A DNA stretch of 64,000 bases, taken from positions 1,798,001 to 1,862,000 of the forward strand of contig NZ_JACVPZ010000001.1 of NCBI RefSeq assembly GCF_018881605.1. The letters are read 5' to 3'. The notes beneath the pieces are model-generated. The model was not told the origin of the DNA and ran no database searches. It saw only the letters and a list, made by a program, of their open reading frames with translations. Both the position numbers and the translations under genes were made by a program. The DNA comes from Polynucleobacter sp. UB-Tiil-W10 (GTDB lineage Bacteria > Pseudomonadota > Gammaproteobacteria > Burkholderiales > Burkholderiaceae). Below, in pieces: positions 1 to 64,000 of the stretch (its first letter is position 1; each line of letters begins with the position of its first letter).

Positions 1-63
1 GGATTGACCCGATTGGAGCCATTCAACGGCAGATTTGAGGACGCTTAAATCGGTGCTGTTCAT
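1..63 (-). CDS. XdhC/CoxI family maturation protein, N-terminal fragment (partial at window edge)
   Basis: An open frame starts with ATG at 63 and runs off the left edge; 21 residues are visible, beginning MNSTDLSVLKSAVEWL. This resembles the amino end of XdhC/CoxI-family proteins, which insert or sulfurate the molybdenum cofactor of xanthine and CO dehydrogenase-type hydroxylases. The call rests mainly on context: the divergent neighbour is a MobA/MocA-like nucleotidyltransferase, and CoxE- and CoxD-like genes follow within 3 kb. With 21 residues no domain can be proven; another protein with a similar helical start is possible. Confidence 0.5.
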   Translation of the reverse strand, partial: MNSTDLSVLKSAVEWLQSGQS

Positions 64-127
64 GCGTTTTCTTCTTTTTACGTTCTTTTGTGAATGCTTT
101 TATTAATAACTATTTATTATCACTCTA

Positions 128-787
128 ATGACTGTTTCTAGTGAACCTTCCAAAAGCTCAGCATTGCGCCTTGCCGTCTTAATATTGGCTGCAGGTGAGG
201 GAAGTCGCTTGGGAGGTTATCCCAAAGCGCTACTAATAAAAGATGGCAGCAGCTTGTTAAGACGTTTTATCCATTCAATGCAGGATCTGAGTCCAACAGA
301 GACTGTGATTGTTACTGGTTTTTACGCCGATGAAGTTGAATCTGAAATTCAATCTATCCAAAAGAACTTTCAGGATATTCAAAACCTGATCACATGGGTC
401 AGAAATCCAAAACCTGAGGCAGGACAATCATCGTCAGTGCGACTTGGGCTTGAGTCTCTCAAGAGTGATTACGATGTTTTATTGATTGCTTTATGCGATC
501 AACCTCATGTAGGCGCATCAGAAATTGAATCTTTGTTAGAGCAATTTAAACAAAGAAGCGCGGAGCAGGAGATTGTCTTGCCGACTGTGAATGGCCAAAG
601 GGGTAACCCAGTACTGTTTTCGAAAGAGGTGATCCAAAAGATTTTAGGAATACCTCGCTTGGTATGCAGAGCCTATATGGATCAACATCCCGAACAGATT
701 AGAATCTTTGCTACTGATAATGCTGCCTATGTATTGGATGTCGATACGCAAGTCGACATCCAGATACTCGGTTTGGATCCTCTTTAA
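128..787 (+). CDS. MobA/MocA-like nucleotidyltransferase (molybdenum cofactor cytidylyltransferase-like)
   Basis: 219 residues, the usual size for MocA/MobA-like NTP transferases (NTP_transf_3 family). The nucleotide-binding signature LAAGEGSRLGGYPKAL lies at about residues 20-35, and an acidic metal-binding segment (LLIALCDQPHV) follows near residue 120. Members transfer CMP or GMP to molybdopterin; next to XdhC- and Cox-type genes the MocA role, making molybdopterin cytosine dinucleotide for CO dehydrogenase-like enzymes, is most likely (inference). It is divergent from the XdhC-like fragment, 64 bases apart in an A+T-rich gap that should hold both promoters. No clear ribosome binding site precedes the ATG. 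Base specificity cannot be read from sequence alone. Confidence 0.8.
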   Translation: MTVSSEPSKSSALRLAVLILAAGEGSRLGGYPKALLIKDGSSLLRRFIHSMQDLSPTETVIVTGFYADEVESEIQSIQKNFQDIQNLITWVRNPKPEAGQSSSVRLGLESLKSDYDVLLIALCDQPHVGASEIESLLEQFKQRSAEQEIVLPTVNGQRGNPVLFSKEVIQKILGIPRLVCRAYMDQHPEQIRIFATDNAAYVLDVDTQVDIQILGLDPL

Positions 788-802
788 TCGCAATAAAGCA
801 AT

Positions 803-1261
803 TTATATCTCGGCGATTAATTCAATCTCAACACAAGCGCCCAGCGGAATTTGCGCAACACCAAAAGCACTACGGGCATGTTTTCCGGCATCACCAAACA
901 CTTCAAATAGTAACTCTGAGCAGCCATTCACAACTAAGTGTTGTTCTGTATAGCTATCGGTGGAATTCACCAAGCCCATGACTTTAACAATCCGCTTTAC
1001 CTTATCTAAAGAGCCTAGATGATTTTGTAGCGTGGAAATTAAATCCATTGCGATTGAGCGGGCGGCTGCTTTACCAGTTTCGGTGTCCATATCTTTGCCA
1101 AGCTTTCCAACCCAAGGCTTGCCATCGCGTTTAGCAATATGGCCTGAGAGAAAAACAGTGTTACCGGTAGTTGCTGCCATCACATAGGCTGCAGCAGGGG
1201 GTCCCGGTGGGGGTAAATCAATGCCGAGGGTTTTAAGGCGTTCGCTAATCTTTGTGCTCAT
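803..1261 (-). CDS. RidA family protein (YjgF/YER057c/UK114 superfamily)
   Basis: 152 residues, slightly longer than canonical RidA (about 130), matching the YjgF-like subgroup with an extended amino end. RidA proteins hydrolyse reactive enamine/imine intermediates released by PLP enzymes; divergent members act in catabolic pathways. The fold is recognisable from the sheet segment TGNTVFLSGHIAKRDGK and the carboxyl part GVAQIPLGACVEIELIAEI. The classic catalytic Arg of canonical RidA, normally in an R-x-x-V-x-V context, is not obvious: the matching stretch reads FGVAQIPLGACVEIEL. This is therefore probably a non-RidA subfamily member of uncertain substrate. It lies convergent to the nucleotidyltransferase, 15 bases away, and follows coxE on the same strand. 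Confidence 0.8.
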   Translation of the reverse strand: MSTKISERLKTLGIDLPPPGPPAAAYVMAATTGNTVFLSGHIAKRDGKPWVGKLGKDMDTETGKAAARSIAMDLISTLQNHLGSLDKVKRIVKVMGLVNSTDSYTEQHLVVNGCSELLFEVFGDAGKHARSAFGVAQIPLGACVEIELIAEI

Positions 1262-1300
1262 ATTGACTATCTGTAATTGAATTAAATTGAATAGAGAATC

Positions 1301-2476
1301 TTACTTGGAAAGTTGACGCATAGCGCTTTCAAGGCCATTTAGGGTGACTGGATACATGCGATCTTTCATAAGATTTTGCATAATATCGATGGATTGACGA
1401 TATTGCCAAATGGATTCAGGTTCTGGATTGAGCCAAGCAAAATGCGGGAAGTGATCAATCAGGCGATTAATCCAAACGGCACCTGCTTCCTTATTGTTGT
1501 ATTCAACGGAGCCATTAGGACTCAGAATTTCATAAGGTGACATGGTGGCATCACCAACAAAAATCAGCTTGTAGTCAGCCCCATATTTATTGATGATTTC
1601 TTGAGTTGGCGTCACTTGATCCCGTCTACGACGATTACTTTCCCATAGATTGTCATATACGCAGTTGTGAAAATAGTAGTGCTCTAAATGTTTAAATTCT
1701 GCTTTGGCGGCAGAGAATAATTCAGCAATGCGCTGAATATGATCATCCATCGAGCCACCGACATCCATGAGAAGCAACACTTTGACTTGGTTATGGCGTT
1801 CGGGCCGCATTTGAATATCGAGCATGCCAGCATTTGCTGCTGTTGAATGAATCGTCTTATCCAAATCAAGCTCAAGCGTTGAGCCTTCACGTGCGAAGCG
1901 TCTTAAGCGTCGTAATGCCACTTTGATGTTACGAGTGCCTAAAGCGAGATCGCTGTCATAGTCTTTAAATTCTCGAGCCTCCCAAACTTTGATGGCCGTT
2001 CGGTTTCCTGCACTTTCACCGCCAATACGAATGCCTTCGGGGTGATAGCCGCCATGACCAAATGGAGACGAGCCTCCGGCACCAATCCATTTATTGCCGC
2101 CACCATGCCACTCCTTTTGCTCTTTTAAAAGCTCTTCGAGGCGTTTCTTTAAAGCATCTGGGCCGCCTAATTTTTTAAGCGCTGCCTTTTCTTCATCGGT
2201 GAGAACGCGCTGTAGTTTTTTCTCAAGCCAGTCGAGTGGGATATCTGGTGAGAGAGCAATAATTTGCTCAACCCCATTAAAGTAAGCCCCAAAAACTTGA
2301 TCAAAGCGATCAAAATGTTGCTCATCTTTAACTAAAGTCATGCGCGAGAGTTGATAAAACTCATCAATCGATGGATTAATCACTCCTGCTTTTAAAGCCT
2401 CCAAGAGAGTTAAAAACTCCCGCACCGAAACAGGCACCTTGGCCTCTTTCAGATTAAGAAAAAATTGAATCAACAT
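1301..2476 (-). CDS. CoxE-like VWA domain protein
   Basis: 391 residues. The carboxyl half is a von Willebrand A domain with a MIDAS-like motif LLLMDVGGSMDDH near residue 238; the canonical first motif DxSxS appears as DxGxS, as is common in CoxE. A Gly/His-rich linker (about residues 125-153) precedes it, and the amino part is helical. CoxE works with the MoxR ATPase CoxD in assembling the active site of molybdenum CO dehydrogenase-type enzymes (established for Oligotropha). The gene follows the CoxD-like gene by 32 bases on the same strand, so the two should be co-transcribed. The target enzyme is not in this window; the protein could serve another molybdenum hydroxylase or a different metalloenzyme. 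Confidence 0.85.
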   Translation of the reverse strand: MLIQFFLNLKEAKVPVSVREFLTLLEALKAGVINPSIDEFYQLSRMTLVKDEQHFDRFDQVFGAYFNGVEQIIALSPDIPLDWLEKKLQRVLTDEEKAALKKLGGPDALKKRLEELLKEQKEWHGGGNKWIGAGGSSPFGHGGYHPEGIRIGGESAGNRTAIKVWEAREFKDYDSDLALGTRNIKVALRRLRRFAREGSTLELDLDKTIHSTAANAGMLDIQMRPERHNQVKVLLLMDVGGSMDDHIQRIAELFSAAKAEFKHLEHYYFHNCVYDNLWESNRRRRDQVTPTQEIINKYGADYKLIFVGDATMSPYEILSPNGSVEYNNKEAGAVWINRLIDHFPHFAWLNPEPESIWQYRQSIDIMQNLMKDRMYPVTLNGLESAMRQLSK

Positions 2477-2508
2477 GAAAATACTTGTCGCTAATGTGTG
2501 ACTGTGGA

Positions 2509-3378
2509 TTAGCGATGATTGCGATTCATCATGACTAAACGCTCAAACAGGTGAATATCTTGTTCGTTCTTAATTAGTGCGCCGTGCAAGGGTGGAACCA
2601 CAATTTTTTCGTCATTACTGTAGAGCGCCTCAGGGGGAATATCTTCGGCTAATAGGAGCTTGAGCCAGTCAATCAATTCCGAAGTACTAGGCTTCTTTTT
2701 AAGGCCCGGTAAGGAGCGAATTTGATAGAAGGCCTTGAGGGCTGCATCCAGAAGATCCTGCTTGATATTGGGGTGATGTACATCCACGATGCTTTGCATC
2801 GTATTTGCATCGGGAAAGGTGATGTAATGAAAAAAGCAGCGTCGTAAGAATGCATCAGGCAATTCTTTTTCATTATTCGAGGTGATGATGACGAGTGGAC
2901 GATGTTTGGCCTTAATTAATTCGCGAGTTTCATAGACGTAAAACTCCATACGATCAATCTCACGCAACAAGTCATTCGGAAATTCAATATCTGCTTTATC
3001 AATTTCATCAATGAGCAATACCGTAGGCTCGTCTGCCTCAAAGGCTTGCCAAAGAACACCCTTAACAATGTAGTTCCGAATATCGTTTACTTTCTCATCA
3101 CCTAGTTGTGAGTCACGTAATCGGCTTACAGCGTCATATTCATAAAGACCCTGTTGCGCTTTAGTGGTGGACTTGATATGCCACTGCAGAAGCGGCATAT
3201 TGAGTGCAGCAGCCACTTCTTCGGCAAGCATTGTTTTGCCAGTGCCTGGCTCACCCTTAATTAAGAGAGGGCGTTGGAGCGCAATGGCCGCATTGACTGC
3301 TAACTTGAGATCTTCCGTGGCAACGTAGCTTTGGCTGCCGTCAAAGCGGTTTTGGTGTGAAGTGCTGGGTTTGTTCAT
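2509..3378 (-). CDS. CoxD-like MoxR family AAA+ ATPase
   Basis: 289 residues from the chosen ATG at 3378 (start MNKPSTSHQNRFDGSQSY). An in-frame ATG at 3432 would add 18 residues with no family resemblance. The Walker A motif GEPGTGKT is at residues 42-49, Walker B is VLLIDEIDKAD, and the stretch FLRRCFFHYI is typical of CoxD. MoxR ATPases partner with VWA proteins as chaperones for metalloenzyme assembly; the CoxE-like partner is immediately downstream. The divergent neighbour is a c-type cytochrome gene 162 bases away, and that gap must hold both promoters. Function as molybdenum hydroxylase chaperone is inferred from the neighbourhood. Confidence 0.88.
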   Translation of the reverse strand: MNKPSTSHQNRFDGSQSYVATEDLKLAVNAAIALQRPLLIKGEPGTGKTMLAEEVAAALNMPLLQWHIKSTTKAQQGLYEYDAVSRLRDSQLGDEKVNDIRNYIVKGVLWQAFEADEPTVLLIDEIDKADIEFPNDLLREIDRMEFYVYETRELIKAKHRPLVIITSNNEKELPDAFLRRCFFHYITFPDANTMQSIVDVHHPNIKQDLLDAALKAFYQIRSLPGLKKKPSTSELIDWLKLLLAEDIPPEALYSNDEKIVVPPLHGALIKNEQDIHLFERLVMMNRNHR

Positions 3379-3491
3379 CGTGTTATCTAAATAGGCCTGA
3401 GTTAAGCGTTCCAGTATAGGTAAATGAGGCAAATTTTTCAGTGTTTCTACTGATTTTGGCCTCTGAAATGGCGAGAAGGGCGTCTGTCCGC

Positions 3492-3497
3492 TATACT
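3492..3497 (+). promoter_or_regulatory. Possible -10 element for the cytochrome c pair
   Basis: TATACT matches the sigma70 -10 consensus at five of six bases. A -35 at the right distance is weak. If used, transcription would start near 3504, placing the FNR-type box at 3507-3520 just downstream of the start point. Confidence 0.35.
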
Positions 3498-3506
3498 CTC
3501 TCCAAA

Positions 3507-3520
3507 TTGATCTAAATCAA
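3507..3520 (+). promoter_or_regulatory. FNR/CRP-family binding box
   Basis: TTGATCTAAATCAA is a perfect match to the FNR-type palindrome TTGAT-N4-ATCAA. It ends 20 bases before the ATG of the first cytochrome gene. Its position, close to the start codon and overlapping the likely transcription start, fits repression better than activation. The same consensus is read by FNR, ANR and Dnr-type regulators, so the actual protein is unknown. Confidence 0.55.
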
Positions 3521-3540
3521 ACTCATTAATACTGATTTCT

Positions 3541-3906
3541 ATGAAAAAACTCTCAATTCTTCCTCATTTGGCTGTTGCCGCAACTTTAGCTTTTGCTGGC
3601 TCTGTTGCCCAAGCCGATGAAGTAAAAGGTAACGCTGCTGCTGGTAACGCCAAGGTTTGGCTTTGCGTTGGCTGCCACTCCATCCCGGATTACCGTGCTG
3701 ACTATCCTTTTGTATATAAAGTACCTATGTTGGGCGGTCAAAATGGCCCCTACATTGCAAGCGCCTTAGCAGCTTACAAAAAGGGCGAAAGAAAGCATCC
3801 AACAATGCGCTCTATTGCTGCCAGTTTGTCTGACCAAGATATGGCTGATATTGGCGAATACTATGCTGCGCAAACTGCCAGCACACCTAACAACCCATTG
3901 AAGTGA
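3541..3906 (+). CDS. Periplasmic c-type cytochrome (class I)
   Basis: 121 residues. A signal peptide (Lys-Lys start, hydrophobic core, cleavage likely after AQA at residue 25) is followed by one haem-binding CVGCH motif at residues 42-46. Met89, in KHPTMRSI, is a good candidate for the sixth haem ligand. Single-haem cytochromes of this kind carry electrons in the periplasm. The gene is the first of a tandem pair and is divergent from the Cox-type maturation genes, so it may accept electrons from a periplasmic or membrane dehydrogenase (inference). A perfect FNR-type box sits just upstream. The exact redox partner cannot be told from sequence. Confidence 0.88.
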   Translation: MKKLSILPHLAVAATLAFAGSVAQADEVKGNAAAGNAKVWLCVGCHSIPDYRADYPFVYKVPMLGGQNGPYIASALAAYKKGERKHPTMRSIAASLSDQDMADIGEYYAAQTASTPNNPLK

Positions 3907-3937
3907 TTCATTGATAAAGATACATAGAGATACTTTT

Positions 3938-4291
3938 ATGAAATTCGCCCTCATTACAGCAGTTTTGCTCTCAAGCATTGGTTTGGTAAACGTAGCAAAT
4001 GCTGCCAACGTAGAAAAAGGTCAAGCATTGGTAGAGAAGGCTAATTGCGCTTCCTGTCATGGTGCAGGACTAAACGCTCCAATCTTGCCTGCCTATCCAA
4101 AGTTGGCTGGCCAATACTCCGAATATGTTTATTACGCATTAAAGGCATATAAAGTGGGTAACGGAAACCCTCAGTTTGGCCGTAACAATGCAATCATGGG
4201 ATCACAAGTTCTCAACTTTACCGATGCTGATTTGCATGACATTTCAGCTTATGTCGCTTCATTGCCAGGAAACTTTGTTATTAAAAAGTAA
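3938..4291 (+). CDS. Periplasmic c-type cytochrome (class I), second of a tandem pair
   Basis: 117 residues from the ATG at 3938. A TTG at 3911 is in frame but would put nine polar residues before the signal peptide, so the ATG is preferred. The signal peptide ends near ANA (residue 22), the haem motif CASCH is at residues 37-41, and Met87 (AIMGSQ) is the likely axial ligand. Its fold resembles the preceding cytochrome (YxxxALxAYKxG and the closing helix shared), so the pair probably arose by old duplication. The gap to the first gene is 31 bases and a strong terminator follows, so the two form one transcript. Confidence 0.88.
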   Translation: MKFALITAVLLSSIGLVNVANAANVEKGQALVEKANCASCHGAGLNAPILPAYPKLAGQYSEYVYYALKAYKVGNGNPQFGRNNAIMGSQVLNFTDADLHDISAYVASLPGNFVIKK

Positions 4292-4318
4292 ACCTCGCTA
4301 GCTTAGGCTACATACAAC

Positions 4319-4354
4319 AAAGGCTTAGAATAATCTTCTAAGCCTTTATTTTTT
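4319..4354. terminator. Intrinsic terminator between cytochrome c and gntR, likely bidirectional
   Basis: A perfect 12-bp stem (AAAGGCTTAGAA, loop of 5, TTCTAAGCCTTT) is followed by ATTTTTTAT. The A run on the 5' side gives a U run on the opposite strand, so it can end both the cytochrome transcript and the convergent gntR transcript, which stops at 4371. Confidence 0.85.
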
Positions 4355-4370
4355 ATAGCTTTCTTTCAAT

Positions 4371-5009
4371 TTAACGAAGTGCCTCGAGACCTCTGGCAAG
4401 GTGATTGCGCATGGCCAATTCCGCAGCCTGTTCATCACGCTTCAAAAGCGACCTGAGAATCTCCCGATGCTCAACGAGTGAGTTTTGCAGTCTACCAGTG
4501 CTAGTTAGCGAGTCTCTGCGATGTAATTTAAGAACTTTACGCAGGTCGGCTATTACGCCATTCATCCAGCGATTTCCTGCAATTTCTTGTATTAGTTCAT
4601 GAAATTTGCCATTTATCTCAAAAAATTGCTCAAGATCGCGATCAGCCGCTGCTTTTTCTAGGCGGTGGTGGAGGTGGTCCAGGAGATTTAACTCAGCTTC
4701 CGTCGCTTTAAGCGCTGTTTCTTTGGCTGCCTGGCCCTCTAAAAGTGAGAGGATAGTGAAAATTTGCTCTAAATCTATCCTGGCAACCTCAGTTACATAG
4801 GCGCCACGACGCATCTTGATGGTTACAAGGCCCTCTGAGGCTAAAACCTTGATTGCTTCACGCATTGGCGTTCTGCTAATGCCAAACTGATCTGCTAGCG
4901 ATTGTTCATCGAGCCAGCTTCCGGACGCCAATTGTTTGTTAAAGATCTGCTCCCGAAGTCGATCGGCAACATCTTCGTACAGAGGCCTATTATTCAGTTT
5001 TGTATTCAT
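4371..5009 (-). CDS. GntR family transcriptional regulator, FadR/FCD subfamily
   Basis: 212 residues. An amino-terminal winged helix-turn-helix (about residues 8-75, including SLADQFGISRTPMREAIKVL) precedes an all-helical FCD effector domain with candidate metal-binding His residues (KFHELIQEI and the NHLARGLEAL end). FCD regulators usually repress a neighbouring catabolic operon and release DNA on binding an acid or acyl ligand. It is divergent from the methylmalonyl-CoA mutase operon with a 94-bp gap. A 22-bp perfect palindrome overlaps its own start codon, which suggests autorepression plus control of the divergent operon (inference). The effector may be propionate-, methylmalonate- or methylcitrate-related, but no residue proves it. 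Confidence 0.88.
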   Translation of the reverse strand: MNTKLNNRPLYEDVADRLREQIFNKQLASGSWLDEQSLADQFGISRTPMREAIKVLASEGLVTIKMRRGAYVTEVARIDLEQIFTILSLLEGQAAKETALKATEAELNLLDHLHHRLEKAAADRDLEQFFEINGKFHELIQEIAGNRWMNGVIADLRKVLKLHRRDSLTSTGRLQNSLVEHREILRSLLKRDEQAAELAMRNHLARGLEALR

Positions 5010-5022
5010 AATTATGAATACA
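5001..5022. promoter_or_regulatory. Putative GntR operator: 22-bp perfect palindrome
   Basis: The two arms are TGTATTCATAA and TTATGAATACA, an exact inverted repeat with no spacer. It overlaps the gntR start codon (CAT at 5007-5009), so bound protein would block gntR transcription or translation initiation. Exact palindromes of this length are rare by chance, and the position is typical for an autoregulated GntR gene. Confidence 0.6.
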
Positions 5023-5029
5023 TTATGTA

Positions 5030-5047
5030 GACAAATGAATAATTGTC
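5030..5047. promoter_or_regulatory. Possible second operator near the mutase promoter
   Basis: Arms GACAA and TTGTC flank eight bases. The stretch contains ATGAATA at 5035-5041, a direct copy of ATGAATA at 5014-5020 in the first palindrome; the copies are 21 bp apart, about two helical turns. This suggests paired binding of a dimeric regulator between gntR and the mutase operon. It is weaker than the first site. Confidence 0.35.
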
Positions 5048-5103
5048 AAGCAGAATGTAAGGACATTTCGACGCAGTGCAACAAAAGTTAATCAGGAGTT
5101 TTT

Positions 5104-7278
5104 GTGAGTTCTAAAGAAAACAACTCGTGGCCCTCATTTCCAGAAGTCAATCTGGAGGCTTGGAAAAAGTCGGCGCAAAAATCAGCACCCAATGGTGATG
5201 TTGATTCCTTGGGCTGGAAAACGCCAGATGGAATTCATTTAAAAGCTTTGTATACCTCGTCAGATGTCGAAGGTCTTAATTACACAAATACATTGCCGGG
5301 ATTCGAGCCATTCGTTCGGGGCCCACAAGCGACGATGTATTCAGTTCGTCCTTGGACTATTCGTCAATACGCTGGCTTTTCTACTGCCGAAGAATCCAAT
5401 GCCTTTTATCGCAAAGCATTGGATGCGGGTGGTCAAGGCGTTTCCGTTGCATTTGATTTAGCTACTCATCGCGGTTACGACTCAGATCATCCTCGTGTTA
5501 CAGGTGACGTTGGTAAGGCCGGTGTTGCAATTGATTCTGTAGAAGACATGAAGATCTTGTTTGATGGCATTCCATTGGACAAAGTATCGGTATCAATGAC
5601 AATGAATGGCGCAGTATTGCCAGTTTTGGCTGGATACATTGTTGCAGGTGAAGAGCAAGGCGTTAAGCAGGAGCAACTATCCGGAACTATTCAGAACGAT
5701 ATTCTGAAAGAGTTCATGGTGCGTAATACCTATATTTACCCACCTGAGCCTTCGATGCGAATCATTGGTGACATTATTGAATACACCGCAAAGCATATGC
5801 CCAAGTTCAACTCGATTTCAATTTCGGGTTATCACATGCAAGAAGCGGGCGCTAATCAGGTTTTGGAATTGGCATTCACTTTGGCTGACGGCCGAGAGTA
5901 TGTGAGGACTGCGCTTGCTAAGGGGCTAGATGTTGACGGCTTCGCTGGACGGCTATCTTTCTTCTTCGCCATTGGGATGAACTTCTATCTTGAGGTTGCT
6001 AAATTGCGTGCCGCTCGTCTGTTGTGGTGGCGCATTATGAAATCCTTTGAGCCAAAGAATCCAAAGTCATTGATGTTGCGGACGCATTGCCAAACATCAG
6101 GCTGGTCTTTGACTGAGCAAGATCCCTACAACAACGTAGTGAGAACAACGGTAGAGGCTATGGCGGCTGTATTTGGGGGCACACAGTCCTTACATACCAA
6201 CTCTTTAGATGAAGCGATTGCTTTGCCTTCTGAGTTCTCAAGCCGTATTGCGCGTAACACCCAGTTGATTTTGCAAGAAGAAACACACATTCCGAGCGTA
6301 ATTGATCCATGGGCAGGTTCCTACATGATGGAGAACCTTACTCAAGAGATGGCTGACAAGGCTTGGGAAATCATTCAAGAAGTAGAAGCAATGGGTGGTA
6401 TGACTAAAGCGGTTGAGAGCGGCTGGGCTAAGCTCAAAATTGAAGCCGCGGCTGCTGAAAAGCAGGCCAAGATTGACTCAGGTTCTGATGTGATTGTTGG
6501 CGTGAATAAATACAAACTGGGCAAAGAGGATCTGGTTGACGTATTAATGATCGACAACGATAAAGTTCGTGAGGGTCAGGTTGCTCGACTGAAAGAGATC
6601 AAGGCAAAACGAGACACTCAAAAAGTTCAAGCTGCGTTAGAGGCGTTAACGAAAGCTGCTGAAGATAACTCTGGAAACCTGTTGGAGTTAGCAGTTAACG
6701 CAATTCGTTTACGTGCAACAGTAGGTGAAGTTTCTGATGCATTAGAAAAAGTTTACGGGCGCCATCGCGCCGATACTCAAAAGGTGACCGGTGTGTATGC
6801 AGCTGCTTATGACTCAGCCGAAGGTTGGGCAAAACTCCAAACAGAAATTGCTGACTTTGCAAAAGACTTTGGACGTCGTCCACGTGTGATGATTGCCAAG
6901 CTAGGCCAAGATGGCCACGACCGTGGTGCGAAAGTAGTTGCGACTGCTTATGCCGACTTAGGCTTTGACGTTGATATCGGACCATTGTTCCAAACGCCGG
7001 AAGAGTGTGCTCGTCAAGCGATTGAGAATGACGTCCATGCATTGGGTGTTTCTACATTGGCGGCTGGTCACAAGACATTAGTGCCAGCCATCATCGCTGA
7101 GTTGAAGAAGCAGGGTTCAGACGACATCATCGTGTTTGTTGGCGGCGTGATTCCAAGGCAAGACTATGAGTTCCTTTACGAGGCTGGTGTAAAAGGTATT
7201 TATGGTCCAGGTACTCCGATTCCGGCTTCGGCTAAGGATGTGCTTGAGCAAATTCGCAAGTCAGTTAAACCCGCTTAA
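5104..7278 (+). CDS. scpA: Methylmalonyl-CoA mutase, single-chain
   Basis: 724 residues, starting with GTG at 5104 behind an AGGAGT ribosome binding site. The enzyme interconverts (R)-methylmalonyl-CoA and succinyl-CoA using adenosylcobalamin. The amino part is the substrate-binding barrel ([22 protein letters not shown]; later [19 protein letters not shown]). The carboxyl domain carries the B12-binding DxHxxG motif as [12 protein letters not shown] near residue 602. This is the long single-chain form with both domains, like E. coli ScpA (Sbm). It is the first gene of an operon with meaB, pccB, pccA and a VOC protein, completing the propionyl-CoA to succinyl-CoA route. A divergent GntR regulator probably controls it. 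The cell must make or import cobalamin. Confidence 0.95.
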
Positions 7279-7292
7279 TACGGATCACAGGC

Positions 7293-8318
7293 ATGCTAGA
7301 AGCCGCTGATCAGGCGCTGGTAAATGATCTCACCGATGCGCCTTCGCTAAAACAGCGACGCGCGTTGGCAAAGATCATTACTTTGCTTGAATCAACTCGC
7401 CTTGATCATCGTCATCGTGCTGATGACGTATTGAATTCTTTATTGCCTAAAACAGGTAAATCATTTCGGCTTGGCATTTCAGGGGTTCCTGGAGTGGGTA
7501 AATCAACCTTGATTGAATCTTTGGGTCTTTATCTAATCGAAAAAGGTCATCGAGTTGCTGTATTGGCGATTGATCCCTCTTCAAGCATCTCTGGCGGTTC
7601 AATTTTGGGTGATAAGACTCGCATGGAGCGCTTATCTGTTCTCGAGAATGCCTTCATTCGCCCCAGTCCATCGTCTTGTACTTTAGGCGGTGTTGCTGAG
7701 AAGACTCGTGAAGCTATGTTGGTTGCAGAAGCCGCAGGCTTTGACATCATTATTGTGGAGACGGTCGGCGTAGGGCAGAGTGAAATCGCTGTTGCTGGTA
7801 TGACAGACATGTTCTTGTTATTGCAACTGCCCAATGCAGGTGATGATCTACAAGCCATTAAAAAAGGCGTAATGGAAATTGCCGATTTCATTGTGATTAA
7901 TAAAGTAGATATCGATCCTGATGCCGCCATGCGCGCTCAGCTATTTATCACTAGCTCATTACGTCTTTTGGGCTTTCAGGGCAACCCTGATCACGCATCA
8001 CATGACAAGGAGTTATGGCATCCACAGGTAATGACCTTGAGCGCCCTAGAGGGCAAAGGCGTTCCAGAGTTGTGGGATAAGGTTACACATTTTGAGCGTC
8101 TTCAAAAAGCGAATGGAAAGTTTGACTCTCGTCGCAAAGAACAAGCAGGCGCATGGATGTGGGACCGCATCGATGCAGGATTAAAAAACGCATTTCGTAG
8201 CAATGTGGCAGTGCAAGAGCTTCTACCAAGTTTGAGCGCACAAGTAAACCAAGGAACTATGGCAGCTTCAGTAGCGGCAAGACGACTACTAGAGGCCATG
8301 GGGCATGAATTTTTCTAA
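7293..8318 (+). CDS. meaB: Methylmalonyl-CoA mutase-associated GTPase MeaB
   Basis: 341 residues, 14 bases after the mutase. It is a G3E-type P-loop GTPase: Walker [10 protein letters not shown] near residues 64-72, ETVGVGQSE as the metal/switch motif, and NKVD for guanine recognition. MeaB (ArgK in E. coli) gates cofactor loading onto methylmalonyl-CoA mutase and protects or removes inactivated cobalamin. The older annotation as an arginine transport kinase is not supported. The gene lies between the mutase and propionyl-CoA carboxylase genes, and its last bases overlap the Shine-Dalgarno of pccB, so translation is probably coupled. Confidence 0.95.
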
Positions 8319-8322
8319 GGAG
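8317..8322 (+). promoter_or_regulatory. Ribosome binding site that fixes the pccB start
   Basis: AAGGAG ends six bases before the ATG at 8329. An in-frame ATG at 8305 lies upstream of this site and inside meaB, with no Shine-Dalgarno of its own, so translation most likely begins at 8329. Confidence 0.75.
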
Positions 8323-8328
8323 CAGGAA

Positions 8329-9861
8329 ATGAAGGAAATCATTCAACAACTGGAAGCCAAGCGTGAGCTTGCCCGTTTGGGTGGCGGGCAAAAACGCATT
8401 CAGGCTCAACATGCCAAGGGCAAGCTAACGGCCCGTGAGCGTATTGAGCTCTTGCTAGATGCCGGCACCTTCGAAGAATGGGATATGTTTGTTGAGCATC
8501 GTTGTCATGACTTTGGCATGGCCGATCAGACTGTTCCTGGTGATGGCGTGGTTACTGGTTATGGAATGATTAACGGCCGTTTGGTATTTGTGTTCTCACA
8601 GGATTTCACAGTATTGGGCGGCTCCTTATCTGAAGCTCATGCTGAAAAGATTTGCAAGATCATGGATCAGGCTCTTAAAGTTGGTGCTCCCGTGATCGGT
8701 TTGAATGACTCTGGTGGTGCACGTATTCAAGAAGGTGTTGCCTCACTTGGCGGCTATGCAGAAATCTTCCAGCGCAATGTGACTGCTTCTGGCGTGATTC
8801 CCCAAATCTCCCTGATCATGGGTCCTTCAGCTGGTGGTGCTGTGTACTCTCCCGCTTTGACGGATTTCATCTTTATGGTTAAAGACAGCTCGTACATGTT
8901 CGTGACTGGTCCTGAAGTAGTCAAGACCGTTACTCATGAAGATGTGACTGCTGAAGAATTGGGTGGCGCAGTAACCCATTCAACAGTTTCTGGTGTTTGT
9001 GATTTAGCATTTGATAACGATGTTGACGCCATCATGATGTTGCGTCGCTTCTTTAACTACTTGCCACTATCAAACCGCGAAAAACCACCTTTGATCAAAG
9101 GTGCCAATCGCACTGAAGAGCCGGACTTCTCTTTGGATACCCTGGTCCCATCCAATCCAAATCAACCTTATGACATGAAAGAGTTGATTGAGAAGATTGT
9201 GGATGATGGTGAGTTCTTTGAATTGCAACCGGACTACGCAAAAAATATTGTGATTGGCTTTGCTCGTATCGAAGGCCGTTCCATCGGTATTGTTGCCAAT
9301 CAACCATTGATCCTAGCTGGTTGCTTAGATATCAAGGCCTCCATTAAAGCTGCTCGTTTCGTGCGCTTTTGTGATGCCTTCAATATTCCTGTAGTGACTT
9401 TAGTTGACGTACCTGGTTTTATGCCTGGTACGGCCCAAGAGTACGGCGGAATCATTAAGCATGGCGCGAAATTACTGTATGCCTATGCTGATTGCACTGT
9501 ACCGAAAGTGACTTTGATTACCCGCAAGGCCTATGGTGGCGCCTATGACGTGATGGCTTCTAAACATTTGCGTGGTGACGTTAACTTTGCTTGGCCTTCA
9601 GCAGAAATTGCCGTGATGGGACCTAAAGGAGCTGTAGAAATTATTTTCCGTGAAGAGAAATCGGATCCAGAAAAAATTACTGCACGTGAAGCCGAATACA
9701 AGTCTAAGTTCGCTAACCCATTTGTAGCCGGTCGTCGCGGCTATATTGATGACGTCATTCTTCCACATGAAACCCGCAAGCGTATTGCCCGTTCCCTAGC
9801 AATGCTCAAAGATAAAGACTTGAAGAATCCTGCGCGTAAACACGGCAATATTCCTCTGTAA
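8329..9861 (+). CDS. pccB: Propionyl-CoA carboxylase beta subunit (carboxyltransferase)
   Basis: 510 residues from the ATG at 8329, a typical PccB length. It transfers CO2 from carboxybiotin to propionyl-CoA to form (S)-methylmalonyl-CoA. Both crotonase-like halves are seen: the oxyanion-hole stretch [15 protein letters not shown] and [17 protein letters not shown] in the first, and [28 protein letters not shown] in the second. The partner alpha subunit is 15 bases downstream. The operon position next to methylmalonyl-CoA mutase supports propionyl-CoA over acetyl-CoA, although related enzymes accept several acyl-CoAs. Confidence 0.94.
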
Positions 9862-9876
9862 AGGCGCTGACAAATA

Positions 9877-11913
9877 ATGACTACGAAAATGTTTAAGAAA
9901 ATATTGATTGCTAACCGCGGTGAAATTGCATGCCGCGTGATGATGACCGCTAAAAAAATGGGCATCAAGACTGTTGCTGTTTATTCTGAGGCAGATAAAG
10001 AGGCTCGCCACGTGCAGCTTGCTGATGAGGCAGTTTGTATTGGCCCCGCACCATCGCGTGAATCCTATCTGGTGATGGATCGGATCATTCAAGCTTGTAA
10101 AGACACTGGTGCAGAGGCGGTGCACCCAGGCTATGGCTTCCTATCTGAAAACGAGCAATTCGCTAAGCGCTGTGAGGAAGAGGGCATTGTCTTTATTGGC
10201 CCTAAGCATCAATCTATTGCGGCAATGGGCGACAAGATTGCCTCCAAGAAGCTTGCCCTAGAAGCAAAAGTAAATACCATACCTGGCTACAACGAAGCAA
10301 TTGATACCACTGAAGAAGCGGTCAAGATTGCTCAAGGTATTGGCTATCCCGTCATGATTAAAGCTTCTGCGGGCGGCGGCGGTAAGGGCTTACGCGTTGC
10401 CTTCAACGATAAAGAAGCTGCCGAAGGCTTTGCAGCCTGCAAAACTGAGGCGATGAATAGTTTTGGCGATGATCGTATCTTTATTGAGAAGTTCGTAGAA
10501 GGCCCGCGTCACATTGAGATTCAGGTATTGGGCGACTCTCATGGCAACGTGGTTTATCTAAACGAGCGCGATTGCTCAATTCAGCGTCGCCACCAAAAGG
10601 TGATCGAAGAAGCGCCATCACCATTTATCGATCCCACAACTCGTAAAGCCATGGGCGAACAAGCGGTTGCGTTGGCAAAGGCTGTGAACTATCAGTCTGC
10701 GGGTACGGTTGAATTTGTTGTTGGTAAAGATAAGTCTTTCTACTTCTTGGAAATGAATACCCGCTTGCAAGTAGAGCATCCAGTAACAGAAAGCATTACT
10801 GGTCTTGACTTAGTCGAGCAAATGATTCGTGTTGCCGCTGGTGAGAAATTGGCATTTAAACAAGAAGATGTGAAATTGGATGGTTGGTCAATGGAGTGCC
10901 GTATTAATGCCGATGATCCATTCCGCAACTTCCTGCCTTCAACCGGCCGGTTAGTGAAGTACCGTCCACCAGAGGCAGTTAACGGAGTCCGCGTTGATAC
11001 TGGTGTGTATGAGGGCGGCGAGATCCCGATGTATTACGACTCGATGATTGCTAAGTTAATTGTGCACGGCAGGGATCGTACGGAAGCCATTGAAAAAATG
11101 CGTGCAGCATTAAATGATTTTGTGATTCGTGGAATTCATTCCAATATCCCATTTCAAGCTGCCTTATTGCAGCACCCACGATTTGTGAATGGCGATTTCA
11201 CAACGGGCTTTATTGCTGAAGAGTATCCAGAGGGCTTCAAAAAGGATTCTGTGCAGCCTGCGGATCCGAAGCGATTGGCTGCATTAGCTGCATTTATGCG
11301 TTATCGCTACCTTGAGCATATTCAAATGATTGATGGCCAATTAGCTGGTCATGAAATGATCATCGGTAAGAAGTTTGTCGTAGTTACTGGCAAAAAATCA
11401 GGCTCAATGGATGACCCGTATGAAGTACCTATTCGCGTTGAACTCAAGGATGGTATTTATTCTGTCTACATCGACGAGGCAGATGGTGTAAGCCGCTATG
11501 ACATTGTCAGCAATTGGCGACCAGGACAAATTTGTCTGCATGCCACCATTAACGGTACTCATAAGATCACCGCACAAGTTGAGCGCCGTGGCGTGAGATA
11601 TGTCTTGATTCTTGACGGCGTACATTACGAGTGTATGGTTCTGAGCCCATTGGGAGCAGAGCTTCAGCGTCGTATGCCCGTGAAGTTACCACCGGATACT
11701 TCTAAATTGGTTATGTCTCCGATGCCTGGTCTCTTAACCAAGATAGCCGTTAAAGTTGGTGAAGCGGTTACCGCTGGACAAAAATTGGCCTCGATTGAAG
11801 CGATGAAAATGGAAAATACCCTGTCTGCTATGCAAGACGGTGTAGTTGCTGAGATTTGTGCCAAAGAGGGCGATAGCTTAGCGGTTGATCAATTGATCAT
11901 TCGCTTCGAATAA
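9877..11913 (+). CDS. pccA: Propionyl-CoA carboxylase alpha subunit (biotin carboxylase and carrier)
   Basis: 678 residues. The amino part is biotin carboxylase ([14 protein letters not shown] at the start, ATP-grasp glycine loop [26 protein letters not shown]). A middle BT linker region follows, then a biotinyl carrier domain at the carboxyl end with SIEAMKMEN; the biotinylated Lys is residue 644. It carboxylates biotin with ATP and bicarbonate and hands the group to PccB encoded just upstream. ATG at 9877 is used; an ATG four codons later is an alternative. Length and BT domain fit PccA rather than AccC. Confidence 0.94.
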
Positions 11914-11927
11914 TAGGGTTGATGACG

Positions 11928-12395
11928 ATGAGCGCTAAGCCATTCAAAATTTTAGGTATTCAGCAAATTGCCATTGGCGGTGAAAATAAAGATCGACTCA
12001 AGAAGTTATGGGTTGATATGCTGGGATTTGAATACAAAAGTACTTTTGTCTCTGAACGTGAAAATGTTGATGAAGATATCTGTGCCATTGGTTCTGGTGC
12101 GCATGAGATTGAAGTTGATCTCATGCAGCCCTTTGATATTGAAAAGAAGCCAGCCGTTCATCAAACACCGCTTAACCATATAGGTTTGTGGGTAGATGAT
12201 TTGCCAAAGGCGGTTGAATGGCTTTCCGCAAATGGTCTGCGTTTTGCCCCTGGGGGCATCCGTAAGGGCGCTGCCGGCTATGACATCACGTTCGTTCACC
12301 CCAAGGGAAATGATGAGTTTCCAATTAGTGGAGAAGGGGTCTTAATTGAGCTGGTTCAAGCTCCTCCCGAAGTCATCGCGGGATTAAGTTCATAA
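11928..12395 (+). CDS. VOC family protein, possible methylmalonyl-CoA epimerase or glyoxalase-like enzyme
   Basis: 155 residues from ATG 11928, nine bases after AGGG; a TTG at 11919 and an ATG at 11922 are also in frame. Two paired beta-alpha-beta-beta-beta VOC modules are visible. The expected ligand positions read Gln13 (GIQQIAIGG), an acidic residue in HEIEVDL (about residue 62), His84 (NHIGLWVDD) and Glu141 (GVLIELVQ). Last gene of the propionate operon, six bases from the pccA stop, so epimerisation of methylmalonyl-CoA is the natural role, needed between PCC and the mutase. However, methylmalonyl-CoA epimerases normally have His at the first ligand position, while Gln/Glu/His/Glu is the human glyoxalase I pattern. 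Function is therefore left open. Confidence 0.75.
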
Positions 12396-12440
12396 TTTGG
12401 CTTATCAATTCAATAAATTAGTAAGCAAATAAGGCTTAAT

Positions 12441-13145
12441 GTGGCAAATCTACTGGCCATCGACACCTCCTCTGCCTGGTGTTCGGTGGCTTTATCTTTA
12501 GGTGATCAAGCACCAGAGCTCAGACATGAAGCGGTCTCAGCTGGCGCTAGCCAGCTACTATTGCCATGGATTGAGTCAATGTTAAGCACAGCAAATATTG
12601 CTTTAAAAGACCTTGATGCTATTGCCGTAGGCATTGGGCCAGGCGCATTTACGGGTGTGAGGTTGGGTGTAGCGGCAGTTCAAGGTCTAGCCATTTCACA
12701 TAATCTCCCAGTTATCTCTGTCAGTAGCTTGGATGCAATAGCGGCTCAATTGGTTGGCACAAGGAACTTTAAAAAATCTAACCCGCAACGATTTTGTATT
12801 GCTATTGATGCGCGCATGGAAGAGGTCTATTGGGCTCAATATGAAACTCAACTTGATCGGCTACCTCAGCGCATTGGCGACATACAACTCACTAGGCCTG
12901 AAGATATTGATCTTGAGGGCATGGAGTTCTTGGCTGGCAGCGCCATTAGCGCTTATGGCGAACGTTTACCGGGCTTTAAGGGCGTCTTAGATGCGGACAT
13001 TGCGGTATCCGCATTAGGAATCTTCGATTGCGCCAAACAATTGTTTGCGCAAGGGAAGCAACATGATGTTCGCCAACTTGAACCTCTGTATGTCCGTAAT
13101 AAGGTGGCATTAACTACTGCTGAGCGCAAAGAGGCCTTTAAGTAA
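12441..13145 (+). CDS. tsaB: tRNA threonylcarbamoyladenosine biosynthesis protein TsaB
   Basis: 234 residues, GTG start at 12441. TsaB is the ASKHA-fold partner of TsaD in making t6A37 of ANN-decoding tRNAs. The family signature LLAIDTSSAWCSVAL opens the protein and GIGPGAFTGVRLGVAAVQGLA follows near residue 70. Its stop overlaps the rimI start by one base, as in many proteobacteria where tsaB and rimI travel together. It lacks the metal-binding His pair of TsaD, as expected. Confidence 0.93.
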   Translation: MANLLAIDTSSAWCSVALSLGDQAPELRHEAVSAGASQLLLPWIESMLSTANIALKDLDAIAVGIGPGAFTGVRLGVAAVQGLAISHNLPVISVSSLDAIAAQLVGTRNFKKSNPQRFCIAIDARMEEVYWAQYETQLDRLPQRIGDIQLTRPEDIDLEGMEFLAGSAISAYGERLPGFKGVLDADIAVSALGIFDCAKQLFAQGKQHDVRQLEPLYVRNKVALTTAERKEAFK

Positions 13146-13675
13146 TGTCCGAACATTTAGCAGTTGAAGGCGAAGCGGAGCTCTCATTCTTGCCGATGCA
13201 AGTTGCAGATCTTGATGAGGTCTTGAAGATTGAATCCGTCTCGCATATTCATCCCTGGACTAAGGGTAACTTTTCTGACTCTTTAGCTGCTGGACATTGG
13301 GCATATTGCATTCGGCCTCAAGTTGAACAGGTGGTGAAGGGATCTTATTTGGATCCAACAATCCTGTGGGCTTATTGCATTTTATTTCCTGCTGTCGATG
13401 AATTGCACCTGCTCAATATTACGGTTTCGCCTCTTTTGCGCAAACTTGGCTTGGGCAAAAGAATGATGGCTGCAATCGAAGGCGTTGCCACTCAACAAAA
13501 AATGCCGCGCATCATTTTAGAAGTTAGACCAACCAATGCCGCCGCTTTGGCGCTTTATCAAAAATTAGCTTACGAGCAAATTGGGGTGCGCAAGAATTAC
13601 TATCCCGCTAGTCCAGAGACCGGTTCTCGAGAGGATGCGCTGGTGATGGCTAAATCGATTAAGCTAGAGTTATGA
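13145..13675 (+). CDS. rimI: Ribosomal protein S18-alanine N-acetyltransferase
   Basis: 176 residues, somewhat longer than E. coli RimI (148) because of an amino-terminal extension and an insert around residues 55-72. The GNAT acetyl-CoA-binding motif reads LLNITVSPLLRKLGLGKRMM, and the end ILEVRPTNAAALALYQKLAY followed by GVRKNYYP is diagnostic for RimI. It acetylates the amino-terminal Ala of S18. It overlaps tsaB by one base and the next gene by four (ATGA), indicating translational coupling across three genes. Confidence 0.93.
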   Translation: MSEHLAVEGEAELSFLPMQVADLDEVLKIESVSHIHPWTKGNFSDSLAAGHWAYCIRPQVEQVVKGSYLDPTILWAYCILFPAVDELHLLNITVSPLLRKLGLGKRMMAAIEGVATQQKMPRIILEVRPTNAAALALYQKLAYEQIGVRKNYYPASPETGSREDALVMAKSIKLEL

Positions 13676-14196
13676 CCAATAATCATTCAACCTTCTTGAA
13701 AGAAATGGGTATTACCGAATGGACCTCACGGGATGCTGTGAAGCCCCTTGCTGAAGTCGCTGTGGCTGCAAGCATCCAAAATGTTGCCTCGGACGCTGAC
13801 TCGGCACAGCGCTCCTCATATGGATCCTGGTGGTTTTTCGGTAATGAGCCGCAGGGCGATGCTCAAATTTTGTTCCAAAATATCATCCGTGTTTTGGGCT
13901 TAGCCAGAAATGAATGGTCCTGGAAAAGTGCCTCGGATAATTTAAGTCAATTATCCAGCCCCGAGTCGCCAGTGGTAGTGGTTGCTTTTGGGGGATCGGT
14001 AGCCCAGAAGATTACTGGAGAAAGAGATCCACTGCCACAATTGCGTGAAACGGTGTTAGCTCTGAAGACTGGAAATGACGAAGAAATTCCGGTGATTGCT
14101 TCTTTTGAATTAAATCAAGTCCTCACTAAGCCTAAAGAAAAGGCTTTGCTATGGCAGGACTTATTACTCGCTAGATCTGTACTGCAAAATAGTTGA
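13672..14196 (+). CDS. Degenerate uracil-DNA glycosylase-like / HolD-like protein
   Basis: 174 residues, overlapping rimI by four bases. The opening FLKEMGITEWTSRD (residues 8-21) resembles both the start of DNA polymerase III psi (HolD, which lies beside rimI in enterics) and the start of betaproteobacterial family 4-type uracil glycosylases. Residues 53-82 (WWFFGNEPQGD to GLARNEWSW) line up with the GEAPG motif and the LLxxMLxAIGLxR helix of those glycosylases. Residues 101-168 match the closing part (LALGxxAAQ...LR...KxxxWxDLLLA). The catalytic motifs are altered (GEAPG to GNEPQ; the HPAYLLR His is absent) and no Fe-S cysteines remain. I infer a non-catalytic protein with this fold, possibly a psi subunit. 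No direct proof. Confidence 0.65.
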   Translation: MTNNHSTFLKEMGITEWTSRDAVKPLAEVAVAASIQNVASDADSAQRSSYGSWWFFGNEPQGDAQILFQNIIRVLGLARNEWSWKSASDNLSQLSSPESPVVVVAFGGSVAQKITGERDPLPQLRETVLALKTGNDEEIPVIASFELNQVLTKPKEKALLWQDLLLARSVLQNS

Positions 14197-14219
14197 TCAC
14201 TCAGTTTTGACTAAGTGAT
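14196..14219. terminator. Weak hairpin between convergent genes
   Basis: ATCACTCAG and CTAAGTGAT form a 9-bp stem with one mismatch around a six-base loop. It lies directly after the stop codon at 14196 and before the convergent lplT end at 14239. There is no T run, so intrinsic termination is doubtful. Confidence 0.3.
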
Positions 14220-14238
14220 GATGAAATGGTGACCGAGC

Positions 14239-15558
14239 TTAATGCTTGTGCTCACCAATCAAGTGCATGGAGTCGTACTCCGCTTGATTTCTAGCGTGAC
14301 GTTTAATAACTAGCCACATGATGAGGCTCACAGTGACGCCAAATCCAATAATGACTATTTGGATAGGAATATCTAACCAGATCAGCAGCGAATAGATCAG
14401 CAACATCATCAAGACAGAAATGTTTTCGTTAAAGTTCTGTACTGCAATAGAGTGACCTGCAGACATCAGTACATGGCCGCGATGCTGCAATAAGGCATTC
14501 ATCGGAACAACAAAATAACCTGCTAGCCAACCTACTAAAATTAATAAGAAATAAGCAGGTAATAAGTTCAGGGTGACCTGTAATTTTCCAATGGAGAAAA
14601 TGCTCGTATCGGGAAGCATGTCTGAGTTATAGACAGCCAAGACACAAACAACTAGACCCATTGCAATGCCGTAGGGAAGGACGTTTAAAGACTTGCGTAG
14701 GGGAATTCGCCAAGCAGCGTACATTGCGCCACCAGCTACGCCCACAGCAGATATCGCTTGAAGAATTGCGCCTTGCGAGAGATTCATATGAAGAGCCACT
14801 TGCGCCCACTTAATCACTATAAATTGCAGGGTTGCACCAGCACCCCAGAACAAAGTAGTAACCGCTAAGGAAATTTGACCAAGGCGGTCATTCCAAAGTG
14901 TCTTGAAGCAAATGGCAAAATCTTTTACCAACTCAATCGGATTGGTTTTCTGAGAGACGTAACGGGCTCCGGTATCTGGTATCTTTAAGTTAATCAGTGC
15001 AGCAACCACGTAAATCATCATGATGATCAGAATGGCTGATTCTGCGGGGGTATCAATACCTGTATCGAAAGCTGGCATGTCAAAAGCTAACAGGCTTTGG
15101 GATACCGTGTTGCTAATGAGGACACCGCCTAAAACTGTGCCCAAAATAATAGAGCCCACAGTAAGGCCTTCGATCCAGCCGTTGGCGGCAACTAATTTTT
15201 CAGGGGGAAGTAATTCAGTGAGGATGCCGTACTTAGCAGGGGAGTAAGCGGCGGCTCCTAGGCCAACAATGGCATAAGACATGAGTGGGTGACTACCAAA
15301 TAGCATCACCACGCAACCAATGAACTTAACTGTATTGGTGATAAACATCACATTTCCCTTGGGGCGGGAGTCTGCGAAAGCTCCAACAAAGGCTGCCAAG
15401 AGAACATAGGACAATACAAAGAACAATTTGAGCAATGGCGTCATCCAGGCCGGCGCGTGGAGCTGGGCCAAGAGGGCGATAGCCGCAATTAGGAGTGCAT
15501 TATCAGCAAGCGACGAAAAAAATTGCGCCGCCATAATGATGTAAAAGCTACGGTTCAT
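14239..15558 (-). CDS. lplT: Lysophospholipid transporter LplT (MFS)
   Basis: 439 residues with about eleven or twelve hydrophobic segments of the major facilitator type. The start MNRSFYIIMAAQFFSSLADNALLIAAI and the loop GAFADSRPKGNVMFITN are LplT hallmarks. LplT flips lysophospholipids across the inner membrane for reacylation by Aas; no aas homologue is in this window. It is divergent from alr with 50 bases between the start codons. The carboxyl end is His-rich (YDSMHLIGEHKH). Confidence 0.88.
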   Translation of the reverse strand: MNRSFYIIMAAQFFSSLADNALLIAAIALLAQLHAPAWMTPLLKLFFVLSYVLLAAFVGAFADSRPKGNVMFITNTVKFIGCVVMLFGSHPLMSYAIVGLGAAAYSPAKYGILTELLPPEKLVAANGWIEGLTVGSIILGTVLGGVLISNTVSQSLLAFDMPAFDTGIDTPAESAILIIMMIYVVAALINLKIPDTGARYVSQKTNPIELVKDFAICFKTLWNDRLGQISLAVTTLFWGAGATLQFIVIKWAQVALHMNLSQGAILQAISAVGVAGGAMYAAWRIPLRKSLNVLPYGIAMGLVVCVLAVYNSDMLPDTSIFSIGKLQVTLNLLPAYFLLILVGWLAGYFVVPMNALLQHRGHVLMSAGHSIAVQNFNENISVLMMLLIYSLLIWLDIPIQIVIIGFGVTVSLIMWLVIKRHARNQAEYDSMHLIGEHKH

Positions 15559-15595
15559 TCGTACAATCTAGTCATTAATGCAATTAAAACATGAA

Positions 15596-15601
15596 AGGAG
15601 G
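15596..15601 (+). promoter_or_regulatory. Strong ribosome binding site that fixes the alr start
   Basis: AGGAGG, inside an extended anti-16S match (AAAGGAGGGGTGA, 15594-15606), ends seven bases before ATG 15609. The ATG at 15591 lies just upstream of this site and would make the Shine-Dalgarno coding, so 15609 is preferred. Confidence 0.8.
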
Positions 15602-15608
15602 GGTGAAT

Positions 15609-16724
15609 ATGGGTGAATCAGCTAACGGCCTGATTAATAGACCAATTTTGGCATCTATTCATACAGCTGCCTTTCAGCATAATTTAAACCGAGTTCGTGA
15701 ATTGGCACCAGAGTCTAAGATTTGGTCTGTCATTAAAGCTCGGGCTTATGGTCATTGCTTTGATGCTGCCCTGAAGGGATTGGCCTCTACCGATGGTTTT
15801 GCCTTGCTGGATATTCAGGATGCAGCCTGGTTGCGTGAGCATGGCTGGGAAGGTCGAATCCTACTTTTAGAAGGGTTTTTTCATGAAAATGAGCTAGCTC
15901 GTGCAGAAGAGTTAGCTTGTGACCTAGTGGCCCACTGCGACGCGCAAGTTGAGTGGCTTGAACGCTTCAAAGCAAAAAACCATAAACGTTTTAATGTTTT
16001 TCTAAAAATGAACACTGGGATGAACCGCTTGGGTTTTAAGCCTGATGCTTATCGAACTGCGTTTCATCGTCTGCATGCTGCTGGCTATCAGATGCACCAC
16101 ATGACCCATTTTGCAAATGCCGATCAAGTCGACCAATTACCTTCTGTTGGTGGGCAACAAGAAATATTTAATGAAACCATCGCAGGTTTAGAGGGCTCCA
16201 CCTCCTTGGCGAACTCGGCTGCTATTTTGTGGCACCGTAATGCTTTAGGGGATTGGGTACGTCCTGGAATCATGTTGTATGGGGCATCACCAACTGGATT
16301 GCATGCCGATATCAAGCATGCCAATCTTCAAGCAGTGATGCAGCTTCATAGTGAAATTATTGATATTCAGGACCTTCAAAAGGGCGATCGTATAGGTTAT
16401 GGAGGACGCTATGAGGCGCCTGATGCTATGCGGATCGGCATTGTTGCCTGTGGCTATGCTGATGGCTACCCGCGTCACGCAAAAGATGGCACGCCAGTTT
16501 GGGTGGCTTCTGGTGAGCGTGGCATTATTTGCCCATTGGTAGGCAGAGTTTCGATGGACATGCTGGCGATTGATTTGCGTAATGCTCCAAATGCAAAAAT
16601 TGGTAGTGTTGTTCAGCTATGGGGCGATAAAGTGCCCGTGGATGATGTGGCACAAATGAGCGATACGATTGGCTATGAATTGCTCTGCGCTGTAGCACCT
16701 AGGGTGCCAGTAACCATCAAATAA
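15609..16724 (+). CDS. alr: Alanine racemase
   Basis: 371 residues from ATG 15609. PLP-dependent racemase giving D-alanine for peptidoglycan. The PLP-binding Lys43 lies in VIKARAYGHCF, which differs from the usual VVKANAYGHG at two places. The catalytic Tyr region GYGGRYEAPDAMRIGIVACGYADGYPR and the substrate loop VGRVSMDMLAIDL are intact, and the stretch TDGFALL...GWEGRILLLEGFF resembles E. coli DadX, so activity is expected. It is divergent from lplT and ends at a strong terminator. A biosynthetic rather than catabolic role is assumed because no D-amino acid dehydrogenase is nearby. Confidence 0.93.
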   Translation: MGESANGLINRPILASIHTAAFQHNLNRVRELAPESKIWSVIKARAYGHCFDAALKGLASTDGFALLDIQDAAWLREHGWEGRILLLEGFFHENELARAEELACDLVAHCDAQVEWLERFKAKNHKRFNVFLKMNTGMNRLGFKPDAYRTAFHRLHAAGYQMHHMTHFANADQVDQLPSVGGQQEIFNETIAGLEGSTSLANSAAILWHRNALGDWVRPGIMLYGASPTGLHADIKHANLQAVMQLHSEIIDIQDLQKGDRIGYGGRYEAPDAMRIGIVACGYADGYPRHAKDGTPVWVASGERGIICPLVGRVSMDMLAIDLRNAPNAKIGSVVQLWGDKVPVDDVAQMSDTIGYELLCAVAPRVPVTIK

Positions 16725-16751
16725 AAAATCCTCCGCACTGGAGGATTTTTT
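16723..16751. terminator. Intrinsic terminator after alr, likely bidirectional
   Basis: AAAAAATCCTCC and GGAGGATTTTTT form a perfect stem around the five-base loop GCACT. The symmetrical A and T runs allow use by alr and by the convergent bamD transcript, which ends at 16776. Confidence 0.88.
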
Positions 16752-16775
16752 AATGAGACACAAGATTAAATTAGA

Positions 16776-17663
16776 TTACTTATTCCAGAACTGCCACCAT
16801 TTGCGTTCTTTTTGCACACGTTGGCCTGTCGTCATCATTTGGCTATCAGGGAAGTTCAGCTTAAAAACGCGGGCAGTGTCATTGCTTAGCTGAACCATGC
16901 CCATTTTTTCATAAGACTTTGTGAGGATGTAAAGCGCCTCTTCAACTGCTGGTGCGCGGTCATAGTCACGGATAACGAGTTGCGCGCGGTTGGCTGCAGC
17001 TAAATAGGCGCCACGCTGATAGTAAAAGCGCGCAACGATGACATCAGCCTCTGCAAGAGAGTTCACGATATAACGCATACGGTCCAGGGCATCGGGCTCG
17101 TATTTACTATCCGGGAAGCGCTCCACAACAATCTTAAAAGATTCAAATGCTTCTTTAGCCGCCTTAGGGTCACGCTCACTCAGATCTTGGCCTGTGAACT
17201 TTCCAAGCCATCCTAAATCATCATTAAAAGTTATTAAGCCTTTTAAATAGTAGGCGTAATCTAGGCTAGGGCTGCCTTGATGTAATTTGATAAAGCGATC
17301 AATCGCAACTAGAGCTTGTGCTTGCTCTTGGGCTTTCCAATAGCAATAGGCGGCATTAATTTGAGCTTGTTGAGAGTAAGGGCCAAAAGGAAAGCGCGCT
17401 TCTAATTTCTCAAAATATTTTCCGCATTTAGCAAAATCAGCATCGTTGAGTTTGTCGGTGGCCTCCGAGTAAAGTTTCGCCTCAGACCAAATATCGGTGT
17501 CATCCTTGGTACCCTCACTACCTGCGCATCCACCTAAAAGCATTAATGCAGTAATAAGGGCAAAAAGCAGGGCAATGAGATTGCTATAAAAATGGGATGT
17601 CTTTTTTTGTGAGGAAGAATTCCCAGCAAGCCTTAAACTGGCGTCTGATATTACGTCGGACAT
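16776..17663 (-). CDS. bamD: Outer membrane protein assembly factor BamD
   Basis: 295 residues from ATG 17663; an ATG at 17690 would overlap the divergent rluD start. A hydrophobic signal stretch ends in the lipobox LLGGC (Cys46), so this is an outer-membrane lipoprotein facing the periplasm. TPR-like helices follow (FEKLEARFPFGPYSQQAQINAAYCYWK is diagnostic for BamD/ComL). BamD is the essential partner of BamA in inserting beta-barrel proteins. The segment before the hydrophobic core is long for a lipoprotein signal, so the true start could be further downstream. It is divergent from rluD with about 20 bases between starts. Confidence 0.93.
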   Translation of the reverse strand: MSDVISDASLRLAGNSSSQKKTSHFYSNLIALLFALITALMLLGGCAGSEGTKDDTDIWSEAKLYSEATDKLNDADFAKCGKYFEKLEARFPFGPYSQQAQINAAYCYWKAQEQAQALVAIDRFIKLHQGSPSLDYAYYLKGLITFNDDLGWLGKFTGQDLSERDPKAAKEAFESFKIVVERFPDSKYEPDALDRMRYIVNSLAEADVIVARFYYQRGAYLAAANRAQLVIRDYDRAPAVEEALYILTKSYEKMGMVQLSNDTARVFKLNFPDSQMMTTGQRVQKERKWWQFWNK

Positions 17664-17683
17664 AACTGAAAGGCTCTCTAAGC

Positions 17684-18724
17684 GTGGCATTGCCGCAAAC
17701 TCCTGAATCGAATCCCATTGATTATATCGATGATGAGGATTTCATCTCCCTAGATATCCCTTTGGAGATGGCGGGAGAGCGCTTGGACAAGGTACTAGCA
17801 GGGTCTTTGCCTGATTATTCGCGTAATCGCCTGAAGGCTTGGGTTGAGGCTGGGGCGGTGATGGTGGACGGAAAAGTGACCAAAGCTCGTTATTTGCTGC
17901 ATGGCGGCGAGAGCGTCAAGGTGTTCCCACAAGAAATGCCGGAACAATTTGCCTTCAGTCCAGAAGACATCCCTTTGGATGTGGTTTATGAGGATGACGC
18001 CATTATTGTCGTCAATAAGCCTCCTGGCCTGGTGGTTCATCCTGCCGCTGGCAATTGGTCTGGAACCCTCTTAAATGGGCTCTTATTTCATTATCCCGAG
18101 CTAAAGCTGCTTCCTAGGGCAGGAATTGTGCACCGTCTAGACAAAGATACGTCGGGACTGATGGTGGTTGCCAGAACATCTCAGGCTCAAACTTCATTGG
18201 TGCGCCAACTTCAAGAAAGAACTGTGGGACGCCGATATTTAGCCTGGGTATGGGGCGACGCCCCAAGTCAAGGCAAGGTTTTGGCGTCAGTCGGTCGCGA
18301 TCAACGAGATCGTCTCAAAATGGCAGCCGGTAGTCCACAGGGTAAGCCTGCCGCTACTTTGTACCGACGCTTGGCAAAGGGGTTGGTTGGGGAGTCAGCT
18401 GTAGCCCTCTTGGAGTGCCGCCTTGAGACTGGTCGCACCCATCAAATTCGAGTTCACCTAGAGTCGCTTGGCTTTCCTTTGGTTGGTGACCCGGTGTATC
18501 GCAAAAAAGCACCAGGCGCCGCTAAAAATCTTTTATTTAATCGCCAGGCCTTGCACGCCTTCGCGTTGAGTCTTCAACACCCCGTCAAAAATGAGTTGAT
18601 GACTTGGTTTCGTTTGCCACCCCAAGACTTACTCGATTTATTGCCGCAACTCGGAATGAATGATGAAGTTCTTCCTAAGGAGTCGGTAGTATTGGCCTCA
18701 ATTGAAAACGAGTTGCGCCCATGA
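17684..18724 (+). CDS. rluD: 23S rRNA pseudouridine(1911/1915/1917) synthase RluD
   Basis: 346 residues, GTG start at 17684. An amino-terminal S4 RNA-binding domain (GERLDKVLAGSLPDYSRNRLKAWVEAGAV) precedes the catalytic domain, where Asp153 in IVHRLDKDTSGLMVVA is the nucleophile. It modifies helix 69 of 23S rRNA and is important for ribosome assembly. The gene is divergent from bamD and overlaps pgeF by four bases (ATGA). The bamD-rluD-pgeF arrangement is widespread in proteobacteria and supports all three assignments. Confidence 0.94.
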   Translation: MALPQTPESNPIDYIDDEDFISLDIPLEMAGERLDKVLAGSLPDYSRNRLKAWVEAGAVMVDGKVTKARYLLHGGESVKVFPQEMPEQFAFSPEDIPLDVVYEDDAIIVVNKPPGLVVHPAAGNWSGTLLNGLLFHYPELKLLPRAGIVHRLDKDTSGLMVVARTSQAQTSLVRQLQERTVGRRYLAWVWGDAPSQGKVLASVGRDQRDRLKMAAGSPQGKPAATLYRRLAKGLVGESAVALLECRLETGRTHQIRVHLESLGFPLVGDPVYRKKAPGAAKNLLFNRQALHAFALSLQHPVKNELMTWFRLPPQDLLDLLPQLGMNDEVLPKESVVLASIENELRP

Positions 18725-19488
18725 GCTTTATTGCTCCTCAATGGCCGGCTCCAATATCAGTTCATGCTTTGGTGAGCACTCGTGCGGGTGGCGTCAGTCA
18801 GGCGCCATTTGATTCTTTGAATCTGGCTGATCACGTAGGCGATCAGCCTGCTGATGTTTTACGAAATAGAGCCATCTTTGTCAAAGGTTTACCAGCAGAA
18901 CCTATTTGGCTAAAACAAACCCATAGCACTAGAGTCAGCACGCCACACAGCCGTCAATCAAGCCTAGAAGGGCCGATTGAAGCAGATGCTTCAGTGACCA
19001 ATATTCCGGGAGAAGTATTGGTCATCATGACTGCCGATTGCTTGCCAGTTTTGTTTGCAAATTCCACTGGGACCGTAATAGGCGTTGCACATGCTGGATG
19101 GAGAGGGCTTTGCGCCGGTGTTCTAGAAAATACTGTTGCCGAGCTCTTAAACATTTCGAACGATCAAAATCCAGCCGATTTGTTGGCTTGGTTAGGACCA
19201 GCAATTGGTCCAGAGTCATTTGAGGTCGGAGAAGATGTTGTTAAGTCATTTAAAGACGCTGGCTTAGCGCTGCCCATGAACGCATTTAAAGCTATTCACA
19301 ATAAGCCTGGAAAGTTCTTGGCAGATATATACCAATTAGCAAGGGCGCGCCTGGAGGCTTGTGGTGTGACGATGATTTATGGCGGGCAATTTTGCACCGT
19401 TCGAGACCAAGAGCAGTTCTTTTCTTATCGTCGCGATGGCCAGACTGGTAGATTTGCTTCTGCAATTTGGATTGCCAAAAAAGTTTAG
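18721..19488 (+). CDS. pgeF: Peptidoglycan editing factor PgeF (YfiH, multicopper polyphenol oxidase fold)
   Basis: 255 residues, ATG overlapping the rluD stop. Family hallmarks are STRAGGVSQAPFDSLNLADHVGD, the metal-site segments TADCLPVLFA and VAHAGWRGLCAG, and the Arg-rich end FSYRRDGQTGRFAS. PgeF hydrolyses mis-incorporated L-Ser in UDP-MurNAc peptides, keeping peptidoglycan composition correct; relatives also show purine nucleoside activity. Coupled translation with rluD is conserved. Older names call it laccase-domain protein. Confidence 0.9.
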   Translation: MSFIAPQWPAPISVHALVSTRAGGVSQAPFDSLNLADHVGDQPADVLRNRAIFVKGLPAEPIWLKQTHSTRVSTPHSRQSSLEGPIEADASVTNIPGEVLVIMTADCLPVLFANSTGTVIGVAHAGWRGLCAGVLENTVAELLNISNDQNPADLLAWLGPAIGPESFEVGEDVVKSFKDAGLALPMNAFKAIHNKPGKFLADIYQLARARLEACGVTMIYGGQFCTVRDQEQFFSYRRDGQTGRFASAIWIAKKV

Positions 19489-19517
19489 CGATAAAGCGTA
19501 CGGGTTATTACTAGCCT

Positions 19518-19547
19518 TTGCACCAAGCTAGGGTTATTGCGTATAAC
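19518..19547 (+). promoter_or_regulatory. Sigma70-type promoter upstream of phaC
   Basis: TTGCAC (19518-19523), an 18-bp spacer and TATAAC (19542-19547) match the -35 and -10 consensus at four and five of six bases. Transcription would begin near 19554, giving a leader of about 45 bases before the phaC ATG at 19599. Confidence 0.5.
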
Positions 19548-19598
19548 TCTATAGCGCTTAAGGGCGGAGAATGTCTCTAACTAATTGAAGAGACTACT

Positions 19599-21233
19599 AT
19601 GTTTGCAGGCATGAATACCGGTGCAACGCCATCCTTGGCGCCGCACCATATGGCGTTAATTCCGCCAGAGCGTTTATCTGAAATTCAAAAAGAATATTTC
19701 ACAGAGCTAGCTCACATCGCAACCAATCCTGAGGCGATTGAAGTGAAAGATCGTCGTTTTTCAGGTAAGGCGTGGCACTCATCCTGGAGCAAAGTTATTG
19801 CTGCTACCTATTTGCTAAATTCTAAGCATTTAATGGAGTTAGCAAAAGCAGTTGAGACGGATGAAAAGTCTAGGCAAAAAATTCTATTTACAACCGAGCA
19901 AATGATCGATGCGCTTTCGCCATCGAACTTTATTGCTACCAATCCAGAAGTATTAGAAAGCATTATTAGCTCACAAGGACAATCTATCCAAAAGGGAATT
20001 GTCAATTTGTTGGGGGATATGAAAAAAGGCAAGGTCTCACAAACAGATGAGTCTGCATTTGAGGTGGGTAAAAATATCGCCACCACAGAAGGTCATGTGG
20101 TGTTTCGTAATGAGTTGTTTGAATTAATTCAATACACACCATTAACTGAGCAAGTGTTTGAGCGCCCTTATTTGATGGTGCCACCTTGCATTAATAAATA
20201 TTACATTCTGGATTTGCAACCCGATAACTCGGTGGTGCGCCATATGGTAAGTCAAGGTCACACCGTTTTCTTGGTGTCTTGGAAAAACCCAGACGCTTCT
20301 ATGGCTCAAGTCAGTTGGGATGATTATGTTGGCAAGGGCGTAATCAAAGCAATTGAGGTTGTTAAAGAAATCGGCGACACCAAGCAAATTAATATCTTAG
20401 GATTTTGTGTTGGCGGTACGTTGACAACTTCTGCATTGGCAGTTTTGGCAGCTCGAGACGAGCACCCAGCCGCAAGCTTGACTCTTTTCACTACCTTATT
20501 GGATTTCACCAACACCGGCATTCTTGATGTCTTTATTGATGAAGGCATGGTTGAGATGCGTGAGAACTCTATTGGCGGTAAGGGCGGCAAGTTTGGCATG
20601 ATGTCTGGGTTAGATTTAGGTAACACCTTTTCTTTCCTACGCCCCAATGACTTAGTCTGGAACTACGTAGTCGAGAACTACCTCAAAGGGAATTCACCAC
20701 CGCCATTTGATCTGTTGTATTGGAATGGCGACTCGACCAATTTACCGGGTGCAATGTACTGTTGGTATTTGCGTCACACCTATTTGCAAAATGACTTGGT
20801 GAAGCCTGGCAAAGTCAAAATTTGCGGTGAGAAGATTGACCTAGGAAAAATCAAATGCCCTGCATATTTGTATGCCTCACAAGAGGACCATATTGTTCCT
20901 TGGCGGTCTGCTTATGAATCAACCCATCTTCTTAAAGGCAAAAACCGTTTTGTTCTTGGAGCATCAGGACATATTGCGGGTGTGATCAATCCACCTGCTA
21001 AAAATAAACGTTATTACTTTGAAAATAGCAAGATTGCAGCAACGGCTCAAGAGTGGCTAGATGGTGCAAAACAAATACCAGGAAGTTGGTGGCCTGATTA
21101 CACCAAATGGCTCGAGAAATTTGGTGGTGAACGGAAGCCTGCAAGCACTACTTTTGGTAATGCCAAGTACAAAAAAATGGAAGCTGCACCGGGCGTGTAT
21201 GTAAAAGAAAAAGCTGCGGCAGAAATCAAATAA
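19599..21233 (+). CDS. phaC: Class I poly(3-hydroxyalkanoate) synthase
   Basis: 544 residues, somewhat shorter than Cupriavidus PhaC (589), mainly at the amino end. It polymerises 3-hydroxyacyl-CoA on the granule surface. The lipase-like box GFCVGG holds the catalytic Cys270; Asp430 (QEDHIVPW) and His458 (ASGHIAGVINPP) complete the triad. The stretch LVSWKNPDASMAQVSWDDYV is typical for class I. It is the first gene of phaC-phaB-phaR, 32 bases before phaB, and has a recognisable upstream promoter. Confidence 0.95.
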   Translation: MFAGMNTGATPSLAPHHMALIPPERLSEIQKEYFTELAHIATNPEAIEVKDRRFSGKAWHSSWSKVIAATYLLNSKHLMELAKAVETDEKSRQKILFTTEQMIDALSPSNFIATNPEVLESIISSQGQSIQKGIVNLLGDMKKGKVSQTDESAFEVGKNIATTEGHVVFRNELFELIQYTPLTEQVFERPYLMVPPCINKYYILDLQPDNSVVRHMVSQGHTVFLVSWKNPDASMAQVSWDDYVGKGVIKAIEVVKEIGDTKQINILGFCVGGTLTTSALAVLAARDEHPAASLTLFTTLLDFTNTGILDVFIDEGMVEMRENSIGGKGGKFGMMSGLDLGNTFSFLRPNDLVWNYVVENYLKGNSPPPFDLLYWNGDSTNLPGAMYCWYLRHTYLQNDLVKPGKVKICGEKIDLGKIKCPAYLYASQEDHIVPWRSAYESTHLLKGKNRFVLGASGHIAGVINPPAKNKRYYFENSKIAATAQEWLDGAKQIPGSWWPDYTKWLEKFGGERKPASTTFGNAKYKKMEAAPGVYVKEKAAAEIK

Positions 21234-21265
21234 CAATTAACGAAGGTTTTTAAAAGGGGAAAGTA

Positions 21266-22006
21266 ATGTCTCAAAAAGTCGCATATGTAACTGGTGGTAT
21301 GGGTGGTATTGGTACCGCTATTTGTCAGCGTTTAGCTAAAGATGGTTTTTTGGTGATTGCCGGCTGTGGCCCAAATTCACCGCGTAAGGACCGTTGGATT
21401 GGCGAGCAAAAAGTTTTGGGCTATGACTTTATTGCTTCTGAAGGTAATGTATCTGACTGGGATAGCACTGTTGCCGCCTTTGAAAAGGTTAAGGCTGAAG
21501 TTGGTCGTGTCGATGTCTTGGTTAACAATGCTGGCATCACCCGTGACAGCGTTTTCCGCAAAATGACACCGGATGCCTGGAAAGCAGTGATTGATACCAA
21601 CTTGAACTCCTTGTTTAACGTTACTAAACAGGTGATTGATGGCATGGTTGAAAACAATTGGGGTCGTGTAATTAACATTTCCTCTGTGAATGGACAAAAA
21701 GGTCAATTTGGCCAAGCAAACTATTCCACAGCTAAGGCTGGATTGCATGGCTTCACCATGGCTCTAGCGCAAGAAGTAGCTACCAAGGGCGTTACTGTAA
21801 ATACAGTTTCTCCTGGTTATATCGGTACCGATATGGTTAAAGCCATTCGCGAAGATGTTCTTGAAAAGATTGTTTCTGGCATTCCAGTCAAGCGTTTAGG
21901 TACGCCGGATGAGATTGCTTCAATCTGCTGCTGGATTGCTTCTGAAGATGGTGGCTATGCTACTGGTGCAGACTTCTCATTGAACGGTGGTATTCACACT
22001 GGTTAA
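21266..22006 (+). CDS. phaB: Acetoacetyl-CoA reductase (NADPH)
   Basis: 246 residues, a classical short-chain dehydrogenase: TGGMGGIGTAIC for dinucleotide binding near the start, NNAGIT, catalytic Ser in INISSVNGQKGQFGQ, and YSTAKAG. The QKGQFGQ stretch is shared with PhaB/FabG-like acetoacetyl-CoA reductases. It makes (R)-3-hydroxybutyryl-CoA for PhaC encoded immediately upstream. An AAAAGGGGA ribosome binding site precedes the ATG. Confidence 0.94.
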   Translation: MSQKVAYVTGGMGGIGTAICQRLAKDGFLVIAGCGPNSPRKDRWIGEQKVLGYDFIASEGNVSDWDSTVAAFEKVKAEVGRVDVLVNNAGITRDSVFRKMTPDAWKAVIDTNLNSLFNVTKQVIDGMVENNWGRVINISSVNGQKGQFGQANYSTAKAGLHGFTMALAQEVATKGVTVNTVSPGYIGTDMVKAIREDVLEKIVSGIPVKRLGTPDEIASICCWIASEDGGYATGADFSLNGGIHTG

Positions 22007-22008
22007 TA

Positions 22009-22040
22009 TTGCACTGCAGCAATTATGCAGTCCTTGCAGT
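22009..22040. promoter_or_regulatory. TGCA-rich repeats upstream of phaR
   Basis: TTGCACTGCAGCAA (22009-22022, outer arms TTGC and GCAA) is followed by direct copies of TGCAGT at 22026 and 22035, nine bases apart. PhaR regulators are known to bind TGC-rich sites, so this may be the autoregulatory operator. The match is by composition only. Confidence 0.35.
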
Positions 22041-22124
22041 AGGCAACACAGCGTATTTACCTTTTGGTCAAACAAAGGCTAAACTACGCTGATGTTGCGA
22101 TGCAGTAAAGAGTAAGGAAAATAA

Positions 22125-22685
22125 ATGGTTACCCGCGCTAAACGAGCTGGCGAAGATCGGCTCATCAAGAAGTACCCAAATCGTCGTCTATACGATACGC
22201 AGACAAGCACCTATGTCACTTTGTCTGACATTAAGAGCTTAGTCATGGCGAGTGAAGTATTCAAGGTTGTTGACGCTAAAACGGATGAAGATTTAACGCG
22301 CAACATCTTGCTGCAAATTATTCTTGAAGAAGAGGCTGGTGGCGCGCCAGTGTTCTCCACTCAAATGCTTTCGCAAATCATTCGCTTCTATGGAAACTCC
22401 ATGCAAGGCTTGATGGGCAACTATCTTGAAAAGACAATGCAATCTTTTGTGGATATTCACAACAAGCTTGGAGATCAAACCAAAGGACTTGGTGCGGGCA
22501 GTACTCCAGAAGCTTGGTCACAGATGATGAATCTGCAAAATCCCCTCATGCAAGGCTTGATGGGTAATTACATGGAACAAAGCAAAGATCTTTTTATCAA
22601 AATGCAAGAGCAAGTACAAGGCTCGCAAAATATCTTTGGAAACTTTCCATTCTCACCTCAGCCCAACAAAACTGAAAAAGAATAG
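22125..22685 (+). CDS. phaR: Polyhydroxyalkanoate synthesis repressor PhaR
   Basis: 186 residues. The amino-terminal PHB/PHA accumulation DNA-binding domain is diagnostic ([20 protein letters not shown]), followed by the accumulation-regulatory region ([17 protein letters not shown]). PhaR represses phasin genes and its own gene and is titrated by nascent PHA granules. The carboxyl part is Met/Gln-rich with two similar MQGLMGNY(L/M)E units (about residues 93-101 and 146-152), probably amphipathic helices that contact granules or oligomerise (inference). A TGCA-rich leader could be its operator. rimO starts two bases after its stop. Confidence 0.93.
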
Positions 22686-22687
22686 TT

Positions 22688-24046
22688 GTGGCTGGAAAAA
22701 TTGGATTTGTATCCTTAGGCTGTCCTAAGGCGCTTGTAGATTCTGAGCTTATCCTGACGCAACTAAGCGCAGAAGGATATGAGACCGCCAAAGATTATTC
22801 TGGCGCCGATCTCGTGGTCGTCAATACCTGTGGCTTTATCGATTCAGCAGTGGAAGAGAGTCTCTCTGCCATTGGTGAGGCACTAGCAGAAAACGGCAAG
22901 GTCATTGTGACTGGTTGTTTGGGAGCCAGAAAAAATGCCGACGGCAGCGATCTCATTTCTAGCATTCACCCTAAAGTGCTTGCTGTTACAGGGCCGCACG
23001 CAACTGCGGAAGTAATGCAAGCAATTCATTTGCATCTACCTAAGCCGCATGACCCATTTATTGATTTAGTTCCGCCAGCTGGTGTGAAGCTCACGCCAAA
23101 GCATTACGCCTATCTCAAAATCAGCGAAGGTTGTAACCATCGATGTACTTTTTGCATCATTCCGAATATGCGGGGCGATTTAGTGTCGCGGCCGATTGGC
23201 GATGTATTGCTTGAGGCTAAACGATTATTTGAGTCTGGCGTAAAAGAATTACTAGTTGTCTCGCAAGACACTAGCGCTTATGGTGTTGATATTCAATACC
23301 GCACCGGCTTTTGGGATGGCAAGCCCGTTAAAACCAAAATGTTTGATTTGGTTAATGCCTTAAATCAAATTGCACGCGAACATCAGGCTTGGGTACGATT
23401 GCATTATGTCTATCCCTACCCACATGTAGACGATGTACTGCCTTTGATGGCTGAGTTCTCAGAGTATGGCTATGGCGTTTTGCCGTATTTGGATATTCCG
23501 CTGCAACATGCGCATCCCGATGTTCTTAAGCGCATGAAGCGTCCAGCCAGTGGCGAAAAGAACTTAGAGCGGATCTTGGCATGGCGCGAAGCTTGTCCTG
23601 ATTTAGTAGTTCGCAGCACCTTTATTGCAGGATTTCCTGGTGAGACTGAGGAAGAGTTCGATTATCTTTTGAACTTCTTAGATGAGGCTCAAATTGATCG
23701 GGCTGGTTGCTTTGCTTATTCACCTGTCGAGGGCGCTACTGCCAATCAATTGGATAACCCTGTTCCTGAAGATCTGCGGGAAGAGCGCCGTGCCAGATTT
23801 ATGGCAAAAGCAGAGGAAATTTCGATTAAGCGGCTTGCTAAAAAAATAGGCAAACGCATTCAGGTCATCATTGATCGAGTAGATGACCAAGGTGGAATTG
23901 GCCGAAGCATCGGTGATGCCCCTGAAATTGATGGTTTGGTGAGGGTTTTGCCGCCTAGCAAGCCCTCTAAGCGCTATCGTGCCGGTGAAATCATCAAGGT
24001 AACTGTTATTAGCTCCCAAGGGCATGACCTAATAGCCGAAACTTGA
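22688..24046 (+). CDS. rimO: Ribosomal protein S12 methylthiotransferase RimO
   Basis: 452 residues, GTG start at 22688. It is a radical-SAM methylthiotransferase that modifies Asp89 of S12. The amino domain has cysteines in [21 protein letters not shown] and TGCLGARK for the auxiliary cluster; the radical SAM motif is CNHRCTFC; a TRAM RNA-binding domain closes the protein. The [10 protein letters not shown] stretch separates RimO from MiaB. It is two bases behind phaR, so it is expressed with a PHA regulator although functionally unrelated. Confidence 0.94.
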
Positions 24047-24079
24047 CGAATGTATTAAAAATGAGAGTTGTATTACTTA

Positions 24080-24121
24080 TTTAGTACTAATTTAGTACAA
24101 AGTCAGCCTAATAATTAGGCT
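24080..24121. promoter_or_regulatory. Direct repeats and palindrome in the thiolase leader
   Basis: TTTAGTAC occurs at 24080-24087 and again at 24091-24098, 11 bp apart, one helical turn. A 17-base palindrome (AGCCTAAT, one base, ATTAGGCT) follows at 24105-24121, directly before the AAAGGGG ribosome binding site. Together they look like a regulated promoter and leader, but no known operator is recognised. Confidence 0.35.
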
Positions 24122-24138
24122 TAGCAAAGGGGATTGAT

Positions 24139-25323
24139 ATGAGTCGTGATGTCGTTGTCTTAAGTGCAGTTCGTTCCGCAATTGGTACCTTTAATGGCTC
24201 CCTCAGCAGCTTTGAGCCTTCTGAGCTCGGCGGCATTGTGATGAAAGAAGCGGTAGCCCGCTCAGGTGTTGATCCAGCACTGATTAATTACGTTACTGTC
24301 GGAAATACCATTCCTACAGATAGTCGTTACGCCTATGTTGCTCGCGTCGCATCCATTCAAGCTGGCTTGCCAATGGAATCCGTAGCAATGGCATTGAATC
24401 GTTTATGCAGCTCTGGCTTGCAAGCGATTGTGACCACTGCACAGCAAATTATGTTGGGTGACTGTGATTACGGAGTTGGCGGTGGTGTTGAAGTGATGTC
24501 ACGCGGTATGTATGGCTCACCAGCCATGCGCAGTGGTGCTCGTATGGGCGATACCAAGATGCTCGACTTGATGGTTGCTGTATTGACTGATCCATTTGGT
24601 GTTGGTCATATGGGTGTTACAGCAGAGAACCTTGTTGAAAAATGGAAGCTTACTCGTGAAGAGCAAGACGCACTGGCGGTTGAATCTCATCGTCGTGCTG
24701 CTCATGCAATTAAAGAAGGTCGTTTCAAATCTCAAATCGTTCCTATTACGATTAAGTCTCGTAAGGGCGATGTAGTTTTTGATACTGACGAACATTGCAA
24801 GCCAGAAACCACAATGGAAACATTGGGCAAGATGAAGGCCGTGTTCAAAAAAGAAGGTGGTTCTGTTACGGCTGGTAATGCATCAGGTATTAATGACGGC
24901 GCTGCGTTCTTTGTATTGGCGGATGCTGAAACAGCCAAGAAAGCTGGTCACAAGCCGATTGCACGCTTGGTATCTTATGCAGTTGCTGGTGTACCAAACC
25001 ACATCATGGGCGAAGGTCCTATTCCTGCAACTAAGATTGCACTTGAGCGTGCTGGTCTTACATTAGATCAAATTGACGTAATTGAATCTAATGAAGCTTT
25101 TGCTGCGCAAGCGCTGGCCGTTACTAAAGGTTTGGGTTTAGATCCAGCTAAGACAAACGTCAATGGTGGTGCAATTGCTTTAGGTCACCCAATTGGTTGC
25201 TCAGGTGCTGCGATTGCTACTAAAGCTATTCATGAGTTACATCGCGTTCAAGGCAAATATGCTTTGGTAACCATGTGTATCGGTGGTGGCCAAGGTATTG
25301 CGACAATTTTTGAGCGTCTATAA
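24139..25323 (+). CDS. Acetyl-CoA C-acetyltransferase (beta-ketothiolase)
   Basis: 394 residues, normal for thiolase II. Catalytic residues are in place: Cys90 (NRLCSSGLQAI), His350 (GGAIALGHPIGCSGA) and Cys380 (CIGGGQGIATIFE). It condenses two acetyl-CoA to acetoacetyl-CoA and could supply PhaB; bktB-type enzymes also make 3-ketovaleryl-CoA. It is separated from the pha genes by rimO and has its own leader with repeats. PhaA and BktB roles cannot be separated by eye, so no symbol is given. Confidence 0.9.
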   Translation: MSRDVVVLSAVRSAIGTFNGSLSSFEPSELGGIVMKEAVARSGVDPALINYVTVGNTIPTDSRYAYVARVASIQAGLPMESVAMALNRLCSSGLQAIVTTAQQIMLGDCDYGVGGGVEVMSRGMYGSPAMRSGARMGDTKMLDLMVAVLTDPFGVGHMGVTAENLVEKWKLTREEQDALAVESHRRAAHAIKEGRFKSQIVPITIKSRKGDVVFDTDEHCKPETTMETLGKMKAVFKKEGGSVTAGNASGINDGAAFFVLADAETAKKAGHKPIARLVSYAVAGVPNHIMGEGPIPATKIALERAGLTLDQIDVIESNEAFAAQALAVTKGLGLDPAKTNVNGGAIALGHPIGCSGAAIATKAIHELHRVQGKYALVTMCIGGGQGIATIFERL

Positions 25324-25351
25324 GCGTGTCAATAGACGCGTCACTATTACC

Positions 25352-25383
25352 CTGATCTCTTGGGTAAAAGCTTAAGAGATCAG
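25352..25383. terminator. Hairpin between thiolase and serB
   Basis: CTGATCTCTT and AAGAGATCAG form a perfect 10-bp stem around a 12-base loop. The 3' arm overlaps the serB stop codon at 25372. No T run follows on either strand, so termination is likely but not certain. Confidence 0.4.
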
Positions 25384-26262
25384 CAGTAAAGCAGCATCTA
25401 AGCCGACTCGGTCAAAAGCCGCGTCGGCTTTTTCTTTGACGACAGGTTTAGCTTGATAGGCAATGCTAATACCTGAGCCATTCATCATGATGAGATCATT
25501 GGCGCCATCGCCCATGGTGATGGCGTTGGCTTTAGTACAACCAAGACGAGCACAAGCTTCATCCAAGTGGGCGGCCTTAGCCGCACCATCAACAATATCG
25601 CCAATCACTTGACCGGTTAGCTTGCCATCAATGATTTCCAGAGTGTTGGCTTGAGTTTGCTTAAAACCTAATTGCTGTTGGAGTTTTTCTGTGAAGAAGG
25701 TAAATCCGCCAGAAACAAGAAGCGTATAAATGCCGCGCTCGTTTGCTCCGGCTAAAAGCTCTGCAGCCCCAGGGTTGGGTCGTAATCGTTCACGATAAAC
25801 TGACTCAAGTGCGGCGGCATTTACCCCCTCTAAAAGGGCAACCCGTCTTCTTAAGCTTTCCTTAAAATCTTTAATCTCACCACGCATAGTAGCTTCGGTA
25901 ATTTCAGCAACGGCAGATTTTTTCCCTGTGAAGTCAGCAATCTCATCAATGCATTCAATATTGATGAGTGTGGAATCCATATCCATGGCTAGTACACGAA
26001 TATCTCGCGCTATGAGATCTGGTTTCAAAAAACAGAGGTCAACATTAAAGTTTGCAGCAATAGCGCGCAGTTGCTCGCGTTGGTTTATGTCGAGGTGGGC
26101 ACTGGATTCGAAGCGCTCAGAATAATAGCTACCATTTCCTATTTGACCGCCAATCGAGTGCAAGGAAACGCCAAAGGTCAGGGCATGATCTTTTAATGAA
26201 AAGATGAGCTTCTCCGCGATTGGATCTCTAGATAGAGCTACAAGGGCTTGGTGTTTAGACAT
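25372..26262 (-). CDS. serB: Phosphoserine phosphatase
   Basis: 296 residues. HAD-superfamily motifs are complete: nucleophile region LAMDMDSTLINIECIDEIADF, motif II LVSGGFTFF, motif III Lys (GAAKAAHL region) and motif IV MGDGANDLIMM. An amino-terminal ACT-like region of about 85 residues precedes the catalytic part. It makes serine from phosphoserine. It lies 21 bases after mfd on the same strand and probably shares its transcript. Confidence 0.94.
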   Translation of the reverse strand: MSKHQALVALSRDPIAEKLIFSLKDHALTFGVSLHSIGGQIGNGSYYSERFESSAHLDINQREQLRAIAANFNVDLCFLKPDLIARDIRVLAMDMDSTLINIECIDEIADFTGKKSAVAEITEATMRGEIKDFKESLRRRVALLEGVNAAALESVYRERLRPNPGAAELLAGANERGIYTLLVSGGFTFFTEKLQQQLGFKQTQANTLEIIDGKLTGQVIGDIVDGAAKAAHLDEACARLGCTKANAITMGDGANDLIMMNGSGISIAYQAKPVVKEKADAAFDRVGLDAALLLIS

Positions 26263-26283
26263 GACTTAATAATAATCGGATGG

Positions 26284-29200
26284 TTAGCTTACTTTTGCAG
26301 TGCTCAGTACCGCGGATTCATTGAGGCGTCGCAAGATATTGCGAATAGCATCTAGGCGTTGCTCTAGCTTCTCAAACTCACGCTCTTTCTGAGGGAGTAC
26401 TTTTAACTTATCTTGGCCATTGAGTTGGATATATTTTGAAGACTGGATTAGCTGAATAATCTTCATCGGATCAATGGGTGGATTTGGGATAAATTGAATT
26501 TGTATTGAGGCAGGCGTCGCATCAATTTTTTTAATTCCAAACCCAGCCATTTCAAGTCGCAAGCGGTGAGTCTCATAAAAAGACTTAGCTTGGTCTGGTA
26601 GGTCGCCAAAGCGATCAACCAACTCTTCACGTAAGCCCATTAATTCAGAGAAGTCATTGGTGCCAGCAAAGCGCTTATAAAGAGATAAGCGCTCGTGCAC
26701 ATCGGGACAATAGTCCTCTGGAAGGAGGGCTGGAACCCCAAGATTGACGTCGGTAGTTGCTTGCAATGGCGAAAGCAGGTCTGGCTCTTTGCCACTGCGA
26801 AGCGATTTGACTGCACGATTGAGCATCTCGGTATAAAGCTGAAAACCAATCTCATGGATTTCACCGGATTGTTTATCACCCAAAACTTCGCCAGCACCAC
26901 GAATCTCCAAGTCATGCATGGCTAAATAGAATCCGGAGCCAAGTTCTTCCATTGCTTGGATGGCATTGAGACGCAACTGCGCTTGCTTGCTAAGCGCTTC
27001 AGGATCGGGCACCAGTAAATATGCATAAGCCTGGTGATGTGAGCGACCTACACGACCGCGTAATTGATGCAATTGAGCCAGACCAAATTTATCGGCGCGA
27101 TGCATGATGATGGTATTGGCTGTTGGAACGTCGATACCCGTTTCAATAATCGTAGTACACAGCAAGATATTGGTACGTTGAGTAACAAACTCACGCATGA
27201 CGGATTCCAGCTCACGTTCATGCATTTGGCCGTGAGCCACGCTAATACTAGCCTCAGGAATAAGCTCTTGTAATGCGTGTTTACGATTCTGAATCGTTTC
27301 TACTTCGTTATGTAAGAAATAGACTTGCCCACCACGTTTAATTTCTCGAAGGACGGCTTCACGAATAATGCCGTCACCCTCGCGCCTGACAAAGGTCTTA
27401 ATCGCTAGACGCTTCTGTGGCGCAGTAGCAATGATTGAGAGCTCACGTAAACCTTCCATTGCCATGCCAAGCGTTCTTGGAATAGGCGTTGCAGTCAGAG
27501 TCAGAATATCGACTTCTGCGCGCAGTGCTTTAAGAGCATCTTTTTGTCGAACGCCAAAGCGATGTTCTTCATCAACAATGACTAAGCCCAAATTAGCAAA
27601 TCGAGTCTCTTTGGAGAGCAGCTTATGCGTACCAATAATGATGTCAGCCTCTCCTTTTGCGATGGCTTCTAGAGCTGCATTAATCTCTTTCGTGGTTTTA
27701 AAACGCGAGAGCTCAACAATCCGTACTGGCCAATCTGCAAAGCGATCCTTCCATGTGGCTACGTGCTGTTCTGCAAGAAGAGTGGTCGGGGCCAGAATGG
27801 CAACTTGCTTTCTACCCATAACGGCTACAAAGCTGGCGCGCAATGCGACTTCGGTTTTTCCAAAGCCAACATCACCACAAACTAAGCGATCCATTGGTGT
27901 GCCACTAGTCATATCTCCAATAACCGCAGCAATCGCATTGGCTTGGTCTGGGGTTTCTTCAAAGCCGAAGCTTTCTGCAAAAGCAGCATAGTCATGGGCT
28001 GAAAATTCAAAAGCATGACCCTTGCGTATGGCTCTAGCTGCGTATAGAGCTAGAAGTTCTGCGGCAGTATCGCGAATTTGTTGTGCCGCTTTACGCTTAG
28101 CTTTATCCCACTGTCCGGAGCCTAGTTGATGTAAAGGGGCCGAGTCTGGGTCGGAGCCTGCGTAGCGTGTCACCATCTGCAACTGCTGCACGGGAACGTA
28201 TAAGGTAGCCTGACCTGAATATTGAAGATGTAGGAATTCTTCAAAAACAGGCGCTTCTTTTGGAGGCGCTAGATTCAGTAGGACCAGTCCTTGGTAGCGC
28301 CCGATACCATGCTCTGCATGCACTACAGGATCGCCGATCTTGAGCTCAGAGAGATCCTTAAACAGCATGTCAGGGTCGGCATTCTCATTTGCTTTGCCTT
28401 TACGTCGCTGTCTTGCTGTGGTGGTGAATAATTCTGCTTCAGTAATGACAAGCAAATTTTCTGCTGGCCAAGAAAATCCATTGAAGAGTGGGGCAGTTAC
28501 TAGGCCAAATAAAGAATTGCTTTTAATAAACTCGGCAATGCTATCAAAGCCTTCTGGTTTTAAGGGGTGGAGTGGTTTGCCATCCTGACCAGCAACCGAA
28601 TTACTCTCATCAAAGAGTTGTCGTATGGATTCCTTGCGTCCGGCACTATCACTGCACACTAGTACACGAACCTTTTCTGATGCCACTACTTTGCGAAGAA
28701 GGTTGATAGGGTCGGCATCACGACGATGAACTGCAATATCAGGAACTGCGAGGAATTGACTCTTCTCTGTGGCGTCCTTTTCGAGTGTTAGTCGTGCGTA
28801 CGGTTTGGAGGTGGTGAAGAATTCATCGACATCAAGAAATAATTCTTTTGGCGGAAGAATGGGGCGATCAAGATCATGTTTAAGGAACTCATAGCGAGAA
28901 AGCGTATCTTTCCAAAAGCCTTTGATGGTTTCTTCTACATCACCAATGCTTACTAACCAAACAGGATCGCCTGAGCGAGGAAAGTAATCAAAGAGATTGG
29001 ATTGTTCTTCAAAGAAAAGAGGCAAGTAGGATTCAATCCCTGCACTTGGTATTCCCAAATTAGCATCTTTGTAAATGGAGCAGCGGCTTGGATCGCCTTC
29101 AAAAACCTCTCTCCAACGACCTCTAAATGCAGTGCGAGAGGCATCGTCAAAGGGAAACTCATGTCCGGGCAGGAGGCGAATTTCCTTGACGGGATAGAGG

Positions 29201-29826
29201 CTACGCTGAGTGTCAGGATCAAAGGCGCGAATTTGCTCAATCTCATCACCAAATAAATCCAGGCGGTAGGGTAGATTGGATCCCATGGGAAATAAATCAA
29301 ACAAGCCGCCACGAATACTGTATTCACCGGGACGCATCACGGCACTCACGGGGTCATAGCCAGCTTGTTGTAGTTGAAGCTTTAAGGCAGCCTCGTTAAG
29401 CTTATCTCCCTGCCTAAAGAAAAAGGTGTGACCAGATAAAAAATTAGGAGGGCCCAGTCTTTGCAATGCGGTGGTAACTGGGACTAAAACAATGTCGCAA
29501 CTTCCATTGAGTAATTCATAGAGGGTTGCAAGTCTTTCTGAGACCAAATCCTGATGAGGGGAAAAATGGTCGTAAGGAAGAATCTCCCAATCGGGGAGTA
29601 ACCGTGCTTTTAATTGCGGTGCAAATGCAGGAATTTCATCTACAAGTCGCTGTGCTTCCTGTGCTTGTGCGCAAAAAATCACCATGACCGAAAACTGACT
29701 GCGATAGCGTAGGGCGGTTTGAGCGATGAGAGCGGCATCTGCCGAGCCGATTAGACCTGAAAAGGTAAAGCGCTGCCCAGCCCGGGGTACGGGTATGGGG
29801 GCTGCTAGATTTAATGCGTCAGACAT
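26284..29826 (-). CDS. mfd: Transcription-repair coupling factor Mfd
   Basis: 1180 residues, full length. Domains in order: UvrB-like amino region (about 1-330, no active ATPase), RNA polymerase interaction domain (around 480-555, with GDPVVHAEHGIGRYQGL), RecG-like translocase (about 590-960; Walker A GDVGFGKTEVALRA, Walker B DEEHRFGVRQ, LRGRVGRSHHQAYAYLL), and the carboxyl TRCF domain. It removes RNA polymerase stalled at lesions and recruits UvrA. It is divergent from ispD with only 23 bases between the start codons, so its promoter must lie near or inside ispD. Confidence 0.96.
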   Translation of the reverse strand: MSDALNLAAPIPVPRAGQRFTFSGLIGSADAALIAQTALRYRSQFSVMVIFCAQAQEAQRLVDEIPAFAPQLKARLLPDWEILPYDHFSPHQDLVSERLATLYELLNGSCDIVLVPVTTALQRLGPPNFLSGHTFFFRQGDKLNEAALKLQLQQAGYDPVSAVMRPGEYSIRGGLFDLFPMGSNLPYRLDLFGDEIEQIRAFDPDTQRSLYPVKEIRLLPGHEFPFDDASRTAFRGRWREVFEGDPSRCSIYKDANLGIPSAGIESYLPLFFEEQSNLFDYFPRSGDPVWLVSIGDVEETIKGFWKDTLSRYEFLKHDLDRPILPPKELFLDVDEFFTTSKPYARLTLEKDATEKSQFLAVPDIAVHRRDADPINLLRKVVASEKVRVLVCSDSAGRKESIRQLFDESNSVAGQDGKPLHPLKPEGFDSIAEFIKSNSLFGLVTAPLFNGFSWPAENLLVITEAELFTTTARQRRKGKANENADPDMLFKDLSELKIGDPVVHAEHGIGRYQGLVLLNLAPPKEAPVFEEFLHLQYSGQATLYVPVQQLQMVTRYAGSDPDSAPLHQLGSGQWDKAKRKAAQQIRDTAAELLALYAARAIRKGHAFEFSAHDYAAFAESFGFEETPDQANAIAAVIGDMTSGTPMDRLVCGDVGFGKTEVALRASFVAVMGRKQVAILAPTTLLAEQHVATWKDRFADWPVRIVELSRFKTTKEINAALEAIAKGEADIIIGTHKLLSKETRFANLGLVIVDEEHRFGVRQKDALKALRAEVDILTLTATPIPRTLGMAMEGLRELSIIATAPQKRLAIKTFVRREGDGIIREAVLREIKRGGQVYFLHNEVETIQNRKHALQELIPEASISVAHGQMHERELESVMREFVTQRTNILLCTTIIETGIDVPTANTIIMHRADKFGLAQLHQLRGRVGRSHHQAYAYLLVPDPEALSKQAQLRLNAIQAMEELGSGFYLAMHDLEIRGAGEVLGDKQSGEIHEIGFQLYTEMLNRAVKSLRSGKEPDLLSPLQATTDVNLGVPALLPEDYCPDVHERLSLYKRFAGTNDFSELMGLREELVDRFGDLPDQAKSFYETHRLRLEMAGFGIKKIDATPASIQIQFIPNPPIDPMKIIQLIQSSKYIQLNGQDKLKVLPQKEREFEKLEQRLDAIRNILRRLNESAVLSTAKVS

Positions 29827-29849
29827 CTACGCTCATTATAGAATCAGAC

Positions 29850-30599
29850 ATGGATTCTGGAAATCAATCTAAAAAGAAGTGTCATGCACTACTACCTACG
29901 GCAGGCACAGGCTCTCGTTTGGGCGGAGAATTGCCCAAACAGTTTCAGGAGTTGTCTGGTAAACCTATGCTCTCTTATGCTCTAGGGGCATTTAAGGAAA
30001 CACCTCAGATTGACTCCATTTGGATCGGTGTGAGCCCAGGTTTTATCGAGCATCCCATATTGCAGACTATTGCTAAGACTGGGGCAAATATTCATGTTGT
30101 TCCGACAGGCGGTCCAACCCGTCAAGAAACTGTTCGGAATACTTTGGCTGCAATGATGAAGTCGGGCATTGCTGAAGATGACTGGATACTGGTCCATGAT
30201 GCGGCCCGGCCGGGGATTACCCCCTCACTCATTGCGAAGTTAATTGGCTCAGTGCAAAGTTCTCATGTTGGCGGTATCTTGGCTGTACCACTGGCCGATA
30301 CCTTAAAGCAGGCGGATCTTGATTCAGTGGTTGCTGGAAACATCCCGCATGCCGAGAGAACCATTCCACGCAAGCATCTTTGGCAAGCACAAACCCCCCA
30401 GATGTTTGGTTTAAAGCAGCTGCATGAAGCGCTTGAGAATGCCATTCGCCTTGAGGCCGACATTACCGATGAGGCTAGCGCAATTGAATTGGCTGGAGCT
30501 AAACCTTTGTTAATTGAGGGTGCTGCACGTAACTTTAAGGTGACTCACCCAGCAGATTGGGAATTAATGCAACTGCTCTTAAGTTCAAGCGCTAAATAA
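29850..30599 (+). CDS. ispD: 2-C-methyl-D-erythritol 4-phosphate cytidylyltransferase
   Basis: 250 residues from ATG 29850. An in-frame ATG at 29814 would overlap mfd and adds residues not typical of the family. The CTP-binding loop [20 protein letters not shown] and the segment [14 protein letters not shown] are diagnostic. It is the third step of the MEP isoprenoid pathway. It lies 14 bases before ispF, the usual ispDF pair. Confidence 0.94.
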
Positions 30600-30613
30600 A
30601 TGAGGGCTCCAAT

Positions 30614-31117
30614 ATGACTCAAAGCAATTCCCATATTCCGCAATTTCGTATTGGTCAGGGTTACGATGTTCACGCATTGGTTTCTGATCGAAAGCTGATT
30701 CTGGGAGGCGTCCATGTCCCCTTTGAAAAGGGCCTATTAGGACATTCTGATGCTGATGCCTTATTGCATGCTTTAACAGACGCCTTATTGGGCGCTGCAG
30801 GCTTAAATGATATTGGGCAGCTATTTCCGGATACCGATCCCCAATTTAAGGATATGGATAGTCGAATTCTGCTCCGGGCGGCCTTGCAAAAGATTCAGGC
30901 AGCAGGGTTTCAGATCGGCAATGTGGATGCCACCATCATTTGCCAAAAGCCCAAATTAGCGGATTTTTTACCAGAAATGGTCCGCAATATTGCCGCTGAT
31001 TTGGCTGTGACCCCCAGCCACGTCAATCTTAAGGCTAAGACCAATGAATCGCTGGGCCATTTAGGTAGAGGCGAGGGTGTCGCTGTCCATGCAGTAGCTT
31101 TGCTCTTCAAGGCCTAA
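30614..31117 (+). CDS. ispF: 2-C-methyl-D-erythritol 2,4-cyclodiphosphate synthase
   Basis: 167 residues. Zinc and substrate sites are clear: [10 protein letters not shown] at the start, [26 protein letters not shown], and the [16 protein letters not shown] end. It cyclises CDP-ME 2-phosphate. Together with the preceding ispD it forms a compact operon; no terminator is evident between ispF and the following tRNA-Leu. Confidence 0.95.
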
Positions 31118-31195
31118 AAGATTCTCTAAAACCCTAGGCATTGTAGAATTACGGTCTTTAGAGTGAAGTCTAGGCTTGGCAGTTTGCGGATATTT

Positions 31196-31282
31196 GCGAG
31201 GATGGCGAAATTGGTAGACGCACCAGGTTTAGGTCCTGACGCCAGAAATGGTGTGGGGGTTCGAGTCCCCCTCCTCGCACCA
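31196..31282 (+). tRNA. tRNA-Leu (anticodon UAG)
   Basis: 87 bases with acceptor GCGAGGA/TCCTCGC, a class II long variable arm, anticodon loop TTTAGGT (anticodon TAG), T arm GGGGGTTCGAGTCCCCC and encoded CCA. The first base pair of the anticodon stem is C-A. A -10-like TAGAAT lies about 50 bases upstream. It sits between ispF and tig. Confidence 0.95.
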
Positions 31283-31339
31283 CAAGATTGCTACTTGGCT
31301 TGGACTTCACATTTCCAGATCTTCAATTAAGAGACGAGA

Positions 31340-32677
31340 ATGGCTGTGCAGATAGAAAATTTAGGTTCACTAGACCGCAAAATGACTTTGGAGTTCGCTC
31401 GTGCCGATTTGGCTAAAGCGCGCGAATCCCGTTTGGCTCACGTTGGTAAGACCATGAAAATGGCAGGCTTCCGTCCAGGCAAAGTTCCAAAGAATATCGT
31501 TGAAAAACAACACGGCATGCAAGTGGACTTTGAACTCCAGTTTGATAAAGCCTCTGAACTTTTTTATGATCAAGCTCAAAAAGAAGGCTTGGCCTTAGCT
31601 GGCCAACCACGTCTTGAGCCAAAGAGTGAGCTCGATGCCGACAAGATTGTGTTTGATGCTTTCTTTGAAGTTTTGCCTGAAGTGAAGATTGGCGACTTTA
31701 GCAGTGCAGAAGTTACTAAGTACACAACAGATATTGGCGAAGCTGAAATTGATCGTGCCTTAGATGTATTGCGCAAGCAGCAAGTTCATTACCATGCGCG
31801 CGGTGAGGCTGGTGCCCACGGCGACGGAGGCTCTAATACTGCAGCACAAAACGGTGACCAAGTTGTGATTGATTTTGTTGGCAAGATTGATGGGGTTGAG
31901 TTTGCTGGTGGTAAAGCAGAAAACTTTGAATATGTTTTGGGCGAAGGTCGCATGCTTCCTGAGTTTGAAGCTGCAACTTTAGGTCTCAAAGTGGGCGAAA
32001 GCAAATCATTCCCTTTAAGCTTCCCAGCGGATTACCACGGCAAAGATGTTGCCGGTAAAACTGCCGAGTTCACTATTACTGTGAAATCCGTTAACTGGCC
32101 ACACCTGCCAGCTGTTGATGACGCGTTTGCGTTGTCATTAGGTGTAGCTGAAGGTGGCGTTGCCAAAATGCGCGCTGAAGTTAAAGAAAATTTAGATCGT
32201 GAAGTGAAGCGTCGCATCACTGCTTTGTTGAAAAATGAAGTAATGGAAAAGCTTAACGGCTTATGTGAACTTGATGTTCCTAAATCTTTGGTTGCTTCTG
32301 AGCAAGAACGTTTGGCCGAAGGTGCGCGCCAAGATCTGATTCAGCGCGGTGTTCCAAATGCGAAAGATGCTCCTATTCCTGCTGAGATCTTTGCAGAACA
32401 AGCTACTAAGCGTGTTCGTCTTGGTTTGATCTTGGGTGAGTTGGTGAAGAAACAAAACTTGGCTGCTACTGTTGATCAAATTAAAGCTGAAATCGATGAG
32501 CAGGCTGCTACCTACGAAGATCCAAAAGAAGTTGTACGTTGGTTCTATAGCAACCCAAGTCGCTTAAAGGATATCGAGAACCTCGTGCTTGAAGACAACG
32601 TGATTAAGTATTTCACATCCCAGGCTAAGGTAAGCGATAAAGCAATTACCTTTGAAGAGCTCAGCAAGCTAAACTAA
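31340..32677 (+). CDS. tig: Trigger factor
   Basis: 445 residues. Ribosome-docking signature GFRPGKVP at residues 43-50; FKBP-type peptidyl-prolyl isomerase domain in the middle (GDQVVIDFVGKIDGVEFAGGKAENFEYVLGEGRMLPEFE); helical carboxyl chaperone cradle. A Gly/His/Asn-rich insert (about residues 155-172, GEAGAHGDGGSN) precedes the isomerase domain and looks like a flexible linker. It binds nascent chains at the exit tunnel. First gene of tig-clpP-clpX, the common proteobacterial order. Confidence 0.95.
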   Translation: MAVQIENLGSLDRKMTLEFARADLAKARESRLAHVGKTMKMAGFRPGKVPKNIVEKQHGMQVDFELQFDKASELFYDQAQKEGLALAGQPRLEPKSELDADKIVFDAFFEVLPEVKIGDFSSAEVTKYTTDIGEAEIDRALDVLRKQQVHYHARGEAGAHGDGGSNTAAQNGDQVVIDFVGKIDGVEFAGGKAENFEYVLGEGRMLPEFEAATLGLKVGESKSFPLSFPADYHGKDVAGKTAEFTITVKSVNWPHLPAVDDAFALSLGVAEGGVAKMRAEVKENLDREVKRRITALLKNEVMEKLNGLCELDVPKSLVASEQERLAEGARQDLIQRGVPNAKDAPIPAEIFAEQATKRVRLGLILGELVKKQNLAATVDQIKAEIDEQAATYEDPKEVVRWFYSNPSRLKDIENLVLEDNVIKYFTSQAKVSDKAITFEELSKLN

Positions 32678-32719
32678 TTTATTCAATAAGTCATCCATTT
32701 ACCCACAAGAGGTTTCAAA

Positions 32720-33349
32720 ATGATCTATAACCATTCTCAGTCTGAAAATCTAGAACCTAAAGGCTTGGGCTTGGTTCCAATGGTGATTGAAACCTCTGGT
32801 AGAGGTGAGCGTGCTTACGACATCTACTCTAGATTGTTGCGTGAGCGGGTTGTTTTCTTGGTTGGCGAGGTCAATGATCAAACTGCCAATTTGGTTATTG
32901 CGCAGCTATTGTTTCTTGAGAGCGAAAATCCAGACAAAGAGATTTCTTTGTATATCAACTCTCCAGGCGGATCTGTTTCTGCCGGCTTAGCTATTTACGA
33001 CACCATGCAATTCATTAAGCCTCATGTCAGCACATTGTGTATGGGTATGGCTGCTAGTATGGGCGCATTTTTATTGTGTGCTGGCGAAAAGGGTAAGCGT
33101 TATGCCTTGCCGAACTCGCGGGTCATGATTCACCAGCCGCTGGGTGGTGCGCGTGGTCAGGCGTCTGATATCGAGATTCAAGCCCGTGAGATTTTGTATC
33201 TTCGTGAACGACTTAACAAAATTTTGTCTGACCGTACTGGTCAAACAATTGAAACGATTGCCAAGGATACTGATCGCGATAACTTTATGTCTGCAGAGCA
33301 AGCTCGTGAATACGGCTTGATCGATAAAGTTATTGAGAAGCGTCCCTAA
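32720..33349 (+). CDS. clpP: ATP-dependent Clp protease proteolytic subunit
   Basis: 209 residues. Catalytic Ser in [12 protein letters not shown] and His in [20 protein letters not shown]; the triad Asp lies in the TDRDNFMS region. The amino extension before [20 protein letters not shown] is a propeptide, expected to be removed autocatalytically. It assembles as a 14-mer capped by ClpX, whose gene follows by 28 bases. Confidence 0.96.
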
Positions 33350-33377
33350 TTCGTAACAGAAATATATTGAGCCCATT

Positions 33378-34739
33378 TTGAGCGATACCAACACTACTAA
33401 TTCAGCAGATAAAGTTCTGTATTGCTCTTTTTGCGGCAAAAGTCAGCATGAAGTTAAAAAATTAATCGCCGGCCCATCTGTATTTATTTGCGACGAGTGT
33501 ATTGATCTTTGTACCGACATTATTCAAGAAGAAATCGCTAAGCTTCCTAAGGAAGAGGGTGATGATTCATTACCAACGCCCCACCAAATTCGCGAGAACT
33601 TAGATCAATATGTGATTGGTCAGGAGCACGCCAAAAAAACACTAGCTGTTGCTGTCTATAACCATTACAAGCGCTTACAGTATTTGCCTAAGCCTAAAAA
33701 AGAGAAGTTAGATAAAGACGGTAAGCCAGTAGAAAGTGCAGATAAAAAAGAATCTAAGCTTCCAGCTAAGGCGATGGTGGATGGTGTGGAGCTGGCAAAG
33801 AGCAATATTCTCTTGATTGGCCCTACAGGTTCAGGCAAAACTCTACTAGCTCAGACCTTGGCTCGTATGCTCGATGTGCCATTTGTAATGGCTGATGCAA
33901 CCACCCTTACTGAAGCAGGATATGTAGGTGAGGATGTTGAAAATATCATTCAAAAATTATTGCAAGCTTGCGACTACAACGTAGAAAAAGCGCAACGAGG
34001 CATTGTCTATATCGATGAGATCGATAAGATTTCACGCAAGTCAGATAACCCATCCATTACTCGTGATGTATCGGGTGAGGGTGTGCAGCAAGCGCTATTA
34101 AAGCTAGTTGAAGGCACCATGGCTTCTGTGCCGCCACAAGGTGGTCGCAAGCATCCTAACCAAGACTTCTTGCAAGTTGACACTACCAACATTTTGTTTA
34201 TTTGTGGCGGTGCATTTGATGGCTTGGAAAAAGTGATTCAGCAGCGCACTGCTAAGACCGGTATTGGATTTAACGCAACCGTTCCCGGTAAGGATGATCG
34301 CGGAGTTAGCGATCTTTTAATTGAGGTTGAGCCCGAAGATCTGATCAAGTTTGGCTTGATTCCAGAGTTAATTGGTCGCCTCCCGGTTGTTGCTACTTTG
34401 GCGCAACTGGATGAAGAGGCTTTAATTCAGATTCTGACTGAGCCTAAAAACGCTTTAGTGAAGCAATATCAGGCGCTTCTCACCATGGAAGGCTCTGAGC
34501 TTGAAGTGCGTCGCGAAGCTCTGTCAGCGATTGCTAAAAAGGCAATTGCCCGTAAAACTGGTGCTCGTGGCCTTAGATCCATCCTCGAAGGTTCTTTGAT
34601 GGATGTGATGTATGACCTGCCGTCACTCAAGAATGTGCAAAAGGTAGTGATCGACGAAAGCAGCATTGCTGCTGGCGGAAAACCACTTTTGGTCTACAAA
34701 CAGGATGCCGATCAGACGGATTTGAGCAAAAAAGCCTAA
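33378..34739 (+). CDS. clpX: Clp protease ATP-binding subunit ClpX
   Basis: 453 residues from a TTG start at 33378, which gives the family-typical [23 protein letters not shown] opening. The four-Cys zinc-binding domain (CSFC and CDECIDLC) is followed by the AAA+ module: Walker A GPTGSGKT, Walker [10 protein letters not shown], sensor and pore loops ([11 protein letters not shown]). It unfolds tagged substrates for ClpP. The Shine-Dalgarno in front of the TTG is weak, suggesting low translation relative to clpP. It ends before a clear terminator. Confidence 0.95.
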
Positions 34740-34762
34740 TTTCTTAGGGTTTTCGCTATTTT

Positions 34763-34793
34763 TGGGGCATTTTTGCCCCATTTTTGTCTTTTT
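34763..34793 (+). terminator. Intrinsic terminator after clpX
   Basis: TGGGGCA, a four-T loop and TGCCCCA, followed by TTTTTGTCTTTTT. It separates the tig-clpP-clpX operon from lon. Confidence 0.88.
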
Positions 34794-34797
34794 ACCC

Positions 34798-34825
34798 CTT
34801 GTTTTTCTCTAAAGCCTACCCATAT
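34798..34825 (+). promoter_or_regulatory. Sigma32-like heat-shock promoter for lon
   Basis: CTTGTTT (34798-34804), a 13-bp spacer and ACCCATAT (34818-34825) fit the heat-shock consensus CTTGAAA-N13/14-CCCCATnT, with the -10 nearly complete. It lies directly after the clpX terminator. The predicted start near 34832 leaves a leader of about 98 bases before lon. A heat-shock promoter for lon is well established in other proteobacteria. Confidence 0.55.
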
Positions 34826-34929
34826 AGGTAGTATGCTACTCATGAATAATGTCTGTATTTAGTGGCTCAGAAATTTGACCGCTACTAATTGAGACTTTTG
34901 AGGATTGATAACTTTGGAGGATTTGCCCC

Positions 34930-37362
34930 ATGCCTGGCCACTTATTACTACCCTCTGAACCGATTCAACTACCTTTACTCCCATTACGGGACGTAGTTGT
35001 CTTCCCCCATATGGTGATCCCGCTGTTTGTGGGTCGCCCAAAATCGATTAAAGCCCTCGAGGCTGCGATGGAAACGGGTAAAAACGTCCTGCTAGTAGCC
35101 CAAAAAACGGCCGCTAAGGATGAGCCTGTCATTGAAGACCTTTATGAGGTTGGCTGCATTGCCAATATTTTGCAGATGCTGAAGTTGCCTGACGGCACTG
35201 TAAAAGTGCTCGTTGAGGGTGTGCAGCGTGCAGAAGTAAGTCAAATAGAAGATAGTCTTGGTTACTTCAATTGCGAAGCAACTCCAGCACCGATTAATGC
35301 GATCGATGCCCATGAAACTGAGGCTTTGCGTCGTGCGATCATGGCGCAGTTTGACCAATACGTAAAACTAAATAAAAAAGTACCGCAGGAGATTCTCTCC
35401 TCATTAGGCGGCATTGATGATCCAAGTCGATTGGCCGACACCATCTGTGCACATTTGCCAGTAAAACTTGAGCAGAAACAACGCTTGCTCGAAATGATGG
35501 ATGTTGTTCAGCGTTTAGAGAGCTTGCTTGCCGATCTCGAGAGCGAGATCGATATTCTGCAAGTCGAGAAGCGGATTCGTGGACGCGTTAAGCGTCAGAT
35601 GGAAAAGAGTCAACGCGAGTACTACTTGAACGAACAAGTCAAAGCGATTCAGAAAGAGTTAGGCGAAGGTGAGGAGGGTGCAGATCTCGAAGAACTTGAG
35701 AAGCGCATTAAAGCCGCACGCATGCCTAAGGAAGCGTTGAAAAAAGCGGAATCTGAGTTGAAGAAACTCAAGCTGATGTCGCCAATGTCTGCAGAGGCCA
35801 CCGTTATCCGTAACTTTATTGATACCTTAGTCAATCTGCCTTGGAAGAAGAAAACCAAGATTAACAACGACCTCACTAATGCTGAAAAAGTATTGGATGA
35901 AGATCACTACGGCTTGGATAAAGTCAAAGAGCGCATCTTGGAGTACCTCGCAGTTCAACAACGCGTTGATCGTGTTAAGGCCCCCATTCTTTGTTTGGTA
36001 GGCCCACCTGGTGTTGGTAAGACATCCTTAGGTCAATCTATTGCACGCGCAACCAACCGTAAGTTTGTACGTATGGCTTTGGGTGGCGTGCGTGATGAAT
36101 CCGAGATTCGTGGTCACCGTCGTACCTATATAGGCTCGATGCCTGGCAAGATTTTGACTAGCCTTACTAAAGTGGGCGTTCGCAATCCTTTGTTCCTCTT
36201 GGATGAAGTAGACAAGATGGGTATGGACTTCCGCGGAGACCCTGCTAGTGCCTTGTTGGAAGTATTAGATCCTGAGCAAAACCACACATTCCAAGATCAC
36301 TATGTTGAAGTTGACTTTGATCTTTCTGATGTGATGTTCGTAGCGACCTCGAATTCTTTAAATATTCCAGGTCCGCTCTTAGATCGTCTTGAGATTATTC
36401 GTTTGGCTGGTTATACAGAGGATGAAAAAACTAGTATTGCAGTTAATTATTTGATTCCAAAACAAATCAAAAATAACGGCTTGAAAAAAGACGAACTCAA
36501 GATTGAAGATAGTGCTGTACGAAGCATGATTCGCTATTACACCCGCGAGGCTGGCGTGCGTTCTTTAGAGCGCGAAATTAGTAAGATTTGCCGTAAGGTA
36601 GTCAAACTGTTGCTCTTGAAGAAAGAGGCTGTGCCTATCGTTGTGAATGCGGATAACTTGGAGAAATTCCTATCCGTTCGCATGTATGACTTTGGTTTGG
36701 CTGGTAAAGAGAATCAAGTTGGACAAGTAACAGGATTGGCATGGACTGAGGTTGGCGGTGATTTGCTCACGATTGAAGCTGCTGTGATGTCAGGTAAGGG
36801 TGTGATTACTCGTACCGGCTCTATTGGTGACGTCATGAAGGAGTCCGTTGAAGCAGCTCGCACCGTGGTTCGATCTAGAGCTAAACGCCTTGGTATTGCT
36901 GATGATTCATTTGAGAAGAAGGATATTCATATTCACTTCCCGGATGGCGCAACTCCTAAAGACGGTCCATCTGCAGGTATCGCTATTACAACGGCTTTAG
37001 TTTCCGTTCTTACTGGAATTCCTATTCGCTCTGATGTTGCTATGACAGGTGAAATTACTCTGCGTGGAGAGGTTTTACCTATCGGCGGATTAAAAGAAAA
37101 GCTCTTAGCTGCTCATCGGGGCGGTATTAAGTTGGCCTTAATCCCAGAGGAAAACGTTAAGGATCTAATTGATATTCCGGATAACGTCAAAAATGCAATC
37201 GAGATTATTCCCGTACGCTGGATTGATAAGGTTTTGGAATTGGCGTTAGAGCGTATGCCAGAAGCTTTGTCAGATCCTACGCCTGAAGAGTTGGCCAAAA
37301 AGGCTGCTGAAGCCAGTAAGGCTATTGAAAAGGGGTCATCTGCAGACGTTCTTAAGCATTGA
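34930..37362 (+). CDS. lon: ATP-dependent protease Lon
   Basis: 810 residues, the usual size. Amino-terminal LON substrate-binding domain ([30 protein letters not shown]), coiled middle, AAA+ module ([25 protein letters not shown]), and a Ser-Lys protease domain ([13 protein letters not shown] with the catalytic Ser; [16 protein letters not shown] with Lys). It degrades misfolded and regulatory proteins. GGAGG ends nine bases before the ATG. Own promoter of heat-shock type upstream; tRNA-Val follows. Confidence 0.96.
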
Positions 37363-37468
37363 TAATCAGGTGATTTTTCGCTTAATGTTCCACATCTAAT
37401 GGGGTTCATTCAGCGGAAAATCCACCTTAAATCCACGCTTAGGTTACAATCTTAGCTGTAATATTTTG

Positions 37469-37544
37469 GGGCGCTTAGCTCAGTTGGTAGAGCGTCTGCC
37501 TTACACGCAGAATGTCGGGAGTTCGAGCCTCTCAGCGCCCACCA
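37469..37544 (+). tRNA. tRNA-Val (anticodon UAC)
   Basis: 76 bases, acceptor GGGCGCT/AGCGCCC, anticodon stem TCTGC/GCAGA around loop CTTACAC (anticodon TAC), T loop TTCGAGC, encoded CCA. It lies between lon and the PpiD-like gene; the gene-free stretch 37363-37651 holds nothing else I can support. Confidence 0.96.
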
Positions 37545-37651
37545 AATTATTACCTTCAATTTTCTTTGCGCCTACTCAGGCATTTCAATACCCAGCAGCT
37601 ACACCCCTAGTACACTCGTGGTATTGATATTTTTTACTAGCGAATCTTTAC

Positions 37652-39115
37652 ATGTTTGATACCGTCCGTAAGCACCAACGAATTCTGCAGCTTGTATTAC
37701 TGCTCTTGATCGTTCCGTCTTTTGCATTTTTTGGAATCTCAAGCTATTCCAGTTTTCTAGATAAAGAGACTGATCTCGTCAAAATCAATGGCAAGCCGAT
37801 TACTGCTCAAGAGGTAGATTCTGCTGCAAAACGTCAAGCGGAGCGTGTTGGTGGGAATGCGCAGATCGCTCAAAGTCTACAATTTAGACAGGCTATTCTC
37901 AATGAGTTATTGCAGCAGCGTATTCTGGGATTTGCTGTAAATAATTTACATCTGCAGGTTGGTAAAGATGCTCTTGTAAAGAGCTTACAAAATATTCCAC
38001 AGATTCGTGCCCTCTACAAACAAGACGGTAGTTTTGATGACGCACGATTCAAACAGTTATTGGCTAGCAACGGTTTGAATGAAGAGCAGTTTTATGCAAG
38101 TCAGGCATATGATTTAAAGATTGGTCAATTCGTTAACTCTGTAGCGCGTACTGAAATTGGTAGCCCAAAGTTATCTGAAATTGTTTCAACGCTATATGAA
38201 GCTGAGCGACAAGTACAAGCCCTATCCTTTGATGCCAAAGATTATTTGTCCAAGGTAAGCCCTTCCCAAGAAGATCTTCAGACTTTCTATAACAGCAACG
38301 CCAAGCTCTTTGAGAGTCAGGAATACGTTGATGTTGAATACATTGTTCTTAAAGCAGACCCCAAAGAAGACGCCAAAGTATTTAGTGAAAAAGCAGATCA
38401 ATTTGCCAATATGACTTATGACCAGTCAGATAGCCTTAAGCCAGCTGCTGATAAATTAAAGTTGAATGTACAAACACAAAAGGGCGTCACTCGCTTTGGT
38501 GCAACAGGTGTGGCAAAAGATCACCCATTAGCCAATCCAAAAGTAGTTCAAGCATTGTTTGGCGATGAAGCTGTTAAGAACAAACGTAACATTGAAGCGG
38601 TACAGACATCTCCTGGTATTTTTGTTTCTGCTCGAGTGATCACTTTTCACCCTGCGCAAATTTTGCCGTACAAAGATGTTGCCGCAGAGGTCAAGCGACA
38701 AGTTTCTCAACGCATGGCTGAGAAGCTTGCGGTAAATGCTGCTGCTGAACGTTACGCTGCATTGGAAAAGGACCCTAAAAGCACTGCTGGATTTGCTAGC
38801 CCTACTTGGGTTTCTCGTAATAAGCCTGGAAACTTAGTTGGCGGAGCGCTAGATGATGTGATGTCCATCAATCCCGATAAATTTCCTGCACTTGTATCCG
38901 TTCAAAACCCCGGCATTGGCACGATCCTTTATCGCATTGACCAAGTGCGCCAACCCACAGGGTTGGATGCAAAGGTGCATAAAGCGCAAGCTCAACAGAT
39001 TCAGGCACTTGCTGCTCAGTCTGAATTCGCAGGTTTTATGGCTTACTGGCGTGATGTGGCTGGCGTTAAGGTGATTAACCCCCTGAAGCCTCCATCCTCT
39101 AGCTCAGGTAGTTAA
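37652..39115 (+). CDS. PpiD-like periplasmic chaperone (SurA_N family) lacking the parvulin domain
   Basis: 487 residues against about 620-640 for usual PpiD. The opening is typical of PpiD: cytoplasmic MFDTVRKHQRILQ, one membrane helix (LVLLLLIVPSFAFFGIS), then a SurA-like domain (VKINGKPITAQEVDSAAKRQAERVGG). The parvulin isomerase core (HILV, dFaxlAxxxS, GGdLGw, GyHIIkv) is missing: after YVDVEYIVLKADPKED the chain passes straight into the PpiD carboxyl region (PYKDVAAEVKRQVSQRMAEK). Its likely role is inner-membrane-anchored chaperone for secreted proteins near SecYEG without isomerase activity (inference). Following tRNA-Val, near lon, as in related genomes. Confidence 0.85.
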   Translation: MFDTVRKHQRILQLVLLLLIVPSFAFFGISSYSSFLDKETDLVKINGKPITAQEVDSAAKRQAERVGGNAQIAQSLQFRQAILNELLQQRILGFAVNNLHLQVGKDALVKSLQNIPQIRALYKQDGSFDDARFKQLLASNGLNEEQFYASQAYDLKIGQFVNSVARTEIGSPKLSEIVSTLYEAERQVQALSFDAKDYLSKVSPSQEDLQTFYNSNAKLFESQEYVDVEYIVLKADPKEDAKVFSEKADQFANMTYDQSDSLKPAADKLKLNVQTQKGVTRFGATGVAKDHPLANPKVVQALFGDEAVKNKRNIEAVQTSPGIFVSARVITFHPAQILPYKDVAAEVKRQVSQRMAEKLAVNAAAERYAALEKDPKSTAGFASPTWVSRNKPGNLVGGALDDVMSINPDKFPALVSVQNPGIGTILYRIDQVRQPTGLDAKVHKAQAQQIQALAAQSEFAGFMAYWRDVAGVKVINPLKPPSSSSGS

Positions 39116-39145
39116 GCTTAGGAGCTGGAGGCGCTTCCAAGTTCA

Positions 39146-39817
39146 TTATTTACTTTTAAGCATTATTTGATATGGGGCCATGGCGTCCCATACGTTTTTG
39201 TAGAGTATGACTTGCGCTTTTTCATTGGGATGCATGCGATCAGCTTGAAACAACGTGAGTTCAGAGGCAACACCCTTTAGAAAGAAGGGGAGTAGCTGAA
39301 CTTGCTCTTGACGAGCCAGCTTTGGAAATAATTCCTGAAATTGCTTGGTGTAATCATGTCCATAGTTTGGTGGAATTTGCATGCCAAATATGAGAACTTT
39401 TGCTCCAGAGTTCTTGCTCATCTGAATCATCTTACGTAAATTGTTTTCTGATTCCCTTATTGATAGCCCACGCAATGCATCATTTGCTCCTAGCTCCAAA
39501 AGAACAATTCCTGGCTTCTTTTGCTCTAAGAGCCTTGGCATTCTAGACAAGCCACCAGCACTTGTTTCGCCGCTAATGCTGGCATTAAAAATGATCCAAG
39601 GACTAGCGTCCCTGTGTAGCCGATCCTCTAGAAGCCTTACCCAGCCAGTCCCACGCGCTAAGCCATATTCTGCGGAAAGACTGTCACCCATCACTAAAAT
39701 AGTAGCGTTCGTCTGGGCCTGTGTGCCAAAGGGAATAAACAGGCAAAATAGAGCAAATGCCATTGATATGGCTCTTAGTTTTCTACTCAAGAAGCTCAAC
39801 CAAATAATTTGATTCAT
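39146..39817 (-). CDS. tesA: Periplasmic GDSL esterase / acyl-CoA thioesterase I (TesA-like)
   Basis: 223 residues from ATG 39817; ATG 39763 and TTG 39790 are alternatives. Signal peptide ends near TQAQ. SGNH hydrolase blocks: MGDSLSAEYGL with catalytic Ser, Gly in block II, GANDALRG, and DRMHPNEKAQ with the Asp/His pair. It hydrolyses acyl-CoA and esters in the periplasm. It is divergent from ybbA, as in E. coli. If the ATG at 39817 is right, the two start codons are two bases apart. Confidence 0.88.
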   Translation of the reverse strand: MNQIIWLSFLSRKLRAISMAFALFCLFIPFGTQAQTNATILVMGDSLSAEYGLARGTGWVRLLEDRLHRDASPWIIFNASISGETSAGGLSRMPRLLEQKKPGIVLLELGANDALRGLSIRESENNLRKMIQMSKNSGAKVLIFGMQIPPNYGHDYTKQFQELFPKLARQEQVQLLPFFLKGVASELTLFQADRMHPNEKAQVILYKNVWDAMAPYQIMLKSK

Positions 39818-39819
39818 TT

Positions 39820-40494
39820 ATGAGTATTCCAGTAAAGGTCCTTAGTGCGATACACCTAGGTAAACACGTTTTATCTAGCGATGGATCCTTAACTATTTTG
39901 CACGACATTAGCTTTGATGTCTGTGAGGGCGAAAGTATTGCTATAACAGGCGCCTCTGGCTCTGGGAAAAGTACTTTGCTTGGTCTCTTAGCGGGCTTGG
40001 ATACTCCAACTAGCGGGCATGTTGAATTAGACAAACATAACCTGAACCAGTTAGATGAGGATGGACGGGCTAAGTTACGGGGTCAAAAGGTGGGATTTGT
40101 ATTTCAATCCTTTCAATTGCTCCCACATTTAACAGCCCTTGAAAATGTGATGCTTCCAGCTGAGCTCAATGGCCTAAAAATGGCCAAAGAAAATGCGCTG
40201 TTATGTCTAGAGCAAGTGGGTTTAGGTGATCGTGCCAATCATTTCCCCAAAACCCTCTCCGGCGGGGAGCAACAGCGGGTTGCCCTAGCAAGGGCCTTCA
40301 TCATGAAACCTGCCATTCTTTTTGCAGATGAGCCCACTGGCAGTCTGGATGAGGTTAGTGGAAACCGTGTTATTGAGCTACTTTTTGAGCTAAATCGGGC
40401 CAACCACTCAACCCTTGTTTTGGTGACCCATGACCAGACCTTGGCTGATCGGTGTCAGCGGCAATTACACCTTCAGGGCGGACGATTGCTGTAG
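39820..40494 (+). CDS. ybbA: ABC transporter ATP-binding protein, YbbA/LolD type
   Basis: 224 residues, a complete ATPase: Walker A GASGSGKST, Q-loop VGFVFQSFQLLPHLTALENVMLP, signature LSGGEQQRVALARA, Walker B AILFADEPTGSLD, switch His in LVTHD. The MacB/LolD-type family works with FtsX-like permeases. In E. coli ybbA is divergent from tesA and followed by the permease gene ybbP; here tesA is in place but the next gene is purL, so the permease is missing from this site. LolD is possible by sequence, but the tesA neighbour favours YbbA. Confidence 0.82.
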   Translation: MSIPVKVLSAIHLGKHVLSSDGSLTILHDISFDVCEGESIAITGASGSGKSTLLGLLAGLDTPTSGHVELDKHNLNQLDEDGRAKLRGQKVGFVFQSFQLLPHLTALENVMLPAELNGLKMAKENALLCLEQVGLGDRANHFPKTLSGGEQQRVALARAFIMKPAILFADEPTGSLDEVSGNRVIELLFELNRANHSTLVLVTHDQTLADRCQRQLHLQGGRLL

Positions 40495-40515
40495 GCAAAA
40501 CCTTATAATCTAGGG

Positions 40516-43500
40516 ATGTCTTTTTTCCACTTTTTGCCTGGCGCTGATGCGCTTTCCCCCTTCCGCCAACAGCGACTTTTAGCTACTTTGGCAGCACAAG
40601 GGGTTGATCTTGAGTCTATCGAAGCTCAATACATCCATTTCATCTGGTCTGATGCTGAGCTTAGCTCTCGCAATCAAGAGATTTTGGCTAGCTTGTTGAC
40701 CTACGGTCAGCCTTTTCATTCCAAAATCAACCCAGGTAAGTCTTGGTTTGCAAAAGATAAGTCAGAGGGGCAGGGCGCTATCGTCATTCCTCGGCTGGGA
40801 ACAGTTTCTCCGTGGGCAAGTAAAGCCACGGATATTGCCCGTCAATGCAATCTAGATATTCTGCGTCTTGAGCGTGGCGTTCAATTTGCTTGGAAAAGTA
40901 AAAAAGCACTTACCGCAGACCAAAAACAATTCGTGCTCGCAGCAGTTCATGATCGAATGACTGAGGCGGTGATTGAGTCAATTGAAGGCGCTAATGCGCT
41001 ATATCAATCTTTAGAAGATAGGCCTTTGGCCCGCATCCTTGTGATGACTGAGGGTAGAGCGGCCCTAGATAAGGCCAACCAGGAATTGGGTCTTGCCTTA
41101 TCCGATGATGAGGTTGCATACCTTGCAGAAAATTTTACTCGACTGCAACGCAACCCATCTGATGTTGAGTTGATTATGTTCGCACAGGCAAATAGCGAGC
41201 ATTGCCGTCACAAGATTTTTAATTCTAGCTGGACGATTGATGGCGACGATCAAGAGCGTTCTTTGTTCGCCATGATTCGCAATACCCACCAATTGCAACC
41301 GGAAGGAACGATTGTTGCTTATTCCGATAACTCAGCCGTTATGGTTGGTTGTGAGGCAGAAACTTGGGTACCTCAGGGCGACCATCACCGCTATGAAAAA
41401 GATACACGCTTAGTTCACACTTTAATGAAGGTGGAGACTCATAACCACCCAACAGCGATTGCTCCATTTCCTGGAGCATCTACAGGTGCTGGTGGTGAGA
41501 TCCGTGATGAGGGTGCAACTGGCATAGGCGGACGCCCTAAAGCGGGCCTTACCGGCTTCTCAGTCTCAAATCTGAACATTCCTGGCACTGACCTTCCTTG
41601 GGAGGGCGAGCAATACGGTAAGCCTGAACGTATTGCTACCCCATTACAAATCATGATTGATGGTCCATTGGGTGGGGCGGCATTTAATAATGAATTTGGT
41701 CGTCCAATCTTGGGCGGGTATTTCAGGGTCTTTGAGCAAACTTTAGATGGCACGCGTCGCGGTTATCACAAGCCCATCATGATTGCTGGTGGTATCGGTA
41801 GCATCGATTCTATTCATACTGAGAAAAAAGCAATTCAATCAGGGCATCTATTGATTCAACTTGGTGGTCCCGGCATGCGCATTGGCATGGGCGGAGCTAC
41901 TGGCAGTTCTGTAGCAACCGGTACCAATACTGCTGATCTTGATTTTGATTCTGTACAACGTGGCAATCCTGAAATGGAACGCCGCGCTCAAGAAGTGATC
42001 AACGCATGTCGCGCTTTAGGTGACAATAATCCAATCGTTTCTATTCATGACGTCGGCGCAGGCGGATTGTCTAATGCCTTCCCTGAGCTTGCTGATGGTG
42101 CTGGGCTAGGTGCAAAATTTAAATTGCGCAACGTGCCCCTTGAAGAAAGCGGGATGAGTCCTGCAGAGATTTGGTGCAATGAGTCTCAAGAGCGTTATGT
42201 TCTAGCAATTGATCAAAAAGATTTAAACCTCTTCAAGTCTTTTTGCGAACGTGAGCGCTGTCCCTTTGCGGTAGTGGGTGAAGCAACTGCAGAACGTCAA
42301 TTGCAATTAAGTGACTCAAAGCAAGCTCCTAACGATGATGCAGCCTTACCAATTGATATGCCTATGGAAGTATTGCTAGGTAAACCTCCAAAGATGCATC
42401 GCAATGTCACAAGGGTGGCACAAGAATTTAAAGAATTGGATGTTACTGATGCTGACCTAGCACAATCGATTGCCTGGGTGCTACAACAACCTACTGTAGC
42501 TAGCAAATCATTCTTGATTACGATTGGCGACCGGACTGTGGGTGGTTTGAATGCTCGAGATCAGTTTGTCGGCCCATGGCAGGTTCCTGTAGCTGATTGT
42601 GCTGTCACCTTGATGGATTACAGGGGTTATCGTGGCGAGGCAATGTCGATGGGGGAGAGAGCTCCATTAGCAGTGATCGATGCTCCGGCTGCAGCCCGAA
42701 TGGCGGTAGGTGAAGCAATCACCAATCTCTTGGCTGCAGATATATCTAGTTTGGAAAGTGTAAAACTCTCTGCTAACTGGATGGCAGCATGTGGTGCTCC
42801 CGGTGAAGATGCCAAGTTGTATGACTCTGTCAAAGCAATAGGGATGGAATTGTGCCCAGCTCTTGGCGTCTCGATTCCAGTTGGTAAAGATTCTTTGTCA
42901 ATGTCTACCGCATGGCAAGTTGGTAACGAAGCCAAAAAAGTGGTTGCTCCAGTTTCCTTAATTATTTCTGCTTTTGCATCAGTGCAGGATGCACGTAAAA
43001 CTTTAACTCCTCTTTTGAAGTTAAAGGCTAAGGATGGCTCTCCTCAGGAGACCGAACTTATTCTGATTGACCTGGGTCGTGGCAAGAATCGTATGGCTGG
43101 CAGTATTTTGGCCCAAGTGCTCGATCAATCTGGAAAGTTGGCTCCCGATATTGATCATCCTGAAGATCTCAAAGCATTGGCTGCTGCGATTATTCAGTTG
43201 CGTAACGAAGATAAGCTCTTGGCCTATCACGACCGCTCAGATGGTGGTTTACTGGCATGCGCTGCTGAAATGGCTTTTGCTTCCCACTGTGGAATTTCGC
43301 TAAACGTAGACATGATTGCGATGGATGTAGGGCAAGAGCCTGATTATGGCGATGCTAAAAATTGGGCACAACAGATATCTGGTCGTCGCCATGAGCAAAC
43401 CATGCGTGCTCTATTTAATGAAGAGTTGGGCGCAGTGATTCAGGTTCGTAAAGCTGATCGCGATGCCGTATTTGCAGTATTGAGAAAATTAGGCTTAAGT

Positions 43501-44553
43501 GCGTTTAGCCATGTAATTGGGAAGCCAAATACAAATGGCCGTATAGAAATTTGGAGTGATGCCAAAAATATATTTGCTGAACCACGTGAGTTACTGCAAA
43601 AGTTGTGGACGAACACCAGCTATCAAATTGCGCGTCTTCGTGATAATCCTGCTTGTGCCGATAGTGAATTTTCATTATTGGACAACGTAGCTGATGTGGG
43701 CATGAGTCCAAAGCTGACTTTTGATGCATCAGAAGATATAGCGGCACCTTATATTTCTAAAAATGCACGACCTAAAGTGGCAATCTTGCGCGAGCAAGGT
43801 GTTAATTCCCACGTAGAGATGGCGTATTCCGTTAATTGGGCTGGATTCGATAGTTACGACGTCCATATGTCTGATCTGCTTAGCGGCAAAGCGAAGCTAG
43901 ATGACTTTAGGGGTTTGATTGCTTGTGGTGGCTTTAGTTATGGGGATGTATTAGGTGCTGGTGAAGGCTGGGCTAAGACCATCTTATTTAATCAGCAATT
44001 ACGTGATCAGTTTTCAGCATTCTTTAATCGCCAAGAGAGTTTTGCATTAGGTGTTTGCAACGGCTGTCAAATGATGAGCAATCTTTCCGGAATTATTCCA
44101 GGTGCAGAAGCTTGGCCCAAATTTACCCGTAATCAATCAGAGCAATACGAGGCTCGCTTGGTGATGGCAGAAGTCATGGCTTCTCCATCAATCTTTACAC
44201 AAGGTATGGAAGGCAGCCAGATTCCTATTGCTATTGCCCACGGCGAAGGATTTGCCAACTTTAGTCAACAAGGCAATTTAGAGCAGATCCAAAATGGTGG
44301 CTTGGCTTCATTCCGTTTTGTAGATCACCAAGGAAATCCAACTGAAACCTATCCGATGAATCCCAATGGATCGCCTGGAGGATTGACTGGCGTTACTACG
44401 CCAGATGGTCGCTTTATGGTCATGATGCCGCACCCAGAGCGTGTTTTTAGAGCTGCACAGATGAGCTGGTGCCCACCAGAATGGCTTGATACGCCTGATG
44501 GTGCAAGCCCATGGTTGCGTCTATTCCGTAATGCTCGTCGTTGGGCTAATTAA
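40516..44553 (+). CDS. purL: Phosphoribosylformylglycinamidine synthase
   Basis: 1345 residues, the large single-chain form of gammaproteobacteria and betaproteobacteria. Amino domain, FGAM synthase halves ([38 protein letters not shown]) and a carboxyl class I glutaminase with Cys in [14 protein letters not shown] and the His/Glu pair in MPHPERVF. It converts FGAR to FGAM in purine synthesis using glutamine and ATP. It begins 21 bases after ybbA and is followed closely by a spermidine-synthase-like gene. Confidence 0.96.
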
Positions 44554-44572
44554 GTTGTCTACCGAAGAGCTA

Positions 44573-45328
44573 ATGGAGGCAGTTACTTTTTCTGAAAGTG
44601 GCGGTATTCGCTATCTTCATTTTGGTACCGAATTAATTCAGGGGGCAATGCGTTTGCGTGACCCCGATGAGATTTACCTCGAGTACAACCAGCAAATGAT
44701 GGCTTGGTTACTATTTTTAGAGACAAAGCCTGGGATGCGGATTGCGCAACTTGGCCTAGGCACGGGGGCGCTAACCAAGTTTCAGCATCGTTATTGCCCT
44801 GCTGTTAAAACTACCGTGGTGGAACTAAATCCAGCGGTAATTGTTTCTGCCAGATCGATGTTTTTTACACCTGACGATGATCGCAGACTTGAAACTCTGC
44901 AAACTGATGCCAAATTTTTTGTTCAAAACAAAAAATATACGGAACAGTTTGATGCAGTTCAGGTGGATTTATATGATGCGATCTGTGATGGACCATCAGC
45001 GAGCTCCTTAGATTTCTATAAAGGTTGCTACAACCTTCTTAAGGGGCCGGGAGTGATGACGGTAAATCTTTTTTCAAGGCATAAGAGCTTTGACTTGAAC
45101 CTCAAGAACATCTGTGAAGCTTTTGATAATAGGGTTCTTTTATTTCCTGAGTCCCATGATTGCAACGTTGTGGCGATTGCGTTTAAGGGTCCTAAACTTG
45201 AGGCGGAGTGGAAGGATGTGTCCAAGAGAGCAAAACTCATTCTTGAAAAGACAGGCCTTCCAACGAACAAGTGGATTTCTGGGATTAGTCGTGAAAATGC
45301 CCGCCAAGAGAATAAGCTTTCGATTTGA
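44573..45328 (+). CDS. Spermidine synthase-like protein (Rossmann methyltransferase fold)
   Basis: 251 residues from ATG 44573; a TTG at 44555, one base after the purL stop, would add six residues. The SAM/dcSAM-binding motif is AQLGLGTGALTKF, followed by VVELNPAVI and DAVQVDLYDAI, which fit the spermidine synthase superfamily. The catalytic Asp of true SpeE (in a (G)GGDG...E/D context) is not clear, and the amino-terminal strand domain is short, so it may be a non-aminopropyl relative. It is probably co-transcribed with purL and ends at a strong terminator. Confidence 0.75.
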   Translation: MEAVTFSESGGIRYLHFGTELIQGAMRLRDPDEIYLEYNQQMMAWLLFLETKPGMRIAQLGLGTGALTKFQHRYCPAVKTTVVELNPAVIVSARSMFFTPDDDRRLETLQTDAKFFVQNKKYTEQFDAVQVDLYDAICDGPSASSLDFYKGCYNLLKGPGVMTVNLFSRHKSFDLNLKNICEAFDNRVLLFPESHDCNVVAIAFKGPKLEAEWKDVSKRAKLILEKTGLPTNKWISGISRENARQENKLSI

Positions 45329-45351
45329 GGTAAGCCGAGATTCTAGAAAAG

Positions 45352-45381
45352 AAAAAGGCGATCATTAGATCGCCTTTTTTT
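45352..45381. terminator. Intrinsic terminator, likely bidirectional
   Basis: AAAAAGGCGATC, loop ATTA, GATCGCCTTTTT with a further T run: a perfect 12-bp stem. It lies between the spermidine-synthase-like gene and the convergent acnB end at 45421 and can serve both. Confidence 0.92.
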
Positions 45382-45420
45382 GTTTCCTCGGCCCGGTTAA
45401 AGACTGAGGCTTATAGCCAA

Positions 45421-48006
45421 TTAAACCGTTACAGTATCTGCAACATCGCTAAATGACTTGAGCTTGTCAAAACTCATGTATTTATAAACTTCACCAGCTT
45501 TAGAATCGAGAGCCTTTACTTGCTCCAAATATTCTGCAGGAGTAGGTAGGCGACCCAAGAGGGCGGCAACAGAGGCCAGCTCAGCAGAAGCTAAATACAC
45601 GCGAGTATCAATACCTAAGCGATTAGGGAAGTTCCGTGTTGAGGTCGATACAGCTGTTGAGCCCTTGCGGATCTGCGCTTGGTTGCCCATGCAAAGTGAA
45701 CAGCCTGGGCTTTCCATGCGGGCACCAGCTGCGCCTAACATGCCGTAGTAACCTTCTTCCATCAAAACCATAGCGTCCATTTTGGTTGGAGGTGCAACCC
45801 ATAAACGGGTTGGCATATCTTTCTTGCCTTGCAATACCTGACCAGCCGCACGGAAGTGACCGATATTGGTCATGCATGAACCAATAAACACTTCATCAAT
45901 CTTATCGCCAGCAACTTCTGACAATACTTTGACGTCATCTGGATCGTTAGGGCATGCAAGGATAGGTTCTTTGATTTCATCGATATTGATTTCAATGATC
46001 TCTGCATAGTCAGCATTCGCATCAGCCTTGAGAAGTTGTGGATTAGCAATCCAAGCTTCCATCGCTTTGATGCGGCGGCCAAGGGTGCGCTTATCTTCGT
46101 AACCATTAGCAATCATCCACTTCATCAAAGTGATATTAGATTGCATGTACTCAATAATCGGCTCTTTATTTAGGTGAACTGTGCAGCCACCTGCTGAGCG
46201 CTCAGCAGAAGCATCAGATAATTCAAATGCTTGCTCAACTTTCAGATCGGGTAGACCTTCAATCTCAAGAATACGACCTGAGAAAATATTCTTCTTACCT
46301 TGTTTTTCAACAGTCAACAAACCTTTTTTGATTGCATACAAAGGGATTGCATTTACGAGATCACGCAAGGTGATGCCTGGCTGCATCTTGCCTTTGAAAC
46401 GTATCAATACAGACTCCGGCATATCCAATGGCATCACCCCAGTCGCGGCCGCGAAAGCAACTAAGCCAGAGCCCGCAGGAAAGGAAATACCAATTGGGAA
46501 ACGTGTATGGCTATCGCCACCAGTTCCACAGGTATCCGGCAGGAGTAAGCGATTCAACCAGCTATGGATCACGCCATCACCTGGACGCAAGGCAACACCA
46601 CCGCGATTCGTCATGAATGGTGGCAACTCATGTTGAGTGCGAATATCTACAGGCTTAGGATAGGCAGAGGTGTGACAGAACGACTGCATTACGAGATCAG
46701 AAGAGAAGCCAAGGCAAGCCAAGTCTTTTAACTCATCACGGGTCATAGGACCTGTGGTGTCTTGTGAACCAACAGTAGTCATATGCGGCTCGCAGTAAGT
46801 ACCAGGGCGAACGCCTTGGCCTTCTGGTAAGCCACATGCGCGACCAACCATCTTTTGAGCCAAACTAAAGCCTTTTTTGTTATCCACGGGATTAACGGGT
46901 AAGCGGAATTCTGTAGAAGCAGGCAAACCAAGAGCAGCACGTGCTTTAGCAGTTAGTCCACGACCAATAATCAGAGGAATACGACCACCAGCACGCACTT
47001 CATCCAAAATCACTGGAGATTTCAATGAAAAGTTAGTGATTTCGTTACCATTTTTAAATACTTTACCTTCGTATGGGCGCAGTTCAATTTCATCGCCCAT
47101 ATTCATCTGGGAAACATCGAGCTCAATTGGTAATGCGCCTGAATCTTCCATCGTGTTGAAGAAGATAGGGGCAATATTCGTCCCTAAGCACACGCCACCA
47201 AAACGCTTGTTTGGTACAAAGGGAATATCTTGACCCGTCCACCAGAGAACTGAGTTCGTAGCGGATTTACGTGAAGAACCTGTACCAACCACATCACCAA
47301 CGTAGGCAATTTGATTGCCTTTTTTCTGGAGGGCGGCAATTTGTTTCATTGGGCCGCGAACACCAGTCTCATCAGGCTCAATGCCAGGACGAGGGTTCTT
47401 GAGCATGATCGTGGCATGCAGTGGAATATCAGGACGACTCCAGGCATCTGGTGCAGGGGAGAGATCGTCGGTATTCGTTTCACCGGTTACCTTGAAAACA
47501 GTGAGTTTCATGCTTTCTGGAACTGCAGGACGGCTAGTAAACCACTCAGCATTTGCCCAGCTCTGCATTACGGCTTTTGCATTCGCATTGCCTTTTTCAG
47601 CAAGTTCTTGAACGTCGTTGAAGTAATCAAACATCAAGAGTGTTTTCTTGAGTGCTTCAGCAGCTGCCGCACCACATTCTGCGTCAGCAAGGAGTTCTAC
47701 TAATGGTTTGATGTTGTAGCCACCAAGCATTGTTCCCAATAATTCCGTAGCGCGTACGCGAGAAATCAATGGTGATTTCTCAGTGCCTTTAGCGATTGCA
47801 TCTAGAAATTCAGCCTTGACTTTTGCGGCCTCATCAACGCCCGCAGGTACTCGGTTTGTAATTAATTCCACTAGTTCAGCTTCTTTGCCAGCTGGCGGAT
47901 TTTTTAACAATTTAACCAACTCAGCAGTTTGATCTTTGGTTAAGGGTAAGGCTGGAATTCCAAGAGCTGCGCGTTCGGCAACTAGGGCGTTATAGGCTTC
48001 TAACAT
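45421..48006 (-). CDS. acnB: Aconitate hydratase B / 2-methylisocitrate dehydratase
   Basis: 861 residues, normal for AcnB. HEAT-like amino domain ([22 protein letters not shown]), swivelling domain next, and the cluster Cys residues in [11 protein letters not shown] and CSLCMGNQ near the carboxyl end, the reversed domain order that marks AcnB. It isomerises citrate and can act on 2-methylisocitrate. It stands alone, facing a bidirectional terminator; on the minus strand a TATAAT lies at 48074-48079, about 70 bases upstream of the ATG, a fair -10. Confidence 0.96.
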
Positions 48007-48240
48007 TGTGTTTCCTATGAGGTAAAAGTGGTCAATAGAAAGGCCAAAAGGGAATTTTCTCCCGATTAGCTAAATTATAGTTGCTTATTTAAGTCTTATA
48101 TAAGAGTTTAAAGCTCAAAATTGACTCCAAAATAGGGCATTAAGTTAAAAATAAGGGTTTTTCCGCAAGCTTTCCTCGGGTTCGAGGTTTCGGTCATGCC
48201 TAATCCGCGCTGTTTACAGGATTTTCTCGTCCTTCATAGC
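48007..48240. other. Intergenic region upstream of acnB
   Basis: 234 bases, A+T-rich near acnB (minus-strand TATAAT at 48074-48079). The distal part has a small hairpin, CCTCG-GGTT-CGAGG at about 48174-48187. No open frame of note. It must hold the acnB promoter and the end of the upstream transcript from the DUF2147 pair; a small RNA is possible but unsupported. Confidence 0.4.
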
Positions 48241-48402
48241 CTATACCAGGGCAACCACCCAACCTATGAGGGACCAGCCTAAAAAGAGGTTTAGGGCAAA
48301 AATGGCCCCTGAATTAGCCCTTTTCTTGTTAAATGAGATGGCAAAGGGGAGAAAATAGAAAAGCGACAAAATCGTTATAAGCGTTGCGATTAGAAGACGC
48401 AT
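48241..48402 (-). CDS. Small membrane protein of the superinfection immunity family
   Basis: 53 residues, ATG at 48402. Two hydrophobic segments (LLIATLITILSLFYFLPFAI and AIFALNLFLGWSLIGWVVAL) separated by a Lys/Arg-rich turn. The NLFLGWSLIGWVVAL end is the signature of the superinfection immunity family (T4 Imm-like, PF14373). Such small proteins are common in chromosomes, with no proven phage role. It starts four bases after the DUF2147 gene stop, so the two form an operon. Confidence 0.8.
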   Translation of the reverse strand: MRLLIATLITILSLFYFLPFAISFNKKRANSGAIFALNLFLGWSLIGWVVALV

Positions 48403-48406
48403 CAGT

Positions 48407-48865
48407 TTATTTCTCTCTAACCCAGGTTTGAGTTCTGCCAAGCAAAGGAATGCCAATGTATGCACGCAGATCAACTTTGGACCCTTGATCTTTGAGGCGC
48501 ATCTCTGCGCGGTAAGTTTCCCCATTATCTGGGTCAAGGATTTGACCGCCACTGAAGGAATCGCCATTTCTTTTAAGGCCAGAAAGTATCTCCATGCCCA
48601 ATAAAGGTTTTCCTCTTCGAGCATCCGTACATTTATCGCATGTAGTTGCTGAATTGGGATCCAAGACTTTGGTGATTACGCCACTAAAGGAGCCGCTTTT
48701 TTCGGTAATAAGAATTATTGCGGCAGGCTGATTTGTATCGTCGTCATAGGATGTCCATGAGCCAACTATCGAGTCTGAGATTTGGGGGTAGGCGTTTGAC
48801 ATAACCAGATTAAGTAGGGTTATGCTCAAAAATATGTAAAAACATGCCTTTTTTAGCGATTTCAT
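48407..48865 (-). CDS. DUF2147 family periplasmic protein
   Basis: 152 residues. Lys-rich start and hydrophobic core give a signal peptide with cleavage near SNAYPQ. The domain (GSWTSYDDDTNQPAAIILI, CDKCTDARRGKPLLGMEIL, GGQILDPDNGETYRAEM, GIPLLGRTQTWVR) is DUF2147. A CxxC pair in TTCDKC could bind metal or form a disulfide. Function unknown. First gene of a two-gene operon with the small membrane protein. Confidence 0.85.
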   Translation of the reverse strand: MKSLKKACFYIFLSITLLNLVMSNAYPQISDSIVGSWTSYDDDTNQPAAIILITEKSGSFSGVITKVLDPNSATTCDKCTDARRGKPLLGMEILSGLKRNGDSFSGGQILDPDNGETYRAEMRLKDQGSKVDLRAYIGIPLLGRTQTWVREK

Positions 48866-48942
48866 GAAATTGGGCTTTTTTATAGAGAGGTATTAGCGAT
48901 TATTGCCGTTTATGAATTTAAGGAATCTTAGTCCTCTGTCGT

Positions 48943-48948
48943 TATAAT
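48943..48948 (+). promoter_or_regulatory. Possible -10 element for the pyrG operon
   Basis: TATAAT is a perfect -10 hexamer 25 bases before the pyrG ATG at 48974. The -35 at matching distance is weak. The transcript would have a very short leader of about 18 bases. Confidence 0.4.
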
Positions 48949-48970
48949 TACTTTTTCCAACAGAGCTTAA

Positions 48971-50635
<1,665 letters not shown>

Positions 50636-50644
50636 AGGAAGAAT

Positions 50645-52835
<2,191 letters not shown>

Positions 52836-52867
52836 GTTTGAGTTATAGCTGAGCTCTTAAATAGCGT

Positions 52868-53173
52868 ATGCGGATAGTCATTTATTCCATGCTGGTATTG
52901 CTAATTGCAATCCAGTATCCGCTTTGGCTTGGGAAGGGTGGATGGCTTAAGGTATATGAGATGGAGAGACAAGTTGAGCTTCAAGAGGCTAAAAATAGCC
53001 TCTCGGCTCTCCGTAATGCCAAACTATCTGGTGATGTAAAAGATCTCAAAGATGGAACTCGTGCCATCGAAGAACGAGCCCGTGTTGAGCACGGTTTAAT
53101 TAAAGAGGGCGAGTTTTTTGTGCAAATATTGCCAGCAGATAAACCATCTGGCACACAGGCTACGAAGCAATGA
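52868..53173 (+). CDS. ftsB: Cell division protein FtsB
   Basis: 101 residues. Single amino-terminal membrane helix (IVIYSMLVLLIAIQYPLWLG), GGW motif, then a periplasmic coiled coil (MERQVELQEAKNSLSALRNAKL) and the FtsB end RARVEHGLIKEGEFFVQI. It bridges FtsL and FtsQ in the divisome. The position behind eno is the standard one. Convergent with hslO, whose stop lies five bases away. Confidence 0.92.
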   Translation: MRIVIYSMLVLLIAIQYPLWLGKGGWLKVYEMERQVELQEAKNSLSALRNAKLSGDVKDLKDGTRAIEERARVEHGLIKEGEFFVQILPADKPSGTQATKQ

Positions 53174-53177
53174 TTTT

Positions 53178-54143
53178 TTAATGTCCGCTAGATGGCGGTC
53201 TAGTAGCATCACTCAATAAATCGGTTTTAAATACCTGCAGACAATCGACCGCATCAAAGCGGTAGGGCTTTGCACAGAAATCACAAACGGTCTCTACGGC
53301 ACCTTGTTCGGCAAGAATACTTTGAATCTCTTCTTCACCTAGCATCCGCAAAATATCAGCAACCTTGGTGCGAGAACATCTACAAGCGAAGCGAATAGGT
53401 CTTGCGGGGAAGCTTCGTACGCCATTTTCTGCGGACTCCTCCAAAAAGAGGCGTCTTAAAATAGTTTCCGGGGGAAGGGTGAGTAATTCTTCATTGGTAA
53501 TGGTTTCTCCAAGTGCTTGAATGCGCGACCAGCCTTCGGCTGCTGTCTGTGGATCCAAATGTGCATGGCCGCCCGAATTTGGCAAGCGCTGCAGCAGTAA
53601 TCCTCCTACATGGGTATCGCTTGATGTCAACCAAATGCGGGTATCTAACTGTTCAGAATTTTGCATATACAAAGCTATCGCCTCAGCAGCGCTGGTGACA
53701 GGCTTAATAATCGACCCTTGATGGTCTTGAAGGGCTACGATACCTTGGTAAGGGGCTTGTCCAGGTTCACGATCAGCGGGATCTAGGGTGATAACTAATC
53801 TTCCGCTCCCACTGACATCCAATAGCTCAGCTAGGCTTGCATCGACCCCTATCTCCGAAGGGTCAACAGACAGCTTTACTGTCGCCCGCATAGATAAATC
53901 AGACTTACATTCCACCACGAGTAGTTGAATAGGGCCCTTGCTTTGCGCTTGAATGATTAGAGTTCCATCAAATTTCAGGCTAGCGCTTAAAAGGGTGGCC
54001 GCCCCAACAAAGTCGCCTAGAATCCGACGAACGGCAGGGGGGTCATTGCGACGCTCTAAAACGGCCTGCCAGGCGCTGCCGATTGACACAATTTCCCCAC
54101 GTACCGGGGCACCATCACACATAAAGACTAGTAATTCATTCAT
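53178..54143 (-). CDS. hslO: Redox-regulated chaperone Hsp33
   Basis: 321 residues. The amino domain binds unfolded proteins; the carboxyl zinc switch has the pattern CRCSRTKV ... CDFC, CxC plus CxxC, so oxidation-dependent activation is expected. RIFLEESAENGVRSFPARPIRFACRCS precedes it in divided form across two helices. Protects proteins during oxidative heat stress. Divergent from gltX with 65 bases between starts. Confidence 0.93.
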   Translation of the reverse strand: MNELLVFMCDGAPVRGEIVSIGSAWQAVLERRNDPPAVRRILGDFVGAATLLSASLKFDGTLIIQAQSKGPIQLLVVECKSDLSMRATVKLSVDPSEIGVDASLAELLDVSGSGRLVITLDPADREPGQAPYQGIVALQDHQGSIIKPVTSAAEAIALYMQNSEQLDTRIWLTSSDTHVGGLLLQRLPNSGGHAHLDPQTAAEGWSRIQALGETITNEELLTLPPETILRRLFLEESAENGVRSFPARPIRFACRCSRTKVADILRMLGEEEIQSILAEQGAVETVCDFCAKPYRFDAVDCLQVFKTDLLSDATRPPSSGH

Positions 54144-54208
54144 AGTCCAAAGTATCCTCGTTTTTTTAGATTTAGTCCTGGTATTCCCGACCTGAGATAA
54201 TGTAAGTT

Positions 54209-55606
54209 ATGCATATTCGTACACGATTCGCCCCTAGTCCCACGGGCTTTATTCATCTGGGAAATCTTCGCAGCGCACTCTATCCATGGGCTTTTGCGCG
54301 CCACAATAAAGGTGACTTTATTCTCCGTATCGAGGACACCGATTTAGAACGCTCCACCCAGGAGGCTGTTGATGTCATTATCGAAGGAATGGCATGGCTT
54401 GGCCTGGATTTAGATGAGGGCCCAATCTATCAAATGCAGCGCATTGATCGATATCGTGAAGTAGTTAAGCAAATGCTTGATGCTGGTTTGGCTTACCCCT
54501 GCTATATGAGTGAAGAAGAGCTCAACCGCTTACGTGATCAGCAAATGGCGAACAAGGAAAAGCCACGTTATAACGGCTTATGGAGACCGGAACCAGGTAA
54601 AACATTGCCTCACATTCCAGAGGGCGTGAATCCAGTAATTCGTTTTAAGAATCCGATTGGTGGTTCAGTTATTTGGAATGATGCCGTTAAAGGTCAAATT
54701 GAAATTAGCAATGATGAGTTAGACGACCTTGTCATAGCAAGGCCAGATGGAACGCCTACCTATAACTTCTGTGTAGTGATTGATGATATGGATATGAGTA
54801 TTACTCATGTCATTCGTGGTGATGATCATGTCAACAATACCCCAAGACAAATCAACATTATGAAGGCGCTAGGTGGCACGCCCCCTGTATACGCACACTT
54901 GCCAACTGTCTTGAATGACGTTGGCGAAAAGATGAGTAAACGCAACGGAGCAATGAGCGTTCGTGACTATCAAAAAGCAGGGTACTTACCAGAGGCTATC
55001 CTCAATTACCTGGCACGCTTAGGCTGGTCACACGGCGATGCTGAAGTATTTACCAAAGAACAATTCGTTGATTGGTTTGATCTAGAAAGTTTAGGGCGCT
55101 CACCAGCTCAACATAATCCAGAAAAGTTGCTTTGGTTAAATCATCAATATATACAGAATGCGGATCCAGTAAAGTTAGCAGTAGCAACAAAACCATTTGC
55201 GCATGAGTTAGGTATTGATACCGAATCGGGGCCAGACTTTGTGCAAGTAGTGGGATTACTAAAAGATCGTGCCAATACATTGATTGAAATTGCTGAAGGG
55301 GCGAAGTTGTTTTACTTACCAGCGCCTCATTTAAGTCCTGATCAAATTAAAGAAAATATTGCGGAAGCGGTCATTCCTGCGCTAAAAGATTTAACTGAAG
55401 CAATCTCCGCTGCTGAGCCAACTAAAGAAGCTTATGCTGCTGTTTTTAAGCAAGTATTGGCAAAATACCAAATCAAAATGCCGGCCCTAGCAATGCCCGT
55501 CAGATATGCTTTATTCGCCACAACACAGACACCTGCTATCGATTCCGTATTGGTAGTTTTGGGTAAAGAAGAGGCCGTGAACAGGCTCTCCAAGGTAATT
55601 CAGTAA
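54209..55606 (+). CDS. gltX: Glutamyl-tRNA synthetase
   Basis: 465 residues. Class I signature [16 protein letters not shown] near the start and the KMSKS-like loop [11 protein letters not shown] near residue 240; anticodon-binding helical end. It charges tRNA-Glu and is discriminating in organisms with GlnRS (not tested here). It precedes a cluster of three tRNAs that includes tRNA-Glu. Confidence 0.95.
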
Positions 55607-55611
55607 GGAAT

Positions 55612-55641
55612 TTGCGCACCTGCACAAAAATAGGATAAAAT
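55612..55641 (+). promoter_or_regulatory. Promoter for the tRNA-Ala/Glu/Asp unit
   Basis: TTGCGC (55612-55617), an 18-bp spacer and TAAAAT (55636-55641). The predicted start is near 55648, about 37 bases before tRNA-Ala. Confidence 0.45.
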
Positions 55642-55684
55642 CTTGGATTGTTTTGGATGTCTTGTAGTTTTATCGTGAGATTTC

Positions 55685-55760
<76 letters not shown>

Positions 55761-55792
55761 AGCATTTAAAATAGATGTATGTTGTAGTCCAG

Positions 55793-55868
55793 GTCCCCAT
55801 CGTCTAGAGGCCTAGGACATCACCCTTTCACGGTGAGTACGGGGGTTCGAATCCCCCTGGGGACGCCA
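55793..55868 (+). tRNA. tRNA-Glu (anticodon UUC)
   Basis: 76 bases. Acceptor GTCCCCA/TGGGGAC, anticodon stem TCACC/GGTGA around CTTTCAC (anticodon TTC), T loop TTCGAAT, encoded CCA. Second tRNA of the cluster behind gltX, its cognate synthetase gene. Confidence 0.96.
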
Positions 55869-55920
55869 GATTATTCTGGTAGCTGTAAAGATGTATGATG
55901 TTGCGTTACTTGATGCATAT

Positions 55921-55997
55921 GGAGCGGTAGTTCAGTTGGTTAGAATATCGGCCTGTCACGCCGAGGGTCGCGGGTTCGAGTCCCGTCCGTTCCGCCA
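55921..55997 (+). tRNA. tRNA-Asp (anticodon GUC)
   Basis: 77 bases. Acceptor GGAGCGG/CCGTTCC, anticodon stem TCGGC/GCCGA around CTGTCAC (anticodon GTC), T loop TTCGAGT, encoded CCA. Last tRNA of the unit, directly followed by a terminator. Confidence 0.96.
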
Positions 55998-56005
55998 AGA
56001 CAATT

Positions 56006-56034
56006 AAAAAGCCCCCTTAACAGGGGGCTTTTTT
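56006..56034. terminator. Intrinsic terminator after the tRNA cluster, likely bidirectional
   Basis: AAAAAGCCCCC, loop TTAACA, GGGGGCTTTTTT. It ends the tRNA transcript and, through the A run, the convergent hydrolase gene whose stop is at 56035. Confidence 0.92.
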
Positions 56035-56889
56035 CTATTCGTAGCCAGCTCTTAACTTCAGTACTTTGCGGTTATCGCTGGTAGTTGGATTCATTGCATG
56101 TTTTTCAACAGCGCTAGTTTGAGCAATAAAGTTTAAAACTTCATTCAGCACAATTTCCCGCTCGTTATCAATCGTCACAATATGGTAACTATTACCAAGC
56201 CAAATAACGCGACGTACCTCTGACTTGCAGCGCTCAAGAATTTCATTTGCAGACCATACCGAGCATGTATCGTCTTCTACAGACTGTATTAAGAGCAATC
56301 TGCAAGTAAGGTTGTGAAGACTATTTTTAACGCTTGTCATCAAGCCTTTGGCTTCATGGAGATGTCGCGCAGAGATTGAGGCAGCACCAACCTCAGACAC
56401 CTTAGAAGTTTTAAATTTCTCGCTGATGCGACGACGCAAGTCGATATTCTTAACGCCAAAAGGCTCACGCTCGGAATATTCCCAGCTCCTTAAGCCAAGA
56501 AAGTAAAAAAAATCGAGAATAGGGCGATAGAAAGGCACTGACCAACCATCGTATTTAAGTACTGGTGACATGAGCACCAAAGAGGATATATCCGTCCTTT
56601 GGGTGGCAACCAAGGTGGCCAAGGTAGCACCCATGCTAATTCCCGCAAGATTGACTGCTGAATAGATTTCTTTCTGGGCATCAATGATTTGATGAAGCTC
56701 TTGTACCCAGCTATTAAATTTACTAGCTGAACTCCCAAATAAGTAGCCAGGAATGTCTGGAATCAAAACATCATGGCCAGCCGCCTCTAAAAATCGTGGA
56801 AGCTGTCCCAGCTCCAGCCCACTTCCATTAAGGCCGGGTATAAGGATGGTCAGATCATGTTTGGATTGGTTAATGACTTGCTCTAACAT
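56035..56889 (-). CDS. Alpha/beta hydrolase (serine aminopeptidase/carboxylesterase-like)
   Basis: 284 residues. Nucleophile elbow LAGISMGATLA (G-x-S-x-G), oxyanion segment TILIPGLNGSGLELGQLPRFLEAAGHDVLIPDIPGY, acid region LLLIQSVEDDTCS and a late His in GNSYHIVTIDNE. The SYHIVTID closing resembles carboxylesterase Est30-type and monoacylglycerol lipase-like enzymes. No signal peptide, so it is cytoplasmic. Substrate unknown. Single gene, its stop immediately after the terminator of the tRNA unit. Confidence 0.8.
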   Translation of the reverse strand: MLEQVINQSKHDLTILIPGLNGSGLELGQLPRFLEAAGHDVLIPDIPGYLFGSSASKFNSWVQELHQIIDAQKEIYSAVNLAGISMGATLATLVATQRTDISSLVLMSPVLKYDGWSVPFYRPILDFFYFLGLRSWEYSEREPFGVKNIDLRRRISEKFKTSKVSEVGAASISARHLHEAKGLMTSVKNSLHNLTCRLLLIQSVEDDTCSVWSANEILERCKSEVRRVIWLGNSYHIVTIDNEREIVLNEVLNFIAQTSAVEKHAMNPTTSDNRKVLKLRAGYE

Positions 56890-56948
56890 CGAAATATGGG
56901 CTTATTCAAATAAGATGAGTTAGGATACACCGAAATAGGTAAAAAATA

Positions 56949-57419
56949 ATGAGACATAACTTAAATGCAAAACGTTGGTGCTCAAATAAGAGACATGGCT
57001 ATTTGGTAGCAATATTTGGTGTATTGCTAGCATTTTCTCTGCGTTATATTCTTCATCCCTTTTTAGAAGGATCTCTCCCCCTATTTTTCTTTCAAATTAA
57101 TACCATTGTGGTTGCATTTTTTTTTGGTCTAATGCCGGCACTCCTCACGCTTGTATTGAGCGCACCATTATTAATATTTTTCTTTATAGCACCCTTTGGA
57201 GAGTTTTCAATTCTTGATCAAAGAGATGTAACCACCTTATTTGTTTATCTCTCTTACACACTTCTAACTGGGGTGTTGGTAGAGCTTTTGCGACGCGAAC
57301 AATACAACGCAAAAATGGCCTATTTGGTAAGCGAAACCAGATTAAAGTTGATGGTTGAGGGTGATCAGAAAATGCGTAGGGTTATGCATAAGTCAATTTC
57401 CAAGACTAATCTCGAGTAA
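56949..57419 (+). CDS. Stand-alone DUF4118 membrane protein
   Basis: 156 residues with four hydrophobic segments (about residues 17-34, 42-60, 60-78 and 88-108), resembling the four-helix DUF4118 module found in KdpD-type sensor kinases (INTIVVAFFFGLMPALLTLVLSA). The segment after the helices (LLRREQYNAKMAYLVSETRL) looks like the start of a signalling helix but no kinase domain follows; the frame stops soon after. It may be an independent membrane protein or the remnant of a sensor kinase. Divergent from the hydrolase. Confidence 0.65.
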   Translation: MRHNLNAKRWCSNKRHGYLVAIFGVLLAFSLRYILHPFLEGSLPLFFFQINTIVVAFFFGLMPALLTLVLSAPLLIFFFIAPFGEFSILDQRDVTTLFVYLSYTLLTGVLVELLRREQYNAKMAYLVSETRLKLMVEGDQKMRRVMHKSISKTNLE

Positions 57420-57447
57420 CTTACTTGCGACTGTTTTCAGATAAGAG

Positions 57448-57475
57448 GCCCTGATCTCGGTGATAAGATCAGGGC
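57448..57475. terminator. Hairpin between convergent genes
   Basis: GCCCTGATC and GATCAGGGC form a perfect 9-bp stem around a 10-base loop. No T run follows, so it may be a weak terminator for the DUF4118 gene and the convergent gene ending at 57482. Confidence 0.4.
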
Positions 57476-57481
57476 TGAGGT

Positions 57482-58087
57482 TTACTTCTTAGGGGTTGTG
57501 ATAGATGCTGCCATGGCATCAAAGTAAATTACCTTCACTTGCTCGCCTACATTAACATCCGCTAAGAGCGCAGGATTCTTCACTGTTACGGTGGTGATCT
57601 TACCGCTAGGACCTTTAACAGAAACCAATTTCTTCTCGCGGTCAACTTCCACGATATCAGCAACAATAGTTGTTTTATTGGTAATTTTTTCAGATGGCTT
57701 CTCGTCTGCTTTAGATTTGGTAACTGTATTGGTCTCAACCTTAGTACGAATGCCATCACTCTTGGTTTTGATCAATTCAATTGCTACAGCCAATTCATAG
57801 CTTACATTGACTCGATCGCCTTTTTTGATCAGTGCAAAGTTAGTAATTTCCGGACCTGCAACAAATTTGGACTCACCTTCTTTATTCTTAAAAGTAATGG
57901 TGCGAGTTTTTTTGTCAATCTTGACCACTTCACCTTCATATAGCTGATAGCGATTGTCAGTTACAGCGGCATCGATTACGACTGGCTTTGCTGCACCAGC
58001 ATTGGGAGCGGGTTGGGCATTGACCAGCGAAGTACCAGCAAAAAGGGCTGCAAGCGCTAAGGCAATTGGTGCATATTTCATATTCAT
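57482..58087 (-). CDS. Periplasmic protein with duplicated small beta domain, function unknown
   Basis: 201 residues. Signal peptide with cleavage after VNA (residue 24). Two similar units: residues 50-105 (YEGEVVKIDKKTRTITFKN to GDRVNVSYELAVAIEL) and 139-195 (TIVADIVEVDREKKLVSVKG to GEQVKVIYFDAMAASI), joined by a Lys/Thr-rich linker. Each unit reads as five short strands, like OB or KOW-like barrels. I do not recognise a family. Expression and role are unknown; it faces hyi on the other side of a 164-bp A+T-rich gap. Confidence 0.7.
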   Translation of the reverse strand: MNMKYAPIALALAALFAGTSLVNAQPAPNAGAAKPVVIDAAVTDNRYQLYEGEVVKIDKKTRTITFKNKEGESKFVAGPEITNFALIKKGDRVNVSYELAVAIELIKTKSDGIRTKVETNTVTKSKADEKPSEKITNKTTIVADIVEVDREKKLVSVKGPSGKITTVTVKNPALLADVNVGEQVKVIYFDAMAASITTPKK

Positions 58088-58251
58088 TATTTTCCTTATG
58101 TATAAAAAGCTACTAAATTCAATCTTAGCCTATTTTTATGGCTAAAAATGGCCTAATGACCCTGATATTCCATGCCGAGGTCGAAATAGATATCTTTTGT
58201 TAATATCTTCCATCCCATTGATTTGCCTGATTTTGTTTATAAGGATTTGAA

Positions 58252-59031
58252 ATGCCACAGTTTGCTGCCAATCTCACCATGCTATTTAATGAATCCCCAT
58301 TTATGGAGCGATTTGAAAAGGCAGCCAATTCTGGATTTCAGGCCGTTGAATTCCTTTTTCCTTATGCGTTTCCAGCGCAAGAGATTAAGCAAAAACTCGA
58401 ACAATATCAGCTTCAGTTAGTTCTTCATAATTTGCCAGCGGGTGACTGGGATGCCGGCGAACGCGGAATTGCTTGTTTGCCAGATCGCGTTGCAGAATTT
58501 CAGACTGGCGTTGGAAAGGCTATTGAGTATGCAAAAGCGCTTGGTGTGAAACAGTTAAATTGCTTGGCTGGAAAAATTCCTGCTAATGTTGATGCAGTCT
58601 TAGTGCAAGAAACATTTATTTCAAATTTGCGTTATGCAGCTGCTGAGCTCAAAAAAGCCAATATAAAACTACTGATTGAGCCAATTAACACCTTCGATAT
58701 TCCCGGTTTCTATTTATCCAAGACGCAGCAGGCCATTGATATTCTCAATGAAGTTGGCTCTGATAATTTGTACATTCAATATGACATATATCATGCGCAG
58801 CGCATGGAAGGCGAGCTCTGCAAAACCCTAGAGACCAATCTTTCAAAAATTGCCCATATTCAATTAGCAGATAACCCTGGGCGCAACGAACCAGGTACTG
58901 GTGAAATTAATTATGCGCATCTATTTCAATTTATCGATAGCATTGGCTACAAGGGATGGATTGGTTGTGAATACAAGCCCGCATCCAATACCGAAGCTGG
59001 CTTAGGTTGGATTAAAGCACTTAACAAATAA
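58252..59031 (+). CDS. hyi: Hydroxypyruvate isomerase
   Basis: 259 residues, xylose isomerase-like TIM barrel. Hyi features: MPQFAANLTMLFNESPFMERFEKAANSGF, the metal-site segments LLIEPINTFDIPGFYL and QYDIYHAQRMEGEL, and HIQLADNPGRNEPGTGEINY. It interconverts hydroxypyruvate and tartronate semialdehyde. AAGGA lies before the ATG. Followed by glxR, the next step of the glycerate pathway; glyoxylate carboligase is not next to them. Confidence 0.92.
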   Translation: MPQFAANLTMLFNESPFMERFEKAANSGFQAVEFLFPYAFPAQEIKQKLEQYQLQLVLHNLPAGDWDAGERGIACLPDRVAEFQTGVGKAIEYAKALGVKQLNCLAGKIPANVDAVLVQETFISNLRYAAAELKKANIKLLIEPINTFDIPGFYLSKTQQAIDILNEVGSDNLYIQYDIYHAQRMEGELCKTLETNLSKIAHIQLADNPGRNEPGTGEINYAHLFQFIDSIGYKGWIGCEYKPASNTEAGLGWIKALNK

Positions 59032-59050
59032 ATATTAATACGGAGACAAC

Positions 59051-59950
59051 ATGAGTAATCAATTAAAACTAGGATTTATTGGCCTTGGAATTATGGGTGG
59101 ACCAATGGCTGGCCATCTTGTCAATGCAGGTCATAAAGTATTTATTCATACTCGTAGCAAGGTTCCTGAGGGTTTGGCAACCACGGCAGCGGTGCAATGT
59201 AATTCTCCGCAAGAAGTGGCAAGTAAAGCTGACATTATTTTCACGATGGTGCCAGATACTCCAGACGTGGAAAAAGTATTGTTTGGTGATAAGGGTATAG
59301 CTGCAGGCCTCTCCAAGGGAAAAGTGGTTGTGGATATGAGCTCCATATCACCAATTGCTACCAAAGAATTTGCTAAAAAAATTAATGCTCTCGGATGTGA
59401 TTATCTTGATGCACCAGTATCTGGTGGCGAGCTTGGTGCAAAAAATGCAACGCTCTCAATCATGGTTGGCGGGGACGATAAAGTCTTTGAAATGGTGAAG
59501 CCTGTATTTGATTTAATGGGTAAAAATATTAATCTCGTAGGTGGAAATGGTGATGGCCAGACTGCAAAGGTTGCCAATCAAATTATTGTTGCTTTGAATA
59601 TTGAGGCTGTAGCAGAAGCCCTTTTGTTTGCTTCTAAAGCTGGTGCAGATCCTGCAAAAGTACGTCAGGCTTTAATGGGTGGTTTTGCAAGCTCGAAGAT
59701 ATTAGAGGTTCATGGTGAAAGAATGGTGAAGCGCACTTTTGATCCTGGATTCAGAATTGAGCTCCATCAGAAAGACTTGAATCTTGCTCTCAATAGCGCA
59801 CGGGCTCTCGGCGTCTCATTACCAAATACTGCAACGGCACAGGAATTATTCAATTCCTGTTCAGCGCACGGGGGCAAAGCTTGGGACCATTCTGCAATGG
59901 TGAAGGCCTTAGAGAAGCTTGCCAATTTTGAAATTGGGCAAAAGGCCTAA
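59051..59950 (+). CDS. glxR: 2-hydroxy-3-oxopropionate (tartronate semialdehyde) reductase
   Basis: 299 residues, beta-hydroxyacid dehydrogenase family. NAD(P) site GFIGLGIMGGPMAGHLVNAGH, substrate motif DAPVSGGELGAKNATLSIMVGG, catalytic Lys in GDGQTAKVANQIIVALNIEAVAEAL. Reduces tartronate semialdehyde to D-glycerate. 19 bases behind hyi, so the two are one operon. Related enzymes reduce succinic semialdehyde or 3-hydroxyisobutyrate; the hyi partner supports the assignment. Confidence 0.92.
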   Translation: MSNQLKLGFIGLGIMGGPMAGHLVNAGHKVFIHTRSKVPEGLATTAAVQCNSPQEVASKADIIFTMVPDTPDVEKVLFGDKGIAAGLSKGKVVVDMSSISPIATKEFAKKINALGCDYLDAPVSGGELGAKNATLSIMVGGDDKVFEMVKPVFDLMGKNINLVGGNGDGQTAKVANQIIVALNIEAVAEALLFASKAGADPAKVRQALMGGFASSKILEVHGERMVKRTFDPGFRIELHQKDLNLALNSARALGVSLPNTATAQELFNSCSAHGGKAWDHSAMVKALEKLANFEIGQKA

Positions 59951-59959
59951 GTTAGCTCC

Positions 59960-60547
59960 ATGTCCTCTACTTTAATAGTGTATTTGCACGGCTTTCGTTC
60001 TTCACCAAGATCAAGTAAGGCAGTCATGACGGGTGAAGCCATCAAGGCGCTATCAACTTTGGAGCATCCAATTGAATGGTATTGCCCCCAGTTATTAGCA
60101 TCACCAAAAGCTAGTATGGATATGGTTGTTAAGCATATTGATGAATCGACTCATGATCGATTAATTGTGGTTGGTTCATCTTTGGGTGGTTACTACACAA
60201 ATTATTTGGCCGAAAAGTATGGTTGCAAAGCTATCGCACTGAATCCTGCAGTAAGGGCTCCTAAGGAGTTAGCGTCTCATGTTGGGATGCTAACTTCATA
60301 TGATACGGATGAGCCTTATGATTTTCGTCCAGAATATATTGAAGAACTCAAGGCTCTTCAGGTTGAAGTAATCAGTAACCCCACGCGCTACTTTTTGATG
60401 GCGGCAAAAGGTGATGAGCTTTTAGATTGGCAAGAAATGGTTGATTTCTACCCAGGCGCCCATCAATTGGTGCTAGAAGGCAGCGATCATGGAATTGCAG
60501 ACTATTCAGAGCACTTGCCAAAAGTCTTAAAGTTTATCGATCAATAG
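59960..60547 (+). CDS. YqiA/YcfP-type alpha/beta hydrolase
   Basis: 195 residues. The family opening IVYLHGFRSSPRSSKAV, nucleophile GSSLGGYYTNYLAEKYG, ALNPAVRAP, acid region AAKGDELLDWQEM and His in GSDHGIADY. YqiA-type esterases act on small esters; the physiological substrate is unknown. Nine bases behind glxR, so probably part of the hyi operon. Confidence 0.88.
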   Translation: MSSTLIVYLHGFRSSPRSSKAVMTGEAIKALSTLEHPIEWYCPQLLASPKASMDMVVKHIDESTHDRLIVVGSSLGGYYTNYLAEKYGCKAIALNPAVRAPKELASHVGMLTSYDTDEPYDFRPEYIEELKALQVEVISNPTRYFLMAAKGDELLDWQEMVDFYPGAHQLVLEGSDHGIADYSEHLPKVLKFIDQ

Positions 60548-60627
60548 TGGATTGATTGCCGCTTACTTCTTCTGTAAGATGAATTAAACGATTGTCGCTA
60601 ATTTGCGCTGTCTAGAAAGGAGAGTTT

Positions 60628-61197
60628 GTGCTGAGCATCTTGAAATTAGACGCAGGTGGAATTCCCCAAGGCTGGGTTAATGCAGAAGAAGCCACTAAGC
60701 AATACGCCGACAATAGTGTGTTGTGGACTCTAGGCGAACCAATTTTTCAAATGCGTGGTGGTATCTCTCGTGCCACTGGCAAGCAGTCTTTCATCGAGCT
60801 GCACTCTATCATTGCAGTGAAAGGTAGCGCAAAGATCAATTTGTTTGATGTGGTACCGGTCATCACTAAACATAAACTTTTTAAGCGTGATCGTGGTCTT
60901 TGTGCTTATTGCGGTGATGCCATTCATGAAAACCAGTCAGAGGCAGAACACATCATTCCCAATAGTCGTGGTGGTAAGTACAGTTGGATGAATTTGGTAA
61001 TCTCCTGCAGGCCATGCAACCAACGCAAAGGTAACCGCACGCCGGAGCAAGCGGGAATGGGTTTGTTATACACCCCTTACTTACCTAGCTTGTATGAAGA
61101 CATGATACTCAAGGGGCGCAATATCTTAGCTGACCAGATGGATTTTCTAGCTGCAAATCTACCGAAGAACAGTCGCCTCTTAGAGAGTTTGCCCTGA
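60628..61197 (+). CDS. HNH endonuclease family protein
   Basis: 189 residues, GTG start at 60628 with AAAGGAGAG. The HNH module has two zinc CxxC knuckles (LCAYCGDA and SCRPCNQRKG) around the catalytic segment EAEHIIPNSRGGKYSWMNLVISC. The amino part (about 85 residues) is not a known nuclease accessory domain to my eye. Such solitary HNH genes are frequent in Burkholderiaceae and have no assigned role; restriction, homing or DNA repair functions are possible. No repeat or intron borders are visible around it. Confidence 0.85.
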   Translation: MLSILKLDAGGIPQGWVNAEEATKQYADNSVLWTLGEPIFQMRGGISRATGKQSFIELHSIIAVKGSAKINLFDVVPVITKHKLFKRDRGLCAYCGDAIHENQSEAEHIIPNSRGGKYSWMNLVISCRPCNQRKGNRTPEQAGMGLLYTPYLPSLYEDMILKGRNILADQMDFLAANLPKNSRLLESLP

Positions 61198-61268
61198 ATC
61201 TGAAAATAGGGCGAGAACATTTTTTTCATCCGCCCAAGATCAATTCCCTGAGAATTATTGTCGCTGCC

Positions 61269-62198
61269 TTGCTGTTATCAATAGCAGGTCATCTCATATT
61301 ATTTTTTGGTTTGCCCTTCATATCCCTCTCCTCAGCACCGCCCATTGCTGATGATTTAATCATTAGGACTGAACTAAAGGTTGAACCCCCAAAAAAAATA
61401 CAGATGGCGAAAGATTTAAAGAGGCCCCCCAAGCAAACCACATCAAATAGCGCTTCTGAAGACCTCAAGTCCAACCTTGTCGGCCAGCAGGGCGGCTCTA
61501 ACGATCAATCTAGTGCTGCCTTTAAGTTGCCAGAATCAGGGATCATTTATTACGATTCCTATGTTGATGGGCAAAAGTACCAAACTGGTGAAATTGATTG
61601 GATTGTTGAGGGTAATAACTATCGTCTTTATATAAACATTCCTTATGCATTTGTAGGTCCCTTTGTATTTGAATCACGCGGGACAGTGGATGCTTACGGA
61701 ATCGCCCCCAGTATTTATTGGACTCAACGTGGCACAAAACCACCCCGGTATTCACGCTTTGATCGTAATGAAAAGGGGGAAGGGCAGATGTTTTTCTCTG
61801 AAAAACCTGATTTCACCCCTGCATTACTCCCGGGAACTCAAGATCGCTTTAGTCTGATGTTTCAACTTGCCTCATTATTAAATGGCGATAGCAAAATTGA
61901 TGAGGCGGGATCCATACGAGCAATTCCAGTGGTTGATTACAACACGCTGGAAATGTGGAACTTCAAAAGTTATGGTGAGACAACATCTGAAGACATTCCA
62001 AGCCTTGGTAAGGCCGTTAATCGTCATTACGCCTTAATGCAGCGTGAGAACGATCCATATAAGCGTCAGGTTGATATCTGGCTAGCAAAAGACCTAGAGT
62101 GGCTTCCGGGTCGTATTCGCTCCCTGGAGTCGAATGGTAGGGTGCTTGAGCTGATTTTCAAGCAAAAGAACCCTGTTCCAGCTGGGACCAGGCCTTAG
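61269..62198 (+). CDS. DUF3108 family protein with amino-terminal membrane anchor
   Basis: 309 residues if started at TTG 61269, but the frame is open upstream: the stretch from CTG at 61194 reads NLKIGREHFFHPPKINSLRI before the membrane helix, which looks protein-like, and CTG overlaps the HNH stop. No ATG or GTG exists there. One membrane helix, then a Pro/Lys-rich stretch (KVEPPKKIQMAKDLKRPPKQ), then a large beta-rich DUF3108 domain (FKLPESGIIYYDSYVDGQKYQTGEIDW onward). Likely periplasmic and anchored in the inner membrane. Function unknown. Confidence 0.75.
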   Translation: MLLSIAGHLILFFGLPFISLSSAPPIADDLIIRTELKVEPPKKIQMAKDLKRPPKQTTSNSASEDLKSNLVGQQGGSNDQSSAAFKLPESGIIYYDSYVDGQKYQTGEIDWIVEGNNYRLYINIPYAFVGPFVFESRGTVDAYGIAPSIYWTQRGTKPPRYSRFDRNEKGEGQMFFSEKPDFTPALLPGTQDRFSLMFQLASLLNGDSKIDEAGSIRAIPVVDYNTLEMWNFKSYGETTSEDIPSLGKAVNRHYALMQRENDPYKRQVDIWLAKDLEWLPGRIRSLESNGRVLELIFKQKNPVPAGTRP

Positions 62199-62200
62199 CC

Positions 62201-62758
62201 CTAAAACCCAGATCCTGACTTTGGGTTCTGGCTTGGCCTATTCAGCAATGCGCCCATCATTGAATACAGAGCTGCTCCAGACATGGAGACGGCAAAAATC
62301 CCTGAGAATGAGATGATGATAGGCAGGATTCTCCAGTGCTCCGAAAGCGTATAGTCACCATATCCAACCGTCGTATACATTTCCCCGGCGAAATAAAAGG
62401 TTTGAGGATTGGTGGGAAATACCTTCAAGGCTACGCATATGTAGGCCCAGGCGATGATTTCTATAAAGTGACTGCCAATAATCAATAGAATGGCAATGAA
62501 ATAGGAAAGAAAGTTGGCGCCATAGATGCGCTTGTTTTCTAGCTTGTGATCTAGCCAATGAAATGCGCCAGCAATCATCAGTACTGCCATGCCATGAAAT
62601 GTCAGCATTAGGCAGGACAAAATTAATACGATCCAGATCTGACTATTTCCCATGTCCGTATTGATCTCGGAAAATAGCGTGTAAAAGCTTGGAAGATCGG
62701 CATTCTGAAATAAATCAATCACAGGGAACTTGTGATCATGAAAGAAGTTCATTGTCAT
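62201..62758 (-). CDS. Two-helix potassium channel-like protein
   Basis: 185 residues. The pore segment FYFAGEMYTTVGYGDYTL contains the potassium-selectivity filter TVGYGD (Ion_trans_2 family). Hydrophobic segments cover about residues 41-66, 82-115 and 145-170, giving two pore-lining helices plus at least one extra. No RCK domain or cytoplasmic regulator is present. Start ATG at 62758; an ATG at 62752 is also in frame. Convergent with the DUF3108 gene, two bases apart. Confidence 0.85.
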   Translation of the reverse strand: MTMNFFHDHKFPVIDLFQNADLPSFYTLFSEINTDMGNSQIWIVLILSCLMLTFHGMAVLMIAGAFHWLDHKLENKRIYGANFLSYFIAILLIIGSHFIEIIAWAYICVALKVFPTNPQTFYFAGEMYTTVGYGDYTLSEHWRILPIIISFSGIFAVSMSGAALYSMMGALLNRPSQNPKSGSGF

Positions 62759-62828
62759 GGGAGCAAGGGTGATAAATTAACAAAAATATCTTGTTTGACA
62801 TAATAATGATTATGCGCAATCTAGGATG

Positions 62829-63536
62829 TTATGAGTTTGGCTGCTTAGGTGCTTTAGGACCTACATATGGTTGCTTATAAAGCTTTAACCAACGTGAGCT
62901 AAGTCCTTCTACTATCCATGGTTTCTCATAAATTACCGCAATATCTATTGCCGTAAAACCCTGAGAATTTTTCATCCGCAGATCAGCTCCTTTATCAAGC
63001 AAAAGCTTAATCAATTCTTCATTTCCCGATTGAACGGACATCATTAGCGGCGTTGTATTACCGGGGCTTAAGGAGTCAATGATCGCGCCATTGCTGATTA
63101 AGTATTGCGCAACCTCTAACTGTCCTTTAGCGCTTGCATAGTGCAATGGAGTCCAGCCAATATGATCAATACGAGCATTTCTTTGTTTGATGAGTGTCTT
63201 CACTACGGGCAAATTACCCTCAATTGAGGCAATCATGAGTGGTGTTTCTCCATACTTATTCGATAAATCAACATCTGTAGCCTTATTGAATATCAAAAGC
63301 TGAATCACATCATCAGACCTATCTTTGATGGCCAGATTCAGCATTGGCTCGCCCTTGGGATCGGTAGTGTTTGGGCTAACGCCTTTAGAAAGCAATGACT
63401 TAACGGTGGATACATCATTAAATTTGGCAGCTTTTACGAAATCCGTGATTTGTTCTTCGGATTGGGCCAAGACATAGCCATTTAAGCCAAATAATATACT
63501 TAAAACACTAACTAAATATCTAATTTTATTTCTCAT
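62829..63536 (-). CDS. Ankyrin repeat protein, exported
   Basis: 235 residues. Signal peptide with cleavage near LAQ (residue 25). About five ankyrin units follow (GETPLMIASIEGNLPVVKTLI; GWTPLHYASAKGQLEVAQYLI; TTPLMMSVQSGNEELIKLLL; GFTAIDIAVIYE). Probably a periplasmic binding protein of unknown partner. It overlaps the tatD stop by four bases (ATGA), an arrangement seen in related betaproteobacteria. Confidence 0.88.
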   Translation of the reverse strand: MRNKIRYLVSVLSILFGLNGYVLAQSEEQITDFVKAAKFNDVSTVKSLLSKGVSPNTTDPKGEPMLNLAIKDRSDDVIQLLIFNKATDVDLSNKYGETPLMIASIEGNLPVVKTLIKQRNARIDHIGWTPLHYASAKGQLEVAQYLISNGAIIDSLSPGNTTPLMMSVQSGNEELIKLLLDKGADLRMKNSQGFTAIDIAVIYEKPWIVEGLSSRWLKLYKQPYVGPKAPKQPNS

Positions 63537-64000
63537 GAATAGTTTCTATCTATATGAAAACATTCATAAAAATTACTTGAAGTTTTTTGCGCTAGATCCT
63601 CAACGGAGATGCCCTTAAGGTCTGCTATAAATTCCCCAACCTTTGCTACCCATGCAGGCTCATTAGTCTTGCCACGATAAGGAATGGGCGCCAAATAAGG
63701 AGAGTCTGTCTCAATGAGCATTCGTTCTAAGGGGACCTGTTTGCAGGTTTCCTGAAGATCTTTAGCACTCTTAAAGGTCACAATGCCAGAAAAAGAGATG
63801 AAAAACCCCATTTCCATGGCAGCTTTAGCAACTTCGAAAGACTCGGTAAAGCAATGCATGACTCCACCAATTCGCTGAGCACCCTCCTCTTTAAGGATTT
63901 TGATGGTGTCCTCAGATGCTGATCGGGTGTGGATGATCAATGGTTTCTTGCAGGCAATCGAAGCTCTAATATGCGTTCTAAAGCGTTCTCGTTGCCATTC
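63533..64000 (-). CDS. tatD: TatD family hydrolase, carboxyl part (5' end beyond window)
   Basis: 156 residues visible; the frame continues to the right edge as EWQRERFRTHIRASIACKKPLIIHTR, clearly TatD. Metal and active-site segments: IIHTRSASEDT, GVMHCFTES, SFSGIVTFKSAKDL, LIETDSPYLAPIPYRGKTNEP. TatD proteins are metal-dependent deoxyribonucleases. Its stop overlaps the ankyrin gene start, so translation is coupled. The missing amino part lies to the right of the window. Confidence 0.93.
   Translation of the reverse strand, partial: EWQRERFRTHIRASIACKKPLIIHTRSASEDTIKILKEEGAQRIGGVMHCFTESFEVAKAAMEMGFFISFSGIVTFKSAKDLQETCKQVPLERMLIETDSPYLAPIPYRGKTNEPAWVAKVGEFIADLKGISVEDLAQKTSSNFYECFHIDRNYS

Follow-up and report, generated by a model that had tools for sequence, protein, structure and literature searches.

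The gene that directly follows rimI in Polynucleobacter sp. UB-Tiil-W10 very probably encodes psi (HolD) of the DNA polymerase III clamp loader, with a dead uracil-DNA glycosylase (UDG) as its body and, as its ancestor, a family-4 UDG that carried the psi peptide. The protein is best filed as a long, UDG-like variant of psi, which is expected to function as psi does, its glycosylase body being dead. The gene lies in a window (the whole stretch of DNA that was analyzed, 64,000 nucleotides) from a genome of 2.04 Mb, and its features are listed in Table 1.

TABLE 1 Positions in the window of the psi candidate gene, its parts, and its upstream neighbors
Feature	Position	Strand	Basis or remark
Whole gene, very probably psi (HolD) with degenerate family-4 UDG body	13672..14196	+	174 aa + stop
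N-terminal psi peptide, residues 6-20 (STFLKEMGITEWTSR)	13687..13731	+	Matrix rank 1 of 636 frames; L9, G13, and W17 invariant in alignments A1 and A2
Linker, residues 21-50	13732..13821	+	Predicted disorder (pLDDT <50 at residues 21-46); fast evolving, dN 0.47-1.13
UDG-fold body, residues 51-174, putative chi-binding module	13822..14193	+	pLDDT; family-4 UDG Z 12.0, E. coli psi Z 8.4
Lost motif A, GNEPQ for GEAPG, residues 57-61	13840..13854	+	Profile alignments
Lost motif B, ASFELNQVL for TYHPAYLL	14098..14124	+	Profile alignments
K...W.DL..A stretch	14140..14172	+	K157, W161, D163, L164, and A167 invariant in A1
rimI, ATGA overlap with the psi gene	13145..13675	+	NCBIfam TIGR01575, 90.2 bits (cut-off 86.4)
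tsaB, upstream of rimI	12441..13145	+	NCBIfam TIGR03725, 179.4 bits (cut-off 69.3)

RESULTS

A gene overlapping rimI codes for a glycosylase-like protein devoid of cysteines

The open reading frame starts with an ATG located inside the stop codon of rimI. A preliminary description of this DNA, made from the sequence, had likened the arrangement to that of holD in enterics; the overlap stands, but the order is opposite, with rimI preceding psi here and holD preceding rimI in E. coli. Upstream of tsaB, positions 7293 to 12395 hold what we take to be ordinary genes (a MeaB-type GTPase, propionyl-CoA carboxylase subunits, and epimerase look-alikes). The same genome encodes chi (PF04364, E = 2.4e-28) and a family-1 glycosylase, Ung (L002). 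It also codes for a second protein of the UDG superfamily (L001, C2:829691-830149), of 195 aa, with GQAPGSRVHETGIPF and HPSPRN.

Four cysteines that hold a 4Fe-4S cluster are part of the definition of family-4 UDGs. The 174-residue translation contains none, so no Fe-S cluster is expected. Profile alignments placed GNEPQ at motif A instead of GEAPG, and ASFELNQVL against TYHPAYLL at motif B, whose His is thus a Glu. All three losses had been read from the sequence in the preliminary description and hold. The accessible text of PMC10359453 gives the motifs of the family as GE(A/G)PG (motif A) and the HPS(S/A)LL type (motif B). With both catalytic motifs and all cysteines gone, we infer from the sequence that the body would no longer be a glycosylase. 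The K/R...W part of the K...W.DL..A stretch is common to psi, to family-4 UDGs (UDG4), and to UDGs with a psi peptide (here called UDG-psi).

The protein matches both psi and family-4 UDGs by profile and predicted fold

The Pfam model DNA_III_psi (PF03603) matched residues 3 to 162 with 24.0 bits, above its cut-off of 22.2 (E = 5e-5). The NCBIfam model for family-4 UDGs, TIGR00758, gave a weak match to residues 99 to 168 (23 bits, cut-off 125.3; E = 5.4e-5). Two NCBIfam psi models matched the N terminus far under their cut-offs (14.3 versus 180 bits and 14.1 versus 189 bits); these models are narrow, and psi of E. coli itself passes three of the seven that it matches. With regard to family-4 UDGs, the protein has the fold, and it lacks motif A, motif B, the cysteines, and a TIGR00758 score above the cut-off.

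Searches of the PDB with the single sequence returned no match, and a tight profile (A2, 74 sequences) found neither psi nor UDG there. The genus alignment (A1) retrieved 29 rows from the PDB sequences, among them UDG or UdgX on the body (best E-value 0.011, a weak match) and E. coli psi on residues 1 to 26 alone (E = 0.55), with unrelated rows at E-values of 1 to 1.4. The two parts of the protein may therefore point to two families, UDG and psi, as this search weakly suggests.

Alignment profiles were also compared with one another, in pairs, such that the E-values are not database-wide. The classical psi profile comprised 9 rows, with E. coli first, and the UDG4 profile 13 sequences from outside the class, without the peptide. 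The genus profile matched classical psi with a probability of 98.8% over almost its full length (E = 7.6e-17), UDG4 without the peptide with 97.0%, aligned from the FG..A element to K..W.DL, and 27 UDG-psi of Burkholderiales with 99.8% (E = 2e-27). The chi controls gave 0.1% and 0.2%. The likeness to both families that had been proposed is therefore supported.

A structure was predicted with AlphaFold2 from 74 A2 rows, with a mean pLDDT of 80. Residues 21 to 46 had values below 50, and the 10-residue blocks of the body had means of 84 to 97, except for one at 78. The model has the glycosylase core that had been anticipated. In a Foldseek search of the PDB, ranks 1 to 35 were family-4 UDGs or UdgX (best 4zby, E = 1.1e-5) and ranks 36 to 38 were E. 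coli psi (1em8_B, with E = 1.9e-3, 3sxu_B, and 1em8_D); these 38 rows had probabilities of 0.99 to 1.00, and the other 12 of the 50 best rows had 0.47 or less. VIA-align superposed the model on the family-4 UDG 4zbx with Z 12.0 (rmsd 2.6, 122 residues aligned) and on E. coli psi (3sxu_B) with Z 8.4 (95 of its 102 residues aligned), while TDG and MUG scored near 7. By fold, the body is thus nearer UDG4 than psi, and the psi value is close to what unrelated folds may score; a chain of a phage polymerase (9qhs_A) reached 9.0. Sequence identity of the model to its UDG4, UdgX, and psi matches was 14 to 23%.

An intact UDG with a psi peptide follows rimI in most of the Burkholderiales loci read

Matches to A1 occurred in 137 of the 150 genomes searched in the family and in 225 of 250 in the order. 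We read 81 loci of the order (L068-L108 and L201-L240), chosen as the best-scoring ones, then about one per listed family, with extra loci of the own family. A UDG frame was present in 79 of them and absent from L238 and L239. Of these 79 loci, 76 had rimI immediately upstream in the same orientation, and rimI was not found in the fetched stretch of L098, L220, and L235. Motif A was present in 77 (in one as GEAPN), motif B in 74, and a CxxC somewhere in the frame in all 79. The psi peptide scored at least 7.5 in 76, which are partly the training set of the matrix described below. The exceptions were L221, L222, and L235, without a peptide score; L221 (whose GEAPN was counted as motif A), L222, L226, L235, and L236, without motif B; and L226 and L235, also without motif A. 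These counts indicate that, across the order, rimI is usually followed by a family-4 UDG that retains its catalytic motifs and carries a psi peptide. The 27 aligned proteins of this kind matched classical psi with 98.3% in the profile-profile comparison.

The matrix was trained on 36 peptides of Burkholderiales UDG-psi, with Polynucleobacter, gammaproteobacterial, and classical psi left out. Among the 636 frames in the window, the Polynucleobacter gene had the highest score (17.0, with 12.9 for the runner-up), and among the 620 frames in a 50-kb stretch from E. coli, holD did (13.9, with 10.6 for the runner-up); the lead over the decoys was modest in both cases. An earlier remark that the first residues resemble both HolD and betaproteobacterial UDGs holds. 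The Burkholderiales consensus is LxELGLxPxWRLR, whose Trp, like the catalytic residues, is the same in all 27 intact proteins that were aligned. A search of the PDB with the 19 peptide columns alone gave no match.

The same kind of protein adjoins rimI in most gammaproteobacterial loci read and in no control locus outside the class

With an alignment of UDG-psi (A4), we searched 229 genomes of the class, mostly one or two per family and three from Burkholderiales. A match was found in 184 genomes and none in 45. The best 30 loci comprised one from Burkholderiales (L249) and 29 gammaproteobacterial ones, all of which had the peptide and both motifs, with rimI directly downstream in 25. As a guard against bias toward good peptides, we added 20 gammaproteobacterial loci whose profile match started after residue 30; the peptide was present in 18 and rimI downstream in 18. 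In total, 47 of 49 gammaproteobacterial loci had the peptide, which was absent from the open frame of L369 and L379, and 43 of 49 had rimI. The gammaproteobacterial UDG-psi occupies the place of holD in E. coli, where holD comes first and runs into rimI. UDG-psi thus comes after rimI in Burkholderiales and before it in Gammaproteobacteria, which indicates that the two genes stayed adjacent through an inversion of their order.

The PF03603 model was less sensitive. A six-frame search with it found psi in only 9 of the 229 class genomes and missed the Polynucleobacter gene in its own genome, and thus this search undercounts psi. The peptide matrix ranked the psi frame first in eight of the nine gammaproteobacterial loci found in this way and second in L195. 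Chi was detected in 193 of the 229 genomes. At least 11 of the 36 genomes without a chi match had an A4 (UDG-psi-type) match (11 of the 20 listed among the 36), so that chi and UDG-psi do not always co-occur.

The control outside the class drew on other parts of the phylum and consisted of 45 UDG4 loci (the 25 best and 20 from further families, with three class loci set aside). None of the 45 had a peptide score of 5 or more, and in none was rimI found within the fetched stretch. The matrix test and this control speak against chance as the source of the peptide likeness, despite the modest lead over the decoys and the empty PDB search with the peptide alone. Most of the loci L273 to L296, of one family outside the class (f228), have an N-terminal YLREIGVxTP near the place of the psi peptide, without the Trp; this YLREIGVQTP-type peptide may perhaps be a precursor or a site for a different partner.

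These data bear on the possibility that the protein is a degenerate UDG-fold protein with a role outside replication, such as uracil or AP-site binding, and that its psi peptide is a coincidence. Such a role would agree with a body that is closer in fold to UDG4 than to psi (Z 12.0 versus 8.4) and with a peptide that is short and by itself matches nothing in the PDB. However, none of the 45 loci outside the class has the peptide, compared with 76 of 79 in Burkholderiales (which in part served as the training set) and 47 of 49 in Gammaproteobacteria, its Trp does not vary in the 27 aligned intact proteins, the Pfam psi match spans residues 3 to 162, and the peptide is mostly retained where the UDG part has decayed. 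We therefore regard a role outside replication as unlikely and favor the identification of the protein as psi.

Classical psi and family-4 UDGs are linked by intermediate forms

Convergence on a common alpha/beta fold would also account for the likeness between psi and UDG, with the Burkholderiales UDGs being unrelated to psi; a fold held in common can by itself yield Z values near 8, and identities of 14 to 23% to UDG4, UdgX, and psi are low. Several findings argue against it. Classical psi and UDG4 without the peptide matched with 96.3% (E = 1.7e-9, pairwise), in an alignment that runs through the motif-B region, compared with 0.1% for unrelated chi. The short gammaproteobacterial psi proteins of L194 and L195 still contain the motif-B remnants FHPSHLM and HHPSHLL. 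The gammaproteobacterial protein of L198, which has the peptide, passes the Pfam cut-offs of both psi (23.4 bits, cut-off 22.2) and UDG (117.4 bits). Finally, the psi and the UDG kinds both adjoin rimI. Convergence is thus very unlikely, even more so than a role outside replication.

In L198, motif A is GEMPN and the cysteines are apparently kept. It was one of three UDG-psi tested, all of which, including L198 with its altered motif A, passed the NCBIfam cut-off for family-4 UDGs; with the Pfam psi model, L198 passed, L246 fell just short, and L224 gave nothing. Intermediates also exist within Polynucleobacter, where YHPxHLL is retained in some members (L039-L045) and GQAPGGD in one (L047). 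The search for intermediates that the preliminary description had recommended was thus fruitful in the genus and across Beta- and Gammaproteobacteria. Taken together, the sequences suggest an enzyme of the family-4 UDG type as the ancestor of psi at large, E. coli psi included. Classical HolD resembles a reduced version of a UDG that carries the peptide.

Peptide and body are under purifying selection in Polynucleobacter

The gene was found in 98 of 101 Polynucleobacter genomes and in all 79 of good quality. In 20 further loci of the genus, picked for variety, rimI (recognized by eye) was beside the relative in 19; the remaining locus, L035, is cut by a contig end. A2 contains the window gene and 73 of 80 fetched loci (of the other seven, six lacked a parsed frame and one was excluded), and its invariant residues are L9, E11, M12, G13, and W17 in the peptide and W161, D163, L164, and A167 in the body. 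Compared with 11 relatives, dN was 0.03 to 0.13 in the peptide (residues 1 to 20), with dS of at least 0.68 where computable, and 0.05 to 0.21 in the body (residues 51 to 174), where synonymous sites were near saturation. The linker (residues 21 to 50) was nearly free to change. Peptide and body are thus under purifying selection. The low dN of both parts and the occurrence almost throughout the genus (98 of 101 genomes) also establish that this is a real gene. The lost catalytic motifs and the variable sequence could be those of a decaying UDG pseudogene, but the low dN of peptide and body, the presence in 79 of 79 good genomes, and the confidently predicted fold leave that explanation a negligible probability, and we rejected it on dN/dS and conservation.

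The glycosylase part has decayed repeatedly

We checked the neighborhood of rimI in 30 Burkholderiales genomes, comprising 20 from the order and 4 from the family without an A1 match and 6 with weak or odd matches. A rimI-like match was found in 29 of them. Short or degenerate proteins with the peptide were present in families f9, f18, f26, f34, f44, f4, and f49, and degenerate forms, mostly with low matrix scores (identified by eye), also in genera of f1 other than Polynucleobacter. These proteins have no motif A, no CxxC, and mostly no motif B, with HPARLL kept in two of four f44 loci. Peptide scores were below 7.5 in L311, L316, L319, L321, and L323, the last with a psi-like frame that has Tyr for Trp. 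L324 has a UDG-like frame without the peptide, and no psi frame was seen at L326 to L329. The Pfam psi cut-off was passed by one (L302) of six degenerate Burkholderiales proteins tested. In several lineages, the glycosylase part has thus decayed and the peptide has stayed. Because intact members occur in f1, f4, f26, and f49 as well, vertical descent would require four losses or more, counted by family label without a species tree. A tree of 152 rows and 149 columns, drawn to examine a single origin of the peptide, required 6, 4, and 3 changes for the beta, gamma, and outside rows, respectively, and it separated the two Polynucleobacter groups, whose branches were very long (4.96 and 3.27).

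A backup glycosylase that permits the loss is not a general rule. Ung (family 1) was found in 12 of 28 genomes with a degenerate protein (5 Polynucleobacter and 23 others) and in 17 of 45 with an intact one, with 2 more of the 45 weak. All five Polynucleobacter genomes had it, two with scores just under the cut-off. In f9, f18, and f34 of the order, genomes with degenerate psi have no family-1 Ung match. Genome reduction, which the preliminary description had invoked as the setting, was rejected as the cause, as a 1.2-Mb genome (L231) keeps GEAPG and HPAYL, and the degenerate form is found in genomes of 4.1 Mb (G333) and 3.3 to 3.4 Mb (G398 and G433). The reuse of a glycosylase fold as psi, which it had also proposed, is supported by the profiles and the predicted core; it looks less like a one-off, since across the class this locus often holds a UDG that carries the peptide.

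DISCUSSION

In E. coli, psi inserts its N-terminal part into the DnaX collar, and the link to SSB is made by chi, according to the accessible parts of PMC11253446 and PMC3290774. By analogy, residues 6 to 20 of the Polynucleobacter protein are expected to enter the DnaX collar. The peptide would sit among the DnaX (tau) subunits as an anchor, the linker would be a tether between anchor and body, and the body would hold chi (HolC), which in turn would hold SSB. The ancestor would have been a family-4 UDG with the peptide, of the kind that is still intact beside rimI in most other Burkholderiales loci that we read. Removal of uracil in this Polynucleobacter genome could fall to Ung.

The protein resembles E. 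coli HolD (1EM8, 3SXU) in its N-terminal peptide (MGITEW versus LGITQW), the fold of its body (Z 8.4), the C-terminal W region, the overlap with an adjoining rimI, and the presence of chi in the genome. It differs in length (174 versus 137 aa), in its 30-residue linker, in a body nearer to UDG4, and in having rimI first. With family-4 UDGs (TIGR00758; 4ZBX, 1UI0) and UdgX it shares the body fold (Z 12.0 over 122 residues), but it lacks GEAPG, HPxxLL, and the cysteines and has the psi peptide in addition. The intact UDG-psi of Burkholderiales and Gammaproteobacteria are alike in their rimI locus and peptide, with a body homology of 99.8% to those of Burkholderiales, and unlike in that they keep GE(A/G)PG, HPAYLL, and the cysteines. 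Psi of Pseudomonas aeruginosa (PA4679) is described in the accessible text of PMC3197488 and PMC8879598 as another divergent and longer psi that homology searches missed; in contrast to the Polynucleobacter protein, it has 278 aa with a DNA-binding N-terminal part.

A 2012 review (PMC3290774) states, in its accessible part, that chi occurs in alpha-, beta-, and gammaproteobacteria and psi only in gammaproteobacteria, and asks whether psi elsewhere has diverged past detection or is absent. The present gene is a candidate for the psi that this review, as far as accessible, could not find in betaproteobacteria. Betaproteobacterial psi would thus sit in proteins that family models call uracil-DNA glycosylase or fail to recognize. 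With some confidence, though less than for the identity of the gene itself, we propose that ancestral psi of Beta- and Gammaproteobacteria was a working Fe-S family-4 UDG bound to DnaX and to chi/SSB, which would have excised uracil in the replisome; that HolD of E. coli and that of Polynucleobacter are separate dead remnants of it; and that this fills the gap of the missing betaproteobacterial psi. If so, a glycosylase is predicted to be part of the clamp loader in many bacteria, a repair enzyme would be the likely origin of a replisome subunit, and the repeated loss of the enzyme with the peptide kept would be a natural series from enzyme to scaffold.

A link between psi and UDG was not found in the literature searched, which was limited to open-licence papers. 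In the accessible text of the open-licence clamp-loader and replication papers that were searched for the word "glycosylase," it was absent except from PMC11253446, where it occurs once, for Ung. The phage polymerase chain that scored Z 9.0 against the UDG-like body, 9qhs_A, is a family-A DNA polymerase of phage phiLo and may perhaps be a further replication protein that carries this fold.
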